From Geothrix sp. (GTDB taxonomy: Bacteria > Acidobacteriota > Holophagae > Holophagales > Holophagaceae): DNA of 64,000 nt. The notes below the pieces were generated by a model. That model was not told the DNA's origin and did no database searches. It was given only the letters and a program-made list of their open reading frames with translations. The stretch spans positions 1-64,000 of the forward strand of contig JAVBYJ010000010.1 in the NCBI GenBank assembly GCA_030824075.1, written 5' to 3'. The position numbers and the translations under genes are program-made. Below are positions 1 through 64,000 of this stretch, one piece after another (positions within the stretch are counted from its first letter, which is position 1; each line of letters begins with the position of its first letter).

Positions 1-13
1 ACAGGTCCCCACC

Positions 14-379
14 ATGCCCCACTGCATCCTCGAAGCCTCGGACAACCTGCTCGACCAGCCCGATTGGGCGGGTCTGCTGCGGGAGATCAACGGGGCCCTG
101 GTGGCCACGGGGCTCTTCGTCGCGGCGGACATCAAGAGCCGCTGCCTCCGGCACAGCCTCTTCGCCATCGGCGACGGCGCGGCGGATCAGGCCTTCGTCA
201 CCCTGAATGTCCAGATCCTCGGGGGCCGCACGGACGAGGTGAAGGCTCAGCTCAGCGAAGCGCTGCTGCAGGTGCTGACGCCCGCCTTCCCCCGCACCCT
301 CGGGCAGATGCGGTGCAGCCTCACGGTCCAGATCACGGATATCCACCGGCCCAGCTATCGCCGGCAGATCAGTTACTAG
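14..379 (+). CDS. 5-carboxymethyl-2-hydroxymuconate Delta-isomerase family protein (CHMI/HpaF-like)
   Basis: This 121-residue protein resembles the CHMI branch of the tautomerase superfamily. In that family the enzyme isomerises 5-carboxymethyl-2-hydroxymuconate in homoprotocatechuate (4-hydroxyphenylacetate) breakdown. The N-terminus reads MPHCILEAS, so Pro2 becomes the catalytic N-terminal proline once Met is removed, and the length fits the family's usual 115-130 residues. The ATG is 14 bases into the window, so its upstream context is not visible. No other homoprotocatechuate gene lies nearby, so a different keto-enol tautomerisation is possible. The family assignment is good; the exact substrate is inferred. 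Confidence 0.8.
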   Translation: MPHCILEASDNLLDQPDWAGLLREINGALVATGLFVAADIKSRCLRHSLFAIGDGAADQAFVTLNVQILGGRTDEVKAQLSEALLQVLTPAFPRTLGQMRCSLTVQITDIHRPSYRRQISY

Positions 380-398
380 CACGCGCCCAGGAGCCTTC

Positions 399-605
399 AT
401 GACGGAACCCATCTCCCCCCGCCAACTCACCCTGCTCCAGGTGGTGGCCAAGCACCCGGACGTGCCGCGGGACCACCTGGTGAAGGCCGGGGCCACGGAT
501 GCGGACCTGGCGTACCTGGAGCGCCACGACCTCATCCGGGAGCGGGCCATCGGGCGCTACCGTGTCTCCCACATGGGCCAAGAGGTGCTGAAGCGGAGCC
601 TGTGA
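399..605 (+). CDS. Small hypothetical protein, possible winged-helix fold
   Basis: A 68-residue reading frame begins 19 bases after the tautomerase gene, in the same direction, so the two are probably co-transcribed. The sequence is hydrophilic, with no signal peptide or membrane segment. Its pattern (LTLLQVVAKHP, then DADLAYLERHDLIRER, then GRYRVSHMGQEVL) resembles a helix-turn-helix followed by a beta wing, as in small MarR or ArsR-like modules. This is a fold impression only. No ligand or partner can be named. Confidence 0.55.
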   Translation: MTEPISPRQLTLLQVVAKHPDVPRDHLVKAGATDADLAYLERHDLIRERAIGRYRVSHMGQEVLKRSL

Positions 606-705
606 CCGGCGCTTCGGTGGCAATCGACCTTGTGGCGAAAAAACAGGACGCCATGGACGCCGGGCCACCCCAGCGCGAGAATGCCCATCCCTGCCTGGAG
701 TCCCC

Positions 706-2238
706 ATGCCCCTGCTCACCCGCGCCGAAGCCACCCGCTATGAGGAAACCAGCCGCCACGCGGATGTGATGACCTTCATCGCCGGGCTCCAGGCCAAGGG
801 CGACAAGCGCCTGCATGTCACCCGGTTCGGCCTGAGCCCTGGGGGCCGCGACCTGCCCCTGCTCGTCCTGTCGGCCCACGGGGTGAAAACCCCCGAGGAG
901 GCCCGGAGCCTGGCCCGGCCCGTGGTGCTGATCATCAGCGGCATCCACGCGGGGGAGGTGGAGGGCAAGGAAGGCTGCCTGATGCTGGTGCGCGACCTGC
1001 TGGAGAACAAGCCGGGCCTGGATGCGGGCCAGATCCTGGCGGACCTCACCCTGGTGGTGGTGCCCCTCTTCAATCCGGATGGCAACGATGCCATCGACCC
1101 CGGCAACCGGCGTCTGCACCTGCCCAAACTCAGCGGCCAGCTGGGGCCGGAGAGCGGCGTGGGCACCCGCGTGAACGCCGCCAAGATCAACCTGAACCGC
1201 GACTACCTGCGCATGCAGGGCGAGGAAATGCGCCTGCTGCAGACCCGCGTCTGCCAGCCCTGGGCGCCCGATCTCACCATCGACAACCACGCCACCAACG
1301 GTTCGGTGCACCGGTTCTCCATGACCTACGACATCCCCCACACGGTGGAAAGCGGCCGGAGCGAGCCCATCGAGTACATGCGGAACCGCCTGCTGCCGCC
1401 CGTCACCGCGGCCCTGAAGGCCAACCACGGCCTGGACGCGGGCTGGTACGGCAACTTCGTGGAGGATGAGCGGGCCCTGGATGCGGACCGGGACGCCGAG
1501 CCTGGCGCCCCCGTGCGCGAAGGCTGGATGACCTACCCGCACCACCCGCGCTTCGGCAGCAACTACCGGGGCCTCACCAACCGCATGGATCTGCTGCTGG
1601 AGTGCTATTCCTACATCTCCTTCGCCGAGCGGGTCCGCACGGCCTATGCCTTCATGCTGGAGACGCTGAAGTTCGTGGCCGCGCACCGGGATGAGGTGCT
1701 GCAGACCGTGGTGGAGAGCCGCCTGCCCCGTGAGCGCATCGCCGTGCGCTACGGCTTGGAGCGCTTCGGGACCCCCGTCGAGATCCTCACCCGCACGCCC
1801 CGCACCCTGGAGGGGGCGCCCACGAGCGTGACACTTCCCTACCTTGGCCGCTTCGTGGGCACCACCGTGGTGGAGCGGCCCGGCGCGTACCTCGTGCCCG
1901 CGCCCATGGCGGCCCACCTGCGCCTCCACGGGCTGAACGTCCGCGAGGCAGTGGGCACCTTCGAGGTGGAAGTGCCCGTGGTCGAGGGACTGGGCTCCGA
2001 AGGAGGCCGCGCCATTCTGGAGGCCGCCGCCGTGGGGGACCTGTCCGTGTCCTGGCGCCGTGAACCCCGAGCCGTGCCGCCAGGCTGGGCCCTGGTGCCC
2101 ACGGATCAGCCGCTCGGGGCCATCGCGGTCTATCTCTGCGAGCCCGAAAGCGATGATGGCGCCGTGGAGAACGGCCTGCTCCCCGTGCCCGCCATGGGTG
2201 AGGAACTGGCCCTTTGGCGGGTGCCGGCCCTGGGCTGA
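706..2238 (+). CDS. M14-family zinc carboxypeptidase-like protein
   Basis: This 510-residue protein carries the M14 metallopeptidase signature. An HxxE zinc motif (His81, Glu84 in GIHAGEVEGKEG), the substrate-binding NLNRDY (Arg165), a third probable zinc ligand His195 (TIDNHATNG) and a probable catalytic Glu299 (LLLECYSY) appear in the expected order. The family trims C-terminal residues from peptides or amino groups from acyl-amino acids. No signal peptide is visible, which suggests a cytoplasmic enzyme. The last 150 or so residues form a beta-rich tail of unknown role. It stands alone, with about 100 bases upstream and a 340-base gap downstream. A second, exported M14 protein lies at 28677-30164. 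The family call is firm; the substrate is unknown. Confidence 0.85.
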   Translation: MPLLTRAEATRYEETSRHADVMTFIAGLQAKGDKRLHVTRFGLSPGGRDLPLLVLSAHGVKTPEEARSLARPVVLIISGIHAGEVEGKEGCLMLVRDLLENKPGLDAGQILADLTLVVVPLFNPDGNDAIDPGNRRLHLPKLSGQLGPESGVGTRVNAAKINLNRDYLRMQGEEMRLLQTRVCQPWAPDLTIDNHATNGSVHRFSMTYDIPHTVESGRSEPIEYMRNRLLPPVTAALKANHGLDAGWYGNFVEDERALDADRDAEPGAPVREGWMTYPHHPRFGSNYRGLTNRMDLLLECYSYISFAERVRTAYAFMLETLKFVAAHRDEVLQTVVESRLPRERIAVRYGLERFGTPVEILTRTPRTLEGAPTSVTLPYLGRFVGTTVVERPGAYLVPAPMAAHLRLHGLNVREAVGTFEVEVPVVEGLGSEGGRAILEAAAVGDLSVSWRREPRAVPPGWALVPTDQPLGAIAVYLCEPESDDGAVENGLLPVPAMGEELALWRVPALG

Positions 2239-2578
2239 CCCCCTGATCCCTCCCCCCAAACGGAAGGGTTCAGGCCCCTTTCTCCGAGCGCAAGAAGGTC
2301 CGCCAGGCCCGGCGGGCGGTAAACTTCATGTGCCAATTATATGGCAAACAAATACTTAACAATTGAACTCAAAAAAAGTTTCTAACCGTGTCGATTTTGT
2401 CTCTCCCCGTTCGACGCATGAGTAGAATCCGGGTCCGGCCACCACCTCATCCGCTGACCCGACCCTGCTCATGGTCACAACACCTCTGGAGGAGACAGCC
2501 ATGCCAACCAGCACTCAGCCCCTTCCCGGTTAGACCGCACCGCGCATCGTCTGAACCTGCGACACAAAGGAGACATCC
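2239..2578. other. Intergenic region with an AT-rich patch
   Basis: About 340 bases carry no convincing gene. The stretch from about 2330 to 2400 is distinctly AT-rich and includes an imperfect dyad, TGCCA-N6-TGGCA, at 2331-2346. This is a plausible promoter or operator zone for the VOC gene that starts at 2579. No terminator with a T tract was seen after the M14 gene. Confidence 0.4.
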
Positions 2579-2983
2579 GTGAACAAACAAATATTCATCA
2601 ACCTGCCGGTCGCCGACCTTCCGAAGTCGATGGCTTTCTTCAAAGCCCTCGGCTTTTCACACAACCCGCAGTTCAGCGACGACAATGGCGCGTGCATCAT
2701 CATCAGCGACACGATTTTTGTCATGTTGCTGACCCACGCCAGGTTTCGTGACTTCACGCCCAAAGCCATCTGCGATACGAGCAGGGCCGTTGAGGTGTTG
2801 CTCTCTCTCAGTTGCGAGAGCCGCGAGCAGGTCGATGATCTTGTCGCCAAAGCGATCGCCGCAGGCGGCTCGACCTACGACAAGCCGGAGGATTTCGGCT
2901 TCATGTATACCCACAGCTTTGTCGACCCGGATGGCCATGGGTGGGGGCTCCTCCACATGAGTGCCCTGCCGCCACAAAAGTGA
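2579..2983 (+). CDS. VOC (glyoxalase/bleomycin-resistance fold) family protein
   Basis: A 134-residue protein of the vicinal oxygen chelate superfamily. It begins INLPVADLPKSMAFFKALGF and ends SFVDPDGHGWGLLHM, typical of the two beta-alpha-beta-beta-beta modules of small glyoxalase-like proteins related to E. coli YaeR/PhnB-type members. GTG is taken as the start because AAAGGAGA lies at 2566-2573, six bases upstream. It opens a run of small genes that leads into an ECF42 sigma-factor module, where VOC and YciI proteins commonly occur together. The reaction is unknown. Some members bind toxins or antibiotics rather than acting as enzymes. Confidence 0.8.
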   Translation: MNKQIFINLPVADLPKSMAFFKALGFSHNPQFSDDNGACIIISDTIFVMLLTHARFRDFTPKAICDTSRAVEVLLSLSCESREQVDDLVAKAIAAGGSTYDKPEDFGFMYTHSFVDPDGHGWGLLHMSALPPQK

Positions 2984-3159
2984 CCCGTGTGCTTCACACA
3001 CGAAGGCCACGCACCATGGTCGTACCTGGCGGCCGAACCTTCCGCTATTTCTCTTGTTCCTGCTTCCTCGGCTTCGTTCAGTGCTTCGGTGCGGGCGGGG
3101 CCGGTTGGCTTCCCCTTGTTCGCCGGAAAGATACACACGTTGAATCCACGAGGCGTCAC

Positions 3160-3672
3160 ATGGCACCGACCCAATGGCAAAACAATCGCGTCAAAAATAT
3201 ATTGATGTTTATCGTAGTTATTTTTTCCATTTTTATGCTTACTGCTTGTGATGGAGGCGCAGCCGTGAAACCAGACTTTGATTTGGCTCTACAAAGACAC
3301 TTTGCAGCCATCTCAAATAGAGATATAGAGGCGTTCAAGTCGCACCTCACCAAAGGAGACACCCTTTATACAATCATTCAAAATGGGCATGCCTTTACGA
3401 CCCCGGCCGAAACCATTGAACTTCACAGACAATGGTTTAAAGACTCAAATTGGGTATGGGAAGGCTCCGTTGTTCACAAGGTAGTGGGAGAAGATGTGGC
3501 AATGGCGGTTGTTAAATATCAATACCGCGCCAAAGCCGAAGATACGCCCATCGTCACGTGGCTTACGTACGTTTTTCAGTTGCAAGAGGGCCAGTGGCGT
3601 ATCGTCCACGACCAGAACACAGCCCTTGATTTTGTTGCCTTTACCAAGATGGCAGGGAGTGACGTCAAGTGA
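3160..3672 (+). CDS. NTF2-like (SnoaL/DUF4440-type) lipoprotein
   Basis: The protein is 170 residues from the ATG at 3160. The N-terminus has a hydrophobic stretch ending in the lipobox LTAC followed by DGG, so a membrane-anchored lipoprotein is expected. The mature part (LQRHFAAISNRDIEAFKSHL, then YVFQLQEGQWRIVHDQN) matches the cone-shaped NTF2-like fold of SnoaL/DUF4440 proteins. By hand count its GC content is in the low-to-mid 40s percent against well over 60 percent around it, which suggests recent acquisition. The frame stays open upstream to 2941, but that part lacks family character. The stop overlaps the next gene's GTG (GTGA), implying translational coupling. Ligand unknown. Confidence 0.75.
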   Translation: MAPTQWQNNRVKNILMFIVVIFSIFMLTACDGGAAVKPDFDLALQRHFAAISNRDIEAFKSHLTKGDTLYTIIQNGHAFTTPAETIELHRQWFKDSNWVWEGSVVHKVVGEDVAMAVVKYQYRAKAEDTPIVTWLTYVFQLQEGQWRIVHDQNTALDFVAFTKMAGSDVK

Positions 3673-4148
3673 CCGCGCCTGCCAAGTCCATCCACCAGAC
3701 GCCCAAGAGCGACGCATTTGGGCTCCCCCCGCGACCTTCCGGCGCCGGGTACTTCCCACGTTCGGCCAGGAGCTTATGGGCGGGCCGCATCCTCAGCACC
3801 CTGCCGATCCTGTTCCTGCTCTTCGACGGCGTCGCGAAAGTGATGAGGCTGCCTCCCGTCCTCGAGGGCTTCACCAAGCTCGGCTACCCGCCAAACGTCT
3901 CGGTGCCCATCGGGGTCGTCCTCCTCTGCTGCGTAGGGCTCTACGCGCTTCCAGTGACCTCCGTGCTGGGCGCCATCCTGCTCACCGGCTATCTCGGCGG
4001 TGCGGTCGCCACCCACGTCCGGGTCGGCGATCCGCTCTTCTCCCACGCTCTCTTCCCGGTCTATGCCGCGGTGCTGGTCTGGGGCGGGCTTTTTCTCCGG
4101 GATGCGCGGCTGCGTGCCCTGGTGCCTTTCACAAAACGGGCGTCCTGA
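3669..4148 (+). CDS. DoxX-like family integral membrane protein
   Basis: A 159-residue protein with four predicted membrane helices (roughly residues 38-58, 77-97, 99-118 and 128-146). The pattern ILFLLFDGVAKVMRLPPV and the later LGYLGGAVATHVRVGDP-like segment are typical of DoxX-like proteins. The GTG start overlaps the stop of the lipoprotein gene. GC content returns to the local norm, unlike that preceding gene. DoxX-like proteins often accompany VOC, YciI and SnoaL-like genes beside ECF sigma factors. Their function is mostly unknown, although some relatives are linked to redox or stress handling. The residues after the fourth helix are positively charged, as expected for a cytoplasmic tail. 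Confidence 0.75.
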   Translation: MTAPAKSIHQTPKSDAFGLPPRPSGAGYFPRSARSLWAGRILSTLPILFLLFDGVAKVMRLPPVLEGFTKLGYPPNVSVPIGVVLLCCVGLYALPVTSVLGAILLTGYLGGAVATHVRVGDPLFSHALFPVYAAVLVWGGLFLRDARLRALVPFTKRAS

Positions 4149-4175
4149 CAGCCCCCCATTCATGGAGGTATGACG

Positions 4176-4601
4176 ATGCGAGTCATGGTCTTGATCAAGG
4201 CGAGCAAGGACACGGAAGCAGGCGTTTTCCCCGATGAGAAGCTCCTGACAGAAATGGGCGATTACAACGAGGAACTGGTGAAGGCCGGCGTGATGCTCGA
4301 AGGCGAGGGGCTCCATCCCAGTTCGAAGGGCGTGCGGGTCCGGTTCTCCGGAGGGGAGCGGACCGTGATCGACGGACCGTTCACCGAAACGAAGGAATTG
4401 GTCGCCGGTTTCTGGCTCTGGCAAGTGCGGTCGATGGCCGAGGCCATCGAGTGGATCAAGCGTTGCCCCAATCCCACGGGAGAGGAGGCCGAGATCGAGC
4501 TACGCCAGGTCTTCGAGGCCGAGGATTTCGGCGCCGAGTTCACCCCGGAGCTGCGACAGCAGGAGGAGCGACTGCGCGCCGAGATGGCCCGGAAGGCCTA
4601 G
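4176..4601 (+). CDS. YciI (DGPF-domain) family protein
   Basis: A 141-residue YciI/DGPF protein. The opening MRVMVLIKASKDTEAG and the signature VIDGPFTETKELVAGFWLWQ define the family. The ribosome-binding site decides the start: GGAGG at 4164-4168 is seven bases before the ATG at 4176, but only one base before an ATG at 4170. DGPF proteins are the established genomic partners of ECF42 sigma factors. Here one copy precedes and another (6448-6807) follows the sigma gene at 5083-6348. The catalytic role of YciI-like proteins in these modules is not known. Family membership is firm. Confidence 0.88.
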   Translation: MRVMVLIKASKDTEAGVFPDEKLLTEMGDYNEELVKAGVMLEGEGLHPSSKGVRVRFSGGERTVIDGPFTETKELVAGFWLWQVRSMAEAIEWIKRCPNPTGEEAEIELRQVFEAEDFGAEFTPELRQQEERLRAEMARKA

Positions 4602-4638
4602 GCCCCTGCCAAACCCCACCCATCCTCGCGAGGAACCC

Positions 4639-5028
4639 ATGCAGAAACAATCCGTCATCGCCGTGGGGGTGGGCGTGGTGGTCGTCATCGTGGCCACGAC
4701 CCTGGTCGATATCGCGCTCCATGTGGCCGGAGTCTATCCAGCCATGGGTCAGCCCCTGAATGATGGGCTCGCCCTCCTTGCGACGTCCTACCGACTGGTC
4801 ATCTCCGTGGCGGGCGCGTGGCTCACGGCTCGACTCGCGCCGGGTCAACCCATGAAACATGCCATGGCCCTTGGTTATGTGGGTACCGCCTTGGGCTTGA
4901 TCGGCCTGATCGCGACGTGGGGCAAGGGGCTCGGGCCCACCTGGTACCCCATCGCCCTTACCGTGTTGGCGATACCGCAATGCTGGTTCGGCGGTCGGCT
5001 CTATGGGTTGTCTTCAGGCAGACCATGA
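4639..5028 (+). CDS. Small four-helix membrane protein, unknown function
   Basis: A 129-residue hydrophobic protein starting at an ATG with GAGGA upstream. It shows about four membrane helices (residues 6-28, 42-64, 74-93 and 100-118), a conserved-looking MGQPLNDGLALLATSYR loop after the first, and a short polar tail. It sits 37 bases after the YciI gene and just before the ECF42 sigma gene, so it probably belongs to the same transcript. No catalytic motif was recognised. Comparable small membrane proteins occur beside DGPF genes in other genomes as I recall, but no function can be assigned. Confidence 0.65.
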   Translation: MQKQSVIAVGVGVVVVIVATTLVDIALHVAGVYPAMGQPLNDGLALLATSYRLVISVAGAWLTARLAPGQPMKHAMALGYVGTALGLIGLIATWGKGLGPTWYPIALTVLAIPQCWFGGRLYGLSSGRP

Positions 5029-5082
5029 CCGGCTGTTCGCTTCCGCTTGCAGCGCCTGACCAACGGTGTTCTGATTTTCGCT

Positions 5083-6348
5083 GTGACGACATCCGACACC
5101 CATCGGGCCATCGACGCCGTCTGGCGGATCGAAGCGGCCCGGCTCATCGCCGGCCTCATGCGGCTGGTGCGCGATGTCGGCCTGGCGGAGGAGCTGGCCC
5201 AGGATGCTCTCGTGGCGGCCCTCGAGCAGTGGCCCGAGGCGGGTGTTCCGGATAACCCCGGTGCGTGGCTCATGGCCGCCGCGAAGCGCCGCGGGATTGA
5301 TCGACTGCGACGACTCCGGCTGATCGAGCGCACACACGAAGCGCTTGGCCGCGAGCTCGAATCCATGCAGGAGGTCGCCATGGAGGCCTTCGATGCCCCG
5401 CTCGACGATCCCATCGGCGATGACCTGCTGCGTCTCGTCTTCATTTCCTGTCATCCGATTCTTTCTCCCGGAGCCAGAGCTGCCCTCACCCTGCGCCTCC
5501 TCGGCGGCCTGACGACCGAGGAGATCGCCCGGGCCTTTCTCGTCCCGGAGCCGACCGTCGCCCAGCGCATCGTTCGAGCCAAGCGGACGCTCGCCGAGGC
5601 GCGGGTTCCCTTCGAGCTTCCCCGCGGGGCCGAGCTCAGCGCCCGGCTCTCGTCGGTGCTGGAGGTGATCTACCTCATCTTCAACGAGGGTTATTCGGCG
5701 ACCGCCGGTGACGACTGGATCCGGCCCGCCCTTTGCGAAGAAGCCCTCCGTCTCGGCCGGATTCTGGCCGGCCTCGCCCCCAAGGAACCAGAGGTTCATG
5801 GCCTCGTCGCCCTGATGGAGATCCAGGCCTCGCGCCTGCGCGCACGGGTGGGACCCTCGGGAGAGCCCATTCTGCTGCTCGACCAGAACCGCGGGAAGTG
5901 GGACCAGCTCCTCATCCGCCGAGGGTTCGCCTCCCTCGAGCGGGCCGTGGCCTTGGGAGGCGCCCGTGGCCCCTATGCGTTGCAGGCGGCGATCACCACC
6001 TGCCATGCGCGGGCCCGCAGCGCGGAGCAAACGGACTGGGCCCGCATCGCAGCCCTCTACGGCACGCTCGCCCACCTCCAGCCCTCTCCTGTCGTCGAGC
6101 TCAACCGGGCCGTGGCGGTCGCCATGGCCTTCGGCCCCGCGGCGGGCTTCGAGATCGTCGAGGCGTTGACCTCAGAGGCGTCGCTCGCGGGGTACCACCT
6201 CCTGCCGAGCGTGCGCGGGGACCTCCTCGTCAAGCTCGGTCGCGGGGACGAGGCACGCGCGGAGTTCGAACGGGCGGCCTCGCTCACGAGGAACGTGCGG
6301 GAACGGGACCTGCTCCTCAAGCGAGCCGCCACCTGCGGGAGTGGCTGA
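5083..6348 (+). CDS. ECF42-type RNA polymerase sigma factor (DUF6596 C-terminal extension)
   Basis: A 421-residue sigma-70-family factor, about twice the length of ordinary ECF sigma factors. Region 2 covers residues 10-80 (RIEAARLIAGLMRLVRDVGL, then NPGAWLMAAAKRRGIDRLRR). Region 4 lies near 125-180 (LTLRLLGGLTTEEIARAFLV, then RIVRAKRTL). A long helical TPR/DUF6596-type extension follows and includes FNEGYSA. This layout defines group ECF42, which lacks a classical anti-sigma factor and is linked to DGPF proteins, as seen here on both sides. The GTG at 5083 is preferred because homologues begin about a dozen residues before AVWRIE; a TTG at 5047 is possible. The signal it answers is unknown. 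Confidence 0.88.
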   Translation: MTTSDTHRAIDAVWRIEAARLIAGLMRLVRDVGLAEELAQDALVAALEQWPEAGVPDNPGAWLMAAAKRRGIDRLRRLRLIERTHEALGRELESMQEVAMEAFDAPLDDPIGDDLLRLVFISCHPILSPGARAALTLRLLGGLTTEEIARAFLVPEPTVAQRIVRAKRTLAEARVPFELPRGAELSARLSSVLEVIYLIFNEGYSATAGDDWIRPALCEEALRLGRILAGLAPKEPEVHGLVALMEIQASRLRARVGPSGEPILLLDQNRGKWDQLLIRRGFASLERAVALGGARGPYALQAAITTCHARARSAEQTDWARIAALYGTLAHLQPSPVVELNRAVAVAMAFGPAAGFEIVEALTSEASLAGYHLLPSVRGDLLVKLGRGDEARAEFERAASLTRNVRERDLLLKRAATCGSG

Positions 6349-6447
6349 ATCCCACCCATCGCCCCGCGGCCCACCGCCCGCCCCTGCTGACCGGGGTGCC
6401 GCCCCCCTGAGTTGTCCTAAAGTGATTTGCCACCACAGGAGCGTGCC

Positions 6448-6807
6448 ATGCCCTACATGTTGCTGATTATGGAGCGGCGTGAGCAGCGGCGAAGCCGATC
6501 GCCAGAAGAGGGACGCGCTGTCTACGACCGGATGCTGCGCTTCACCGATGATCTCCAAGCCCGCGGCCTGCTCCTGGCCAGCCAGTCACTCCGGTCCGAT
6601 CGGGAAGGGGTCCGGGTCGAAGTGAGGGGCGGCAAGCCCACACTCCTGGACGGTCCCTTTTCTGAATCCAAGGAGATGGTCGGCGGCTTCTTCTACCTCG
6701 ATTGCCAAACCAAGGCTGAAGCCGTGGCGATTGCAGAAGCCTGCCCTGCGGCGGAGTGGTCCACCGTTGAGGTCCGGGAGGTCGGCCCCTGTTACGAGGA
6801 CGAATGA
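6448..6807 (+). CDS. YciI (DGPF-domain) family protein, second copy
   Basis: A 119-residue DGPF protein. The opening MPYMLLIMERREQR and the core LLDGPFSESKEMVGGFFYLD carry the family motif, with a YIL-like N-terminal strand. Start at ATG 6448 is supported by CAGGAG ten bases upstream; an in-frame TTG at 6427 lacks a ribosome-binding site. It lies about 100 bases after the ECF42 sigma gene and pairs with the first copy at 4176-4601. The two copies differ clearly (for example EAGVFPDEKL against SPEEGRAVYDR), so they are old paralogues rather than a recent duplication. Biochemical role unknown. Confidence 0.88.
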   Translation: MPYMLLIMERREQRRSRSPEEGRAVYDRMLRFTDDLQARGLLLASQSLRSDREGVRVEVRGGKPTLLDGPFSESKEMVGGFFYLDCQTKAEAVAIAEACPAAEWSTVEVREVGPCYEDE

Positions 6808-6936
6808 ACGGATGAGGGTGGCCAGCCCTGCGCTGAACCCAGCCGCCGGTCCGGTCCCACCGTTCGCCGGTTCCCTCCTTGATGTTCCTGGGAGGATCCG
6901 TAGCTTGGAACCATCCCTCCGTGAAAGGAAAGCACC

Positions 6937-7206
6937 ATGACCACCGACACCACCCAGGACCGAACCCGCACCGAGGAATTCAAGGTCGAAGGCGGGAAGG
7001 TCCTGGACATGATCAAGGACCTCATCCACCAGGGGAACATCCGCCGGATCATCCTGAAGAACGAGGGCGGGAAGACCCTCATCGAGATCCCGCTCACCCT
7101 CGGCCTGGTGGGGGCAGCCCTGCTGCCGGTCTTCGCCGCCGTGGGCGCGCTGGCCGCCGTTGTCACCCGCATGGTGATCGTGGTGGAGAAGACCGAAGAA
7201 CCCTGA
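6937..7206 (+). CDS. DUF4342 domain-containing protein
   Basis: An 89-residue protein matching the DUF4342 pattern. A charged N-terminus leads into a segment VEGGKVLDMIKDLIHQGNIR, then RIILKNEGGKTLIEIPLTLG, a single hydrophobic stretch (residues 50-80) and a short acidic tail. Family members are small, usually membrane-associated and uncharacterised. AAAGGAAA lies just upstream of the ATG. It stands between the YciI gene and the SafE-like gene, with 129 and 82 bases on either side, and is probably not part of the sigma-factor operon. No function is claimed. Confidence 0.78.
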   Translation: MTTDTTQDRTRTEEFKVEGGKVLDMIKDLIHQGNIRRIILKNEGGKTLIEIPLTLGLVGAALLPVFAAVGALAAVVTRMVIVVEKTEEP

Positions 7207-7288
7207 TCCCGACCCTGCGACTCAGCGTCGCACCCATCGGTGATCCCCGTCGCTTGCGGGTTCTGCGAGCTTCGAGGGACCATGGGCC

Positions 7289-8047
7289 ATGCTCGAACAA
7301 TGGTTGAACCATCCCCACGCCGCGCCCTGGCTCGTGGTCATGTGGATCGCGGGGCTGCTCGGCTCACTGGGGCACTGTGCAGGCATGTGCGGGCCCATCG
7401 TGGCGGCCTTCGGGCTGTCGCAGGCCAAGCATGGTGGCAGCACGTGGACGCGGCACCTGCGCTTCCAGTTGGGCCGCATCACGACCTACGCCATCCTCGG
7501 CGGCATCATCGGCTTCCTGGGCGGCTTCGCGCGGCTGCAGACGGTCCAGGACATGCACGCCTGCTGCCGGCCGGATGGCGCGGCACTCATCGCGGCCCAG
7601 GCCTGGCCCTGGCAGATCTGGGTGAAGCTGGGCGTAGGTGCGCTCATGCTGCTCATGGGCCTGGTGATGATGCTCGGTCAGCGGGCCGATGCGCTCATGG
7701 AGTTCAAGCTGCCCGCCCCCCTGCAGAAGCTCCTGGGCAAGGGCCTCGCCCTGGGCAGCCTGCCCTACGCGCTGGGACTGCTTTGGGGCCTGATCCCCTG
7801 CGGCCTCGTCTACATGATGTTGTTACGCACCCTGGACGGCGGCGACTGGAAGATGGGCGCCGCGGGCATGGCCGCCTTCGGCCTCGGCAACGCCCCCCTG
7901 CTGCTGGGCCTGGGCCTCGCCAGCACCCGCCTCAGCCAGGCCTGGAAGGCCGTGCTGCTGCGGGTGGGTGGCCTGCTGGTGGCCGCCATGGGCGGCTACA
8001 TCCTCTGGCAGGCCGTGATGCTGCTGCGGCTGCAGGGACAGGGCTGA
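7289..8047 (+). CDS. SafE/TauE-type membrane protein linked to cbb3 oxidase genes
   Basis: A 252-residue protein with six or so membrane helices. The N-terminal motif SLGHCAGMCGPIV is characteristic of the 'sulfite exporter TauE/SafE' subgroup (UreH-like) often found beside ccoGHIS genes. Cys residues in GHCxGMCG could bind a metal such as copper, and a second short cysteine-bearing segment (MHACCRPDG) follows the second helix. It converges on the ccoI gene, with only 40 bases between the two stops. By context a role in metal supply or oxidase assembly is plausible, but the exact substrate is unproven. The second half contains LIPCGLVYMML, also typical of this subgroup. Confidence 0.8.
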   Translation: MLEQWLNHPHAAPWLVVMWIAGLLGSLGHCAGMCGPIVAAFGLSQAKHGGSTWTRHLRFQLGRITTYAILGGIIGFLGGFARLQTVQDMHACCRPDGAALIAAQAWPWQIWVKLGVGALMLLMGLVMMLGQRADALMEFKLPAPLQKLLGKGLALGSLPYALGLLWGLIPCGLVYMMLLRTLDGGDWKMGAAGMAAFGLGNAPLLLGLGLASTRLSQAWKAVLLRVGGLLVAAMGGYILWQAVMLLRLQGQG

Positions 8048-8087
8048 AACAACATGCCTGGAAAAAGGCAGCTGGTCGCTCCTATGC

Positions 8088-10502
8088 CTACGTGCGGTCC
8101 CGCCCCAGCCGCATGGAGTTGCCGATGACCGACAGGCTGGAGAGCACCATGGCCCCGGCGGCGAGGATGGGATTCAACACGCCGGTCATGGCCAGGGAGA
8201 TGCCGAGGGTGTTGTAGAAGAAGGCCCAGAACAGGTTCTGCTTCAGCACCCGCAGGGTGAGGGACGCGAGGCGGAAAACACGGGTGATGCGCGTGAGCGA
8301 ATCGCGCATCAGCACCACGGGCGCGGCATGGGTGGCCAGGTCCGCACCCGACCCCATGGCGATGCCCAGATCCGCGGCGGCCAAGGCGGGAGCATCGTTG
8401 ACGCCATCGCCCACCATGGCCACCACCTTGCCTGCGGCCTGGAAGCGGCGCACGGCGTCGGCCTTCTCCTCGGGCGACACGCCGCCCACCCACTCGTCAA
8501 CGCCCACGGTGCGGGCGACGCGCTCCGTGGTGGTCAGGGCGTCTCCCGATAGCAGGACCGTCCGGATCCCCCGGGCACGAAGTTCCGCGATGACCGCGGC
8601 AGCCTCCGCCCGGGGACGGTCTCCGAAGGCGAGGGCACCGCTGGCCGTGCCGTCCACCGCGGCGAAAGCCACGGTGAGGCCCTCGGCTTCCCAACCCTCG
8701 GCCAGGATCTGGAGCACCGGGGAAAGGATCAGGCCTGCCTCGGCCATCAGCCTCCGGTTCCCCACCACCACCCGGTGGCCGGCCACGGTGCCCAGGATTC
8801 CCCGGCCGGCGCGAACCTCGATGCCGGTGGCGTCCAGGCGGCCGAGTCCCTGTTCCGCCGCATGGCGGGTCACCGCGTGGGCCAGGGGGTGCTCCGAGTA
8901 CGATTCCAGCCCGGCCACCAGATCTAAGTGTTCCAGCGCGGCGTGGCGCACCCGGAAATCACCCTCGGTGACCGTGCCGGTCTTGTCGAGGATCAGCAGG
9001 TCCACCTTGCGGAAGGTCTCCATGACCCGGGTGTCGCGGATGATGATGCCCTGCCGCGAGGCCGCGCCAATGGCGGCGGTGGTGGCCAGAGGCGTGGCGA
9101 TGCCCAGGGCGCAGGGGCAGGCGATGACCAGCACGGCGATCCCCCGCAGCATGGCCTCGGTGGCCGGAAGGCCCCTCCCCAGGCACACGGCCACGGTCAG
9201 CCCGGCCAGGATCAGGACCGTGGGAATGAAGATGCGGGAAACCCGATCCACCGTCCGTTCCAGTGGACTCTTGTTGGCCAGGGCTCCCTGCACGGACTTC
9301 ACGATCTGCGCCAGGGTGGAGTCCTCGCCGCAGCGGCTGACGCGGATCTCCAGCACACCGGCCGTGTTCAGGCTGCCACAGATGACGGAATCCCCCGCGG
9401 CCTTGGCCCTTGGGTCGGCCTCCCCCGTCACCACGGATTCATCCACCGCTGACTGGCCTTCCACCACCACGCCGTCAGCCGGAATGCGCTCGCCCGGTTT
9501 CACCAGGAACACCAGGCCGGGCTCCAGGGCCTCGATGGCCACGAACCGCTCCTGCCCATCGATGCGCAGGCGGGCCTTCTTCGGCAGCAGGCGATGCAGC
9601 ATGGCGATGGCGCGGGCGCTGCGGTCCTTGGCATTCCGCTCCAGCGCCTTGCCCGTGAGTACGAGGGTGACGATGGCGCAGGCGGTGTCGAAATAGAAGT
9701 GCTTGCCACCCAGGAAGGCCTGGACCGAACTGTAGGCGAAGGCGGCCAGGACGCCCGTGGAGATGAGGGCCTCCATGCGGAGGTGACCGGTCTTGAGACC
9801 GAACCAGGCGATGCGGTGGATGGGCCAGGCGGAATACGCCACGGCGGGCAGGGACAGCACCATGAGGATGAGGGGCACCGCCCGCTGGGCCCAGCCGGCG
9901 ATGCCCTCCCAGTAGCTCGCGTAGATCACGAGGCTGAACAGCATCACGTTCATCCACATGGCCCCAGCAATCCCCAAGCGCAGCAGCAGGTCCTGCCATT
10001 CGCGCCGGTCGCCCTCCTGTTCCATGCCGAATTCCGCGGCCCGGTAGCCCAGGGACTTCACCCGGTCGGGCACGGTTCCAGGGGGCACCATCTGGGGGCA
10101 GTAGGTGACCTTGAGCAGATCCGAGGTGAAGAGCACTTCCGCCGACACGATGCCGGCCTCGTGCCGGAGGGCGTGTTCCACCACCCAGCCGCAGGCGGCG
10201 CACCACATGCCGGACAGCTGGTAGAGGGCCTCCTTCGTTTCAGCGCCTTCCGGGATGGAAGCGACCTCCGCCTCGACCCGGTTCAGCAGGCCCAGCCGCT
10301 GGCTCTCCTGGAAAAGGCTGGTTTCACGCAGATCCATCCCGGCGTCGATGGCCCCGCTTTCCAAAAGAATGGCGTAGACATTCAGGCACCCCGTGCAGCA
10401 GAACCGCTTCTCCTGCTCCCGGAAGGTCTGGACCTGGGGGTTCTTGGTGGCGGCGGCACCGCAGAGATCGCAGGTCGTTCCCGCGCTCGCATCGGGGCTC
10501 AT
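8088..10502 (-). CDS. ccoI: Copper-translocating P1B-type ATPase CcoI (FixI) for cbb3 oxidase assembly
   Basis: An 804-residue heavy-metal P-type ATPase, the last gene of the respiratory operon. In order it shows: an N-terminal metal-site region with CDLC (11-14) and FCCTGC (34-39), an HMA-like domain with MWCAACGW, TGE in VTGEADP, the membrane copper motif CPC in IACPCALG, the phosphorylation site DKTGT, the SEHPL motif, and GDGVND. The extra N-terminal cysteine region is typical of the FixI/CcoI type rather than CopA. Such pumps deliver copper to the periplasm for the CcoN haem-copper centre. Its ATG overlaps the stop of the 53-residue gene upstream (ATGA). Assignment is strong from both motifs and neighbours. 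Confidence 0.92.
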   Translation of the reverse strand: MSPDASAGTTCDLCGAAATKNPQVQTFREQEKRFCCTGCLNVYAILLESGAIDAGMDLRETSLFQESQRLGLLNRVEAEVASIPEGAETKEALYQLSGMWCAACGWVVEHALRHEAGIVSAEVLFTSDLLKVTYCPQMVPPGTVPDRVKSLGYRAAEFGMEQEGDRREWQDLLLRLGIAGAMWMNVMLFSLVIYASYWEGIAGWAQRAVPLILMVLSLPAVAYSAWPIHRIAWFGLKTGHLRMEALISTGVLAAFAYSSVQAFLGGKHFYFDTACAIVTLVLTGKALERNAKDRSARAIAMLHRLLPKKARLRIDGQERFVAIEALEPGLVFLVKPGERIPADGVVVEGQSAVDESVVTGEADPRAKAAGDSVICGSLNTAGVLEIRVSRCGEDSTLAQIVKSVQGALANKSPLERTVDRVSRIFIPTVLILAGLTVAVCLGRGLPATEAMLRGIAVLVIACPCALGIATPLATTAAIGAASRQGIIIRDTRVMETFRKVDLLILDKTGTVTEGDFRVRHAALEHLDLVAGLESYSEHPLAHAVTRHAAEQGLGRLDATGIEVRAGRGILGTVAGHRVVVGNRRLMAEAGLILSPVLQILAEGWEAEGLTVAFAAVDGTASGALAFGDRPRAEAAAVIAELRARGIRTVLLSGDALTTTERVARTVGVDEWVGGVSPEEKADAVRRFQAAGKVVAMVGDGVNDAPALAAADLGIAMGSGADLATHAAPVVLMRDSLTRITRVFRLASLTLRVLKQNLFWAFFYNTLGISLAMTGVLNPILAAGAMVLSSLSVIGNSMRLGRDRT

Positions 10503-10660
10503 GAGGGGGGCGTCTGTTTCGGTCGGCCCTGGTCATCGAGCATCACGGGATTGGCCTTCCTCGACACCTGGTAGACCACGGCCATGATGCCGATGAAGAG
10601 CAGGCCGATGAGACCGAACATCACCAGGAAGAATCGGCCGCCTCGCTTGGGTTCATGCAT
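10499..10660 (-). CDS. 53-residue single-pass membrane protein between ccoG and ccoI
   Basis: This short frame starts at an ATG three bases after the ccoG stop and ends in an ATGA overlap with ccoI, which strongly supports a real gene. The product has a basic N-terminus (MHEPKRGGR), one membrane helix (FFLVMFGLIGLLFIGIMAVV, residues 10-29) and a polar tail ending QTPPS. It occupies the place of ccoH/fixH, but CcoH is about 150 residues with a large periplasmic part, so this is not an ordinary CcoH. It could be a minimal assembly factor or oxidase subunit. It is easily missed by gene finders because of its length. Confidence 0.7.
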   Translation of the reverse strand: MHEPKRGGRFFLVMFGLIGLLFIGIMAVVYQVSRKANPVMLDDQGRPKQTPPS

Positions 10661-10663
10661 GGG

Positions 10664-12016
10664 TCACTTCCTCTTCAGCGGCGTGATGAAGGTCAGTTCC
10701 TCAGCATCCGCTTTGCGGGCGCCGTTGGCCTGGGCCAGGATGCGGATGTGGTGGACATCCTGGCCATCCGGCGCGAAGGGTGCCCGGAGTTCCACCGTGC
10801 GCTCGAAGGTCTCGCCCGGCTGCAGGACGATGGGATTCGCCGGCAGGGCGAGGTCGGCCCCCGCGAGCCCCTCCACCCACAGGTGCACCTGGGTGGCCAG
10901 GCCCGTGCGATTGGCGAGCTTGAGCCGGATGAGGTTCGCGATGCGGCCATCGTCGAGGACCTTGAACATGATGGACCGATCAGGGTTGATCTCCACCAGG
11001 ACAGGCCGCCGCAGGGATAGCGCCAGGCCCAGGCCCGTGAGGTAGAACGCCAGGATGAGCAGGATGACCACCCGTTTGGCATCCCGGAACCCCCAGCGGC
11101 GGTACCAGGGCTCTTGCGCGTTCGCGGCTTTCGGGATCTCGCCCCAGGTGTAGTGGATGAGACCGGGCTTGCCCAGCTTGCGCAGGACATCCTCGCAGGC
11201 GTCGATGCAGTCCCCGCAGTGGACGCACTCGATCTGGTACGGCGAATCGCGGATATCGATGCCCATTTCGCAGACCCGGACGCACTTCTTGCACTCGATG
11301 CAGTCCTTGGCCTCGCCCCTGCCTTCGTACGGGCCGTCCTGGTAGCTCACCAGGAGGGTGTGCTTGTCCTGGAGCATCCCCTGGATGTAGCCGTAGGGGC
11401 AGATGCTGGTGCAGAACTTCTGCCGCACCAGGGTGAAGTCCAGGAAGGTGATCAGTGTGACGGAGGCCCCCGTGATGCCGCCCACGGTCACGAGATCGAA
11501 GTGGAACAGGCGGCCCAGCAGATCGCGGGGCTCCACGAAATACGTGGTGAACACGAAGGCGAGGAACACGGAAGCCCCCGCCAGCACCGCGTAGAAGAGT
11601 CCCTTGGCGGCGAGGTCCTTGGCTCCCGGGCCGCTGGCCTTCATCCGCTGCTGGGTCACCCGCTTGGCCCAGGCCTCCACCGTTTGGCTCCACTCGCTGA
11701 AGATCATCTGCGGGCAGGCATAGCTGCAGTAGATGCGCCCATGGATGATGGCCGAGGCCGCGATGATGAACATCAGCAGCATCAGCGCGAAGAAGATGAT
11801 GGCGAATTCGCTGATCCACAGCTCGAAACCCGCGAAGTAGAACCGCTGCCTCGGGATGTCAAAGCGCATCAGGTTGGAGAAGGGCGCCGCCACGAAGAGG
11901 AGGAAGAACACCAGATGGATGCGCTTCCTGATCCGCCGGTAGACCGTCTCCTGGGGCGGCAGGGGGGGCAGCCGTTCAGTTCTCGGTTTGGCACCGGATG
12001 CCGTGGCCTGGCTCAT
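10664..12016 (-). CDS. ccoG: cbb3 oxidase accessory protein CcoG (RdxA/FixG)
   Basis: A 450-residue CcoG. It has several membrane helices in the first half (about residues 33-50, 68-90, 150-170 and 185-205), a polyferredoxin-type region with two cysteine clusters (CIECKKCVRVC and CVHCGDCIDAC), another helix, and a C-terminal Ig-like domain (IFN5-type CcoG tail). An early motif RIYCSYACPQMIFSEW is also typical. CcoG has been shown in Rhodobacter to act in copper reduction for cbb3 assembly. It sits directly after the FAD/Fe-S oxidoreductase gene, with no spacer, and just before the 53-residue membrane protein and ccoI. Confident. Confidence 0.93.
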   Translation of the reverse strand: MSQATASGAKPRTERLPPLPPQETVYRRIRKRIHLVFFLLFVAAPFSNLMRFDIPRQRFYFAGFELWISEFAIIFFALMLLMFIIAASAIIHGRIYCSYACPQMIFSEWSQTVEAWAKRVTQQRMKASGPGAKDLAAKGLFYAVLAGASVFLAFVFTTYFVEPRDLLGRLFHFDLVTVGGITGASVTLITFLDFTLVRQKFCTSICPYGYIQGMLQDKHTLLVSYQDGPYEGRGEAKDCIECKKCVRVCEMGIDIRDSPYQIECVHCGDCIDACEDVLRKLGKPGLIHYTWGEIPKAANAQEPWYRRWGFRDAKRVVILLILAFYLTGLGLALSLRRPVLVEINPDRSIMFKVLDDGRIANLIRLKLANRTGLATQVHLWVEGLAGADLALPANPIVLQPGETFERTVELRAPFAPDGQDVHHIRILAQANGARKADAEELTFITPLKRK

Positions 12017-13951
12017 TCAGGCCTTGTACAGGATCTTGGGGTTCGGTGACGGGAATGAAACACATTCGGTGTGGTGGTCGAAGCGCTTCATCAGGATGGC
12101 GTGCGTGGGGCACCGCGACGCGCACATGGCACAGCGGATGCAGGTGCTCTCGTCTTTCAGCATGATGCCACCCAGTTCATCCTTGTCCTGGGCGCTCAGG
12201 GCCTGGTACTCGGCGAGGGCGATCTCGGCCCCCGCCTGGACCAGACGCGCGTGGGCGTCATAGTCGGAGAGCGTGCTGATGCCCACCAGCTTGATGAGGT
12301 TCTCGGGGCAGACATCCACACAGCCGTTGCAGGCGATGCAGTGATCCGTCTCGAACACGGTGTTGATGTTGCAGCGCAGGCACCGGGAGCCCTGACGGCG
12401 GGCCATCTCCTCGGGGTAGCTCAGCTCGACATTTTCGAGGGAAGCCGAGCGGCGCTCGCTTTCCAGCACGGGCGCATTGCAGCGCTCTTCGCGATGCCAT
12501 CCTTCGGCCATGGTGTATTCGGCCGGTAGCCAGCGCTTGCGCACCACCACATCGGTGCGGGTGCCCCGCAGGAAGTCGTGCATGGAGCGCGCCGCCGTGT
12601 GGGCCGAGGCGATGGCATCGATGAAGAGCCGGGCGCCGTGGGCCACGTCACCGCAGGCGAAGATGTCCGGGGCGGTGGTCTGGTAGGTCCCTGGATCCAC
12701 CTTGATGAGGCCGCGGTTCGTTTCGACACCGTCTTCGGGTTTGAGGAACGAGAGATCCGAGGACTGGCCGATGGCGAAGATCACCGCATCGGCGTGGATA
12801 TCGGTGAGGTCGCCCTCATCGAACTTGGGTTCGAAGCGCTTCTCCTCGTTGAAGACGGAGAGGCACTTGACGACCCGCAGGCCCTTGAGCTTGCCGTTCT
12901 CGACGATGATTTCCTTGGGTCCGACGCGGTTGTGAAGGTGGATGCCCTCCTCCTCGCCTTCATGGACTTCCACATCGTCCGCCGGCATCTCGTCCCGGGA
13001 TTCGAGGCAGACCACATGGATTTCCTTGTCCCCGCTCATGCGCAGCGCCGAGCGAGCCACGTCGTAGGCCACCTTCTCACCGTGCCCCATTTCCTCAAGG
13101 GCATCCTTCTGATTCAGGGCCTCGAAGGGGCGGAGGGCCGAACGGGCCACATCGTAGGCGACGTTGCCGCCGCCGACGACCACCACGCGCCGCCCCATCG
13201 GAAGGGGTGTGCCCTCGTTGAAGGCCTTGAGGAACTCCATGCCGTCGTAGACCCCTTCGGTCTCCCCGCCCGGCAGGGACAGCTTACGCCCGTTGGGCAG
13301 GCCCACGCCCAGAAAGATGGCCTTGTAACCCTGGGCCCGCAGATCCGCGATGGTGAAATCGCGGCCCAGCTTCATGTTGCACTTGAGCTCAACGCCCATG
13401 GAGAGAATGGCATTGATCTCGTGGTGCACCAGGTCCCGGGGCAGCCGGAACACCGGCACACCCACGGTCAACATGCCGCCGGGCTCCGCGTTGGATTCGA
13501 AGACCGTGACCTTGTAGCCGATCTGGACCAGATCATGGGCCACGGTCAGCCCGCTGACTCCGGCACCGATGACCGCCACCTTCTCGTAATCGCCCCGGTT
13601 GGGCGGGAGCATGCGCTGGTTGCTGCCAGCGCGGTAGCTGGCGTAGTCGCCGGTCTCGGGGCCGAACTTGTCCGTGACGAACCGCTTGAGGGCTCGGATC
13701 GCCACGGGCTCGTCGAGGGAGCCTCGCCGGCAGTTGGCTTCACAAGGCGCGCCGCACACCCGTCCGCAGATGGAAGCGAAGGGGTTGGTGGCGCGGGCGA
13801 TCCGGTAGGCCTCTTCATACCGCCCTTCGGCGATGGCCGTCACGTACCCGCACGCGTCCGTATGCACGGGGCAGGCGTGCTGACACTTGACCATCTCGAC
13901 CCAGTACTGCGAGTCGTCGGGAACCCTGAACTGCCAGCTGGCGTTGTCCAC
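12017..13951 (-). CDS. GltD-like FAD-dependent NAD(P)H oxidoreductase with ferredoxin domain
   Basis: About 644 residues from a GTG at 13951, chosen because the upstream gene stops at 13956 and GAGGA precedes the GTG. The N-terminus has the cysteine-rich Fe-S domain of glutamate-synthase-beta-like enzymes (CQHACPVHTDACG; CGRVCGAPCEANCRRG). FAD binding (VIGAGVSGLTVAHDL), a second dinucleotide fold (VVVGGGNVAYDVA) and FACGDVAHG follow. The C-terminus adds CLRC, then two 4Fe-4S motifs (CIACNGCVDVCPENL; CIRCAMCASRCP). It probably moves electrons between NAD(P)H and a ferredoxin or quinone-linked carrier. Its place inside a bc/cbb3 operon is unusual. An 11-residue stretch, VAYDVARSALR, occurs twice, about 30 residues apart. 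The electron partner is unknown. Confidence 0.85.
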   Translation of the reverse strand: MDNASWQFRVPDDSQYWVEMVKCQHACPVHTDACGYVTAIAEGRYEEAYRIARATNPFASICGRVCGAPCEANCRRGSLDEPVAIRALKRFVTDKFGPETGDYASYRAGSNQRMLPPNRGDYEKVAVIGAGVSGLTVAHDLVQIGYKVTVFESNAEPGGMLTVGVPVFRLPRDLVHHEINAILSMGVELKCNMKLGRDFTIADLRAQGYKAIFLGVGLPNGRKLSLPGGETEGVYDGMEFLKAFNEGTPLPMGRRVVVVGGGNVAYDVARSALRPFEALNQKDALEEMGHGEKVAYDVARSALRMSGDKEIHVVCLESRDEMPADDVEVHEGEEEGIHLHNRVGPKEIIVENGKLKGLRVVKCLSVFNEEKRFEPKFDEGDLTDIHADAVIFAIGQSSDLSFLKPEDGVETNRGLIKVDPGTYQTTAPDIFACGDVAHGARLFIDAIASAHTAARSMHDFLRGTRTDVVVRKRWLPAEYTMAEGWHREERCNAPVLESERRSASLENVELSYPEEMARRQGSRCLRCNINTVFETDHCIACNGCVDVCPENLIKLVGISTLSDYDAHARLVQAGAEIALAEYQALSAQDKDELGGIMLKDESTCIRCAMCASRCPTHAILMKRFDHHTECVSFPSPNPKILYKA

Positions 13952-13955
13952 AGCG

Positions 13956-14270
13956 TCAATCCTCGTGGGGTTTGCGGAAAACGAAGACCGCGACGATGAC
14001 CACATAGATCAGGACCATCAGGGCGACCGCGTACATCAGCATCGGGCTGGTTCTGGTGGCGGCGTTGAACTGCTGGACCAGCGGTCCGCGGGTCGCATGG
14101 CCCACATCGCCGTACATCTGGAAGAGCAAGTAGCCAAGCCCGCCGAGCCCGATGATCGGGGTCGCCAGTTTCAGGAACCCGGGGGCATCGGTGCCCTTGC
14201 GCTCCGTCATCCAGCCCCCTGCGTACTCCTTGAGTGCCTCCTGATCTTGCTTCTTGACCGGCTCGCTCAT
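13956..14270 (-). CDS. Two-helix membrane protein of the cbb3 operon, unknown
   Basis: A 104-residue protein with a charged, cytoplasmic-looking first 30 residues and two membrane helices (about residues 34-52 and 75-98), ending FVFRKPHED. Its ATG overlaps the stop of the preceding small gene (ATGA), with GGAGG inside that gene's end. It sits where a CcoP subunit would normally be encoded, but contains no CxxCH haem motif and no clear CcoP likeness. It may be a structural oxidase subunit peculiar to this lineage. No characterised relative is recognised. Confidence 0.7.
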   Translation of the reverse strand: MSEPVKKQDQEALKEYAGGWMTERKGTDAPGFLKLATPIIGLGGLGYLLFQMYGDVGHATRGPLVQQFNAATRTSPMLMYAVALMVLIYVVIVAVFVFRKPHED

Positions 14271-14446
14271 GGAACCCTCCTATGGGTGTCGTCGTCTTCG
14301 AACATCTGGTATTTCGCGTCCTCACCCCTCTCGCCCCAGTAACCGTCATGTTTCGACCGGATGAAGAAGTAGACGGCCAATCCGAACATCAGGGCGAAGA
14401 ACAGGTAGGCGAAGTAGACGCTGGGGTAGGTGAAATCGTGGACCAT
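14267..14446 (-). CDS. Small oxidase-associated membrane protein in the CcoQ position, with CcoS-like tail motif
   Basis: A 59-residue single-pass protein (helix at about residues 11-29) starting four bases after ccoO. Position and size are those of CcoQ. However the soluble part reads GEDAKYQMFEDDD, close to the DLExxxxRILxDD pattern of CcoS and to the [10 protein letters not shown] of the protein at 19997-20218. It could be a CcoQ that has converged on this motif, or a second CcoS-type protein. The next gene starts inside its stop codon. The ATG at 14446 is favoured over an upstream in-frame start within ccoO. Confidence 0.72.
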   Translation of the reverse strand: MVHDFTYPSVYFAYLFFALMFGLAVYFFIRSKHDGYWGERGEDAKYQMFEDDDTHRRVP

Positions 14447-14450
14447 GGGG

Positions 14451-15020
14451 CTATCGCTCGTAGTCGTTGGCGGGACGCCAGTCCTTGCCGCGGCCAAGGC
14501 TCTGGAGGTAGGCGATCATGGCCTTGAACTCCTCCGGGTTGTTCACGATCCATGGGTAGGGCGGCATGATCGAACCCTTCACGAGGTCCCGTGGATTGCG
14601 GAAATGGGTGCGGTGCCACTGCTCGTCGTACTTGCCGCCGATCCGCGCGAGATCCGGGCCCGTGCGCTTGGTGCCGAACATGTGGGGATCGTCATAGACG
14701 AACTCGTCCGGGGTGGAGATCGGGGCATCCACGCCACGCCATCCGTAGCGCTTGGTGTCGGCCAGGAGGGTCCTGATCTGCTGTGTGTGGCAGTACCAGC
14801 AGCCTTCCCGGACGTAGATGGCGCGGCCCTTTTTCTGGAGGTCGGTGAGAGGAACCACCTTGCCGGTGATGCCCTTGGACGGGTCGTGATTCTCGAAGGG
14901 CTTGGCCCAGGTGGTGTCCACCAGGGGCGGCACCACGGTGGTCAGGAGGCCGCCGATAAAGAACAGCACGAGAGACATTCCGATGGCCCAAAGGGCGTTG
15001 TTGTCTGCTTTTTTGAACAT
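14451..15020 (-). CDS. ccoO: cbb3-type cytochrome c oxidase mono-haem subunit CcoO
   Basis: A 189-residue CcoO/FixO. It has an N-terminal membrane anchor (residues 11-30) followed by a periplasmic mono-haem cytochrome domain with the haem motif CWYCH (74-78), in the family context REGCWYCHTQQIRT. The later segment GTKRTGPDLARIGGKY and the methionine of GSIMPPYPW, a probable axial ligand, are also characteristic. It passes electrons to the CcoN active site. It lies 21 bases after ccoN. The length is slightly short of the usual 200-240, mainly through a trimmed C-terminus. High confidence. Confidence 0.95.
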   Translation of the reverse strand: MFKKADNNALWAIGMSLVLFFIGGLLTTVVPPLVDTTWAKPFENHDPSKGITGKVVPLTDLQKKGRAIYVREGCWYCHTQQIRTLLADTKRYGWRGVDAPISTPDEFVYDDPHMFGTKRTGPDLARIGGKYDEQWHRTHFRNPRDLVKGSIMPPYPWIVNNPEEFKAMIAYLQSLGRGKDWRPANDYER

Positions 15021-15041
15021 GGTCGCGCTCCTTTCTGCGGC

Positions 15042-16436
15042 CTAGGCGGCCGCCTCCTCGTTGGCGCCCATGGCGGTGGCCAGAATGTTGTAAGCGAACA
15101 TCACGATGCCGATGAACATCAGGATTCCCGAGACAAACCGAACGATCCAAATGGGCCTGAGGGCGATGACCGTGTCGATGAAGGGGATGCTCCAGTTGTT
15201 CCACTGCCAGCCCTGCCAGAAGCCGCCCAGCCACAGGGTGGTGAAGAAGCCCAGGCCGCCGATCATCAGCATCCAGTAGCTCCAGTTGGCCAGCGCCTGG
15301 GAGTGCAGCGGCTTGCCCCAGATCCTCGGGACCGCGAAGTAGGTCCCGGCGATGGCGAAGAAGCTGAAGCAGCCCAGCACGGCCATATGGGCGTGGCCGG
15401 GGATCCAGTCGGTCTTGGATACGATGGCGCTCACCGTGCGAAGGCTGTGCATGGGCCCCTGGAAGCAGGTCAGCAGGTAGAACACCACGCCCGACAGGAG
15501 GAACTTGAGGGGCACGCTCTCCCGCAACTGGTGCCACTGCCCCTTCATGGTGGCGAAGAGGTTGTAGACCACGGCCCATACCGGGATGAGCAGCATCACC
15601 GAGAAGGCGATGGCGATGGTCTGGAGCCACTGGGAGATGGGCCCGTGGATCATGTGGTGGGCACCGGTCCAGACATACACGAAGGCCAGGGACCAGAAGC
15701 CGACCATGGACAGCTTGTGGCTGTGCAGCGGCGTGTTCGAGGCCCGGGGGATGAAGTAGTAGGCGATGGCCAGCCCAATGGGCGTGAAGATCAGGCCCAC
15801 GGCGTTGTGCACATACATCCAGTTCAGGTTCGCCTGGTTGGTGCCGGTGGTGAACAGCACCGCGAAATTGCCCGTCAGGTAGACGAAGGCGGTCCAGAGG
15901 ATGCAGCCCATGGTGTACCAGATGGTCACGTACATCGCCTGGTGCTTGCGGGTGGCGACGGTGAGGAAGATGTTGAGGCCGAACATGATCCAGGCCACGA
16001 CCACAAGGATGTCGAGATACCAGGGCAGTTCGGCGTACTCCCAGCCCTGGTTCAGCCCAGCGAGGAGGGTCACGACCGCGCCGAGGATGATGACGTTCCA
16101 GAGGGCCGCGGTGGCGAGGCCGAGTTTTTCGCTCCAGAGCTTCACGCCGCAGAGGCGGGGGATCACGTAGTAGGCCAGGCCCATGTCAGCGGCCAGCAGC
16201 CAGCCGAAGAGCATGCCGTTCACATGCAGGGGGCGCAGGCGGCCATACGTCAGCCAGGACATGGTGCCCATGAGATCGGGCCACACGAATTTGGCGGCGA
16301 TCAGCACGGCGATGATGCCCACGATGAAGAAGTAGGCCACCGAACTCACCAGGAACCACTTGGCGGTCGCGTCATCGTGGACCAGCGCGCCCTCCGGCGC
16401 GTGGGCCACCTCGGCCTTACTGAATTGCGGCTGCAT
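15042..16436 (-). CDS. ccoN: cbb3-type cytochrome c oxidase catalytic subunit CcoN
   Basis: A 464-residue haem-copper oxidase subunit I of the C family (cbb3), with about twelve membrane helices. Visible ligands include His71 (RPLHVNG, low-spin haem), His210 (MYVHNAVG, CuB) and His260-His261 ([11 protein letters not shown], CuB). The cross-linking Tyr of the cbb3 type lies in the [10 protein letters not shown] helix, and [10 protein letters not shown] carries the haem histidines near the C-terminal half. The start at MQPQFSK (16436) overlaps the preceding cytochrome gene by 20 bases, which is supported by a GGAGG just upstream. This is the proton-pumping, oxygen-reducing subunit, normally of high oxygen affinity. 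Confidence 0.95.
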
Positions 16437-18231
16437 GCGGGCCTCCCTTCGGCTTCTGGTTGATGCTGCGGATGAAGTTGATGAGGTCGCCCACATCGTT
16501 GTTCGTCAGGCCGTAGTCGATCCACGGCGGCATGGCCGTGCCCTGGACGCCGTACTGGATGGACTCGAAGAGCCGACGGTCATCCACGCTGTCCACGAAG
16601 GCGGTATTCCGGAGGTTCCGGGGTTTCGGCAGGATGTCCAGGGAGTTCGCACCCTTGCCGTCCCCCTTCTTGCCGTGGCACCCGGCGCAGCGGTTGACGA
16701 AGAGGGCCTCGCCGCGGGCCACCGATTCCGGGCTCATGGCCACCGGGCTCTTCTCCGGGATCTGGCGAGGCTTGAGCTCCCGCCGAGGTTCCTTGGTGAA
16801 GGCCGTCTGAATGTGGCCCAGCACCACCTTGGCTTGTTCCTCACTGAGCAGCTTGCCCCAGGCCGGCATGGAGGTTCCGGCCACGCCATTGCGGATGGAG
16901 GCCACCAGGCGGGCTTCGGGTTTCGAGTTCATGAAGCCGGACTTGGTGAGATCGCGAGGGTAGGGATCGAGGTGTTCCGCGATGGGACCCTGGCCATCCC
17001 CCTTTTCGCCATGGCAGCGCAGGCAGAGGGCCTTGTAGATCGCCTCCCCGTCGGCCGGAGCCGGGAACCCTTTGAGGGTCATGAGATAGGCGGTCATGGC
17101 CTTGAACTCGTCCTCCGTGAACCGGAAGGCCGGCATGATGGAATCGGGCATCGTCGACTTGGGATTCTTGAAGTGGGCGAGGAGCCACTGCTCGTTCTTG
17201 AGCAGGCCCTCGAAGCTGAGATCCGGGGCGATGCCGCCATCCCGTTCGCCGAGCTTGTGACAGGCCGTGCAGGCCCGGTCCAGCACCAGCTTCTCGCCCT
17301 GCTTGATCATCTCGGCGGGGCGGATTTCGACGGGCTTGATGGTGGCCTGGACCAGCTCGGCGCCGCCCGTGAGCTTCACCTTGAAGCGCTGGATCTCGGT
17401 CTCGGCGAAGTTGCGGCCCTTCCGGCTCTTGAGGAAGACCACCAGGGCCTTGACGTCCTCGTCCTTCAGGTTGAACTTCGGCATGATCGAGGTGGCGAGG
17501 ATGAACTTGGGATCGGCGATGCGGCCCCAGAGGTAGTCGAGCTTCCACTTCTTGCCCACATCCGAGAGATCCGGGCCGATGGTCCCATCCGACAAGCCTT
17601 CGATGCGATGGCAGCCGTAGCAGTTGGATGAGAAAAACAATTCGCGGCCCTTCGTCACCAGCGGCGTGCCCGGGAAGGCGATCTCGGTATGGCACTGGGC
17701 GCAGTTGGCCTGCATGTATTCCTTGCCCTTCAGCTTGGGGGCGAAGTCCTTCCGCCAGTGGGCCTGGGTGGTGAACCCCAGCAGCGGATCCGGCCAGTAC
17801 TCGTCGTTGCCGTGGCTGTATTCGGGATCCAGACCACGGCCCTGACCGTCGTGGCAGACGGTGCAGCCGAATTCAGAGAACTTGTGGCGCCGCTCCCACT
17901 TCCCGTCCTTCTGCGTATCGCCCATGGCCGTGGAGTAGGGGTGGGTCTTCAGGGGCTCGGCATAGGTGACGAAGCGAGGATCGTCGGAGGCGATATGACA
18001 GGTGGTGCAACGGTCCACCCGGGTTTCCCCGAAGTTGCTGACGACGATCTGCTCGATCCGGGGCTTCCGGGCGGCCAGGGCGGCGCGCTCCGTGTCGGTC
18101 TTGGCCAGGACGCGGGCCTGGTCGAAGTAGGCGTTCTGGTTCCGCTCCCACTGGTGGAAGAACTGGTTGTAGAAGACGATCCCGTGGATCACGAGGATGA
18201 AGAAGGTGCCGATGGCGAGTGCTGTTCTCAT
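16417..18231 (-). CDS. Seven-haem membrane-anchored cytochrome c linking the bc complex to the cbb3 oxidase
   Basis: A 604-residue protein with an uncleaved N-terminal helix (residues 4-21) and seven CxxCH haem motifs, starting at Cys75, Cys123, Cys177, Cys204, Cys321, Cys403 and Cys515. The last four domains look like ordinary class I cytochromes, each with a later methionine (for example TSIMPKF, DSIMPAF, TSMPAW and TAMPPW). The last two domains resemble the di-haem CcoP. The gene lies between cytochrome b and ccoN, and the operon has no separate cytochrome c1 or ccoP. The likely role is to carry electrons from the Rieske/cytochrome b complex to CcoNO. This exact architecture is not one I recognise from characterised enzymes. 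Confidence 0.85.
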
Positions 18232-18241
18232 GTCGCGCTCC

Positions 18242-19534
18242 TCACCAGGGGGTCACGAAGGCCCAGTTGGCCCCGCGGAAGAAGGTGCCGATGATGACGA
18301 AGATGATGTTCGCCACCACGAAGGTGATGAAGATCGTGTTCGCCAGCAGCCGGTCCCGGGAGAACCACTTGCCCACGCCCTTGGGTCCCCGGTCGAGATA
18401 AGGGGCCGCCAGGAGCAGCAGCACGAAGATGGTCGGCACCCCGATGCCGCCCCAGAAGGCCGAGTAGCTGACCATCTCCTGCAGGCCGAGGAAGTACCAG
18501 GGTGCCTTGGCGGGATTGGGCGGATGCAGGGCGTTGACCGGCTCCTCCAGCGGGGCGTTGAAGAGCAGGGACAGCACCAGGATTGCGGACAAGGTCACCA
18601 CGAAGGTGAACAGCTCGGCCAGGAAGAGGTTGGGCCAGGAGAACACGGTGTTGTCCGGCACCTGCCCGACCTTGGTGAGTGGCCCGCGCACCAGGCCCTG
18701 GAAGCCGTAGACCTTCTTGGGCTCGGGTACCGAGGCCTTCGGTGCAACTGCGTTCTCCATGGCCTCGAGGCTGGGCTTGGGATCGGCATCGTCGGGGCGC
18801 GACAGGCCGCCGTCCTTGCGGATGCGCCAGAAGTGGATGGCGATCATCAGGGTGAGGATGGCGGGCAGAACAGCCACATGCAGCACGTAGAAGCGCAGCA
18901 GCGCCTCCTGGCCCACGCTGGTGCCGCCCATGAGCAGGAACTGCATGTCCTTGCCCACGATGGGGGCGTAGCCGGCGATGGCGGTGCCCACGGTGATGGC
19001 CCAGAAGGCCAGCTGATCCCAGGGCAACAGGTAGCCCGTGAAGCTCATGAAGAGCGTCAGCAGGAAGAGGATGACCCCCACCACCCAGTTGAACTCCCGG
19101 GGTTTCTTGTACGAGCCCGTGAGGAAGACGCGGCAGAGGTGCAGGAACACCACGGCGACCATGCCGTGCGCCGACCAGCGGTGCATGTTCCGCAGCAGGG
19201 TCCCGAAGGCCACGGTGCCGCGCAGATCCAGCATCCGGTCGTAGGCCTGGGTCGTGGAGGGCACGTAGTAGAACATCAGCAGGATGCCCGTCACGATCAG
19301 GATCACGAACAGGAAGAACGACATCAGACCGAGGCCGAAGGTGTAGGTGGGCCTCAGCGAATGCTTGTGCACCTTCACGGGGTGGATGTGCAGGAAGAAG
19401 TTCGTGAAGCTGGTGGCCGAGCGCTCCAGATCGTTGGACGGGAGCGGGTTGCGGAAGATGGAACGCCAGACGTTCTTCGGCAGGTCCATCAGCGTGGCCA
19501 GGAAGGGGGATTTGGGTGGGGTGGCGGGGCTCAT
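18242..19534 (-). CDS. Cytochrome b of a bc-type quinol:cytochrome c oxidoreductase (fused N- and C-terminal domains)
   Basis: A 430-residue cytochrome b with both the haem-binding N-terminal half and the subunit-IV-like C-terminal half. Haem histidines are seen in [20 protein letters not shown] and in [10 protein letters not shown] followed by MIAIHFWR. The quinol-site motif PEWY is replaced by [12 protein letters not shown], as known in several b6c and related complexes. A long linker (residues about 225-280) rich in Pro, Lys and Ala joins the halves. The ATG overlaps the Rieske stop (ATGA), and the seven-haem cytochrome starts ten bases after the stop. This is the membrane core of the quinol oxidising complex. 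Confidence 0.92.
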
Positions 19535-20022
19535 AGGGTCAGGTAGCTCCCAGGGGTGATTTCAATGTCCTTGTCCACTTCGATCTCACCGTTCGGCGCG
19601 AGGGTGACCTGGAACCAGGGCAGTGGACGCGGGGCAGGCCCGCCCGTCACATTGCCGTCCTGGTCGAAGCGGGATCCGTGGCAGGGGCACGCGAAGCCCG
19701 TGTCGGCGGCACCGACCGTGCACCCGAGGTGGGTACAGGTCGTCGAGATGGCCGCCAGCCGGGCGCCCTCCCGGATGATGCAGATGCCGCGGGAGGCGAG
19801 CACCGCCCGGGTGCCGGAGGGGTAGTCCTCGGGTTTGCCCACGCTGAACCGTTGGGGCTGCCCGTAGGTGGCCCGGGGCCTGATGAAGACGAAGTTGGAG
19901 ACGGCGCTCAGGCCCGCTGAACCAACCAGGCCCGCGCCGGTCAACCACCCGAGCATCCTCCGACGCGAGGTCTTGCCCTTGTCGGAATCACCCCCGCTAC
20001 TCCGCTTTAGATTGACTGCCAT
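19531..20022 (-). CDS. Rieske 2Fe-2S protein of the bc complex
   Basis: A 163-residue Rieske protein. The cluster ligands are in CTHLGC (Cys96, His98, with Cys101) and CPCHGSRFD (Cys112, His115, with Cys114 for the disulfide). The N-terminus has a twin-arginine-like [17 protein letters not shown] segment, as usual for Tat-exported Rieske proteins that keep their anchor. It overlaps the upstream small gene by 26 bases and the cytochrome b gene by four. It accepts an electron from quinol and passes it to the c-type haems, here most probably the seven-haem cytochrome. High confidence. Confidence 0.94.
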
Positions 20023-20218
20023 CGGCCGTCTCCTGAGTGGGTTTCACCTGTGCCTGGTTGTGCTGGTTGTGCTTGTCCTGCTTGTCCGACCAGAAAACCT
20101 GGTATTTCGCATCCTCGATGTCCCGCATCCAGTTCCGCTTGACGGCGTAGATGAAGAAAAAGGCGGCCCCGGAACCCATCGCCAGGCTGGCTGCGATCGA
20201 GATCCAGGTCAGTTCCAT
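19997..20218 (-). CDS. ccoS: CcoS-like small membrane protein, first gene of the bc/cbb3 operon
   Basis: A 73-residue protein from the ATG at 20218. One membrane helix (residues 5-25) is followed by [19 protein letters not shown], which fits the CcoS pattern of WAxxSGQFDDLExxxxRIL, then a Gln/Lys/Asp-rich tail ([15 protein letters not shown]). CcoS is needed for cofactor insertion into cbb3 oxidase. The tail is longer than usual and rich in His, Gln and Asn. It leads the operon, overlapping the Rieske gene. An earlier in-frame ATG at 20293 would add 25 atypical residues and is less likely. Confidence 0.7.
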
Positions 20219-20346
20219 GGAGGGGCCCTTGGGGAGGAGGTCTCCGCGCGAGGATCGGATGCGGAAGACCACGTTTGATGCCAGAAATGCCATCTTGAAG
20301 ATCTATTGGTCGCGTTTCAGTGAATCCTATTTACCAGCATGTTCCG

Positions 20347-20362
20347 TGTGATGGGTGACACA
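20347..20362. promoter_or_regulatory. Possible CRP/FNR-family binding site
   Basis: The sequence TGTGATGGGTGACACA has TGTG and CACA arms around an eight-base centre, like a weak CRP/FNR-family site. It lies about 130 bases before the first gene of the respiratory operon, in AT-rich DNA, with a TAAATA on the minus strand at 20328-20333 as a possible -10 box. A cbb3 operon under FNR-type control would be expected, but the match to TTGAT-N4-ATCAA is poor. Confidence 0.3.
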
Positions 20363-20498
20363 ATATGTAATCATTGATAATAATTGTTTTATTGAAAAAT
20401 ATTTTTTCGTGCACCTCAAAATACAGGGACTATTTGATTTATTAAAATCTACATAAATTGTTTTAATTCAATTTTTATATGTATCTATCATCGTGTGA

Positions 20499-20528
20499 TT
20501 GACAGTCTTAAACAAGCAATGACATAAA
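20499..20528 (+). promoter_or_regulatory. Sigma-70-like promoter upstream of the FadH-like gene
   Basis: A perfect TTGACA at 20499-20504 is followed after 18 bases by CATAAA at 20523-20528, giving a reasonable housekeeping-type promoter reading rightward. It would yield a leader of about 185 bases before the GTG at 20720. AT-rich DNA produces such matches by chance, so confidence is moderate. Confidence 0.4.
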
Positions 20529-20602
20529 AAATGAATATTGATCACTTACTGTTTTAACATTTTAATTAAATCCTTTTTTGATTAATCTTATGACCCCCTT
20601 GA

Positions 20603-22747
<2,145 letters not shown>

Positions 22748-22751
22748 ATTT

Positions 22752-22821
22752 CAGCCACAGATGAACACGGATGAACACGGATGCATCATGATCTGTGTTC
22801 ATCTGAGTTCATCCGTGGCTG
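22752..22821. repeat. Palindromic interspersed repeat, copy 1
   Basis: A 70-base element made of two long, nearly identical inverted arms, each containing tandem GATGAACAC-type units (left arm starts CAGCCACAGATGAACAC, right arm ends GTTCATCCGTGGCTG). The same family recurs at 34409-34483. Similar (A/G)GATGAACAC repeats are known as dispersed elements in several bacterial phyla. The right arm runs into the start of the next gene (GTG at 22815). Confidence 0.85.
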
Positions 22822-24011
22822 ATTCCGTTCCCACCATCTCCGCCCCCACCGCCCAGCGGCTGTTCCTGGGGGCCCAGGGGCTGCTGGACGATCCTGCCCG
22901 GCGGGTCACCACGGCCTCCCTTCAGAAGCTCATCGAGCGATTGGGCTTCGTCCAGGTGGACACCATCAATGTGCTGGCCCGGGCCCATGATCTGACGCTC
23001 TTCAGCCGCCTGGACGGCTATCGGCCCGAGCAGCTGGAGCGCCTGCTGGAGGGCAAGCGGACCCTGTTCGAAGGCTTCACCCACGACGCCTCGGCCATTC
23101 CCACGGCCTGGTTTTCCCACTGGAAGCCCCGCTTCGCCCGCGACCGGGAGCGCATCCAGGCCCATGCCTGGTGGCAGCACCACTTCCGCGGCACGGACGG
23201 CGGCCAGGTGGTGAAGGATGTGAAGACCCGCATCGAACGCGAGGGTCCCCTCAAGTCCTCGGACTTTGAACATCCGGAAAAGCGCGGCCCCTGGTGGGGC
23301 TGGAAGCCGCAAAAAGCGGCTCTGGATTTCCTCTGGCGGAGCGGGGAGCTGGTGATCCCAAGGCGCGAGCGCTTCCAGAAGGTCTACGACCTCACGGAAC
23401 GCGTGCTGCCGGAGCACCACGCCCTGCCCTGCCCCGACCCCACGGAGCACCTGGCCTGGGCCTGCGCCACCGCCGCGGAACGGCTCTGGATCTTCACGCC
23501 AAAAGAGCTGGCGGATTTCTGGGATTCTATCGAAGCTCCGGAAGCCAAGGCCTGGTGCGCGTCCGAAGAGAGGGCTGACCGCCTCGTCCCCGTGCAGGTG
23601 GAAGGTGCCGACGGGGAACGCCGCCCGGCCTTCGCCCTGGTGGACTGGGAAGCCAGGCTGGCGAAGCTGCCAGAACCGCCGGAGCGCACCCGCCTGCTCT
23701 GCCCCTTCGACCCCATCCTCCGCGACCGGGCCCGGGCCCTGCGGCGCTTCGATTTCGACTACCGCTTCGAGGCCTTCGTGCCCGAACCCAAGCGCCGCTA
23801 CGGCTACTTCGTCCTGCCCATCCTCGAAGGCGGCCGCCTGGTGGGCCGGCTCGACCCCAAGCTGCACCGCGACCGCGGCCTGCTGGAGATCAAGGGCCTC
23901 TGGTGGGAGCCCGGCATCAAGGCCACGAAGGCCCGCAAACGTCGGCTGGACGAGGCCCTGGAACGGTTGGCGGTCTTCGTGGGTGCGGAGCAGATCCAGG
24001 TTGTTGGCTGA
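22815..24011 (+). CDS. Winged-helix DNA glycosylase-like protein (AlkX/YcaQ family, HTH_42)
   Basis: A 398-residue member of the AlkZ/YcaQ family of monofunctional DNA glycosylases that open alkylated bases and interstrand crosslinks. The family's catalytic Q-phi-Q/D motif appears as QVD (FVQVDTINVLARAHDLTLFSR, near residue 50), so it fits the YcaQ/AlkX type rather than AlkZ (QxQ). Later motifs include LLCPFDPILRDR and RYGYFVLPILEGGRLVGRLD. The start is uncertain: GTG 22815 lies in the right arm of the repeat, and an ATG at 22761 within the repeat is also in frame, so the N-terminus may have been reshaped by the element. Role in repair is inferred from the family. Confidence 0.85.
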   Translation: MADSVPTISAPTAQRLFLGAQGLLDDPARRVTTASLQKLIERLGFVQVDTINVLARAHDLTLFSRLDGYRPEQLERLLEGKRTLFEGFTHDASAIPTAWFSHWKPRFARDRERIQAHAWWQHHFRGTDGGQVVKDVKTRIEREGPLKSSDFEHPEKRGPWWGWKPQKAALDFLWRSGELVIPRRERFQKVYDLTERVLPEHHALPCPDPTEHLAWACATAAERLWIFTPKELADFWDSIEAPEAKAWCASEERADRLVPVQVEGADGERRPAFALVDWEARLAKLPEPPERTRLLCPFDPILRDRARALRRFDFDYRFEAFVPEPKRRYGYFVLPILEGGRLVGRLDPKLHRDRGLLEIKGLWWEPGIKATKARKRRLDEALERLAVFVGAEQIQVVG

Positions 24012-24030
24012 CCACGCTATCCTGGGCCCC

Positions 24031-24873
24031 ATGTCCGTCTCGAAGAGCCCCCTGCTGAACCGCCTGCACAGCGCCAAGGGGTTGTCCCCCAGCCAGCGGC
24101 AGATCGCGGACTGCCTGATCGCCAACATCAACGAGGCCGCCCTCTGGGGGGTGGAAGAACTGGCCGAGAAGACCCAGACCTGCGTGGCCACCGTGGTGCG
24201 GTTCGCCAAGAAGCTTGAGTACTCAGGCTACCTGGAGATGCGGAAGGCCCTGGTGGGCGCCGCCAAGAAGCACTACGGCCGCGGTGAGCAGCTCCTGCAG
24301 TCCCCCGTTGGCGCCTCGGCCACCCTGCTGGAAGTGGCCCGGCGGGATGTGCGGAACATCGAGATGCTGGTGCAGGCTGTGAACGAGGATCTCCTTCAGC
24401 GGGTGGTCAAGCAGCTCAAGGCCAGCCGCCTTCGCCTGGCCATCGGGGACGGCGTCTCGGCCCTCATGGCCCGGCAGCTGGCCTACCTCCTGATCAATAC
24501 CGGCCTGCCGGTGATGGAGGGCAATCCCGCCGACTTCGCCACCCAGGTGGGCATGCTCGACGGCAGGGACCTGCTCATCGCCATCAGCATCAATCCCTAC
24601 ACCCAGGAGACCCTGGACGCCGCCGCCTACGCCCGGAAGCGGGGCATTCCCGTCCTGGTGTTCACCGACAGCTTGAATTCCCCCCTGGCCAAGTCGGCCA
24701 CCCTGATCCTGCCCATTCCCGGGGAGAACCTGCTCTTTTCCCACAGCGTGACGGCCTTCGGCGTGCTGGCCCACGCCATCGCCACCTCCATCGCCAGCCA
24801 GGCGCCCCAGCAGGCGCTGAGCAAGCTGCGCGAGGTCGAGCGGGTGGCCCACCGGAAGTTCGCCAAGACTTAG
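24031..24873 (+). CDS. RpiR/MurR-family transcriptional regulator (HTH plus SIS domain)
   Basis: A 280-residue regulator. An N-terminal RpiR helix-turn-helix (LSPSQRQIADCLIANINEAA, then TCVATVVRFAKKLEYSGYLE, residues 12-75) is joined to a SIS domain (about 125-255) that normally binds phosphosugars. The ATG at 24031 lies 19 bases after the glycosylase gene. A strong terminator follows at 24885-24927, then the TonB receptor gene. By position it is the likely controller of the peptide-scavenging genes downstream, but no operator was identified, and RpiR factors more often sense sugar phosphates. The SIS ligand is therefore an open question. Confidence 0.88.
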   Translation: MSVSKSPLLNRLHSAKGLSPSQRQIADCLIANINEAALWGVEELAEKTQTCVATVVRFAKKLEYSGYLEMRKALVGAAKKHYGRGEQLLQSPVGASATLLEVARRDVRNIEMLVQAVNEDLLQRVVKQLKASRLRLAIGDGVSALMARQLAYLLINTGLPVMEGNPADFATQVGMLDGRDLLIAISINPYTQETLDAAAYARKRGIPVLVFTDSLNSPLAKSATLILPIPGENLLFSHSVTAFGVLAHAIATSIASQAPQQALSKLREVERVAHRKFAKT

Positions 24874-24884
24874 ATCCGCGTCAA

Positions 24885-24927
24885 ACACGGACACCGCCTT
24901 CCCCAGAAGGCGGTGTCCGTGTTTTTT
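24885..24927 (+). terminator. Rho-independent terminator after the RpiR regulator gene
   Basis: A perfect 16-base-pair stem (arms 24885-24900 and 24907-24922, core GGACACCGCCTT) with a six-base loop is followed directly by a run of T. It should end the transcript of the regulator gene and so insulates the TonB receptor gene, which starts about 90 bases on. Confidence 0.93.
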
Positions 24928-24945
24928 GGGTTAATGAAAAAAAAC

Positions 24946-24974
24946 TTGACTCACTCGTAACAGAAGCATTACTT
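24946..24974 (+). promoter_or_regulatory. Candidate promoter of the TonB-dependent receptor gene
   Basis: TTGACT at 24946-24951 is followed after 17 bases by TTACTT. It lies just downstream of the terminator and about 40 bases before the receptor's start, in AT-rich DNA. The -35 match is good and the -10 match is poor, so this is only a candidate. A GGAGG ribosome-binding site follows at 25007-25011. Confidence 0.3.
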
Positions 24975-25015
24975 TTTGGTCACCAATCCAACATCTTTCA
25001 ACTTTCGGAGGCGTG

Positions 25016-27763
25016 ATGACTAGAACGTCTGGCATTTCCAGATTCAGTGCGCTCGTCCTGACCCTTGTGGCGGCCCCCGTGGCCCTGGTCGCACAGAGTG
25101 CCTCCACCTCCGCCCTGACCGGCGTGATCAAGGACGCCAAGGGGGCCCCCCTCCTGGGCGCCACGGTGCGGATCTCCTCCCCAACAGCCATCGGTGGCGA
25201 ACGGATGGTCAGGACGTCAGAGAATGGCAGCTACCGCTTCCCCATGCTGGCTCCCGGCCGGTACCGCATCGTGGTCGAGGCGCCGGGCCAGACCACCCTC
25301 ACAGGCCAGGAGACCCTGGAACTCGGCAAGACCGTGACCCGGGACTGGCGCTTCGCCGCCATCACCGGCGCCACGGTGGAAGTCATGGCCGACACCGCCT
25401 CCGTGGACTCCGCAACAGTGGGTCTCACCCAGAATTACAGCGTCGAAGCCCTGGTGGCGCTGCCCTCCGACCGCTCCCTGAACGGCATCATGAACTTGAC
25501 GCCGGGCGTGAATGACGGCCGGGCCTGGGGCGGTTACAGCGGCGAGAACGCCTACATGATGGATGGCATGAACATCAGCAACCCTTCAGGCGGAGGGGTG
25601 TGGATCTTCCCCAACATGGACTGGTTCTCGGAAATCCAGGTCGCGGGGCTGGGCGCCAACGCGGAGTTCGGCGGGTACATGGGCGGTTTCACCAACGGCC
25701 TCATCAAACGGGGCGGCAACACCCTGGAGGGCAGCCTCAACGCGTTCTACGGCGACTCCAAGTGGCAGGCTCGCAGCCGGGCCAGCCACCCGCTCATCAC
25801 GGAGGCTGACAAGGAGATCCTCCCGACGAAAGACTGGGATCTGGCGATCAGCGTGGGCGGTCCCATCATCAAGGACAAGCTCTGGTACTTCGTGTCGGCG
25901 GAACGCCAGGAGCAGACCAACAATCCCACGGGCGCGGATCTGCCCCAGCGGAACCAGAAGATCATGGGCCTAGCCAAGCTCACCTGGGCACCTACGGCAT
26001 CCACCACCCTGGAATTCCTGGCCGAATATGACTACGTCGGCAGGGATCGACGCGGCATCGACTACTCCACCATGCCCGAGGCCACCCAGAAGGAAGACGC
26101 GCCGAACCGCTCCTACAGCTTCACCTGGACCCAGGTCCTGGGGCAGGACATGGTTTTCGGCCTCAAGTCCTTCGGGTATTCCGGCCGCTATGATCTGCAC
26201 GGCTACAGCGGGGATGCCCCTCCTTTGGATACGGCCTCTCCCTGGGATGTCACCGGGAAGGAATACTACATCAACCCCCAGACGGTGGAATGGAACTACC
26301 GCTCCCGGGCCACCATCCAAGCCACTTTCGATCTATTCAAGACGGGCCTCATCTCCGCCAGTGACAGCCACGCCTTCCGTTTCGGCATCGAACGGGAGCA
26401 GGCGGCGGACGAGGAGCTGCAGCGGTACCCCGGCGGGCTGAACCTGAATGCCGACTGGGACAGCGGTGGCGTCTACACGGACTACATCATCGCGGGTGGC
26501 GGCTGGAACGTCCGCCAGCGGACCGACCGTGTGGCTGCGTTTATCCAGGACACCTGGCGCGTGAACGACCGCCTCACCCTCAATCCCGGCGTCCGCTTCG
26601 AGCAGTTCAAGGCCCGCTTCTACGGCGGAGACAACGTATGGAACAAGGACACCGTCGCGCCCCGGTTCGGCTTGAGCTACGCGCTCACCAGCGACCAGAA
26701 GAATGTCTTCAAGCTCCACTGGGGCAAGTACTACGCGGGTTACTCCACCTACTTCATCGACCGGTCCATCCAGGCGGCCATTCCTGAGAAGGTCTATTAC
26801 AACTGGGGCAACTACGACTACATCGACCCCTTCAACCCGGCCACCTGGCCCAGCTACGACATCACAGATCCCGTCAACTACGAGTACCGGCGCGTCAACG
26901 ACCTGTCGCCGGTGGATTCCAACGCCAGGCAGCCCTATACCGAGGAAACAACCCTCTCCCTTGAACACAAATTTGACGGCCCATGGACCCTCAGCGGATC
27001 GTACATCCACCGCGACTTCAAGGACAGCCTGGTGCGCAAGGACCTGGCCCCGGACCCCGATGGCGCCTGGTTCGACTACACGAATCCGCTCACGGGCAGC
27101 ACGGTGAGCGTCTGGGAACCCGGTCTCGCCGGTGACGAACACCAGTACGTGGTGACCAACGGTGGCAAGGACGCCAAACGCCGCTACTGGGCGGCCACCA
27201 TCAGCCTCGACCGGAAGCTGGAGAACAACTGGAGCCTGAATGCCAGCTACACCCACAGCAGCCTCAAGGGCAATATCCAGAGGGCAGACAGCTACGACAA
27301 GGTCTTCTACACCCCCAACAACCTGATCAACGCTGATGGCAAGCTGCCGGGCAACAACGATCATGAGGTCAAGGCCCGCATGACCTACCAATTCCCCTGG
27401 AACATGAGGATCTCGGGCAGCTTCACCTACCTCAGTGGCGAGCACTGGACACCCACCTTCCGCACATACAGCTATTTCGGAACCCGCTACGCCATCAACA
27501 CGGAACCTCTGGGCAGCCAGACCTATCCCAGTCGCAGCCTGCTCGACGTGCGCCTCAGCCAGTTCCTGAACGTGGGCAAGACCGCCAAGGTCGAGATCTT
27601 TGGAGAAGTCTTCAATCTCCTCAACCACCAGTCCGCGACCTCCTATACCACCCGGGTGAACACCAGCCCCGATGCGGCTGATGGCGTCTACGATTACTAC
27701 AAGTACCCCGACACACTGGACAAGGGCCGCCGCATGCAGCTGGGCCTCCGGCTCTCCTTTTGA
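25016..27763 (+). CDS. TonB-dependent receptor with N-terminal carboxypeptidase-regulatory-like domain
   Basis: A 915-residue outer-membrane receptor. A signal peptide (cleavage near VALVAQS) is followed by a carboxypeptidase-regulatory-like beta domain (residues 30-110, TSALTGVIKDAKGAPLLGAT), a plug domain (about 120-240, with YMMDGMNIS) and a large beta barrel ending in LRLSF with a C-terminal Phe. This design is typical of Acidobacteriota and resembles Bacteroidota SusC-like and Oar-type receptors. No SusD partner is present. ATG 25016 is preferred to the GTG at 25013 because of ribosome-binding-site spacing. It heads the run of peptidases, so the imported cargo may be a peptide or polymer fragment, as inferred from context. 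Confidence 0.9.
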   Translation: MTRTSGISRFSALVLTLVAAPVALVAQSASTSALTGVIKDAKGAPLLGATVRISSPTAIGGERMVRTSENGSYRFPMLAPGRYRIVVEAPGQTTLTGQETLELGKTVTRDWRFAAITGATVEVMADTASVDSATVGLTQNYSVEALVALPSDRSLNGIMNLTPGVNDGRAWGGYSGENAYMMDGMNISNPSGGGVWIFPNMDWFSEIQVAGLGANAEFGGYMGGFTNGLIKRGGNTLEGSLNAFYGDSKWQARSRASHPLITEADKEILPTKDWDLAISVGGPIIKDKLWYFVSAERQEQTNNPTGADLPQRNQKIMGLAKLTWAPTASTTLEFLAEYDYVGRDRRGIDYSTMPEATQKEDAPNRSYSFTWTQVLGQDMVFGLKSFGYSGRYDLHGYSGDAPPLDTASPWDVTGKEYYINPQTVEWNYRSRATIQATFDLFKTGLISASDSHAFRFGIEREQAADEELQRYPGGLNLNADWDSGGVYTDYIIAGGGWNVRQRTDRVAAFIQDTWRVNDRLTLNPGVRFEQFKARFYGGDNVWNKDTVAPRFGLSYALTSDQKNVFKLHWGKYYAGYSTYFIDRSIQAAIPEKVYYNWGNYDYIDPFNPATWPSYDITDPVNYEYRRVNDLSPVDSNARQPYTEETTLSLEHKFDGPWTLSGSYIHRDFKDSLVRKDLAPDPDGAWFDYTNPLTGSTVSVWEPGLAGDEHQYVVTNGGKDAKRRYWAATISLDRKLENNWSLNASYTHSSLKGNIQRADSYDKVFYTPNNLINADGKLPGNNDHEVKARMTYQFPWNMRISGSFTYLSGEHWTPTFRTYSYFGTRYAINTEPLGSQTYPSRSLLDVRLSQFLNVGKTAKVEIFGEVFNLLNHQSATSYTTRVNTSPDAADGVYDYYKYPDTLDKGRRMQLGLRLSF

Positions 27764-27787
27764 TTCAGCCCTCAGCGCCTGAACCAC

Positions 27788-27815
27788 CCAGCGGGCCGGT
27801 CCTCCGGCCCGCTGG
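27788..27815 (+). promoter_or_regulatory. Strong intercistronic hairpin between receptor and cyanophycinase genes
   Basis: A perfect 12-base-pair GC-rich stem (arms 27788-27799 and 27804-27815, CCAGCGGGCCGG) with loop TCCT lies 25 bases after the receptor's stop. There is no T tract, so it is not a classical terminator. Such hairpins between a highly expressed porin-type gene and enzymes often stabilise the upstream mRNA or reduce read-through. Confidence 0.7.
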
Positions 27816-27846
27816 CTTGCGGAATCTCCGACTGAAAGCCGCTCCC

Positions 27847-28680
27847 ATGCTCCGATTTCTTGCCAGCCTCGCCCTTTCCCTTGCGGGGGTCCTCTCCTTG
27901 GCCGCATCACCTCCCAAGGGCACCCTGGTCATCGTGGGTGGCGGGGGCATGCCGCAGGACATCCTGGAGGCCTTCTTCCGTGCCTCCGGCGGCAAGGGCG
28001 GGGTGGTGGGCATCGTGCCCACCTCCACCAGCGATCCGGACGGTGCGCTGAAGGAATGGAAGGACGATCTGGAGAAGGCGGGCCTCGCCTTCGTTCCCCT
28101 CGATGTCCGCACGCGGGAAGACGCCTCGGATCCGGCCATGCTCGACCGGGCCCGGCGCTGCACAGGTTTCTGGTTCTCGGGCGGGGACCAGAACCGCGTG
28201 GGCGACAAGATCGTGGGCACGCCGTTCCAGAAGGTCGTCCAGGACCGTTACCAGGCCGGCGCCGCCATCGGCGGCACCAGCGCCGGGGCCGCCATCATGT
28301 CGAAGGTCATGCTCACGGGCGATGACCGCCACGGCAAGGAAGCCCTGTCCGAGTTCGGCCCGGGGGCCTACGGCACCCGCGAAGGCATGGGGTTCCTGCC
28401 CGACCGTGTGGTCGTGGATCAGCACTTCCTGCGCCGCTCCCGGGAGAACCGCCTCTTCAGCGTGATCATGGACCACCCCGATCACCTGGGCCTGGGCATC
28501 GACGAAGCCACGGCCCTGGTGGTGAAGGACGGCAGGGCGACGGTGGCGGGGGAACGCTCCGTCATGGTCTTCGATCCCTCGGGGATGGCTCTGGATGGCG
28601 CGTCCTTCCGGGATCTCCGGATCCATGTCCTTCGCAGCGGCCAGTCCATCGATCTGGCCACCCGCAAGGTCGCGCCATGA
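27847..28680 (+). CDS. Exported cyanophycinase (S51 family serine peptidase)
   Basis: A 277-residue S51-family protein. The nucleophile elbow GGTSAGAAI has Ser145. The glutamine-bearing GGDQN and the histidine-bearing VVDQHFLRRSRENRL are also typical of cyanophycinase, which cuts cyanophycin into beta-Asp-Arg dipeptides. Residues 1-20 form a signal peptide (MLRFLASLALSLAGVLSLAA), so it resembles the extracellular CphE type. ATG 27847 is chosen because the signal peptide starts there. An isoaspartyl dipeptidase gene follows two genes later. Other S51 members act on alpha-aspartyl peptides or have unknown targets, so the substrate is inferred from family plus context. Confidence 0.85.
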   Translation: MLRFLASLALSLAGVLSLAASPPKGTLVIVGGGGMPQDILEAFFRASGGKGGVVGIVPTSTSDPDGALKEWKDDLEKAGLAFVPLDVRTREDASDPAMLDRARRCTGFWFSGGDQNRVGDKIVGTPFQKVVQDRYQAGAAIGGTSAGAAIMSKVMLTGDDRHGKEALSEFGPGAYGTREGMGFLPDRVVVDQHFLRRSRENRLFSVIMDHPDHLGLGIDEATALVVKDGRATVAGERSVMVFDPSGMALDGASFRDLRIHVLRSGQSIDLATRKVAP

Positions 28681-30164
28681 CTGGCGGTGCGCGGTTCGCA
28701 AGCCTGCTCCTGATTCTTGCGGCGGCCGGGTTCGCCGGCTCTGTCCAAGCCCCCTTTCCGGCGGATCACCGCACCCTGCGGCAGACGGTGTCCTACGACC
28801 AGATGTCCACCTTCCTCAGCGCGGTGGCCCGGCCCGGGTTCATCACGGTCACCGAAGAGGGTCGCAGCACCCAGGGCCGCAAGCTCTACCTGGTGCGCCT
28901 CAACCGCGGTGGCGCGAAGGCCCGGTTCAAGGTGCTCTACTACGCCCAGCAGCATGGGGACGAGGTGGCAGGCAAGGATGCTCAGCTGACGCTCATCCGG
29001 GACATCGCGGAACACCCTGCCCTGCTGCCCGAGGACGTGGACCTCTACCTGATGCCCATGCTGAACCCCGATGGCGCCGAGGCCCACACCCGCACCAACG
29101 GGACGGGTGCCGACCTGAACCGCGATCACCTCCTGCTCGCCCAGCCCGAGACCCGCACCCTCCACCGGGTGGCCCGGCGCATCCGGCCCCACCTCGCGGT
29201 GGACAGCCACGAATTCGGACGGGATGGGGACGGCTACACCAAGAAGGGCTGGACCGCCTGGCCCATCATTACCATGGATGCTGCCAACCACCCGCTGATC
29301 CCGGAGGCCCTCAAGACCATGGGCCTGGCGGCCGTGGCCTCTGCGGCGCCGCTCCAGGCCAGAGCCGGACATGCCTACCAGCGCTACACCGTGGGCGGAC
29401 CGCCACCAGACGAGGAGATCCGGCCTTCCACCTCGGAAGTGGACGATGGTCGCAACGGCATGGGCACCCTGGGCGCCCTGTCCTTCATCATCGAGGCCGG
29501 CGTCCGCCACCGGGCAGCCGATCCCCAGGCGGATCTGGGTGAGCGGGTGGACGGCTACCGCATCCTCTACCGACACCTGCTTGGCGACCGGTCCTGGCGC
29601 GAGCGGGTGCGGAAGCAGGCGGAGCAGGCCCGCCGTGAGCCCCTGCCCCCCTTCATCGCCACCAACACGTTCTGGGCGAATCGGGGCGGCAAGGTCATCC
29701 CGGTGAAAGTCATCGAAACCGCCACGGGCCGGACACTCGAGGTCCCCACCGCCAACGCCATGACCGATCTGGTGGTGAAGGGCAGCGTACCCACGCCCAG
29801 GGCCTATGCCATTGATCCCATCGCCGCGGCCCGCTTCCTTCCCGTGCTGGAGGCCCAGGGCCTGCGCTGGGAGACCCTCGCAGCGCCCCGCCGCGTGCGG
29901 CTGGAGCGGGTCCGCCTGCTCCGCCTCGAGGAGCCGTACGACGACTTGTATCAGCGGTACAAGGACCGGCAGATCGTCGAACGGCAGTCCCAGGCCGAGG
30001 TCGATCTGCCCGCCGGGACGCTCATCGTCCCCCTCGATCAGGATCTGGCCCGCCGCGCCATCCAGGTGCTCGAGCCCTGCCTGCTCTACGGGCTGTACGG
30101 CTACCCCGGCTTCCGCGAACTGGCCCGACCCGGGGCCGATCTGCCGGTGTCCCGCCTCTTCTGA
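28677..30164 (+). CDS. Exported M14-family zinc carboxypeptidase
   Basis: A 495-residue M14 peptidase with a signal peptide (residues 1-24, ending GSVQA). The zinc ligands are His93, Glu96 (QQHGDEVAG) and His178 (AVDSHEFGRDGD). NRD at 148-150 supplies the substrate-binding Arg, and Glu273 (LSFIIEAGVRH) is the catalytic base. The last 150 residues form a C-terminal domain of unknown function. The ATG overlaps the cyanophycinase stop (ATGA), so the two are translated together. It may trim arginine or other C-terminal residues from peptides released outside the cytoplasm. It differs from the cytoplasmic-looking M14 protein at 706-2238. Confidence 0.88.
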   Translation: MTGGARFASLLLILAAAGFAGSVQAPFPADHRTLRQTVSYDQMSTFLSAVARPGFITVTEEGRSTQGRKLYLVRLNRGGAKARFKVLYYAQQHGDEVAGKDAQLTLIRDIAEHPALLPEDVDLYLMPMLNPDGAEAHTRTNGTGADLNRDHLLLAQPETRTLHRVARRIRPHLAVDSHEFGRDGDGYTKKGWTAWPIITMDAANHPLIPEALKTMGLAAVASAAPLQARAGHAYQRYTVGGPPPDEEIRPSTSEVDDGRNGMGTLGALSFIIEAGVRHRAADPQADLGERVDGYRILYRHLLGDRSWRERVRKQAEQARREPLPPFIATNTFWANRGGKVIPVKVIETATGRTLEVPTANAMTDLVVKGSVPTPRAYAIDPIAAARFLPVLEAQGLRWETLAAPRRVRLERVRLLRLEEPYDDLYQRYKDRQIVERQSQAEVDLPAGTLIVPLDQDLARRAIQVLEPCLLYGLYGYPGFRELARPGADLPVSRLF

Positions 30165-30200
30165 ACCCGTTCCGGACCCTGCGGTCTGGCTGGAGTCCCC

Positions 30201-31367
30201 ATGCTGCTCCTGATCAAGAATGCCGATGTCTACGCCCCGGAACCGGGGGGTCGGTGCGACCTGCTCATCGGGGGCGGCAAGCTCCTCCGCATGGAGCCGG
30301 ACATCCGCATCGCCCGGAAATACTGCGAGGTGATCGACGCCCGGAACCTCAAGGCGGTGCCCGGTTTCATCGACGGCCACGTGCACATCATGGGCGGTGG
30401 CGGCGAAGGAGGCTTCGCCACCCGCACACCGGACCTGCCCCTCACGGATGCGATCCAGGGCGGCGTCACCACCGTGGTCGGCTGCCTGGGCACCGATGGG
30501 TACACGCGAAACATGGCGGGCCTGCTGGCCAAGGCCAAGGGTCTCGACGAGGAGGGCCTCAGCACGTTCGTCTATTCGGGTTCGTACGGGCTGCCCCTGC
30601 GCACCCTCATGCCCAGCCTGGAGGAGGATCTGCTCTTCATCGACAAGGTGATTGGCGCGGGCGAAGTGGCCCTCTCCGACCACCGCTCCAGCCAGCCCAC
30701 CTTCGAGGCCTTCGCCCAGGTGGTGGCCATGGCGCGGCGGGGGGGTATGTTATCGGGCAAGGCCGGGATCGTGAATGTCCACCTGGGGGATGGGCCCCGG
30801 GGCCTGGACTTTCTGCGCCGCCTCCTGGCGGAAACCGAGTTGTCCGCGACTCAGATGCTGCCTACCCACATCAACCGCAACCCGCGCCTCTTCGAGGAAG
30901 GCATCGCCTACGCCAAAGGCGGCGGGTTCGTGGACTTCACCACCTCGACCCTGCCTTCGTACCTCGAGGATGGTGAAATCCCCTGCGCCAAGGCGCTGCG
31001 CCGCATGTTGGAGGCGGGGGTGGATCCGGGCCACATCACGTTCACCTCCGACGGCCAGGGCAGCCTGCCGGACTGGGACCGCAAGGGCCGCCTGCAAGAG
31101 ATCTCCGTGGGCCGCGTCACCTCGCTCTTCCCGGCCGTGCGCCAGGCCGTGCTGGAGGAGGGCATCCCCCTCGAAACGGCCCTGCGCGTGATCACCGCCA
31201 ATCCAGCCCGCATCCTCAAGCTGAAAGCCAAGGGGCGGCTGGCACCGGGGATGGACGCGGACATCGTCCTGCTGGATCCGCAGACCCTGGAGGTGCGCAC
31301 CGTCATCGCCAAAGGACGCCTGCTGATGAAAGCGGGCAAGCTGATGGCGAAGGGGATGTTCCAGTGA
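30201..31367 (+). CDS. iadA: Isoaspartyl dipeptidase (beta-aspartyl-peptidase), M38 amidohydrolase
   Basis: A 388-residue amidohydrolase of the IadA type, which splits beta-aspartyl dipeptides. Metal ligands are visible as HxH (His60, His62), His193 (VHLGDG), His222 (PTHINR) and Asp283 (FTSDGQGS). The family segment GAGEVALSDHRSSQ has Glu154 where, from memory, E. coli IadA has the carbamylated bridging Lys162. No signal peptide is present, so it acts in the cytoplasm on imported dipeptides. It is 36 bases after the M14 gene and overlaps the transporter gene (GTGA). With the cyanophycinase it completes a route from cyanophycin to Asp plus Arg. Confidence 0.9.
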   Translation: MLLLIKNADVYAPEPGGRCDLLIGGGKLLRMEPDIRIARKYCEVIDARNLKAVPGFIDGHVHIMGGGGEGGFATRTPDLPLTDAIQGGVTTVVGCLGTDGYTRNMAGLLAKAKGLDEEGLSTFVYSGSYGLPLRTLMPSLEEDLLFIDKVIGAGEVALSDHRSSQPTFEAFAQVVAMARRGGMLSGKAGIVNVHLGDGPRGLDFLRRLLAETELSATQMLPTHINRNPRLFEEGIAYAKGGGFVDFTTSTLPSYLEDGEIPCAKALRRMLEAGVDPGHITFTSDGQGSLPDWDRKGRLQEISVGRVTSLFPAVRQAVLEEGIPLETALRVITANPARILKLKAKGRLAPGMDADIVLLDPQTLEVRTVIAKGRLLMKAGKLMAKGMFQ

Positions 31368-32818
31368 ACGACCAGGAGCAGGCCCCCAGCCCCCAGCTTC
31401 CGGTGCCCTCCTCGGGCCTGAAGATGCCCCACACCCTCGTGATCGTGGGAGCCCTGATCGTGCTGGTTCTGATCCTCTCCTGGATCGTGCCCTCGGGCGA
31501 GTTCCAGCGCATCGAAAAGGTGCTGCCGGACGGCGGCCGGATCAAGGTTCCCGTGGATGGCACCTTCCACCAGATTCCCAAGACCTACCTGGGCCTCCAC
31601 ACCCTCTTCCTGGCGCCCATCAAGGGTTTCCTTGATGGCGCGGGCCTGATCTCCTTCCTGCTCATCATCGGGGGGAGCTTCGCCATCTTTCAGGAGACCG
31701 GCGCGGTGGAACAGGGCATCAAGCGGCTCATGGTCCACCACGTGCGCCGCCACCCCACCCTGGAGACGCTCTTCATCCCGGTGCTGATGACCGTGTTTTC
31801 ACTGGCCGGGGCGGTCTTCGGCATGGCCGAGGAGCTGATCCCCTTCATCGTGATCTTCATCGCCCTGTCCCGGGCCCTGGGCTACGACTCCATCGTGGGC
31901 GTGAGCATCCCCTTCCTGGGTGCCGCCGCCGGGTTCGCCTGCGCCTTCTTCAATCCCTTCACCGTCGGCGTGGCCCAGGGTATTGCGGGCGTCCCCATCT
32001 ACTCGGGGCTGACCTACCGGGTGGGTGCCTGGGTGGTGGCCACGGCCGTGGTGATCGCCTACGTGATGGTCTATGCCGCCAAGATCAAGCGGAATCCCGA
32101 ACTGAGCCCTGTCCGGGATATCGATCTGGCCCGCGAATCCAGCGTTCCGGCCGGATCAAGCGATGACTGGAACCGTTCGCACATCCTCGCGCTCCTGACC
32201 TTCTTTGGCGCCCTGATCCTGCTGGTCTACGGCGTCCTGAAATACCAGTGGTACCTGGAGGCCATCGCCGCCCTCTTTCTCGGCATGGGCATCCTGGTGG
32301 GCCTCATCGCGCGCATGGGCCCCAGCACCCTGGCGCAGCACTTCATCGCGGGCGCCAAGGACATGGTCGGCGTGGTGTTCATCGTGGCCTGCGCCCGGGC
32401 GTTGCTGGTCATCGCCAACGACGCCCGGATCATGGACACCCTGCTGCTCTACGGCTCCAACGCCATCCGCGTGCTGCCCCAGGCCATGACCGCCCAGGTG
32501 ATGTTCCTGGTGCAGTGCGTCATCAACTTCTTCATTCACTCGGGCACCTCCCAGGCGGCGCTCACCATGCCGGTGCTGGCGCCCCTCTCGGACCTGGTGG
32601 GCATCACCCGCCAGACCTGCGTCTACAGCTTCGCCCTGTCGGAACTGATCAACCCCATCCTGCCCACCAGCGCCGTGACCATGGGCGTGCTGGGCGCGGC
32701 CAAGATCCCCTGGGATCGCTGGGCCCGCTGGTTCCTGCCCCTCATGCTCATCCTGGTGGTCCTGGCTTTCCTGCTGCTGGTGCCCCCCACGCTGCTGTTC
32801 TACTGGGGCCCGGTGTGA
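31364..32818 (+). CDS. YfcC-family membrane carrier (C4-dicarboxylate/amino-acid transporter-like)
   Basis: A 484-residue integral membrane protein with about 12 helices of the YfcC/DcuC-like superfamily, including WIVPSGEFQR after the first helix, GGSFAIFQETGAVEQGI, GMAEELIPF and FFIHSGTSQAAL. Relatives carry C4-dicarboxylates, arginine/ornithine or short peptides, and related genes (often annotated YfcC) frequently pair with peptidases. The GTG start overlaps the isoaspartyl dipeptidase stop. Context suggests import of dipeptides or the released amino acids. Substrate and direction cannot be told from sequence. It also overlaps the next gene (GTGA). Confidence 0.85.
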   Translation: MNDQEQAPSPQLPVPSSGLKMPHTLVIVGALIVLVLILSWIVPSGEFQRIEKVLPDGGRIKVPVDGTFHQIPKTYLGLHTLFLAPIKGFLDGAGLISFLLIIGGSFAIFQETGAVEQGIKRLMVHHVRRHPTLETLFIPVLMTVFSLAGAVFGMAEELIPFIVIFIALSRALGYDSIVGVSIPFLGAAAGFACAFFNPFTVGVAQGIAGVPIYSGLTYRVGAWVVATAVVIAYVMVYAAKIKRNPELSPVRDIDLARESSVPAGSSDDWNRSHILALLTFFGALILLVYGVLKYQWYLEAIAALFLGMGILVGLIARMGPSTLAQHFIAGAKDMVGVVFIVACARALLVIANDARIMDTLLLYGSNAIRVLPQAMTAQVMFLVQCVINFFIHSGTSQAALTMPVLAPLSDLVGITRQTCVYSFALSELINPILPTSAVTMGVLGAAKIPWDRWARWFLPLMLILVVLAFLLLVPPTLLFYWGPV

Positions 32819-34368
32819 ACCGGCAGGTCCTTTCTTCGCTCACGCTGTGGGGCCTCCTCGCCAGTTCCGCCATGGCCCAGGATTCGGCTGGAGACTTCAT
32901 CCGCGTCATCCGCCCGGAGCCCCTTCCGGCACCGCTGTCGACGCTACTGGGCGACCTGCACACACCGCGGATCGCCCAGCACATGACCTTCCTCGCGGAT
33001 CCCCACCGCGAAGGCCGGGGCCTCGGCACCCGGGGGCTGGACGATACCGTCGGCTACCTCGCGGCGCAGTTGAAGGCCTCGGGCATCCCCCCCCTCGGCG
33101 GGTCCTACCTTCAGTCCGTGCCCATGCGGAAGGTGCAGCCGGGGGCCAGCCAGATCACCCTTCGGGCCCCGTCGGGTGCCTTCACCTTCCGGGCGGGCCG
33201 GGACGCCGTGCTACCGCCCATCGCACCCGGAACCCTTTCGGGGCCCCTCGTCTTCGTTGGATACGGCATCCAGGAACCCGCCCTCGGGCACGACGATTTC
33301 CGCGACCTCGAGGTCCGGGGCAAGGTCGTGGTTTTCCTGGCGAGATGTCCAGAGGGCCCGCTTTGGCAGACGCCTGACCTCCTCGCGAAATACGCCTCCC
33401 AGCGGCCTGCAGACCGCTACGACAGCCGCTTGGCCGTGCTGGAAAAACTCGGTGCCCGCGCGGCCATCGCGGTGGAGGACGGGTTGGAGCGTCGCATCCG
33501 GGAAGGCAAAGAGACCCTCCAACCCTATTTCCTCGCGGAGGCCGGTGTCCCCATCTCCGGCGAGCCGCCCCTGGCGCGGGTGGCCCTGATCCCTGAGCTC
33601 CGGGGATGCATCAAGGCCGGGTTCGAGGGCACGGCGACCCTGACGGTACGTGGCCGGGTGAAGGGCTTCCGTGGTTTCAACGTGATGGGCAGACTGGAGG
33701 GCTCCGATCCGGCGCTGCGCCAGGAGGCCGTCCTCCTGGGGGCCCACATGGACCACCTCGGCATGCCGGACGGCGTGCTGCATCCCGGCGCGGACGACAA
33801 CGCCTCGGGCGTGGCGGCCCTGCTGGAGATCGGCCGGGCCGCCGCCAAGGCTCCCACCCGCCCCCGGCGCACGCTCCTCCTGGCCTTCTGGACCGGCGAG
33901 GAGGAGGGCAAGTTCGGCTCCGGCCACTACACCCGGCATCCCCGTTGGCCCCTGGTCACGACGAAGGCCTACCTCAATCTGGACATGATCGCCCACCCCT
34001 GGACGACCGCAGAACTCCAGACCCTGGTGGCCGAGGCCAAGGCGCCGAAGGCCTTCCTGAATGGGCTGGATCCCGCCCACTTTGCCGAGCCGGGACTGTC
34101 CATGGCGCACCGGGACCTGGGTCCGGTTCTCATCCAGGCGGGCCGAGGCACGGGTATGTCCCTGCACCTGGACTGGACGGACGGACGGAATGGCGGCAGC
34201 GACTACCGCGACTTCGCCCGGCTCAACGTGCCCTTTGTGCGTTTCTTCGGGAGCTATTTCCCGGACTACCACCAACCCGGCGACACCCTCGACAAGCTGG
34301 ATCCCGAGCAGGTGAAACGCATGGCCCGGCTCGTGCTCGCCACCGCCTGGCTGCTGGCGGACCGCTGA
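32815..34368 (+). CDS. Exported M28-family zinc peptidase (aminopeptidase-like, PA domain)
   Basis: A 517-residue peptidase from GTG 32815, coupled to the carrier gene. It has a signal peptide (residues 1-21, ending SSAMA). A PA-type insert covers the middle (FVGYGIQEPALGHDDFRDLEVRGKV-type region). The M28 co-catalytic zinc site follows: AHMDHLGM, GADDNASGVAAL, GEEEGKFGSGH, NLDMIA, and the late His in FPDYHQPGDT. The family removes N-terminal amino acids from peptides. As the last gene of the locus it would add exopeptidase activity in the periplasm or outside. A palindromic repeat lies about 40 bases downstream. Confidence 0.88.
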   Translation: MNRQVLSSLTLWGLLASSAMAQDSAGDFIRVIRPEPLPAPLSTLLGDLHTPRIAQHMTFLADPHREGRGLGTRGLDDTVGYLAAQLKASGIPPLGGSYLQSVPMRKVQPGASQITLRAPSGAFTFRAGRDAVLPPIAPGTLSGPLVFVGYGIQEPALGHDDFRDLEVRGKVVVFLARCPEGPLWQTPDLLAKYASQRPADRYDSRLAVLEKLGARAAIAVEDGLERRIREGKETLQPYFLAEAGVPISGEPPLARVALIPELRGCIKAGFEGTATLTVRGRVKGFRGFNVMGRLEGSDPALRQEAVLLGAHMDHLGMPDGVLHPGADDNASGVAALLEIGRAAAKAPTRPRRTLLLAFWTGEEEGKFGSGHYTRHPRWPLVTTKAYLNLDMIAHPWTTAELQTLVAEAKAPKAFLNGLDPAHFAEPGLSMAHRDLGPVLIQAGRGTGMSLHLDWTDGRNGGSDYRDFARLNVPFVRFFGSYFPDYHQPGDTLDKLDPEQVKRMARLVLATAWLLADR

Positions 34369-34408
34369 GCGGAACAGCGCGTGTCCAGAGGCAAGTAAAT
34401 TGATTTTG

Positions 34409-34483
34409 AAGCCACGGATGAACACAGATCAACACAGATGCAAAGACCCCGATCCGTGTTCATCTGTGTTCATCTGTGGTTTC
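34409..34483. repeat. Palindromic interspersed repeat, copy 2
   Basis: A 75-base element of the same family as 22752-22821. The left arm begins AAGCCACGGATGAACAC and the right arm ends TTCATCTGTGGTTT, with the same tandem GATGAACAC-like units and a short central loop (GCAAAGACCCC). It sits between the M28 and CapA stop codons, which converge here. The two copies lie 11.7 kb apart. Confidence 0.85.
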
Positions 34484-34511
34484 CCTCATCCTTTCCATGG
34501 CTGCTTACGGA

Positions 34512-35849
34512 TCACTCGAGTTCGACCTCTGCGTACCACCCCTTGCTGATGATCTTGGTGCCGTAGGGCGCGGACAGTTTCTGCATGAGCGCGAGGATCT
34601 CTCCGCCCCGCTTGGTGCTGGCCAGGCGCGGCACACCGTAGAGGGGACCCTCGTCATCGATGGTGACGGGCAGCAGCTGGATCCGCTTCAGCTTCCCCTG
34701 ATTCAGGGTCATGCGGACCATCACGGACTCCATGACTTCGCGGGATTCCCGGCGGTCCCACACGGAGACATTGGTGGGCCGAGGCATCTCGATGTCCCTC
34801 TGGTGGATGAGATCCACGGGAATCCGATCCGGCGTCCGGTACTGGTAGATGAAATCGCCCAGGCTGTAGAAGATGGGCCTGCCCTTGTAGATCTCGATGC
34901 CGCGCAGCACATGGGGCCCGGTGCCCAGCACCAGATCCGCTCCCGCTTCGATGGCGCGGTGGAACATGATCTGGTCATTGGGCGGCGTGGTGTCCTGGAT
35001 CCCGTAGGCGCGGTGATGGGTCACGTCGTGGTTGTGCAGCGACACCAGCAGCACATCTGACCGTCGCCTGGCGAGGAGGATATCGTCCTCCATGGCCTTC
35101 ACGTCGGCCTCCAGGGGGCCCTCCACCTTCTCCACCTGTCCGTCCTTCGCCACGAGGATCACGGCCGGATCGATGGTGGCCAGGGAGGGTCCATTCGGAT
35201 CCTTGGACCGGTATTTGGCCGTCCAGTAGCGCATGTAGGACAGCAGGGCGAAGGTGGTCTTGCGACCCGCGATCTCCATGCGGCCGGGCTTCCGGGCCTC
35301 GGCGAGGGTGGTTCCCGCTCCGGCGTAGGTGATGTTGGTGTGATCCAGGGCCTGGAGGCACTCCTTGAGGCCTTCCGGCCCGAAATCCAGGGCGTGGTTG
35401 TTGGCCAGACTCACGAGGTTGATGCCGGTGCGCGCCAGCTCCCAGCGGAACTCCCGGCCGGCCCGGAAGTTGTAGAAGGGGCGCTGCAGGTCTGGCCGGT
35501 CGTTCAGGGAGAACTCCATGTTCCCGTAGGCGATGTCTGCTTCCTGCATGATCCGGAAGAGGCCGGCACGCTCCGCGTCCGCAAGGTGGGTGATGGGCTG
35601 GTTGAAGATCATGTCACCCACGGCGGTGATGACGACCTCCCCCGGCTCCTCCTTGAGCAGCTCGCCGATGCGGCCCTGCCAGTCGATGCGTTCGGCCGGT
35701 TCCTTCGGCTGGATGCGCCGCTGGTAGACGGAGCGAGGGTCGTCCTTCGTACTGCCGGGGCCCGCCTGGGCCAGACCGGGAACGGTGAGGCTGACCAGCA
35801 GCGCTGCGGCCAGCGGGAGGCTTCGATAGGTCCGGTTCGTCCCGTTCAT
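34512..35849 (-). CDS. CapA-family protein (PgsA-like metallophosphatase fold)
   Basis: A 445-residue CapA/PgsA-family protein with an N-terminal signal peptide (residues 8-29, ending GLAQA). The fold's motifs are AVGDMIF, YGNMEFSLN, NLVSLANNHALDFG, VLLVSLHNHD, GADLVLGTGPHVLRGIEIY and IFYSLGDFIYQY. The founding member takes part in poly-gamma-glutamate capsule synthesis, but many relatives stand alone with other roles. ATG 35849 is preferred because CAGGAG lies upstream and the signal peptide follows at once. It is convergent with the M28 gene. No capsule synthesis genes are nearby, so function is left open. Confidence 0.85.
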   Translation of the reverse strand: MNGTNRTYRSLPLAAALLVSLTVPGLAQAGPGSTKDDPRSVYQRRIQPKEPAERIDWQGRIGELLKEEPGEVVITAVGDMIFNQPITHLADAERAGLFRIMQEADIAYGNMEFSLNDRPDLQRPFYNFRAGREFRWELARTGINLVSLANNHALDFGPEGLKECLQALDHTNITYAGAGTTLAEARKPGRMEIAGRKTTFALLSYMRYWTAKYRSKDPNGPSLATIDPAVILVAKDGQVEKVEGPLEADVKAMEDDILLARRRSDVLLVSLHNHDVTHHRAYGIQDTTPPNDQIMFHRAIEAGADLVLGTGPHVLRGIEIYKGRPIFYSLGDFIYQYRTPDRIPVDLIHQRDIEMPRPTNVSVWDRRESREVMESVMVRMTLNQGKLKRIQLLPVTIDDEGPLYGVPRLASTKRGGEILALMQKLSAPYGTKIISKGWYAEVELE

Positions 35850-35963
35850 GGGTGCTCCTGGCGCTTGAGGGAAGGTATGCACAATTTTGTTTCATTTATC
35901 GGATACAGGCAAAGTATTTCGCGCATCACCGGGCCTTTCCGGGGGGCGTTCTATCCTGGAGTC

Positions 35964-36554
35964 ATGACCACCCACTCCGATTACTGGAACCGCATCTACG
36001 AGGACGAGGGCCGGCCCGGCTGGGATATGAATGGCGCGACCCCCCTGGTGGGCGAGACCCTGGACCTGGCCCATGCCCTGGGCCTGCATCCAGGCGGAGA
36101 CCTGGTGGTTCCGGGCTGCGGCTACGGCCACGACGCGGCGGAACTGGACGCCCGGGGCTTCACGGTCACGGGCCTGGATTTCGCGCCCCTCGCCATCCAG
36201 GGGGCCAGACATCGCTACGGGGATCGGGTCATCTGGTCCCAGGCCGACTGGTTCACCACGCATCTCGGCCCCTGGGACGGGATCTTTGACCACACCTGCT
36301 TCGTGGCCATGGATCCGGTCCGGCGGTCTGCCTATGTGGACGCCTGCGCGGAGCATCTGAAACCGGGAGGCCTCTGGATGACCGTGCTCTTCCACGATGT
36401 GAAGGGGCAGCCGGGCCCACCCCATGCCATCCCCATGGTGGAGATGCGGGCCCTCGTGGAAGCCCGTTTCGAAGTGCTGCACCTGGCTGAAACATCGGGC
36501 AGCCACCCGCGCCGCGCCGGCCGGGAGTATCTGATGGTGGCGCGGAAGCGCTGA
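35964..36554 (+). CDS. SAM-dependent methyltransferase (TPMT-like)
   Basis: A 196-residue class I methyltransferase. It opens TTHSDYWNRIYEDEGRPGWDM, and the SAM-binding motif I reads LVVPGCGYGHDAAELDARG, followed by VTGLDFAPLAI. FDHTCFVAMDP and the late LEAR-type helix match thiopurine S-methyltransferase-like proteins, including halide or thiol methyltransferases. GGAG precedes the ATG. It stands alone between the divergent CapA gene and the ABC transporter. The methyl acceptor may be a small thiol, halide or metalloid compound, and sequence alone does not settle it. Confidence 0.85.
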   Translation: MTTHSDYWNRIYEDEGRPGWDMNGATPLVGETLDLAHALGLHPGGDLVVPGCGYGHDAAELDARGFTVTGLDFAPLAIQGARHRYGDRVIWSQADWFTTHLGPWDGIFDHTCFVAMDPVRRSAYVDACAEHLKPGGLWMTVLFHDVKGQPGPPHAIPMVEMRALVEARFEVLHLAETSGSHPRRAGREYLMVARKR

Positions 36555-36650
36555 TCGGGACCTCCTGTCCCTGGCGACCGGGATTGCCGGGCACGCCCCC
36601 GATGGACTTGACCTAGAATGGCTTCAACCAATCCCAACCTGGAGCCGACC

Positions 36651-37613
36651 ATGCGCGTGAAGCCCATCCTCTCGTTATTCCTCCTCACCGCCCTGTCTCT
36701 GTCCGCCCAGGATGTGGTCCGGCTCGGCAATCTGAAGTTCGCCCACTACGGCGCCGTGTCGTACATGAAGGAACTGGCCCCGAAATACAGGCTCAAGATC
36801 GATGAGCGCATGTTCGCCAAGGGCATCGACATCAGCCCGGCCATCGTGGCAGGCGAGATCGATGCCAGCGCTTCGGCCCTGGATGCGGCCGCCGCGGGCC
36901 GGGCCGCTGGGGTGCCGATCTACGTGGTGGCGGGTTTCGCCAAGGGCGGCGCCCGCATCGTGGTGAGCGAGACGTCCGGCATCAAGTCGCTGAAGGAGCT
37001 CAAAGGCCGGAAGGTGGGCGTGGCCCGGGGAGGCGCCCAGGAACTGCTGTTGATGGCGGAGCTGGCCAAGGTCGGCCTCACCTGGTCGGACAAACCCGGC
37101 AAGGACGTGCTGGTGATGTACCTCCCCTTCGCGGACCTGAACCAGGCCCTGATGGCGAAGCACATCGACGCCATGTGCCAGAGCGAGCCCTACAGCTCCC
37201 AGGCCATCAACCGGAAGTTCGGCGTGGAACTGATGAAACCCTACGACACGCCCCTCGGCGAGCCCATCCGGGCCCTGGTCATCACGGAGAAGCTCTACAA
37301 GGAACGTCGCGATGTCGCCCAGCGCTTCCTACTCTGCTTCGTGGAAGCCACCAAGAAATTCATCGATGACCCCAAGTTCGCGGAGAAGTATGTTCGCGAG
37401 GTGATGTTCAAGAACCAAATCACCTCTGACGACTATCAGGACGCCATCGGGAACTCCCCATTCTCCTATGACATGACGACGGAACACGCGCAGATCACCG
37501 TGGATCTCATGGCGAAATACGGTGTGGGGAAGATGGCGAACCCGCCCAAGGCCGCCGACTGGGTGAAACTGGACCTGCTGACCGAGGCCAAGAAACAGCT
37601 GAAGGTGAAGTGA
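36651..37613 (+). CDS. ABC transporter substrate-binding protein (SsuA/TauA/NMT1-like)
   Basis: A 320-residue periplasmic binding protein with a cleavable signal peptide (residues 1-18, ending LSLSA). The fold features RLGNLKFAHYGAVSYMKEL, GIDISPAIVAGEIDASASAL, KGRKVGVARGGAQELL and VMYLPFADLNQALMAKHIDA are typical of binding proteins for sulfonates, nitrate or thiamine precursors. ATG 36651 has GGAG upstream. It leads an SsuA-SsuC-SsuB-type operon with overlapping or near-overlapping genes. The ligand cannot be named; no sulfonate monooxygenase gene is present to support sulfonate use. Confidence 0.87.
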   Translation: MRVKPILSLFLLTALSLSAQDVVRLGNLKFAHYGAVSYMKELAPKYRLKIDERMFAKGIDISPAIVAGEIDASASALDAAAAGRAAGVPIYVVAGFAKGGARIVVSETSGIKSLKELKGRKVGVARGGAQELLLMAELAKVGLTWSDKPGKDVLVMYLPFADLNQALMAKHIDAMCQSEPYSSQAINRKFGVELMKPYDTPLGEPIRALVITEKLYKERRDVAQRFLLCFVEATKKFIDDPKFAEKYVREVMFKNQITSDDYQDAIGNSPFSYDMTTEHAQITVDLMAKYGVGKMANPPKAADWVKLDLLTEAKKQLKVK

Positions 37614-37615
37614 GG

Positions 37616-38434
37616 ATGAAAAGGTATCGACACGCCGCCTCCGGCATTCTTGTTCCGCTGGCGGCTCTGGCCTTCTGGCAGCTGCTGTCCAGCCAGGGCT
37701 GGGTGAACGCCACCATCCTGCCCTCCCCCATGCAGGTCATCACCAAATGGTGGGCCTACCTGTTGCCCCTGGAGGTGTTTGACCCGGCCCAGGGTTCATA
37801 CCTGAAATGGTGCTTTTCCGGTGAACTCATCCAGGACGCCATGGGAAGCCTCTACCGCGTGCTGCTGGGCTTCTTCATCGGTGGCGGTCTGGCCCTGCCC
37901 CTGGGACTGGCCATGGGCTACAGCCGGGTGGTCTACGGGCTCTTCAATCCGCTGATCCAGGTGCTGCGCCCCATCCCGCCCATCGCTTACATCCCCCTGT
38001 CGATCCTCTGGTTCGGTCTGGGCAATCCTCCGGCCGTCTTCCTCATCAGCATTGGGGCCTTCTTCCCGGTGCTGATGAACACCGTGGCGGGCGTCCAGAA
38101 CGTGGACAGCATCTATCTCCGCGTGGGACGGAACCTGGGTGCTTCGCGCTTCACCCAATTCACCCGCATCATCCTGCCCGCGGCCACGCCCTACATCTTC
38201 ACCGGGGCGCGCATTGCCATGGGCACGGCCTTCATCGTGGTGATCGTGTCCGAAATGATCGCGGTGAACAACGGTTTGGGCTACCGCATCCTGGAGGCCC
38301 GGGAATACCTCTGGTCCGACAAGATCATCGCCGGCATGTTCACCATCGGCCTGTTGGGTCTGGGCATCGACACTGTCATGAGCCGCCTCAGCTCGTACCT
38401 GCTGAAGTGGCACCGCGGCCTGGAGCAGGGATGA
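37616..38434 (+). CDS. ABC transporter permease (SsuC/TauC-like)
   Basis: A 272-residue inner-membrane permease with about six helices. The coupling-helix region is NVDSIYLRVGRNLGASRFTQ, followed by FTRIILPAATPYIFTGARIA, the EAA-type loop that contacts the ATPase. IPPIAYIPLSILWFGLGNPP is also characteristic of the SsuC/TauC/NrtB group. ATG 37616 is given; a GTG at 37610 would overlap the previous stop and is a real alternative, since GTGA couplings are common in this window. It overlaps the ATPase gene (ATGA). Confidence 0.87.
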   Translation: MKRYRHAASGILVPLAALAFWQLLSSQGWVNATILPSPMQVITKWWAYLLPLEVFDPAQGSYLKWCFSGELIQDAMGSLYRVLLGFFIGGGLALPLGLAMGYSRVVYGLFNPLIQVLRPIPPIAYIPLSILWFGLGNPPAVFLISIGAFFPVLMNTVAGVQNVDSIYLRVGRNLGASRFTQFTRIILPAATPYIFTGARIAMGTAFIVVIVSEMIAVNNGLGYRILEAREYLWSDKIIAGMFTIGLLGLGIDTVMSRLSSYLLKWHRGLEQG

Positions 38435-39234
38435 ACGGAAGCGCCAGCCACATCTCCATCCGGGGCGTGCACAAGGTCTTCCAGAGCGGCGGGGCCGATG
38501 TCCACGCCCTCAAGGCCATCGATCTGGAGATCATCCAGGGCGAATTCGTCTGCTTGCTGGGGCCCTCCGGTTGCGGCAAGTCCACGCTGCTGAACGCCGT
38601 GGCGGGTTTCAGCCCGCCCAGCTCCGGCGTGATCGATGTCGAGGGGTCCGCCATCACCGCCCCCGGTCCCGACCGGGGCATGGTCTTCCAGGAATACGCC
38701 CTGTTCCCCTGGATGACCGTGGAACAGAACATCGCCTTCGGCCTCGAGATCAAGGGCACAGCCAAGGCCGCCATCCAGGAAAAGGTGGCCAGTCTGCTGG
38801 GCATGTTGCACCTCGAGGATTTCCGGAAGCGCTATCCCAAGGACCTGAGCGGCGGCATGCGCCAGCGCGTGGCCATCGCGCGGGTGCTGGCCCTGGATTC
38901 GCCCATCATGCTCATGGACGAGCCCTTCGGCGCCCTGGATGCCCTCACCCGCCGCAACCTGCAGGATGAGTTGCTGCGCCTGTGGATGGAGTTGAAGAAA
39001 ACCATCCTCTTCGTCACCCACAGCATCGAGGAGGCCCTCTACCTCGCCGACCGAACCGTGGTGATGACGTACCGTCCCGGCACCGTCAAGCGCGATCTGC
39101 GCGTGGATCTGCCCCGCCCCCGCGATGTGGCCAGCCCCGCCTTCAATGCCTTGAAGAAAGAACTGTCCCAGCTCCTCATGGAAGAGCAGAGCCGCCACAA
39201 CCAGGACGAGTTCAAGGGCGCGGCAGTGGATTGA
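38431..39234 (+). CDS. ABC transporter ATP-binding protein (SsuB/TauB-like)
   Basis: A 267-residue ABC ATPase. Walker A is GPSGCGKST, the Q loop is FQEYALFPWMT, the signature is LSGGMRQR, Walker B is IMLMDEPFGALD and the switch His is in VTHSIEE. It groups with nitrate/sulfonate/taurine importer ATPases. It starts within the stop codon of the permease gene. Eight bases after its end begins the dockerin-like gene, which might therefore be part of the same transcript. Assignment to an importer is firm; substrate unknown. Confidence 0.92.
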   Translation: MNGSASHISIRGVHKVFQSGGADVHALKAIDLEIIQGEFVCLLGPSGCGKSTLLNAVAGFSPPSSGVIDVEGSAITAPGPDRGMVFQEYALFPWMTVEQNIAFGLEIKGTAKAAIQEKVASLLGMLHLEDFRKRYPKDLSGGMRQRVAIARVLALDSPIMLMDEPFGALDALTRRNLQDELLRLWMELKKTILFVTHSIEEALYLADRTVVMTYRPGTVKRDLRVDLPRPRDVASPAFNALKKELSQLLMEEQSRHNQDEFKGAAVD

Positions 39235-39242
39235 GGACTGTG

Positions 39243-40724
39243 ATGAAAAGCTGGGTCAGATGGGGCGCTGGCGCTCTCTTGCTTTCGGTTGGCTTCTACT
39301 ACTACCGGAAGGTGATCCCCGTCTATCGCGTCGAAGCCAAGTCGGAATTGGTCATGCTGGGCGACCTGGATGGAGATCATCGGTGGGGACCCGGCGATCT
39401 GAAGCGTCTCGATGCCTTCCTGACTGATCCATTCGCATTTTCAAACGGGTTCGCCCGTCGGGTCGATCTCAATCAGAACGGTTCGGTGGATGCTGAGGAT
39501 CTTAGGATCCTGCGGTCCCTCGCCGATCAGCCGGACCCGTATTACGCGGAGCAGGCCTCCAAGGCGCAGGGAATCGCCTTTCCCCGCCCCAGGGAACTCT
39601 ATCGTTACGAACCGGTAGGAGCCTACCGCCCGCGGGTAAGGTGGGCCCTCCCTCCACCCCATCCCTTACCTGAACTTCGATGGATGGACGCACTGAAACC
39701 ATCCCAAGGACGGGGAGACTACGGGGACAACCTTGATGCAGAGATCTACAACGAGGCGATCCGCCTGCAGGAGGCCTACCGGAAGCGTGTGCCTTCGCTC
39801 CTCCCCATGGAGCTGGAACATGCCCAGCGCAAGTTCGCCCGTTGTCAGGACTACCTCCAGAAAGGAGAACGATTTGATCTTCTTCTCGAACTGATCGCAC
39901 TGGTCGAAGATGCCGAAACCCTCCGAGCCGGACCCTCTGATGAAAAAGCCATCCGGTACCTCCAATTCCGAGACTCCCTACGAGGGCTGCTTGCCTCCCA
40001 GCTGTTCGACCGCTATCGCAAAGGTGAAGCCACCTGGCAGGAGGTGCTGCAGGCCATTGAGCAGCACCTGAAGAAAGACCTGGGCCTTGATTACCGGCTG
40101 GCATCCCTCCCTCCTCCACGCGACCTGACGAATCTTGGAAACTACCTCCAGCGTGCGGAATGGCAGTACTACAAGACCTCTACCCAATCCGAGGATTTTC
40201 ACCAGCTCCTGGATTACGCCCAGCACGATCCCCGATACCTGCGTTCCGTGTCCCGAACCAGCCGGAAGCACCGTGACCCCCACGTAGAAAACCACAACCT
40301 CCCCATGGTGTTGCTGTTTCGCGAGGCACTCCGCATCAAGGGAGGGGACAAGAAGCGGGCCGTGGGTCTCCTCGACGAGGCCATCCGCATCCCCTTCGCC
40401 TGGATCAAGTCCATTCCGCGTGAGAACCTGCCGAGCTCCCTGGCCCTTGATAACTTCCTGCTCCCTGGCAACAAGGAGGACGGCAGCGACAAGAGCCGCC
40501 ATTGGAATGTGTTCGGTGGGATTTGCCTCTACAAGTCCCCCGAGGAGGCCCTGGATTTGGCGCTCAAGCGCGAGTTGAAGGATCTCAAGGGGTCCGGCTT
40601 CACGGTCGACGGCATGACCGAACTCATCCGGGACATGATTGCGAACCTGAACGGCATGTACCACGTGATGGCCATCGACCCGAACCTGCTTCCAAAGCAG
40701 ACCGGTGAAGACCCTTCACGCTAG
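39243..40724 (+). CDS. Membrane-anchored protein with dockerin-like paired EF-hand motifs, unknown function
   Basis: A 493-residue protein. After one N-terminal membrane helix (residues 7-22), two calcium-loop-like motifs occur at residues 41-52 (DLDGDHRWGPGD) and 75-86 (DLNQNGSVDAED), each followed by a short helix, as in a type I dockerin. The remaining 400 residues are mostly helical and charged, with no recognised enzyme motif (for example LRSVSRTSRKHRDPHVENHN). Dockerins bind cohesins in cellulosomes, but isolated dockerin-like EF hands also occur in unrelated bacteria. It follows the ABC ATPase gene by eight bases. The long C-terminal region is unassigned. Confidence 0.75.
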   Translation: MKSWVRWGAGALLLSVGFYYYRKVIPVYRVEAKSELVMLGDLDGDHRWGPGDLKRLDAFLTDPFAFSNGFARRVDLNQNGSVDAEDLRILRSLADQPDPYYAEQASKAQGIAFPRPRELYRYEPVGAYRPRVRWALPPPHPLPELRWMDALKPSQGRGDYGDNLDAEIYNEAIRLQEAYRKRVPSLLPMELEHAQRKFARCQDYLQKGERFDLLLELIALVEDAETLRAGPSDEKAIRYLQFRDSLRGLLASQLFDRYRKGEATWQEVLQAIEQHLKKDLGLDYRLASLPPPRDLTNLGNYLQRAEWQYYKTSTQSEDFHQLLDYAQHDPRYLRSVSRTSRKHRDPHVENHNLPMVLLFREALRIKGGDKKRAVGLLDEAIRIPFAWIKSIPRENLPSSLALDNFLLPGNKEDGSDKSRHWNVFGGICLYKSPEEALDLALKRELKDLKGSGFTVDGMTELIRDMIANLNGMYHVMAIDPNLLPKQTGEDPSR

Positions 40725-40733
40725 ACCTTCCCA

Positions 40734-41135
40734 TCAAACCGCCCCCGGCTCCTGCAGCGGCTGGTACAGCTCCACGCGATGTCCTTCGGGATCTGTGATC
40801 CAGGCGAAGCGGCCGTAGCCGTAATCTTCACGTTTTTCGACGGAAACGCCCTCGCCTTCAAGTCTGGCGCAGAAAGCCTCCAGGTCGGCTACCCGCCAGT
40901 TCACCATGCACTCTGGACGACCCTCGGCCAGGGGCCCCATGGCCTTCATGAACGAGAACACTGTGTGGGCCTTCGCCCCATCGGGGTCCGTGTAGGGGAG
41001 TTCGAGTCCGTAGCAGGTGCCGGGCTCCCATTCCGTGAAGCTGAGGCCGAAGTGCTCCGAGTACCACTCCGACAAGGCTTTCGGATCCTCCGCATAGAGG
41101 AAGACGCCCCCGAGGCCCTTCACACCCAGATTCAA
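40734..41135 (-). CDS. VOC-family (glyoxalase-like) protein
   Basis: A 133-residue VOC protein. It opens KGLGGVFLYAEDPKALSEWY, and the second half contains VNWRVADLEAFCARLEGEGV and FAWITDPEGHRVELYQP. The C-terminal Glu of VELYQP is the usual metal-ligand position. It is distinct from the VOC protein at 2579-2983. It converges on the dockerin-like gene, and its ATG is overlapped by the stop of the small membrane-protein gene upstream (ATGA). No substrate can be named. Confidence 0.85.
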   Translation of the reverse strand: MNLGVKGLGGVFLYAEDPKALSEWYSEHFGLSFTEWEPGTCYGLELPYTDPDGAKAHTVFSFMKAMGPLAEGRPECMVNWRVADLEAFCARLEGEGVSVEKREDYGYGRFAWITDPEGHRVELYQPLQEPGAV

Positions 41136-41455
41136 TTCAACCTCCTTGGTGGCAGCGGCACCTCATCCTCGTCTCGGCCCCGGGTGGCCAGCGCCACGGC
41201 CAGGGTCCAGAGGGGCGCCATGTTGAGGTAGGGGATCCACTCGGTGAGGAAGGAGGGCAGGAAGGCCCAGTGGAAACCCAGCAGCGCCCACATGACAGCC
41301 ATGGTGATCAGGTCGAGGCCCGCACCCAGGAACCAGCCCAGGGGCCCTGCGGCCGTCGCCGGGACCTGGATGGCGTCCACCGTCAGCGCGATGGCCCAGG
41401 CCACACGGATGCGCGTCCTGCTGAGGGGAGGCCTGGCTTCTGAACCGGAGGACAT
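41132..41455 (-). CDS. Small membrane protein, unknown
   Basis: A 107-residue protein with three hydrophobic segments (about residues 17-38, 40-62 and 75-92) and a charged C-terminal tail (RGRDEDEVPLPPRRLN). It overlaps the VOC gene by four bases (ATGA), so the two are probably expressed together. The segment LGWFLGAGLDLITMAVMWAL resembles small uncharacterised membrane proteins of other bacteria. No functional motif was seen. Confidence 0.65.
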   Translation of the reverse strand: MSSGSEARPPLSRTRIRVAWAIALTVDAIQVPATAAGPLGWFLGAGLDLITMAVMWALLGFHWAFLPSFLTEWIPYLNMAPLWTLAVALATRGRDEDEVPLPPRRLN

Positions 41456-41533
41456 GGCAGAAGTGTACCGGAGTTGACGGGCCGCGAGATCCTGTCGATG
41501 GTTGGGCAGGAGCAGGTTTCAGGAAAGGCCCCG

Positions 41534-42547
41534 ATGGCTCACATTCAATGGAAGGACCGCTACAACATCGGGTACAAGGACATTGACGCCCAGCACAAAG
41601 TGCTGCTGACGCTCCTCAATGATCTCATCGACCTCATTGACCAGGACGGTACTCCCGAAGCCGTCTCTGGCATTTTCCAGCGCCTCTGCAGCTATGCCCT
41701 CACCCACTTCGCCAACGAGGAACGCTATTTGAAGGCAGCCGGGTACCCAGGCCTCTCGGGGCAGGAGTCCTCCCATGCCGACTTTGTGCATCAGTTGCTG
41801 GTGTTCAACCAGGCCTTCGATCCGGCGGACCCCCGCTTGCTCGAAGAAACGCGGTCCTTCCTGAAGGACTGGTATCTCGACCACATCCTCAAATCGGATA
41901 TGGATTACGTCTCCTGTGTGAAGCGCTACTACAGCGAGGCCGCGATCAAGGCCGTCCTCTTCGACTTCGGAAATGTCGTTTGCCAGTTCGACAACGCCCG
42001 GTTTCTCGAAGGCCTGGCCTCCTTGTGTGGCAGGCCCACCGAGGATCTGAAGGTGGCCCTCTACCAACAGTCCACCCTCACCCAGGACTACGAAGCGGGC
42101 AGGATCGATTCGATGGCATTCCGTGAAGGCGTTTCCGCCCTCTGCGGCATGGACCTGCCCGAAGCTGATTTCATCCGGGTCTACACCCACATCTTCACGC
42201 CCATCGAGTCCACCTTTGAGCTCATCCGGAAACTGAAGCCCAGATACCAGCTCGGCCTCCTCTCGAACACCAGCCCCTGGCACCTGGAACATGCCATCCA
42301 GACCACGGACGTCTTTCCGCTTTTCGACAGCGTCACCCTCTCCTTCAAGGTCGGCGCCAACAAGCCCGATCCGCGCCTCTTCGAGGATGCCTTGTCGAAG
42401 CTGGGCCTGATGGCGGAAGAATGCGTCTACATCGATGATCGGCAGGCCTTCGCCCAGGCGGCGACCGCGCACCTCATGCACGGCATCACCTACACAACCC
42501 CCGCGGCCCTGATGGCCGACCTGGGGCGCGCCAAGGTGGCCATCTAG
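41534..42547 (+). CDS. Bacteriohemerythrin-HAD hydrolase fusion protein
   Basis: A 337-residue two-domain protein. Residues 1-135 are a bacteriohemerythrin with the full di-iron ligand set: His21, His58, Glu62, His81, His85, His117 and Asp122. Residues 138-335 are a HAD-superfamily hydrolase with nucleophile Asp144 (VLFDFGNVV), Ser234 (LLSNTS), Lys267 (GANKPDP) and Asp291-Asp292 (YIDDR). The residue two after the nucleophile is Gly, as in YihX-like HAD proteins. ATG 41534 is chosen for the AGGAAAGG upstream and the fit to hemerythrin N-termini. I know of no characterised fusion of this kind. An oxygen- or redox-gated phosphatase is one idea. Confidence 0.85.
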   Translation: MAHIQWKDRYNIGYKDIDAQHKVLLTLLNDLIDLIDQDGTPEAVSGIFQRLCSYALTHFANEERYLKAAGYPGLSGQESSHADFVHQLLVFNQAFDPADPRLLEETRSFLKDWYLDHILKSDMDYVSCVKRYYSEAAIKAVLFDFGNVVCQFDNARFLEGLASLCGRPTEDLKVALYQQSTLTQDYEAGRIDSMAFREGVSALCGMDLPEADFIRVYTHIFTPIESTFELIRKLKPRYQLGLLSNTSPWHLEHAIQTTDVFPLFDSVTLSFKVGANKPDPRLFEDALSKLGLMAEECVYIDDRQAFAQAATAHLMHGITYTTPAALMADLGRAKVAI

Positions 42548-42583
42548 CCTTTCGTCAGCCCACACCGGCCAAGCGAGCGCCGC

Positions 42584-43060
42584 TCAGCGGCGCGCCTTCC
42601 CGGTGGCCCGTTCGATGCGGATGCGCAGCACCGCCGTGCGGAAGAGGTCCCTGTCGACCTCGCGGTCCACCAGGTCAGGATGCGCCGCGGCAAAGCGCAG
42701 GCCCAGGGCCCGGAGCGCCGCGCGCTTCTCCCCCTCGTCCATGAGCAGCTCCGCTTGGCCGAAAACAATGACGCTGGCATAGCGGGTGGCGAGTTCCAGA
42801 GGCAGGGTCTCGGCCTGGGTGACGGCGCAATAGGAGACCTTTGGATTGAAGGCCAGGTTGGCAAGCTTGTGGCCCACGGTGGCGCAGTGGATGATCAGAG
42901 CCCCTTCCACCACCGCATGGTTCACGGGCACGGCGTACGGCCACCCGGCCTCGTCCACCGTGGCCAGCACGCCCCACTCGGCTTCCTCAAGAAGCCGCTG
43001 GGTTTCGGCCTCGTTCAGGGCTCGGTCCCGTCGGCGGATGGGGTGATTCGGCACGCTCAT
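42584..43060 (-). CDS. Pyridoxamine 5'-phosphate oxidase-fold (flavin/haem-binding-like) protein
   Basis: A 158-residue split-barrel protein. The opening NHPIRRRDRALNEAETQRLL, then WGVLATVDEAGWPYAVPVNH and ALIIHCATVGHKLANLAFNP, match the NimA/5-nitroimidazole-resistance-like branch of the PNPOx superfamily. Such proteins bind FMN or haem. It is coupled to mutS: its ATG overlaps the mutS stop. The family includes many uncharacterised reductases, so antibiotic resistance should not be assumed. GC content and style match the surroundings. Confidence 0.83.
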   Translation of the reverse strand: MSVPNHPIRRRDRALNEAETQRLLEEAEWGVLATVDEAGWPYAVPVNHAVVEGALIIHCATVGHKLANLAFNPKVSYCAVTQAETLPLELATRYASVIVFGQAELLMDEGEKRAALRALGLRFAAAHPDLVDREVDRDLFRTAVLRIRIERATGKARR

Positions 43061-45600
43061 GCCCGCTTCCGCGCGATCCAATTGAGGGCCTCCAGAGGCG
43101 TCATGCGATTCAGGTCCAGGGCCTCCAGTTCGGCGCGGAGCGAATCCGGCTCCACCTCGAACAAGGGCAGCAGCGGCTGGCTGGGCATGGGTGCCCGGGG
43201 CGGGGCTTCGGGCGCCTGGGCCAACAGGCGCTGGGCCTGCCGGATGACGGCCTTCGGCAGGCCCGCGAGGCGCGCCACCTGGATGCCGTAGCTGCGATCC
43301 GCCGGACCCGGCGCCACGCGGTGGAGGAAGTGCAGCTGCTCTTCCCACTCCTGCACCTCCACGTGGAGGTTCTGGACGCGACTGTCATCGGCCAGCTTGG
43401 TCAGCTCGAAGTAATGCGTGGCGAACAGCGTCCGCGGGGCCCCTCCCGGGGAGCCAGCATTCGGCCCGCCTTTGAGGTCCCGCAGGAACAGGGCGATGGC
43501 TTCGGCTAGGGCCAGGCCGTCCCGCGTGGACGTGCCGCGCCCGATCTCGTCCAGGATCACCAGGCTGGCGGCGGTGGCCTGGTTGAGGATCCGCGCGGTT
43601 TCGGTCATCTCCACCATGAAGGTGGACTGGCCCTTGGCCAGTTGATCGGACGCGCCGATGCGCGTGAAGATGCGGTCCACCAGTCCGAAGCGCATGAGCT
43701 CCGCGGGCACGAAGGAGCCCACCTGGGCCAGCACCACCAGCAGGGCCGCCGTGCGCAGGAAGGTGGACTTGCCGCCCATGTTGGGACCCGTCACCACCGC
43801 CATGGGCTGCGCGGCGCTGAACTGCAGATCGTTGGGAATGCACTCACGGCCGAGGCGCGCTTCCAACATCGGGTGGCGGGCCGCGGCCAGCACCAGGTCC
43901 CGTTCGTCGCCCAGCTCGGGCCGCGTCCAGCCTGAAAACCGGGCCCGCTCCGCCAAGGCCGCCAGGACATCCAGGGACGCCACCGCCCGAGCCAGACCCG
44001 TGAGGTCGGCCCGGTGCTCGAGCACCAGGGCCAGGAGGCGCTGAAACTGGGTGACCTCCAGCCGGCCCTGATCGCTTTCGGCGCTCAGCAACCGCTGCTC
44101 GAAGGCCACCAGCTTCTCGGTGGTGAAGCGTTCCGCGTTGGCCAGGGTCTGCTTGCGGAGGAAGTGGGCCGGTACGGCGCCCAGATTGGATTTGGTAATC
44201 TCGAAGTAGTAGCCGAACACCCGGTTGTATTTGATCTTCAGGCTCTGAATGCCGCTGGCCCGGCGCTCGTCCTCTTCCAGTTCCAGCATCACCTGCTTGG
44301 CGTCCCGGGCCAGGCGGCGCACCGCGTCCAGGTCCGGATCCACGCCTTCGCGGATGATCCCGCCCTTCTCCAGATCCAGCGGCGGTGCCTCGGCAAGGCA
44401 ACGCTGGAGTTCCCCGAGCAGCGGGGCACAGAGGGGCGTGTCCACGGGCCAGAGGCCCAGATCCGCCACCTCCGCGGCCCAGCCCTCGTCCTGAATCTTC
44501 GCGGGCAGTTTCTGGAGGATCGCGAGGCCTTCGCGGAGCTGGGCGAGTTCCGGCGGGGTGGCCAAGCCCAGGGCCACGCGGCCCAGCAGGCGGTCCAGGT
44601 CGGGCACCTGGGCCAGCAGGGTCTGAATGGGCGTGCGGCGGCGATCCTCCGTGAGCCAGGCCACCTGGGACCAGCGGCCCTCCAGCGTGGCGCGGTCGCG
44701 CAGGGGCCGCTCCAGCCAGGCCTTCAGGTGTCGCGAGCCCATGCGGGTGCGGCATTGGTCCAGCAGGGCGAAGAGGGTGCCCGCGCGGCCCCCGTCGAAG
44801 CCGTTGGTGAAGACTTCGAGATGGCGGGTGCTGGTGGCATCCAGCAGGGGACCCGAGGCGCCCAGCTCGAGGCTCACGCCCTGCAGATGCGCGGGGCGGC
44901 TCTTCTGGGTGGTCTCGACATGATCGAGCAGGGCCGCCAGCGCGCCCAGCGCTGCGGGATAGGGATCCAGGCCCACGCCTTCCAGGTGCTGCCAGCCGAA
45001 GAAGGCCAGCACCTGCTGTTTCGCCCGTGAAACCTCGAAGCGCCAAGCCGGCAGCCGGGTGCGAGCGGCGTCGAGGTCGGGGACGTCCTCGGCCCCGTCG
45101 GCCAGGATCAATTCCTGAGGCCCGAGGCGCTCCAGGGTGGCCTGCAGGGCTTCGTCGCCCTCGCCAGGCAGCACCCGCAGGGCGCCAGAAGCCAGCTGCA
45201 GCAGGGCCAGCCCCCAGGAGGCACCCGTGCGGTGCAGGGCACAGAGCCACCGTGAGTCATCGTCCAGCCAGGTGCCGGGCGTGATGATGCGCTTGATGGC
45301 CCGGGGCAGCAGCCCCTTCACCTCATCGGCCTTGGCCGTGGGTTCGGCGATGGCCGCGGAGAAACCCGCCGCCAGCAGCTTGGGCAGGTACGACTCCAGG
45401 GCGAAATGCGGCACGCCGCACATGGGTATCTCCGCCTCCGTGCCCTTGCCGCGCATCGTGAGCGCGATCTCCATGACCGGCGCCGCCCGCACCGCATCCT
45501 CACCCAGGATTTCGTAGAAGTCCCCCATGCGCGTGATCAGCACGGCGTCGCCCGCCTCGCGCTTGAGGCCCGCGATCTGCTGCAGCATCGGAGTGGACAT
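43057..45600 (-). CDS. mutS: DNA mismatch repair protein MutS
   Basis: An 847-residue MutS. The mismatch-recognition Phe-x-Glu is in MGDFYEI. The connector, lever and clamp regions follow, then the ATPase domain with Walker A GPNMGGKSTFLRT, Walker B VILDEIGRGTSTRDG and ATHYFELTKL. The length fits MutS1 (about 850). ATG 45600 gives MSTPMLQQIAGLKREAGDAV, in line with homologues; the frame extends seven residues further upstream without support. It recognises base mismatches and recruits MutL, which is not encoded in this window. It is coupled to the PNPOx-fold gene downstream. Confidence 0.95.
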   Translation of the reverse strand: MSTPMLQQIAGLKREAGDAVLITRMGDFYEILGEDAVRAAPVMEIALTMRGKGTEAEIPMCGVPHFALESYLPKLLAAGFSAAIAEPTAKADEVKGLLPRAIKRIITPGTWLDDDSRWLCALHRTGASWGLALLQLASGALRVLPGEGDEALQATLERLGPQELILADGAEDVPDLDAARTRLPAWRFEVSRAKQQVLAFFGWQHLEGVGLDPYPAALGALAALLDHVETTQKSRPAHLQGVSLELGASGPLLDATSTRHLEVFTNGFDGGRAGTLFALLDQCRTRMGSRHLKAWLERPLRDRATLEGRWSQVAWLTEDRRRTPIQTLLAQVPDLDRLLGRVALGLATPPELAQLREGLAILQKLPAKIQDEGWAAEVADLGLWPVDTPLCAPLLGELQRCLAEAPPLDLEKGGIIREGVDPDLDAVRRLARDAKQVMLELEEDERRASGIQSLKIKYNRVFGYYFEITKSNLGAVPAHFLRKQTLANAERFTTEKLVAFEQRLLSAESDQGRLEVTQFQRLLALVLEHRADLTGLARAVASLDVLAALAERARFSGWTRPELGDERDLVLAAARHPMLEARLGRECIPNDLQFSAAQPMAVVTGPNMGGKSTFLRTAALLVVLAQVGSFVPAELMRFGLVDRIFTRIGASDQLAKGQSTFMVEMTETARILNQATAASLVILDEIGRGTSTRDGLALAEAIALFLRDLKGGPNAGSPGGAPRTLFATHYFELTKLADDSRVQNLHVEVQEWEEQLHFLHRVAPGPADRSYGIQVARLAGLPKAVIRQAQRLLAQAPEAPPRAPMPSQPLLPLFEVEPDSLRAELEALDLNRMTPLEALNWIARKRA

Positions 45601-45660
45601 GGGATGGACCGGTCTTCGCAAGAGGTGGAGGGCGAATCCTTGATCTTCCCACAGGCCCGC

Positions 45661-47235
45661 TCAGACCTTGAACTGATCCACCAGATTGAGCAGACCCGTG
45701 GCGATGCGGGCCTGATCCTGGGTGGTCCGCGAGGAGGCCTCGACGGTGACCGACAGCTGGAGGGTGGAAGCGGCATTCCTGATGGCCACCTGAGCCCCCC
45801 GTTCGACCTGGACCGCCACTTCGGCGCTGGTCCGGGCCTGTTCTTCCGTGGCGCTGGAAATCTCCAGGGTCAGCGACTGGAGGGTGCCGATGCGACCGCG
45901 GATCTGGTCGAGGGAGTTCACCGCGTCCTGGACCGTGGCCCGGCCACTCTGGACAGCCCGGTTGGATTCGTCGATGAGCTGCCCGATCTCCATTGCGGCG
46001 CTAGCAGAGCGCTCCGCCAGCTTGCGGACTTCCTCGGCCACCACGGCGAAGCCTTTGCCCACCTGGCCGGCATGGGCCGCCTCGATGGCAGCGTTGAGGC
46101 TGAGCAGATTCGTCTGCCGGGCAATGTCCTGGATCACCTCAACCGCCTTCACAACTTCTGCCGTCGCCGCCTCCACCTCGGACATGGCCGACATGGCCGC
46201 CTCACCGGCCCTGTCCCCCTCGACGGCGGCATGGACGGCCTCTTCTGCCTGCTTCTGACCCTCGCGCACATTGGAGGCCACCTGGGTCACCGAGACCGAT
46301 AGCTCTGTGATGGCCGAGGCCAGGCTTTCCGAGGCCGCCCGCTGCCCTTCGGTGCTGCGAGCGATTTCCTCGGTGGCGCCGGACATCTGGGTCGTAGAGG
46401 CCGACAGGGCCTCGGCGCTGGAGGCCACCTCCGTAGCCTCGAAGCGCATGCGATTCACCATGCTCTTGACGCGCTGCTGCAGGGCCCGGATATGCGCCAT
46501 CAGGCTGCTCACGTCACCGTCCCGCGTGGTGATGCTGGCGGAGAGGTCACCTTCCGCCATGCGCTGCAGGATGGACATGGCTGCCAAGGGATCGCCACCG
46601 AGCTGCACGTTCAACATCTGGTTGAGCAGAAGGGCCATCCCCGTTCCGAAGGCCAGCCCCACCAGGATGCCGAGGCTCACAGCTGCCGGGCCGCCGAGCC
46701 AGCAACCCACCCCCATGGACGAGGCGAACAGAAGCAGCGCCACCCCGAAGGAGCCCAGGATCCTGGCCCGGAGGTTGAGATCCGGCAGGGGCATGAAGGG
46801 TTTGTGGTGGGTCGATTCCAGGGAGCGGCCCTGATTCAAGAGGCCATAGACGTGCTTGGCCTGCTCGATCTGAGCCTCGGTGGGGCGGCTCCGGATGGAC
46901 ACGTACCCCACCGCCTTTCCACTCTCGAGGATGGGCGACACGGCGGCATCCACCCAGTAGAAGTCCCCGTTCCGGCAGCGGTTCTTGACCATCCCGTGCC
47001 AGTGCTTCCCCGCCTTGATCGTTTGCCACAGATCGGCGAAGGCCGCAGCGGGCATATCCGGGTGGCGCACGAGGTTCTGCGGTGAGCCGATGAGCTCCTG
47101 TTCCGTGAATCCGCTGACCCGGAGGAATTCCGAATTGACGTAGGTGATCAGCCCCACCAAGTCAGTCTTGGACACCACAAAGGCGCCGTCCTGGATGTGG
47201 TGCTCGATGGAACTGACGGGAAGATTGGTCCGCAT
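45661..47235 (-). CDS. Methyl-accepting chemotaxis protein with N-terminal PAS domain (Aer-like)
   Basis: A 524-residue chemoreceptor. An N-terminal PAS domain (about residues 15-115, with [28 protein letters not shown] and [14 protein letters not shown]) resembles Aer-type FAD-PAS sensors. Two closely spaced membrane helices (about 162-205), a HAMP-like region and the signalling domain with the hairpin tip [20 protein letters not shown] follow. It has no large periplasmic domain, so sensing is cytoplasmic, perhaps of redox or energy state. ATG 47235 is preferred. The frame continues upstream to 47298 across a run of 12 cytosines, which raises the question of phase variation. No che genes are nearby. 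Confidence 0.88.
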
Positions 47236-47252
47236 GGCCGGGTGAATCTCCT

Positions 47253-47264
47253 GGGGGGGGGGGG
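47253..47264 (-). repeat. 12-nt cytosine homopolymer upstream of the chemoreceptor start
   Basis: Twelve consecutive G on the plus strand (C on the coding strand) lie 18 bases before the proposed start of the chemoreceptor gene. The run is in an open frame continuous with that gene from an ATG at 47298. Runs of this length slip readily in replication. It also lies near the expected promoter or leader. Confidence 0.85.
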
Positions 47265-47313
47265 TCGCCGGCCATCCAGCCGCCGACGGAAACGCCATTC
47301 TTAGAAAACTATC

Positions 47314-47327
47314 GGATCACGTGATCC
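47314..47327. promoter_or_regulatory. Perfect 14-bp palindrome in a divergent promoter region
   Basis: GGATCACGTGATCC is perfectly self-complementary. Outer bases continue the symmetry imperfectly (ATCG before and CGAT after, 47311-47332). It sits in the 285-base region between the divergent chemoreceptor and LhgO-like genes, where an operator is expected. The binding protein is unknown. Confidence 0.5.
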
Positions 47328-47520
47328 CCGATGTGATCTATGGAGGCTCCAGTCGGAACCTTCCGTGTCCCTCTCTTCGACCTCTGGTCGAATAATGTTA
47401 ATAAAAATACTTAGACATTTCATGCAAAGGGGCCCGGGCCACCCGACCCTTTCTTGCCCCCAGCACCCGTGAACGCGGATCAGGCCCCGACCTGAAACAA
47501 TCGTTCGCGCGGGGGCGGTC

Positions 47521-48618
47521 ATGGAACGAGTCCAATGTGTCGTCATCGGGGCGGGCGTGGTGGGCCTGGCCCTCGCCCGGCACCTGGCCCTGCAGGGTCG
47601 CGAGGTGGTGCTGCTCGAAGCGGAGGACCGCATCGGCACGGGCATCAGCTCCCGCAACAGCGAGGTCATCCATGCGGGAATCTACTACCCCGCGGGCTCA
47701 TTGAAGGCCTGCCTTTGCGTGGCGGGAAACCGCTCCCTCTACGCCTATTGCGCCACCCACGGCGTGGACCACCGCCGCTGTGGGAAGCTCATCGTGGCCA
47801 CGGACGAAAGCCAGGTGGAGGCCCTCCGCCAGCTTCGTCTTCGCGCCGAGGCCAATGGGGTGAAAGATCTCCAGTGGCTTAACGCTGCAGAGGCACGAAG
47901 CCTGGAGCCCAGGATCCGCGCCTCCGCCGCCCTGCTCTCCCCCAGCACCGGCATCGTGGACAGCCATGGCCTCATGCGGGCGCTACGCGCCGAGGCCGAG
48001 ATGAAGGGTGCCACCGTCGTGCTGAAGAGCCCTGTGCTGGGCGGCCGGGCGACCTCCCAGGGATTGGAAATCATGATCGGCGGTGATGAGCCCATGACTC
48101 TGCTGGCCAGTCGCGTGTTCAACGCCGCGGGACTCGGCGCCATCGGCCTGGCCTGGGCCGTGGAAGGCATCCGAACCGAGGCCCTCCCGTCACGCCCCAA
48201 ACGCTTCGCCAAGGGCAACTACTACGGCCTCTCCGGTGCGGCCCCCTTCTCACGGCTGGTGTACCCCGTGCCCTCCCAGGGGGGATTGGGCGTGCATCTC
48301 ACCTTGGATCTCGCGGGCCAGGCGCGGTTCGGGCCCGATATGGAATGGGTGGATCACGAGACCTACGAGGTGGACCCCCGTCGAGCCGACAGCTTCTATG
48401 CGGAGGTCCGCAGGTACTGGCCGGACCTTCCGGATGGCGCGCTGCAACCGGCCTACGCGGGCATCCGGCCCAAGCTGCACGGCCCCGGTGAAAGCGCGCC
48501 GGACTTCCTCATTCAGCGCGAGGATGCCCACGGCGTACCGGGCCTGGTGAACCTCTTCGGCATCGAGTCCCCGGGGCTCACGGCCTGTCTGGCCCTGGCC
48601 GCCGAGGTCGCCACCTGA
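47521..48618 (+). CDS. LhgO-like FAD-dependent oxidoreductase (L-2-hydroxyglutarate oxidase family)
   Basis: A 365-residue DAO-superfamily flavoprotein. The FAD motif is [18 protein letters not shown], followed by [20 protein letters not shown] and [20 protein letters not shown], which are characteristic of L-2-hydroxyglutarate oxidase/dehydrogenase. Late motifs include [18 protein letters not shown] and the C-terminal [20 protein letters not shown]. It would oxidise L-2-hydroxyglutarate to 2-oxoglutarate, passing electrons to the respiratory chain. The family is firm; substrate is by similarity. It stands 17 bases before the ThrE-type gene, so the two may be co-transcribed. Confidence 0.88.
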
Positions 48619-48635
48619 GGCGGCTACCCTGGGGC

Positions 48636-49871
48636 ATGGACGCCCCTCCGCCTGCCACCTCCCAGCCCCCCGCGCCGCCGGAAATTGCGCTCTGCCTCGA
48701 ACTGGGCCGGGCCTTCCAGGCGTTCGGCATTCCCGCGCACCGTTTCGAGGATGCCCTGGCCCGCATCTCCGCCCGGCTGGGCCTGGACGGCCAGTTCTTC
48801 GCGCTGCCCACGGCCTTCTTCGCCTCCCTCGGGAAAGGCGACCACCACTGGACCTTCATCCAGCGCAGCCCCTCCGGAGACGTGAATCTGGCGAAGCTGT
48901 CGGACCTGCAGGAGACCACGGACGCCCTCATCGAGGGCCGCCTGTCCGCCGCCGAGGCCCGGGACCGGGTGCGGGAGATCCTGGCCGCGCCGGACCGCTG
49001 GGGTGCGTTCCTGACGGTGCTCTGCTTCGGGTTGGGGTCGGCTCCGGCTGCCATGTTTTTCGGGGGCGGCTGGCGCGAGATGGCCCTCACCGCCGTGCTC
49101 GGCACCCTGGTGGGGCTGACGGCGGTGCTGCTGGGACGAAGCGCCGGCTCTTCGCGCCTGGTTCATCCGGTCGCGGGCACCCTCGTGGGCTTCCTGGCCC
49201 TCGCCGCCGCCTACCGGTTTCCCCATGTGTCGCCCCAGGTCCTGACCCTGGCGGGCCTCATCGTGCTGCTGCCGGGCCTGCGCCTGGTGGTGTCCATGAA
49301 TGAACTGGCCACGGGCAACCTGGTGGCCGGCACGGCCCGGTTGGTGGACACGGCCATGACCTTCCTGTCGCTGGGATTCGGCGTGGCCCTGGGCCAGCGG
49401 CTCGGCGCACCCCTCCTCGACCAGGCCCTGCAGGGCACGCCCCTGCCCCTGCCCGCCTGGACCCTCCTGCCCACCCTGCTGCTGGCGGCCGCGGCCTTCG
49501 TGGTGATCTTCAAGGCGCGCCCCTCCGACCTGCCCGGGATCTTCGCCGCCTGCGCCCTGGCCTTCTACGGCACTCGCTACGGCGCGGTCCTGCTGGGACC
49601 CCAATTCGGCGTGGGCCTCGGCGCCTTTGCCCTGGGCCTCGGCAGCAACCTCTACACGCGCATCAAGAACCGCCCCTCGGTGGTGACCCTGCTGCCCGGA
49701 ATGATGGTGCTTGTGCCCGGGGGCCTCGGTTTCAAGGGCCTCGAATTCATCATCCAGAAACAGGTGGTCATGGGCCTCGACACGGCCTTCCAGGCCCTCT
49801 TCGTGGCCATCGCCCTGCTCACCGGCCTGCTCCTGGCCCATGCGGCCGTGCAGCCGAGAACGGCGCTGTAG
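48636..49871 (+). CDS. Threonine/serine exporter family protein (ThrE-like, fused DUF1212 and DUF3815 parts)
   Basis: A 411-residue membrane protein. A soluble N-terminal part (residues 1-115, with AFGIPAHRFEDALARISARL) is followed by about ten membrane helices. The pattern matches ThrE of Corynebacterium, in which a DUF1212-type half with its N-terminal hydrolase-like segment is fused to a DUF3815-type half. Near residues 205-250 is LPGLRLVVSMNELATGNLVA, typical of the family. Such proteins export threonine and serine. The split form (YjjP/YjjB) carries succinate in E. coli. It ends just before a decayed insertion sequence. Confidence 0.87.
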   Translation: MDAPPPATSQPPAPPEIALCLELGRAFQAFGIPAHRFEDALARISARLGLDGQFFALPTAFFASLGKGDHHWTFIQRSPSGDVNLAKLSDLQETTDALIEGRLSAAEARDRVREILAAPDRWGAFLTVLCFGLGSAPAAMFFGGGWREMALTAVLGTLVGLTAVLLGRSAGSSRLVHPVAGTLVGFLALAAAYRFPHVSPQVLTLAGLIVLLPGLRLVVSMNELATGNLVAGTARLVDTAMTFLSLGFGVALGQRLGAPLLDQALQGTPLPLPAWTLLPTLLLAAAAFVVIFKARPSDLPGIFAACALAFYGTRYGAVLLGPQFGVGLGAFALGLGSNLYTRIKNRPSVVTLLPGMMVLVPGGLGFKGLEFIIQKQVVMGLDTAFQALFVAIALLTGLLLAHAAVQPRTAL

Positions 49872-49895
49872 CGGGGCTTCAGCCCTTCGCTGCCC

Positions 49896-51119
49896 TGACG
49901 TCCTCCCAGAAAACTAGACCAAGGATAATGTGAGTCCTCCCCCTTTGGAGGGCCCCTTGAAAAAGAGCAAATACACCGAGGAGCAGATCATCTTGGCCTT
50001 GAAGCAGCACGAGGCCGGCAGGACTACGGCAGAGATCTGCCGGAAGCTCGGCGTGAGCGAGCAGACCTTCTACCGATGGAAGGCCAAGTTCGGCGGGATG
50101 GACGTGGCGGATGCAAAACGGTTGAAGGGGCTCGAGGATGAAAATCGAAAGCTGAAGCAGCTTGTAGGGGAGCTTGCGCTCGACAACCAGGGCCTGAGGT
50201 TCCTGCTCACAAAAAAATTCTGAGGCCCCCGGATCGACGGAAGGCTGTGAGTGGCCTTCGGACCCAGTTTCAGATGAGCGAGCGGCGGGCCTGCCGAGTG
50301 ATCGGAATGCAGCGGTGCAGTTATCGGTACCAGTCCCAACGAAAGGACTGGGTCGAGCTGCGCCAACGACTGCTGCAACTGGCCGCCGAACGGAAACGGT
50401 TCGGGTATCAGCGACTCCATGTGCTTCTGCGGAGGGAGGGCTTTCCGTGAACGTGAAACGGATCTAACGGCTCTACAAGGAGGAAGGGCTCTCCGTGAGA
50501 AAGCGCATCCGAAAGCGGCTGAAGGGGTGCCTCAGGAAGGAGCTACAGGCCCCCACCCGGCCTGGTGAGCAGTGGGCCATGGACTTCACCTCGGACGCCC
50601 TGGCCGATGGCCGGGCGCTGCGAACCCTGAACGTGGTCGACACCTTCACCCGCGAGTGCTTGGCCATCGAGGTGGACACCAGCCTGCCGGGTCTTAGGGT
50701 GGGGCGGGTGCTGGGCCGGATCATCCACGAACGGGGCAGGCCGGAAGTCATCGTCACCGACAACGGCCCGGAGTTCATCAGCCGGGTCTTCGACCAGTGG
50801 TGCTACCAGCGGAGAATCCGGCACCACTTTATCCAGCCAGGGAAGCCTATGCAGAACGGCACCTGCGAGAGCTTTAACGGGCGCTTCCGGGATGAGTGCC
50901 CGAACGAACACTGGTCCCGCAGCATCCAGGAAGCCAGACGGATCGCCGAAGCCTGGCGACATGATTACAATCACCGCAGACCCCACGGCTCCCTCGGCGA
51001 CATCACCCCAACCGAAGCTGCGCAACGCTGGGATTCACTCCGGTCGCCTACGGCTCCCAGCGAGATCCTTTCTAACCCGGGCTCTCACCGTCCTTGGTAT
51101 AGAAGTGGGGAGGACGTTA
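49896..51119 (+). mobile_element. IS3-family (IS407-like group) insertion sequence, decayed
   Basis: About 1.22 kb bounded by imperfect inverted repeats at 49896-49934 (starting TGACGTCCTCCC) and 51082-51119 (complement starting TAACGTCCTCCC), sharing ACGTCCTCCC and ACCAAGGA blocks. It carries orfA (49957-50223) and a broken orfB (50247-51133). The four bases before and after the proposed ends (GCCC and GCAA) do not match, so no target duplication is seen. The outer repeat base differs (TG against TA), consistent with decay. The 256 bases after it (to 51375) hold no recognisable gene. Confidence 0.85.
49957..50223 (+). CDS. IS3-family transposase OrfA
   Basis: An 88-residue OrfA from TTG 49957, with GGAGG six bases upstream; a GTG at 49930 would add nine residues. 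KKSKYTEEQIILALKQHEAG, then TTAEICRKLGVSEQTFYRWK form the helix-turn-helix, followed by a leucine-zipper-like LEDENRKLKQLVGELALDNQ. It normally binds the ends of the element and is joined to OrfB by programmed frameshifting. OrfA itself looks intact. Confidence 0.88.
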   Translation: MKKSKYTEEQIILALKQHEAGRTTAEICRKLGVSEQTFYRWKAKFGGMDVADAKRLKGLEDENRKLKQLVGELALDNQGLRFLLTKKF

Positions 51120-51133
51120 GCAAAGCATTCTAA
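50247..51133 (+). pseudogene. IS3-family transposase OrfB, frameshifted with an internal stop
   Basis: OrfB is split. The first part (to 50450) reads through MSERRACRVIGMQRCSYRYQ to LLRREGFP and stops at TGA 50448-50450 because one base is missing. In the following frame (VNVKRI) a TAA at 50465-50467 replaces the expected Tyr codon. The rest, from 50468, restores the integrase core with all three acidic residues: Asp in WAMDFTSDA, Asp in VIVTDNGPEF, Glu in CESFNGRFRDE. The frame also runs past the inverted repeat to 51133, so the original end is altered. The element cannot make an intact transposase. Confidence 0.87.
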
Positions 51134-51375
51134 AACTGCTGCGATCTCATCCACTCTGACCTTCGTTTGCATCCTAAGACCCTTCACAAATTACAGAAAG
51201 GTGCTGACTCTCGTCTTCCGACCGCCTTCCACAGGCGCTACGTTGCGGGCGCAACTGATCGGCCTCTTGGTATTGAAGTGGGTAATAGACGGGCTCGAAA
51301 AGGAGACATGGAAATGCCTCCGCGCGGTATGGCCCTTCCCTGCTTTCCAGGGCCATTAATTTCGGAACAGCCATG

Positions 51376-53523
51376 TCAGGGCTTCCACTCCGGCATCTCG
51401 GTCCCATAGAAGTACTTGTCCATCCACGCCTGGTAGTCCTTGCCCGTGACCTTCTTCAGCAGATCCGGGACATCCTGGTTGAAACTGGGCGGGTACCATG
51501 GGAAGGACCTGAGATAAAGGCGGAGGAATTGCACGAACTTCTGTTCACCAAGTTCCTTGTGCAGGCAAGCCAACATATAGGCCCCCTTGTAATAGACTAA
51601 GGCCTGCCTGTATCGCGACTTCTCAGGGTCGCCTCCCATCATGGCAGGATGCAGCAAATTAGCTGTGGGGATGGTGGCGGACTTGGCGGCCTTTTGGGCT
51701 TGTACGCCCCAGTCCTTTACAATAAGTTCGTAGGTTCCCTGCCCCTTGTTCTTCATCGCCCGCATGGCCAAAGCGGACGTGTACTCTGCGAACGACTCGG
51801 TGAGCCACTGATCCTCAAAGCTCCACATCTTCAGCTGATGAGCCCAATATTGGTGGGCGAGTTCATGAGCCACCAGCCGGTTCACCCAACCCCCCACAGC
51901 CCCACGGCTAGCCACGAGGCGATTGACGTCATCGCCAATCGCATCAAAAGCCTCCCGAGTGAACCAAATCATGCCCGCGGGCGCCTGGCCAAATCCAAGA
52001 CTTGGCACCTCCACCAAATTTACCTCGTCAAAGGGGGCGCTCCCCAGAAACTGGCTGTAGAATTCAAGAACCGCATGAGCTGTCTTCAACAAGGGCTCAG
52101 CCCCATGTCCGATGCCCGAATAGCCCCAGGCTCGGACCGTGCGTCCATTCTTGACCATCTCCTTGGAATCGTACTTCCCTGCGGCGATGGAGAACCACAG
52201 CGTTGGTTTATCCAAACTGGCTTCGATAATGTTGTGAGTCGCGGAAGCTGTCCGAGCAATGGTCTTAGCCGAGACGATGGCCACAAAGGGTTTTTCGACA
52301 GCAACACGGGCCTTCACCGTGTAGCTCTGCCCGGCCATCTCGGGCTCAGGAAACCATCCCTCCCCGGGCGTAAGGCGCCAGAAGTCGAAGGTCATATCCC
52401 TTCCAAGCATGTCCCCTTCGACCTCGAAGGTGAGTTCGAGGGTTTCGCCGTTGGTGGCGTGCCGACCGAGGTCCACCATCAGGAATCCCCCGCGGTGGAT
52501 GAAGGCCAGATCTTGCTTGTTATTCAACACCACGCGCTGGATGACACTTTTCAAGATCGACACTTGCCCAAAGGAACCAGATGAAAACTTGCGGTCCTGC
52601 ATTTGGAAGGACAGCAGTTTTAGACCTGGGCGGATCACTTGGATTGTCTCCACCACCTTCAGTTTCGCCTGAGTCTTGTTGGAGGCCACCAGATCAAGAT
52701 CAATGTGGGACAGACGGAAATCGGGGTCCAAGGGGGCTTTGCGCGTCCAACCGATAGGAGCATAGTCCACAGCGAGCAGGTCGATGAACGGAATCCCGAG
52801 ATCCTTTCCCTTGGGCCGTTGGATGAATAGCGACTCCGTGTGGCTCCTGACAGGATCGTGGGTGTAGACCCAGCGTTCCTTTTCACCCACCAGTTCACCG
52901 GTCACCACGGGCTTGCTCGGATCATTGGCTGTTTGATAGGCAGCGAGTTGCCCGATGGGCATGCGGGTCAATAACTGAGGCAGGCCCGAAGTCGTCGTCT
53001 CGTCGCGAGCCCCGAAAAAAGTCCAGGCGGCCTGGAAGGCCGCACTGGGCGCGGGCAGGGACGGCGGCGGCAGCCTGGGAAGATCCCGTCCAATGAACCA
53101 GAGGATGGCCTCTTTCAACGGTTCACCCACGACCAAGGCCTGTCCGGATTCGGCAGGGAGAATTTGGGTATTCTCCTTGAGGTTGAAACGGGTCATTGGC
53201 TGGGTCACGGGATCCTTGGCCATATAGCGGAATTGACCAACACCCTGTAAATAGAGACCTCGCACCTTACCGTCCACCAGCACGGGGCAGGCGACCCCGT
53301 TCTTGAACTCCAAATGGAGGTTACCCACTTCTATCGAAAGCGAATCGATGGCTGAGGCCTGCTCCACTAGGACCGGGGATTGGTAGATCGCAGCCTCCGC
53401 CAGGGTCCTGTAACCCACGACCTCCACCGTAGCTCCGGCCATCGGAGCCTGAGGGGAAGCGTGTTGACCCTCCAGTTGTGAAGACATAAGCAGGAGTGAA
53501 TTTACGAGGATCCGAAAAATCAT
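51376..53523 (-). CDS. M1-family metallopeptidase (aminopeptidase-like), exported
   Basis: A 715-residue protein with a signal peptide (residues 1-19, from MIFRILVNSLLLMSS). The zinc site is HELAH (His553, Glu554, His557) with Glu576 in WLTESFAEY, giving the exact HExxH-18-E spacing of M1. The GAMEN exopeptidase motif is replaced by FGQAPAGMIWF, which lacks the amine-binding Glu, so classical aminopeptidase action is uncertain. The catalytic Tyr may be in YYKGAYML. ATG 53523 is supported by GGAGACAAG upstream. GC content appears to be in the low-to-mid 50s percent, lower than the neighbours, and it lies between two transposon traces, so acquisition is likely. Confidence 0.87.
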   Translation of the reverse strand: MIFRILVNSLLLMSSQLEGQHASPQAPMAGATVEVVGYRTLAEAAIYQSPVLVEQASAIDSLSIEVGNLHLEFKNGVACPVLVDGKVRGLYLQGVGQFRYMAKDPVTQPMTRFNLKENTQILPAESGQALVVGEPLKEAILWFIGRDLPRLPPPSLPAPSAAFQAAWTFFGARDETTTSGLPQLLTRMPIGQLAAYQTANDPSKPVVTGELVGEKERWVYTHDPVRSHTESLFIQRPKGKDLGIPFIDLLAVDYAPIGWTRKAPLDPDFRLSHIDLDLVASNKTQAKLKVVETIQVIRPGLKLLSFQMQDRKFSSGSFGQVSILKSVIQRVVLNNKQDLAFIHRGGFLMVDLGRHATNGETLELTFEVEGDMLGRDMTFDFWRLTPGEGWFPEPEMAGQSYTVKARVAVEKPFVAIVSAKTIARTASATHNIIEASLDKPTLWFSIAAGKYDSKEMVKNGRTVRAWGYSGIGHGAEPLLKTAHAVLEFYSQFLGSAPFDEVNLVEVPSLGFGQAPAGMIWFTREAFDAIGDDVNRLVASRGAVGGWVNRLVAHELAHQYWAHQLKMWSFEDQWLTESFAEYTSALAMRAMKNKGQGTYELIVKDWGVQAQKAAKSATIPTANLLHPAMMGGDPEKSRYRQALVYYKGAYMLACLHKELGEQKFVQFLRLYLRSFPWYPPSFNQDVPDLLKKVTGKDYQAWMDKYFYGTEMPEWKP

Positions 53524-53634
53524 CTTGTCTCCGGCAGAATGAGAAGGCTGGCGTTTACTAGCAGCTAACATGTGGATCTATAATATTATCGATATGAGGT
53601 TAACCCAGCTGGCTGTGAAGCCAAAATATTCGGT

Positions 53635-53760
53635 TCATCCGAGAATTCCGGGGAAGGTTGCGCGGATTTCGAGGGGAAAATGGCCATCGTCGCGGTAGAC
53701 ATGGCCGATGCGTTCGACGAACTTGATCTTGTTGTTCATGCCCTCGACCAGGAGGGTTGT
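53635..53760 (-). pseudogene. Transposase C-terminal remnant (ISL3/IS204-like)
   Basis: A short minus-strand frame reads LLVEGMNNKIKFVERIGHVY, then RDDGHFPLEIRATFPG and a stop. This closely resembles the last 40 residues of ISL3-type DDE transposases, where EGxNNKIK is conserved. Upstream the similarity ends at once, so only the tail survives. It lies in the 383-base gap between the M1 peptidase and clpB, which otherwise holds nothing recognised except the probable clpB promoter area. Confidence 0.6.
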
Positions 53761-53906
53761 GGAGGGGAAGTGGCAGTGGGTCGTCTGCCGAAGGCGAAGC
53801 CCGCAGGTCCTGGTTACACGTGGCAGCAACATGTACTTTGAAATCGCTAGAGAAGATCATGCGGGTGCCATCGAGTTTGGAACATCCTGATTTATCGAGG
53901 TGCGCC

Positions 53907-56480
<2,574 letters not shown>

Positions 56481-56551
56481 GGCGGCTCGAGGCCTGAAAC
56501 TTTCCCCTCGCGCCACCCGGTCCGATGAGGTGGAGGTCGTTCGGAGCCGGT

Positions 56552-57985
56552 GTGCCTCTTTCCCCCCCCATCCCCATCCTGATCGTGGATGATGAAGCCG
56601 ATCTGCGGAACCTCCTGGTGGAGGCCCTGGAGGATCAAGGCTATGCGGCGGAGGGCGCCGAGGGGGGTACCCAGGCCCTGACACGGGTGCGGGAGAAGCA
56701 TTTCCCGGTGATCTTCACGGACCTGAACATGCCCGGGGGGCTGTCGGGACTGGAACTGCTCCGGGCCGTCCACGAGGAGGATCCCCGGACCATGGGCATC
56801 CTCATGACCGGGTACGCCACCACGGAATCCGCCATCCAGGCCCTGAAGCGCGGCGCCTACGACTTCATCCAGAAGCCCTTCAAGCTGGCGGAGATCGAGG
56901 CCAGCCTGGAACGGGCCCTGGAACACTACCGCCTGCTGCGCGAGAACGAGGCCTACCAACAGAACCTGGAACGCATGGTGGAAGCCCGGACCCAGGAGAT
57001 CCTGGGGCTGAAGAACGATATCGAGCGGCTCTTCGAAGGCTTCGTGAACGCCTCCGTAACCGCCATCGAGGCCCGCGATCCCAGCACCTCCGGCCATTCC
57101 AGCCGCGTGGCCGAACTGACCGTGGGTCTGGCCGAGGCCGTGAACAGCACGCCCAACGGGCCCTACGGCGCCTTGCTCTTCACCCCAACCCAGATCCGGG
57201 AGATCCGCTACGCCAGCCTGCTCCACGATTTCGGGAAGGTGGGCGTCCGTGAACAGGTGCTGGTGAAGGCCAAGAAGATCGAAGGCGAGCACCTGGAGAG
57301 CATCTACCAGCGCCTGCACCAGCGCACCCTGGAATCCATGCGGGACCGGATGCTGGACGCCTGGAGCAAGGGCCAGGTCTTCGATCACGCTGCCGTGGGA
57401 GGGCTGCTTCAGCACCAGGAGGACGAAACCCAGCGACTGATGGATCTGGTGAGACGCAGCAACGAACCCACCGTCCTACCCCAGGAAGTGGCCCTGGAAC
57501 TGCATCTGCTGGAGGACCTCACCTACCAGCACTGGTCCGGCGACCGCCGCACGCTCATCGAGCGCCAGGACATCGACCTGCTGAAGATCGCCAAGGGCAG
57601 CCTCTCCGAACAAGAACGCGACGAAATCCAGAGCCATGTCACCTACACCTACCGGTTCCTCAGCCAGATTCCCTGGACCAGCGAACTGGCGGGCGTGCCC
57701 GACATTGCCTGGGCCCACCATGAGCGGCTCAACGGCAAGGGCTACCCCCGGCAGCTGAAGGAACCCGACATCCCTGTGCAGAGCAAGCTCATGGCCGTGT
57801 CGGATGTCTTCGATGCCCTGACCGCCGCGGATCGACCCTACAAGGCCGCCGTCAGCGTGGAACGCAGCCTGGAGATCCTGGCGCAGGAAGCCAAGGTGAA
57901 CCTGCTGGACACCGAAGTGCTCCGCATCTTCATCGAGGCGCGCATCTTCGAACGCACGACGGGCCATCTGAGACCGACCCCATGA
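56552..57985 (+). CDS. Response regulator with HD-GYP-type domain (c-di-GMP phosphodiesterase-like), with a large insertion
   Basis: A 477-residue protein from GTG 56552, which has GGAG upstream; ATG 56525 is an alternative. Residues 7-120 are a receiver domain (Asp13-Asp14, phospho-Asp57 in VIFTDLNMP, Lys108 in IQKPF). A coiled linker leads to an HD-GYP domain: GHSSRVAELT, HDFGK (His225, Asp226) and HHERLNGKGYP. The gap between HDFGK and HHE is roughly 165 residues rather than about 60, because an extra, mostly helical segment interrupts the domain. The catalytic residues look intact, so hydrolysis of c-di-GMP is plausible. It heads a four-gene signalling operon after clpB. Confidence 0.85.
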   Translation: MPLSPPIPILIVDDEADLRNLLVEALEDQGYAAEGAEGGTQALTRVREKHFPVIFTDLNMPGGLSGLELLRAVHEEDPRTMGILMTGYATTESAIQALKRGAYDFIQKPFKLAEIEASLERALEHYRLLRENEAYQQNLERMVEARTQEILGLKNDIERLFEGFVNASVTAIEARDPSTSGHSSRVAELTVGLAEAVNSTPNGPYGALLFTPTQIREIRYASLLHDFGKVGVREQVLVKAKKIEGEHLESIYQRLHQRTLESMRDRMLDAWSKGQVFDHAAVGGLLQHQEDETQRLMDLVRRSNEPTVLPQEVALELHLLEDLTYQHWSGDRRTLIERQDIDLLKIAKGSLSEQERDEIQSHVTYTYRFLSQIPWTSELAGVPDIAWAHHERLNGKGYPRQLKEPDIPVQSKLMAVSDVFDALTAADRPYKAAVSVERSLEILAQEAKVNLLDTEVLRIFIEARIFERTTGHLRPTP

Positions 57986-58812
57986 TCCAGGACCCCATCC
58001 TCATCGTGGACGACGAACCTGAGGTTCGCAATACGCTGCTGGAGGCCCTCCAAAGCCAAGGCTACACGGCCGATGCCGCGGCCAGCGGGGAGGAAGCCCT
58101 TGAACGCATGGCCCGGCGGGCGTATCCCGTCGTGCTCACCGATCTCCACATGCCCGGGGGACACACGGGCCTGGAGCTCATGGCCACCATCCGGCAACGG
58201 CACCCGGACACGCTCTGTGTCCTGGTCACGGCCTTCGCCACCCTGGATACCAGCATCGAGGCGCTGAAGCACGGCGCCTACGACCTCATCCAGAAACCTT
58301 TCAAGCTGGCGGAAATGGAGGTCGTCCTCAACCGCGCCCTGGATCACGCCCGCCTGGTCCGGCAGGTCGGCGCCTACCGGGAGGAGCTGGAAACGCGCAT
58401 CGTGAGCCGCACCCGCGACCTTCAGGAGGCCCACGAGGAGGCCCTGGCGCTCTGCGATCTCAGCCTCCAGGGTCTGGCTGCGGATTCCGTCGGAGAGGCC
58501 CTGGCACCCCTCCTGGACCGGCTCGGTGTCCGTTGGGCCCCGGATGGCCTGGCCTGCTACCGGCATACCCGGGTTGGCCTGCTGACTGCCGTGGCCCGGC
58601 GGGGCGCCCGTCCCCTGCCGGTCGCCCTCGATCGCCCTCGACCCGGCCCCCTCGCCCCACCGGACCTGGGTTATCCCGAGGAACGCCTGGTCCCCCTGGG
58701 CAGCGCCGGATGGCTCTACCTGGGCTTCGAGGACCGTTCAGCGTTCAACGAAACCGACCCCGAGTTCCTTCTCCTGGCCAGGCACCTGGAATTCGCGCTC
58801 CGAGTAAAGTGA
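57982..58812 (+). CDS. Response regulator with degenerate C-terminal sensory-like domain
   Basis: A 276-residue protein. The receiver domain (residues 5-120: LIVDDEPEVRNTLLEALQSQ, phospho-Asp in VVLTDLHMPGG, Lys in IQKPF) is closely similar to that of the preceding gene, including KLAEMEVVLNRALDHARLVR, so the two probably arose by duplication. A coiled-coil linker (about 125-155) leads to a GAF-like or unclassified C-terminal region with no output motif. It may act as a phosphate sink or binding partner. The ATG overlaps the HD-GYP gene's stop, and the NagZ-like gene starts four bases after its end. Confidence 0.8.
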   Translation: MIQDPILIVDDEPEVRNTLLEALQSQGYTADAAASGEEALERMARRAYPVVLTDLHMPGGHTGLELMATIRQRHPDTLCVLVTAFATLDTSIEALKHGAYDLIQKPFKLAEMEVVLNRALDHARLVRQVGAYREELETRIVSRTRDLQEAHEEALALCDLSLQGLAADSVGEALAPLLDRLGVRWAPDGLACYRHTRVGLLTAVARRGARPLPVALDRPRPGPLAPPDLGYPEERLVPLGSAGWLYLGFEDRSAFNETDPEFLLLARHLEFALRVK

Positions 58813-58816
58813 GGGG

Positions 58817-59833
58817 ATGAGCCAAAGCCAGCAGCAGCTTCTTTGGACCGGCTTCCGGGGCCTCGACGCCGCGGAGGTCGACCTTCCTTTTTCACCAGGC
58901 GGCCTCATCCTCTTCGCCCGCAATCTGGACCCCAGCCCCGCCACCGGGCCGGCCCGCTGCCGGGCCTTGATCGATGGCCTCCAGGGCCGGTTCGGAGCAG
59001 AGCTCCCCCTGGCGGTGGCCTTGGATCAGGAAGGGGGCCCAGTGAGCCGCCTGCGCCCCTGGGTCGGGGCCACCCCGCCCCTGCGCCAGATCTGGACCAG
59101 GGGGGGAGCGAAGGCCTGCGCCCGTTGGGGCGGGCTGTGGGGCGAGGGGCTCGCCCTTCTGGGCTTTAACGTGGATTTCGCCCCGGTGCTGGATCTGTGG
59201 GATGGCCACCCGGGCGCCGGCATTGGGGACCGGGCCGCCAGCCCAGATCCCACCGAGGCCGCCGAGGCCGCCGGGGCCTTCTTGCATGGACTGGAAACGA
59301 CAGGTGTTCGCGGCTGCCTGAAACATTTCCCGGGCCTGGGCGGCACCCTTCTCGACAGCCACCTGGGCCTGCCCGAACTCGCCGAGGCCGGCCGGGTGGA
59401 TCGGAACGCCTCGGCCTTCAAGGCCCTGGCCCATCCCGATCGCCTGGTGATGGTCGCCCACCTGCGCACCCCGGCCTCGGGCCTGTGGCCCGCCAGCCTG
59501 CACCGCGGCTCCGTGGCGGACAATCCCTGGGGCATCCAGGGGCGCTTCCTGCCAGACGATCTGGAGATGGGAGGCTGTTCCGATTGGGGCTGGGACGACC
59601 GGGTGCGGCTCTCTCTGGAGGCTGGTCACCAGTGGCTGCTGGTCTGCCAGACGCCCGCGGGCTGGACCGCCTGCGCCGAGGCAGCCGGCCGCCTTCCCGA
59701 ATCCCTGTGGGGACCGGCCCTGGAAACCACGCGGTCCATGCGCCGCCACCTTCCACCGGCGACCCCCTTCGATCCCGAGACCTGGCAAGCCTGGTTGGCG
59801 CGGCTGCAGGCCGCCGTTGAGGAGATCCACTGA
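58817..59833 (+). CDS. Glycoside hydrolase family 3 beta-N-acetylhexosaminidase (NagZ-like)
   Basis: A 338-residue single-domain GH3 enzyme of NagZ type. FSPGGLILFARNL, ALDQEGGPVSRL and GFNVDFAPVLDL line the sugar site. KHFPGLGGTLLDSH carries the His of the Asp-His dyad, and LPDDLEMG has the probable nucleophile Asp. In most NagZ proteins the loop reads HFPGHGDTxxDSH; here Leu and Gly replace the His and Asp of GHGD. NagZ removes GlcNAc from muropeptides in cell-wall recycling. It has no signal peptide. Its place between c-di-GMP regulators is unusual and may link wall turnover to that signalling. Confidence 0.85.
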   Translation: MSQSQQQLLWTGFRGLDAAEVDLPFSPGGLILFARNLDPSPATGPARCRALIDGLQGRFGAELPLAVALDQEGGPVSRLRPWVGATPPLRQIWTRGGAKACARWGGLWGEGLALLGFNVDFAPVLDLWDGHPGAGIGDRAASPDPTEAAEAAGAFLHGLETTGVRGCLKHFPGLGGTLLDSHLGLPELAEAGRVDRNASAFKALAHPDRLVMVAHLRTPASGLWPASLHRGSVADNPWGIQGRFLPDDLEMGGCSDWGWDDRVRLSLEAGHQWLLVCQTPAGWTACAEAAGRLPESLWGPALETTRSMRRHLPPATPFDPETWQAWLARLQAAVEEIH

Positions 59834-60753
59834 TGGCTGGCCGCATTCTCATCGTCGACGACAACGCGATGATCCGCAGCGAGATCAAGGCGGTCCTCAT
59901 GAAGGACGGCAGCTACGGGCATTTCATGGAGGCTTCGGACGGCCTCACGGCCTTCAAGACCATCATGGAAAACCCACCGGACCTGGTGCTCTGTGATCTC
60001 GTCATGCCCGGCTTTGATGGCTTGAAATTCCTGGGCCTGAAGGCCAGCCGCAAGGAGCTGGAACAGATCCCGGTCATCATCCTCACCGCCGAGGATGATC
60101 TGGACCGCAAGGCCGAGATCCTCGAACGCGGCGCTTCGGACTACGTCACCAAGCCCTTCCATGAGAAAGAACTGCTCGCCCGGGTGCGCATCCACACCAA
60201 GCTGAAGCTCCTCCAGGACGAACTGCGCGAAAAAAATGTCCAGCTCGAAACCCTCTCCGTCACCGACGTGCTCACAGGCTTGGCCAACCGCCGACGACTC
60301 ATGGCGCGCCTGGAGGAGGAGGTCCAGCGCGCCCGCCGCTACAAGACGCCGCTGTCCGTCGTGATGATCGACATCGACCATTTCAAGCAGGTGAACGACA
60401 CGCACGGTCATGCCATGGGTGACGAGGTGCTTCGCAACATCGGCGCCATGCTGAAAGCCAGCGTGCGGACCACGGATCTGGCCGCCCGCTATGGCGGCGA
60501 GGAACTGACGGTGGTGCTGCCCCACACGGACCTGGCTGCGGCGGTCCTGGTGGCCGAAAACCTGCGGCAGAGGTTCGCCGAGATGGAGCACCAACTGGAT
60601 GGGGTCACCCTGAGAAAGACTGCCAGCATGGGGGTTGCCGCCCGCGATGGCCAGGGCGAGGTTCCCAGCGCCGAGGATCTCTTGAAGCATGCCGACGAAG
60701 CCCTGTACCGCGCCAAACAAGGCGGCCGCGACCGGGTGGAAGTGGCGGAGTAG
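59833..60753 (+). CDS. Response regulator diguanylate cyclase (REC-GGDEF)
   Basis: A 306-residue protein. The receiver domain (residues 4-125, with phospho-Asp in VLCDLVMPGFDG and Lys in VTKPF) is joined by a coiled-coil linker to a GGDEF domain (about 145-300). The active site reads RYGGEELTV, with Leu in place of the usual Phe, and the inhibitory I-site RxxD is present as RTTD five residues before. It should make c-di-GMP when phosphorylated, opposing the HD-GYP protein of the same operon. Its ATG overlaps the NagZ-like stop. A 22-bp palindrome follows downstream. Confidence 0.92.
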   Translation: MAGRILIVDDNAMIRSEIKAVLMKDGSYGHFMEASDGLTAFKTIMENPPDLVLCDLVMPGFDGLKFLGLKASRKELEQIPVIILTAEDDLDRKAEILERGASDYVTKPFHEKELLARVRIHTKLKLLQDELREKNVQLETLSVTDVLTGLANRRRLMARLEEEVQRARRYKTPLSVVMIDIDHFKQVNDTHGHAMGDEVLRNIGAMLKASVRTTDLAARYGGEELTVVLPHTDLAAAVLVAENLRQRFAEMEHQLDGVTLRKTASMGVAARDGQGEVPSAEDLLKHADEALYRAKQGGRDRVEVAE

Positions 60754-60778
60754 CCGTCAGCTTTCGCCCCTAAAAGCA

Positions 60779-60800
60779 GATGCGGCCTTAAGGCCGCATC
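60779..60800. terminator. 22-bp perfect palindrome between convergent genes, possible bidirectional terminator
   Basis: GATGCGGCCTTAAGGCCGCA and its last two bases TC form a perfect palindrome able to fold into a GC-rich hairpin in either strand. It lies between the converging diguanylate cyclase and metK genes. No T tract follows in either direction, so intrinsic termination is only possible, not clear. Confidence 0.5.
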
Positions 60801-60836
60801 CATGGACTCTGATCGCTGATGGCTGCGCGCCGGCAG

Positions 60837-61979
60837 CTACTTCGCCGCCTTGCGAAGCGCGTCCACCTGATCCGCCTTCTCCCAGCTGAACTCAGGTCGG
60901 CCGAAGTGGCCATAGGCGGCGGTGGCGCGGTAGATGGGTTTGCGGAGATCCAGAGCCTCGATCATGGCCTTGGGGGTGCAGCTGAAGACCTCGCGCACGG
61001 CCCGGACAATGGTGTCGTCCGATACCTGGCCGGTGCCGAAGGTGTCCACCGCGATGGACACGGGCTCGGCCACCCCGATGGCGTAGGCCAGCTGAATCTC
61101 GCAGCGGTCGGCCAGACCCGCCGCCACGATGTTCTTGGCGATGTAGCGGCCCATGTAGGCCGCGCTGCGGTCCACCTTGCTGGGGTCCTTGCCGGAGAAG
61201 GCTCCGCCGCCGTGGTGGCCCGTTCCGCCATAGGTATCCACAATGATCTTGCGACCCGTGAGGCCTGTATCCCCCATGGGCCCGCCCACCACGAACCGCC
61301 CGGTGGGATTCACATGGTAGATGGTCTGGGCATCCAGCAAGTCGGCAGGGAGGGACGCCTGGATCACGTCCTTGAGGATGCTGTCGCGGATGGTGTTCTG
61401 GGTGACGTGCTCGTCGTGCTGGGTGGAGATGACCACGGTGTGGATGCGCTTGACCTTGTCCCCCTCGAACTCCACGGTGACCTGGGACTTCCCGTCCGGC
61501 CGCAGCCAGGGCAGCTGGCCGTTCTTGCGGACCTCGGCCAGCTTGCGGGTCAGCAGGTGGCTGAAGTGGATGGGCGCGGGCATCAGTTCCGGGGTGTCGT
61601 TGCAGGCGTACCCGAACATGAGGCCCTGATCACCGGCGCCGCCGGTGTCCACTCCCATGGCGATATCGGGGCTCTGCTGGTCGATGGTCACCATGACGGC
61701 GCAGGTGGCGTAGTCGAAGCCCTTGATGTGGTGGTCGTAGCCGATGTCCTTGACCACATCGCGCACCAAAGAGGCGACGGGGATGTAGGTCTCCGTGGTG
61801 ATCTCCCCCGCCACCAGCACGAGGCCCGTGGTCAGGAGGGTTTCGCAGGCGACCCGGCTGCGGGGATCATCCTTCAGGGCGGCATCCAGCACCGCATCGG
61901 AAATCTGGTCCGCCATCTTGTCGGGGTGCCCTTCGGTGACACTCTCGGATGTGAACAGGTGTCGCCCCTGGGTGGCCAT
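60837..61979 (-). CDS. metK: S-adenosylmethionine synthetase MetK
   Basis: A 380-residue MetK, which makes SAM from methionine and ATP. Family motifs are [80 protein letters not shown] and the C-terminal [16 protein letters not shown] 61979 has GAGGAG upstream; the frame continues 10 residues earlier without homologous sequence. Its leader contains a hairpin at 61999-62020, described separately, but no recognisable SAM riboswitch. High confidence. Confidence 0.96.
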
Positions 61980-61998
61980 GGCCGGACTCCTCGGAACA

Positions 61999-62020
61999 CC
62001 TCCAAACATCGGTTTGGAGG
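61999..62020 (-). promoter_or_regulatory. Hairpin in the metK 5' leader
   Basis: A perfect nine-base-pair stem (CCTCCAAAC paired with GTTTGGAGG, loop CGAT) lies about 20 bases before the metK start, between the probable -10 box and the GAGGAG ribosome-binding site. Its first arm carries CCTCC, which could also pair with that ribosome-binding site. A translational switch is therefore possible but unproven. Confidence 0.45.
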
Positions 62021-62028
62021 AAACAATG

Positions 62029-62057
62029 AGTATATCGTGGGCCTCGCCTTCCTTACA
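62029..62057 (-). promoter_or_regulatory. Candidate metK promoter
   Basis: On the minus strand TATACT at 62029-62034 is a five-of-six match to the -10 consensus. A weak -35 (TGTAAG) lies 17 bases further upstream. The leader would be about 45 bases and include the hairpin at 61999-62020. Confidence 0.4.
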
Positions 62058-62164
62058 CCTTTCGGATGACGCGGGAAACCTTGCCTTGCCCTAGCCTAGA
62101 GGACTAAGGTGGGGAGTTCCCCGTCTTCGAAGCGCACTCCCACCGCCCCCACGTGGAGGAACCC

Positions 62165-63298
62165 ATGAATCCATTCCGCCGCTCGACGCTTGCCTTGGCT
62201 TTGATGGCCGCGTCCCTCCTGATGGTCTCCACCGCCTGCAAGCGGGAAGATCCTCAGATCCGCGAACTGACCCAGAAGGCCGCCGAGGCTGACAAGGCCA
62301 GCCAGCAGTTGAACCAGGCTGGCGCCGACCAACAGAAGAAGCTGGCCCAGGCCGGTGTCAACGATGTCAGGCCCAATGCCGAGACGCTCCAGCTCACCGA
62401 TGAACAGAAGAAGGCCCTGGAAGAGCGCATCAAGAACGAAAAGAACAGCTCCTACCAGGCCCTGCTCCAGGAAGTGCTGGACAAGGACAAGGAGATCAAG
62501 GATCTCAATACCAAGCTGGCCAAGCTCAAGGCCGATCTGCCCCGGCCGGACGTGGCCAGGCCCAACGACAGCCACTACGGCATGTCCATGCGCTTCCTGA
62601 AGAAGAAGGGTGTGCCCGAGGCCGAGGCCAAGAAGCTGGTGAGCCGCGTGGCCATCCTGGACAAGCTGGCGCCGGGTTTCGAGGTCTATCACTTTTACGC
62701 CAACGGCACCTACGGCACCTGGGTCGCCCAGGGCAAGGCGAAGATCAGCCCCAACGATCTGATGCGCCAGGAACGCGAAAAGGTCGAAGGCGAGCGTGAC
62801 GAGGCCGTGGCCCAGAACGAGAAGCTGCAGGAAGAAGTCACCGACCTCGAAAGCCAGAAGAAGAAAATCGAGGAGGAGATCACCACCCTCCAGGGCGAGC
62901 GCAGCAACCTCATCGAGGAGCGCACCAAGCTCCAGTCCGACAACGCCGGCCAGCTGGCCAAGTTGAACTCGCTGCACTATGTCGTCGGCAAGCGCGACAC
63001 CCTGAAGACCGAGGGCGTCATCGAGATCCCCGTCTTCGCCAAGGACCGCGCGGGCAAGAACTGGCGCGACGAGGTCTTCACCCAGAGCCTCGATCTCCGT
63101 TCCGCCAAGACCATCACCATCAAGGCCGCCGACCTGGGCCTGAAGAAGATCGGCAAGGTGAACGTGGTCCCTGGTTCCTACCTGAAGGATGAGCACTACA
63201 AGCTCACCATCAGCGAGGACAAGCAGACGGCCACGATCGAGCTCATCACCGTGAGCCGCTTTAAGAACGACAAGGTCGTCTTTGCTGTGACCGATTAG
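62165..63298 (+). CDS. Coiled-coil lipoprotein, unknown function
   Basis: A 377-residue lipoprotein. The signal peptide ends in the lipobox-like VSTAC followed by KRED. Two long coiled-coil regions lie at about residues 30-125 (Glu, Lys and Gln rich) and 200-260 (REKVEGERDEAVAQNEKLQE onward). Between them is a small globular part (YGMSMRFLKKKGVPEAEAKK, then FYANGTYGTWVAQGKAKISP), and the last 110 residues look beta-rich. It resembles structural or cell-envelope proteins rather than an enzyme. ATG 62165 is preferred over the GTG at 62153. A strong terminator follows, so it is probably transcribed alone. Confidence 0.78.
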   Translation: MNPFRRSTLALALMAASLLMVSTACKREDPQIRELTQKAAEADKASQQLNQAGADQQKKLAQAGVNDVRPNAETLQLTDEQKKALEERIKNEKNSSYQALLQEVLDKDKEIKDLNTKLAKLKADLPRPDVARPNDSHYGMSMRFLKKKGVPEAEAKKLVSRVAILDKLAPGFEVYHFYANGTYGTWVAQGKAKISPNDLMRQEREKVEGERDEAVAQNEKLQEEVTDLESQKKKIEEEITTLQGERSNLIEERTKLQSDNAGQLAKLNSLHYVVGKRDTLKTEGVIEIPVFAKDRAGKNWRDEVFTQSLDLRSAKTITIKAADLGLKKIGKVNVVPGSYLKDEHYKLTISEDKQTATIELITVSRFKNDKVVFAVTD

Positions 63299-63312
63299 TC
63301 CATCCCAGCTCG

Positions 63313-63344
63313 AAGAGGGGCCCCGAGTGGGGCCCCTCTTTTTT
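63313..63344 (+). terminator. Rho-independent terminator after the coiled-coil lipoprotein gene
   Basis: A perfect 12-base-pair stem (AAGAGGGGCCCC, arms 63313-63324 and 63329-63340) with loop GAGT is followed by a run of T. It begins 15 bases after the lipoprotein's stop codon. Confidence 0.95.
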
Positions 63345-63423
63345 GTGGAATTTCGTCTCCGGCCCGCCTATCGTCTGGAGACCCATCCTGGATTTCCTCT
63401 AACCACACCCATGAGGTGAAGCA

Positions 63424-64000
63424 ATGCGTGTAAACCTGTACCAAGCGCTCCTTGGTGTGTCCCTGCTGGCCGTCATCGGATGCAGTGGCGGCGGCGACAG
63501 CAAGTCCCCGTCCCCGGCCCCGGTCGCCCAGCTCACGACGGCCGTGTTCGACCCCAGCACCGGCACTGTGCCCCTGCCGAACATCCTCGCCTCGGCCACC
63601 GCCCTCGACCCCATCACCAGTTATGTGCCCCCCACAGGCGGCACGCCGATCGCTCGGCCCGCAAACACCCCCATGACCCCACCCGAGGCCCTGGCCTACG
63701 TGAACCTGCGGGAAATGGGGGGGACCAACGCCGTGGCGGGTCTCAATGCGCCGATCTACCTGCGTTTCTCCGCCGCCCTGGACGCCACCACCGTGACGGC
63801 CGCCAACATCAAGGTCTTCCAGATCACGCCTGACGTGGCGGGGACCGAGAACAACCCCTTGGGATTCAGCGATGTGTCCGGCCTGTTCACCTATCAGTAC
63901 ACCGCCGGCGGCACCGACCTCTTCCTCTTCCCCAACTTCCCGCTGCTGCCGGGCACCCGCTACCTCTACGTGGTGACCAACCGCGTGAAGAACACCGCTG
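63424..64000 (+). CDS. Lipoprotein resembling lipase/virulence-factor N-terminal domains, truncated by the window end
   Basis: The first 192 residues of a longer protein. The signal peptide ends in the lipobox VIGC followed by SGGGDSKSPSPAP, a typical lipoprotein linker. The following sequence, TTAVFDPSTGTVPLPNILAS, then NAPIYLRFSAALDATTVTAA and LLPGTRYLYVVTNRVKN, resembles the Ig-like N-terminal region of large bacterial lipases of the VolA/Pla-1 type and other surface lipoproteins. Any catalytic domain would lie beyond base 64000. No stop is reached. Function is therefore open. Confidence 0.7.
   Translation, partial: MRVNLYQALLGVSLLAVIGCSGGGDSKSPSPAPVAQLTTAVFDPSTGTVPLPNILASATALDPITSYVPPTGGTPIARPANTPMTPPEALAYVNLREMGGTNAVAGLNAPIYLRFSAALDATTVTAANIKVFQITPDVAGTENNPLGFSDVSGLFTYQYTAGGTDLFLFPNFPLLPGTRYLYVVTNRVKNTA

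Follow-up and report, generated by a model that had tools for sequence, protein, structure and literature searches.

Cyanophycin is an arginine-aspartate nitrogen store, major in cyanobacteria and other bacteria, and its uptake by other microbes is little known. Genes for a TonB-type receptor, a cyanophycinase and several peptidases lie side by side in a Holophagaceae acidobacterium (Geothrix sp., Acidobacteriota; assembly GCA_030824075.1, contig JAVBYJ010000010.1), and raise the question of whether this bacterium feeds on cyanophycin made by others. The host is described as a soil and sediment bacterium. The window, the whole stretch of 64,000 nt that was analysed, contains the following features, and we consider it probable that together they are a cyanophycin-scavenging (utilization) island:

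22818-24011, + strand: YcaQ-like gene, the left flank, outside the island and found in genomes with and without it
24031-24873, + strand: RpiR-family regulator with HTH_6 and SIS domains (Pfam)
24883-24924, + strand: terminator-like hairpin 3' of rpiR, with a 19-bp stem and a T run
24934-24984, + strand: conserved promoter/operator-like element TGAAAAAAAACTTGACT...GCATTACTTTTTGGTCACC, 5' of the receptor gene
25013-27763, + strand: TonB-type outer-membrane receptor, Oar-like, with CarboxypepD_reg and an OMP_b-brl_4/TonB barrel (Pfam)
27847-28680, + strand: exported cyanophycinase (S51) with Ser145 (TIGR02069, residues, leader)
28677-30164, + strand: exported M14 metallocarboxypeptidase-like protein (Pfam, alignment, AF2/Foldseek)
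30201-31367, + strand: isoaspartyl dipeptidase IadA, without a leader (TIGR01975, ligands)
31364-32818, + strand: DcuC/YfcC-family inner-membrane carrier (PF03606, 317 bits)
32815-34368, + strand: exported M28 peptidase (PF04389, 135 bits)
34512-35882, - strand: exported PGA_cap (CapA/MslH-like) metalloenzyme, the eighth island gene (PF09587, 173 bits)
35964-36554, + strand: methyltransferase-like gene, the right flank, outside the island

The original prediction was of seven genes in one direction, from rpiR to the M28 peptidase gene, and all of these open reading frames are found in that order, with Pfam and NCBIfam models backing their families. It counted five overlaps or short gaps from the cyanophycinase gene on, where there are only four (an overlap of 4 nt, a gap of 36 nt and two more overlaps of 4 nt); the gap between the receptor and cyanophycinase genes is 83 nt. 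The block is also larger than predicted, with the convergent PGA_cap gene as its eighth member. This gene, the gain and loss of the island as a block and the exchange of its receptor had all been overlooked. The comparison of gene order proposed with the prediction returned the same order in about 28 Holophagaceae loci, and within the genus IadA accompanies the exported cyanophycinase in 24 of 24 genomes and is found in none of the 23 genomes that lack it (Fisher p 6e-14, with kinship among genomes left in). Because the order repeats and the two enzymes co-occur in this way, the grouping is beyond chance, and the co-conservation that had been predicted is borne out. The PGA_cap gene is present in 22 of the 24 island genomes of the genus and in none of the 23 others, and an rpiR ortholog in 22 of 24 and 1 of 23, the single exception being a deletion relic. 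In island-free genomes the YcaQ-like gene directly adjoins the right flank, forming an empty site, and one genome carries a deletion scar there; both flanking genes stay fixed, and the island between them comes or goes as a unit. As a point against the scavenging reading, the g9 loci are without the YfcC, M28 and PGA_cap genes. Receptor-cyanophycinase (TBDT-CphB) pairs are seen in further acidobacterial families, a PGA_cap gene lies directly 3' of cphB in other acidobacterial families, and YfcC is found next to CphB in several phyla.

Control of the locus by the RpiR protein had also been predicted, and is favoured by linkage and co-inheritance, but the receptor operon has what appears to be its own promoter region behind the terminator-like hairpin. 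The hairpin is identified by a consensus match alone, and 8.1 such matches would arise in the region by chance, but its stem is by far the longest there. The element that follows it is kept in 20 genomes though the surrounding spacer diverges, is present in g3 too, and has a core that occurs once in its own genome. Given the hairpin and this separate element, the view of rpiR as the plain first gene of a single operon was modified: the receptor operon would start at its own conserved, putative promoter, probably under the linked RpiR protein. It is unlikely that RpiR is a neighbour without a regulatory role here, sharing a transcript with YcaQ and acting on another target; rpiR does start only 19 nt behind the YcaQ-like gene with the hairpin next, and sugar phosphates are the usual ligands of RpiR proteins, but rpiR is missing where the island is missing while YcaQ stays, L096, L121, L123 and L142 each have an RpiR gene next to CphB and a receptor gene, and occurrence of the promoter element follows RpiR orthology.

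The enzymes at the centre of the island indicate what it may degrade. Cyanophycinase releases beta-Asp-Arg, which IadA cleaves. The S51 protein scores 171.2 bits against the TIGR02069 cyanophycinase equivalog (cut-off 126.6), and its alignment with 3en0 matches the GTSAG serine and the substrate-site residues, which in Synechocystis CphB we take to be Q101, D172-Q173-H174, R178, R180 and R183. Q115, S145, D191-Q192-H193, R197, R199 and R202 are invariant in 22 orthologs, and the predicted Ser145 in GGTSAG is right when counted from the ATG at 27847; assignment as a cyanophycinase is thus well founded at the level of sequence. The M38 protein likewise passes its model (TIGR01975 isoAsp_dipep, 503.8 bits, cut-off 331), and its alignment with 8dqn, presumably LmIadA, shows H64, H66, E159, H198, H227, E73, T102 and R230 all to be identical, which together with the missing leader upholds its prediction as a cytoplasmic isoaspartyl dipeptidase. 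These residues are the metal and substrate ligands of LmIadA (PMC10206079). IadA enzymes take many beta-aspartyl dipeptides (PMC10206079), so the presence of IadA does not single out one substrate. This promiscuity, the breadth of the M14, M28 and IadA families and the fact that sequence does not reveal substrates would all suit general scavenging of beta-aspartyl (isoaspartyl) or other peptides from damaged protein or debris, with the S51 enzyme acting on peptides other than cyanophycin. We regard this as quite unlikely, as the S51 protein exceeds the equivalog threshold and has retained the Gln and Arg residues specific to cyanophycinases, and no genome of the genus has IadA unless it also has the exported cyanophycinase.

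The receptor is a TonB-type beta-barrel protein (PF00593, 42.6 bits, cut-off 27; PF25183, 108 bits, cut-off 30) in which the Plug domain PF07715 gave no Pfam match at E 0.001; such a match is present in a related receptor from L121. Change in the receptor is unmatched by change in CphB, M14 or IadA (r 0.17-0.24 vs 0.94-0.97), and its gene is exchanged among lineages without the genes around it. Recent origin as a paralog of its own genome's other receptors was rejected, the best other match being 37% and confined to the N-terminus. It is very unlikely that this receptor exports the cyanophycinase and peptidases to the cell surface rather than importing substrate, even though it has the Oar-type architecture without a Plug match, the Oar protein of Myxococcus is reportedly linked to protease secretion, and the gene is always directly upstream of cphB in the Holophagaceae loci compared. 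Exchange of the receptor without its neighbours would be unexpected for a cargo-specific exporter, and SusC/SusD import systems occupy the equivalent position in Bacteroidota. SusC/SusD or TonB receptors lie beside cyanophycinase in Sphingobacterium, Bacteroidales, Salinivirgaceae and Ignavibacteria. These neighbours, and a utilization locus with a transporter in the part of the literature covered by PMC10206079, weaken the original suggestion that a TonB receptor in such a chain was undescribed; as such loci have been described and receptors of this kind adjoin cyanophycinase in Bacteroidota and Ignavibacteria, the idea of a scavenging locus is not new.

Cyanophycin synthetase (CphA1) is absent from the genome, which is 94.6% complete, with a best match of 43 bits against a cut-off of 850, and passes the cut-off in only 5 of 77 genomes of the family. 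Mobilisation of an own store was ruled out on this absence and can practically be dismissed: CphA1 is the most frequent companion of cyanophycinase (PMC10206079) and a few relatives have it, but a hydrophobic leader is carried by 30 of 30 exported-type CphBs, that of the island among them, and by none of the relatives' copies in CphA1-type systems. With no synthetase in the genome, the locus is best read as one for scavenging cyanophycin from outside, and, as in known utilization loci, genes for cyanophycinase, isoaspartyl dipeptidase and a transporter are clustered without cphA1. The cyanophycinase signature and leader, IadA, the lack of CphA1 and co-conservation lend good support to the predicted scavenging pathway. 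The TonB-type receptor would capture cyanophycin from lysed cyanobacteria or other makers and take it in, and the exported cyanophycinase, at work in the periplasm or on the cell surface, would cut its polyaspartate backbone to beta-Asp-Arg dipeptides. Trimming or modification of the polymer, or of what is released from it, may fall to the exported M14, M28 and PGA_cap proteins. Passage of the dipeptide (or Arg/Asp) through the inner membrane would depend on the DcuC/YfcC-type carrier, and cytoplasmic IadA would split the dipeptide to Asp and Arg.

The M14 protein matches PF00246 (59.3 bits, cut-off 21.6), and H93, E96, N148-R149, H178 and E273 are invariant in its alignment. Foldseek matches of its AF2 model (pLDDT 81) are M14 carboxypeptidases and the AstE/AspA-type domain PF24827 scores 22.1 bits, below the cut-off of 25, which leaves identity with CphZ unsupported; loops 135-152 and 238-256 are of low confidence, and pocket specificity was therefore not read from the model. 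M14 and M28 could serve general peptide use. The carrier, predicted to be of YfcC type, is placed by its sequence in the DcuC family and falls short of the NF008611 equivalog for the YfcC basic amino-acid antiporter (365.7 bits, cut-off 500), a status that we do not claim. In the PGA_cap protein, D90, E123, N162, H163, D166, H283, H285 and H324 are invariant in 18 orthologs and correspond to MslH D11, E44, N87, H88, D91, H259, H261 and H295, the D11-D90 pair, which lies beyond the alignment, being assigned by its motif; all members of the PGA_cap family may share these residues. Its score of 127 against the NF038314 MslH equivalog (cut-off 700) does not lead us to call it an epimerase, and its AF2 model (mean pLDDT 58) is too weak for a fold search. 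An IaaA-type gene takes the place of IadA beside RpiR-TBDT-CphB in L096, and other phyla have IaaA instead of IadA, or an M20 peptidase beside cyanophycinase where neither is nearby. M20 proteins of this kind are encoded in L121, L123 and L143. For Bacteroidota and Firmicutes the isoaspartyl dipeptidase has been reported as undiscovered (PMC10206079), and this M20 peptidase is a candidate for the enzyme of Bacteroidota. Among the titles and abstracts screened, none described a link of M20 or PGA_cap with cyanophycin. It is possible, though less likely than not, that cyanophycin catabolism extends beyond the accepted two enzymes in at least one of these ways, with exported PGA_cap and M14 proteins acting directly on cyanophycin or its dipeptides (by epimerisation or Arg removal, for example), or with M20 as the missing beta-Asp-Arg dipeptidase of Bacteroidota, Ignavibacteria, Elusimicrobia and some Acidobacteriota.

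The basic pathway is already known, and the version in the island adds a swappable outer-membrane receptor and further exported enzymes. As a compact system, the island allows its receptor, carrier, regulator and exported enzymes to be tested one by one, and paired growth tests would be simple because it is present or absent at one chromosomal site among close relatives. The interchangeable receptor gene also offers a natural experiment on what drives outer-membrane receptor exchange.

Cyanophycinase has been noted in Holophagaceae except Acidiparvus, at the level of presence or absence in the portion of that report available (PMC11561045). The sections available for Ca. Sulfomarinibacter, also of the Acidobacteriota, report an exported cyanophycinase, with isoaspartyl dipeptidase in one MAG; phylum, leader-bearing cyanophycinase, lack of cyanophycin synthetase and inferred use are common to both systems, and no gene cluster, receptor, regulator, M14 or PGA_cap partner is described in those sections (PMC8528874). 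As in our island, an M14-annotated gene, that for the cyanophycin dipeptide hydrolase CphZ, adjoins cyanophycinase (PNAS 2023, as summarised in PMC10206079). Unlike CphZ as summarised there, the island protein has a sub-threshold AstE/AspA match, a leader and 495 aa, and stands alongside a dipeptidase gene rather than replacing one. The MslH lasso-peptide epimerase (PMC10406935) and the island PGA_cap protein have family and eight catalytic or calcium-binding residues in common; unlike MslH, the latter is exported and cyanophycinase-linked, and lies far under the MslH equivalog cut-off. The closest precedent is the cyanophycin utilization locus of strain L21-Spi-D4 / Salinivirga (Ben Hania 2017, in the outline given by PMC10206079), which like the island combines one or more cyanophycinase genes, iadA and a transporter for use of external cyanophycin. 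L158, a relative within the Salinivirgaceae, carries SusC/SusD and IadA with a pair of CphB-like genes, whereas the Holophagaceae island joins an Oar-like receptor without SusD to RpiR, M14, YfcC, M28 and PGA_cap genes in a single block.

In five genomes without an exported cyanophycinase, a YcaQ-like gene directly adjoins a methyltransferase-like gene, and in genomes with the exported enzyme the same site is occupied by the genes from RpiR to M28 and a convergent PGA_cap gene. The site in the window reads as follows:

22818-24011, YcaQ-like left flank
24031-24873, + strand, RpiR regulator
24883-24924, terminator-like hairpin
24934-24984, promoter/operator-like element
25013-27763, + strand, TonB-type receptor
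27847-28680, + strand, S51 cyanophycinase (CphB)
28677-30164, + strand, M14 carboxypeptidase-like protein
30201-31367, + strand, M38 isoaspartyl dipeptidase (IadA)
31364-32818, + strand, YfcC-type carrier
32815-34368, + strand, M28 peptidase
34512-35882, - strand, PGA_cap protein
35964-36554, methyltransferase-like right flank

Among 47 genomes of the genus, IadA is present in 24/24 CphB-bearing versus 0/23 CphB-free genomes, PGA_cap in 22/24 versus 0/23 and RpiR in 22/24 versus 1/23, relatedness still being included in the Fisher values for these co-occurrences. The one exception is G030: what remains there is RpiR, the promoter element and the 201 final codons of yfcC, with the right flank next, an arrangement that is a deletion scar. 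The PGA_cap gene lies directly 3' of cphB on the same strand (64-69% identity) in L083, L088, L089 and L093, loci of other acidobacterial families, and is therefore part of the system.

The seven unidirectional genes of the original prediction are all in place, and profile searches upheld their families; the joints from the cyanophycinase on are indeed short, but number four rather than five, and 83 nt separate receptor and cyanophycinase. Against the cyanophycinase equivalog model the S51 protein reaches 171 bits (cut-off 126.6); among solved structures it is closest to three cyanophycinases, 3en0, 7uqw and 7uqv, and Ser145, Gln115, Asp-Gln-His 191-193 and Arg197/199/202 are unchanged across 22 orthologs. 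The M38 protein scores 504 bits as IadA (cut-off 331), and the metal and substrate ligands given for Leucothrix IadA (PMC10206079) are conserved in it. The proposal of cyanophycin scavenging is well supported, by homology and linkage.

The S51 query matched in 39/77 Holophagaceae genomes, most with an ortholog of at least 50% identity. In some 28 loci for which flanking sequence was read, receptor, cyanophycinase, M14 and IadA keep this order; YfcC and M28 follow in most, and RpiR precedes in genera g1 and g5. Genus g9 is reduced to the four-gene core, and a g1 locus in genome G029 (L045, 3421-5459) lacks M14 between cphB and iadA. G029 has the most divergent exported CphB (~52%), and also CphA1 (cyanophycin synthetase). 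The closest cyanophycinase found outside the family (L120, 594-1601; 49% identical to the window's) is in a record labelled Candidatus Sericytochromatia, possibly through horizontal transfer or a binning error.

An alternative source of substrate would be the cell's own cyanophycin store. The CphA1 model found only Mur-ligase-level matches in the window's own genome (43 bits; cut-off 850), and exceeded the cut-off in five family genomes. The N-terminus is hydrophobic in all 30 CphBs of the exported type, whereas no leader was seen on those beside CphA1 whose start was read (L039, L040, L042), nor on the related L041. For the island copy this contrast favours scavenging rather than storage. Exported CphB and the CphA1-type system coexist in two genomes, G029 and G046. 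Some Holophagaceae have a second, leaderless cyanophycinase (L039-L043), which adjoins CphA1 in G029, G046, G056, G057 and G059. A further match to a CphA-like ligase lies nearby, and these bacteria probably store cyanophycin of their own.

Across genera, pairwise identities of CphB, M14 and IadA agree mutually (r 0.94-0.97), whereas those of the receptor hardly follow them (r 0.17-0.24). Within the genus receptor identity falls to 37% while M14 stays at least 77%, and the receptor closest to the window's (68%) is from another genus, at L032, where M14 is 61% identical. In quick LG+G4 trees, with long-branch warnings on some rows, the receptor rejects genus monophyly (AU p ~1e-61) and M14 cleanly separates g9 and g3. 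No close receptor paralog was found elsewhere in the window's own genome. The receptor gene has thus been exchanged in situ for other members of a single receptor family specific to this locus.

The spacer from rpiR to the receptor gene holds, beside the terminator-like hairpin, the element TGAAWAWAAACTTGAC...GCATTACTTTTT, which is conserved while the remaining spacer has diverged. The genome has a single copy of the element's core, and by eye its ends can be read as an imperfect inverted repeat, TGANNAAAAANT...ANTTTTTNNTCA. Genus g3 has the same element upstream of its receptor gene, with an RpiR ortholog (71%) ~10 kb off; in g9 the element is altered and the nearest RpiR (58% identical) is unlinked. 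RpiR may plausibly control the receptor gene.

Across 100 cyanophycinase loci, surveyed more widely with HMMs built locally, several partners recur. Receptor genes pair with CphB in several families of Acidobacteriota, and YfcC adjoins it in Ignavibacteriales, Bacteroidota, Elusimicrobia, Aminicenantes and Acidobacteriota. M14 homologs accompany CphB in Acidobacteriota, Bacteroidales and one Phycisphaerae record, as SusC/SusD does in Sphingobacterium, Bacteroidales and Salinivirgaceae. RpiR and an OMP_b-brl_4-type receptor lie near CphB at L121, L123 and L142, and L096 (same class, other family) has an Asparaginase_2 (IaaA-type) gene instead of IadA beside RpiR, receptor and CphB. Six Sphingobacterium loci (L146, L149, L156, L162, L164, L173) have SusC/SusD-like genes, then an IaaA-like gene and cyanophycinase. 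In Bacteroidales, L143 (11382-15257) and L159 have an M14 homolog after cphB-YfcC, followed in L143 by MenC-like enolase-superfamily and serpin genes.

An M20 peptidase is in the cluster at 14 loci (L121, L123, L126, L127, L128, L143, L150, L159, L170, L081, L088, L089 and, of a second type, L092 and L095), usually directly adjoining cphB and never with IadA (0/14). These clusters span Bacteroidota, Ignavibacteria/Chlorobiota, Elusimicrobia and Acidobacteriota; the only IaaA match in these stretches, at L089, is weak. An Asparaginase_2 gene is present elsewhere in 9/14 of the genomes, and none in 5/14, including all three Elusimicrobia. Beta-Asp-X is beta-Ala-X carrying an alpha-carboxylate, and carnosinases belong to M20. 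The M20 protein beside cphB may be the missing beta-Asp-Arg dipeptidase; in Firmicutes and Bacteroidota the isoaspartyl dipeptidase is reported as still undiscovered (PMC10206079).

The M14 protein keeps the zinc ligands, Asn-Arg pair and catalytic Glu in alignment, and its predicted structure matches M14 carboxypeptidases in a fold search, unlike CphZ, which is reported to be of AstE/AspA type. Since each cyanophycin arginine has a free alpha-carboxylate, a carboxypeptidase could remove arginine, and the M14 protein may do so. A second, weak M14 carboxypeptidase-like match lies at 742-1095 of the window (38% over ~100 aa). The only solved relatives of the PGA_cap protein are MslH, and the residues named for MslH (PMC10406935) are kept, so that it could be an epimerase or a metallohydrolase. 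Exported cyanophycinase in Acidobacteriota is already described (PMC8528874) and cyanophycin-scavenging loci are known; what sets this one apart is the eighth gene (PGA_cap), the unique promoter element, the block-wise inheritance and the swappable receptor.
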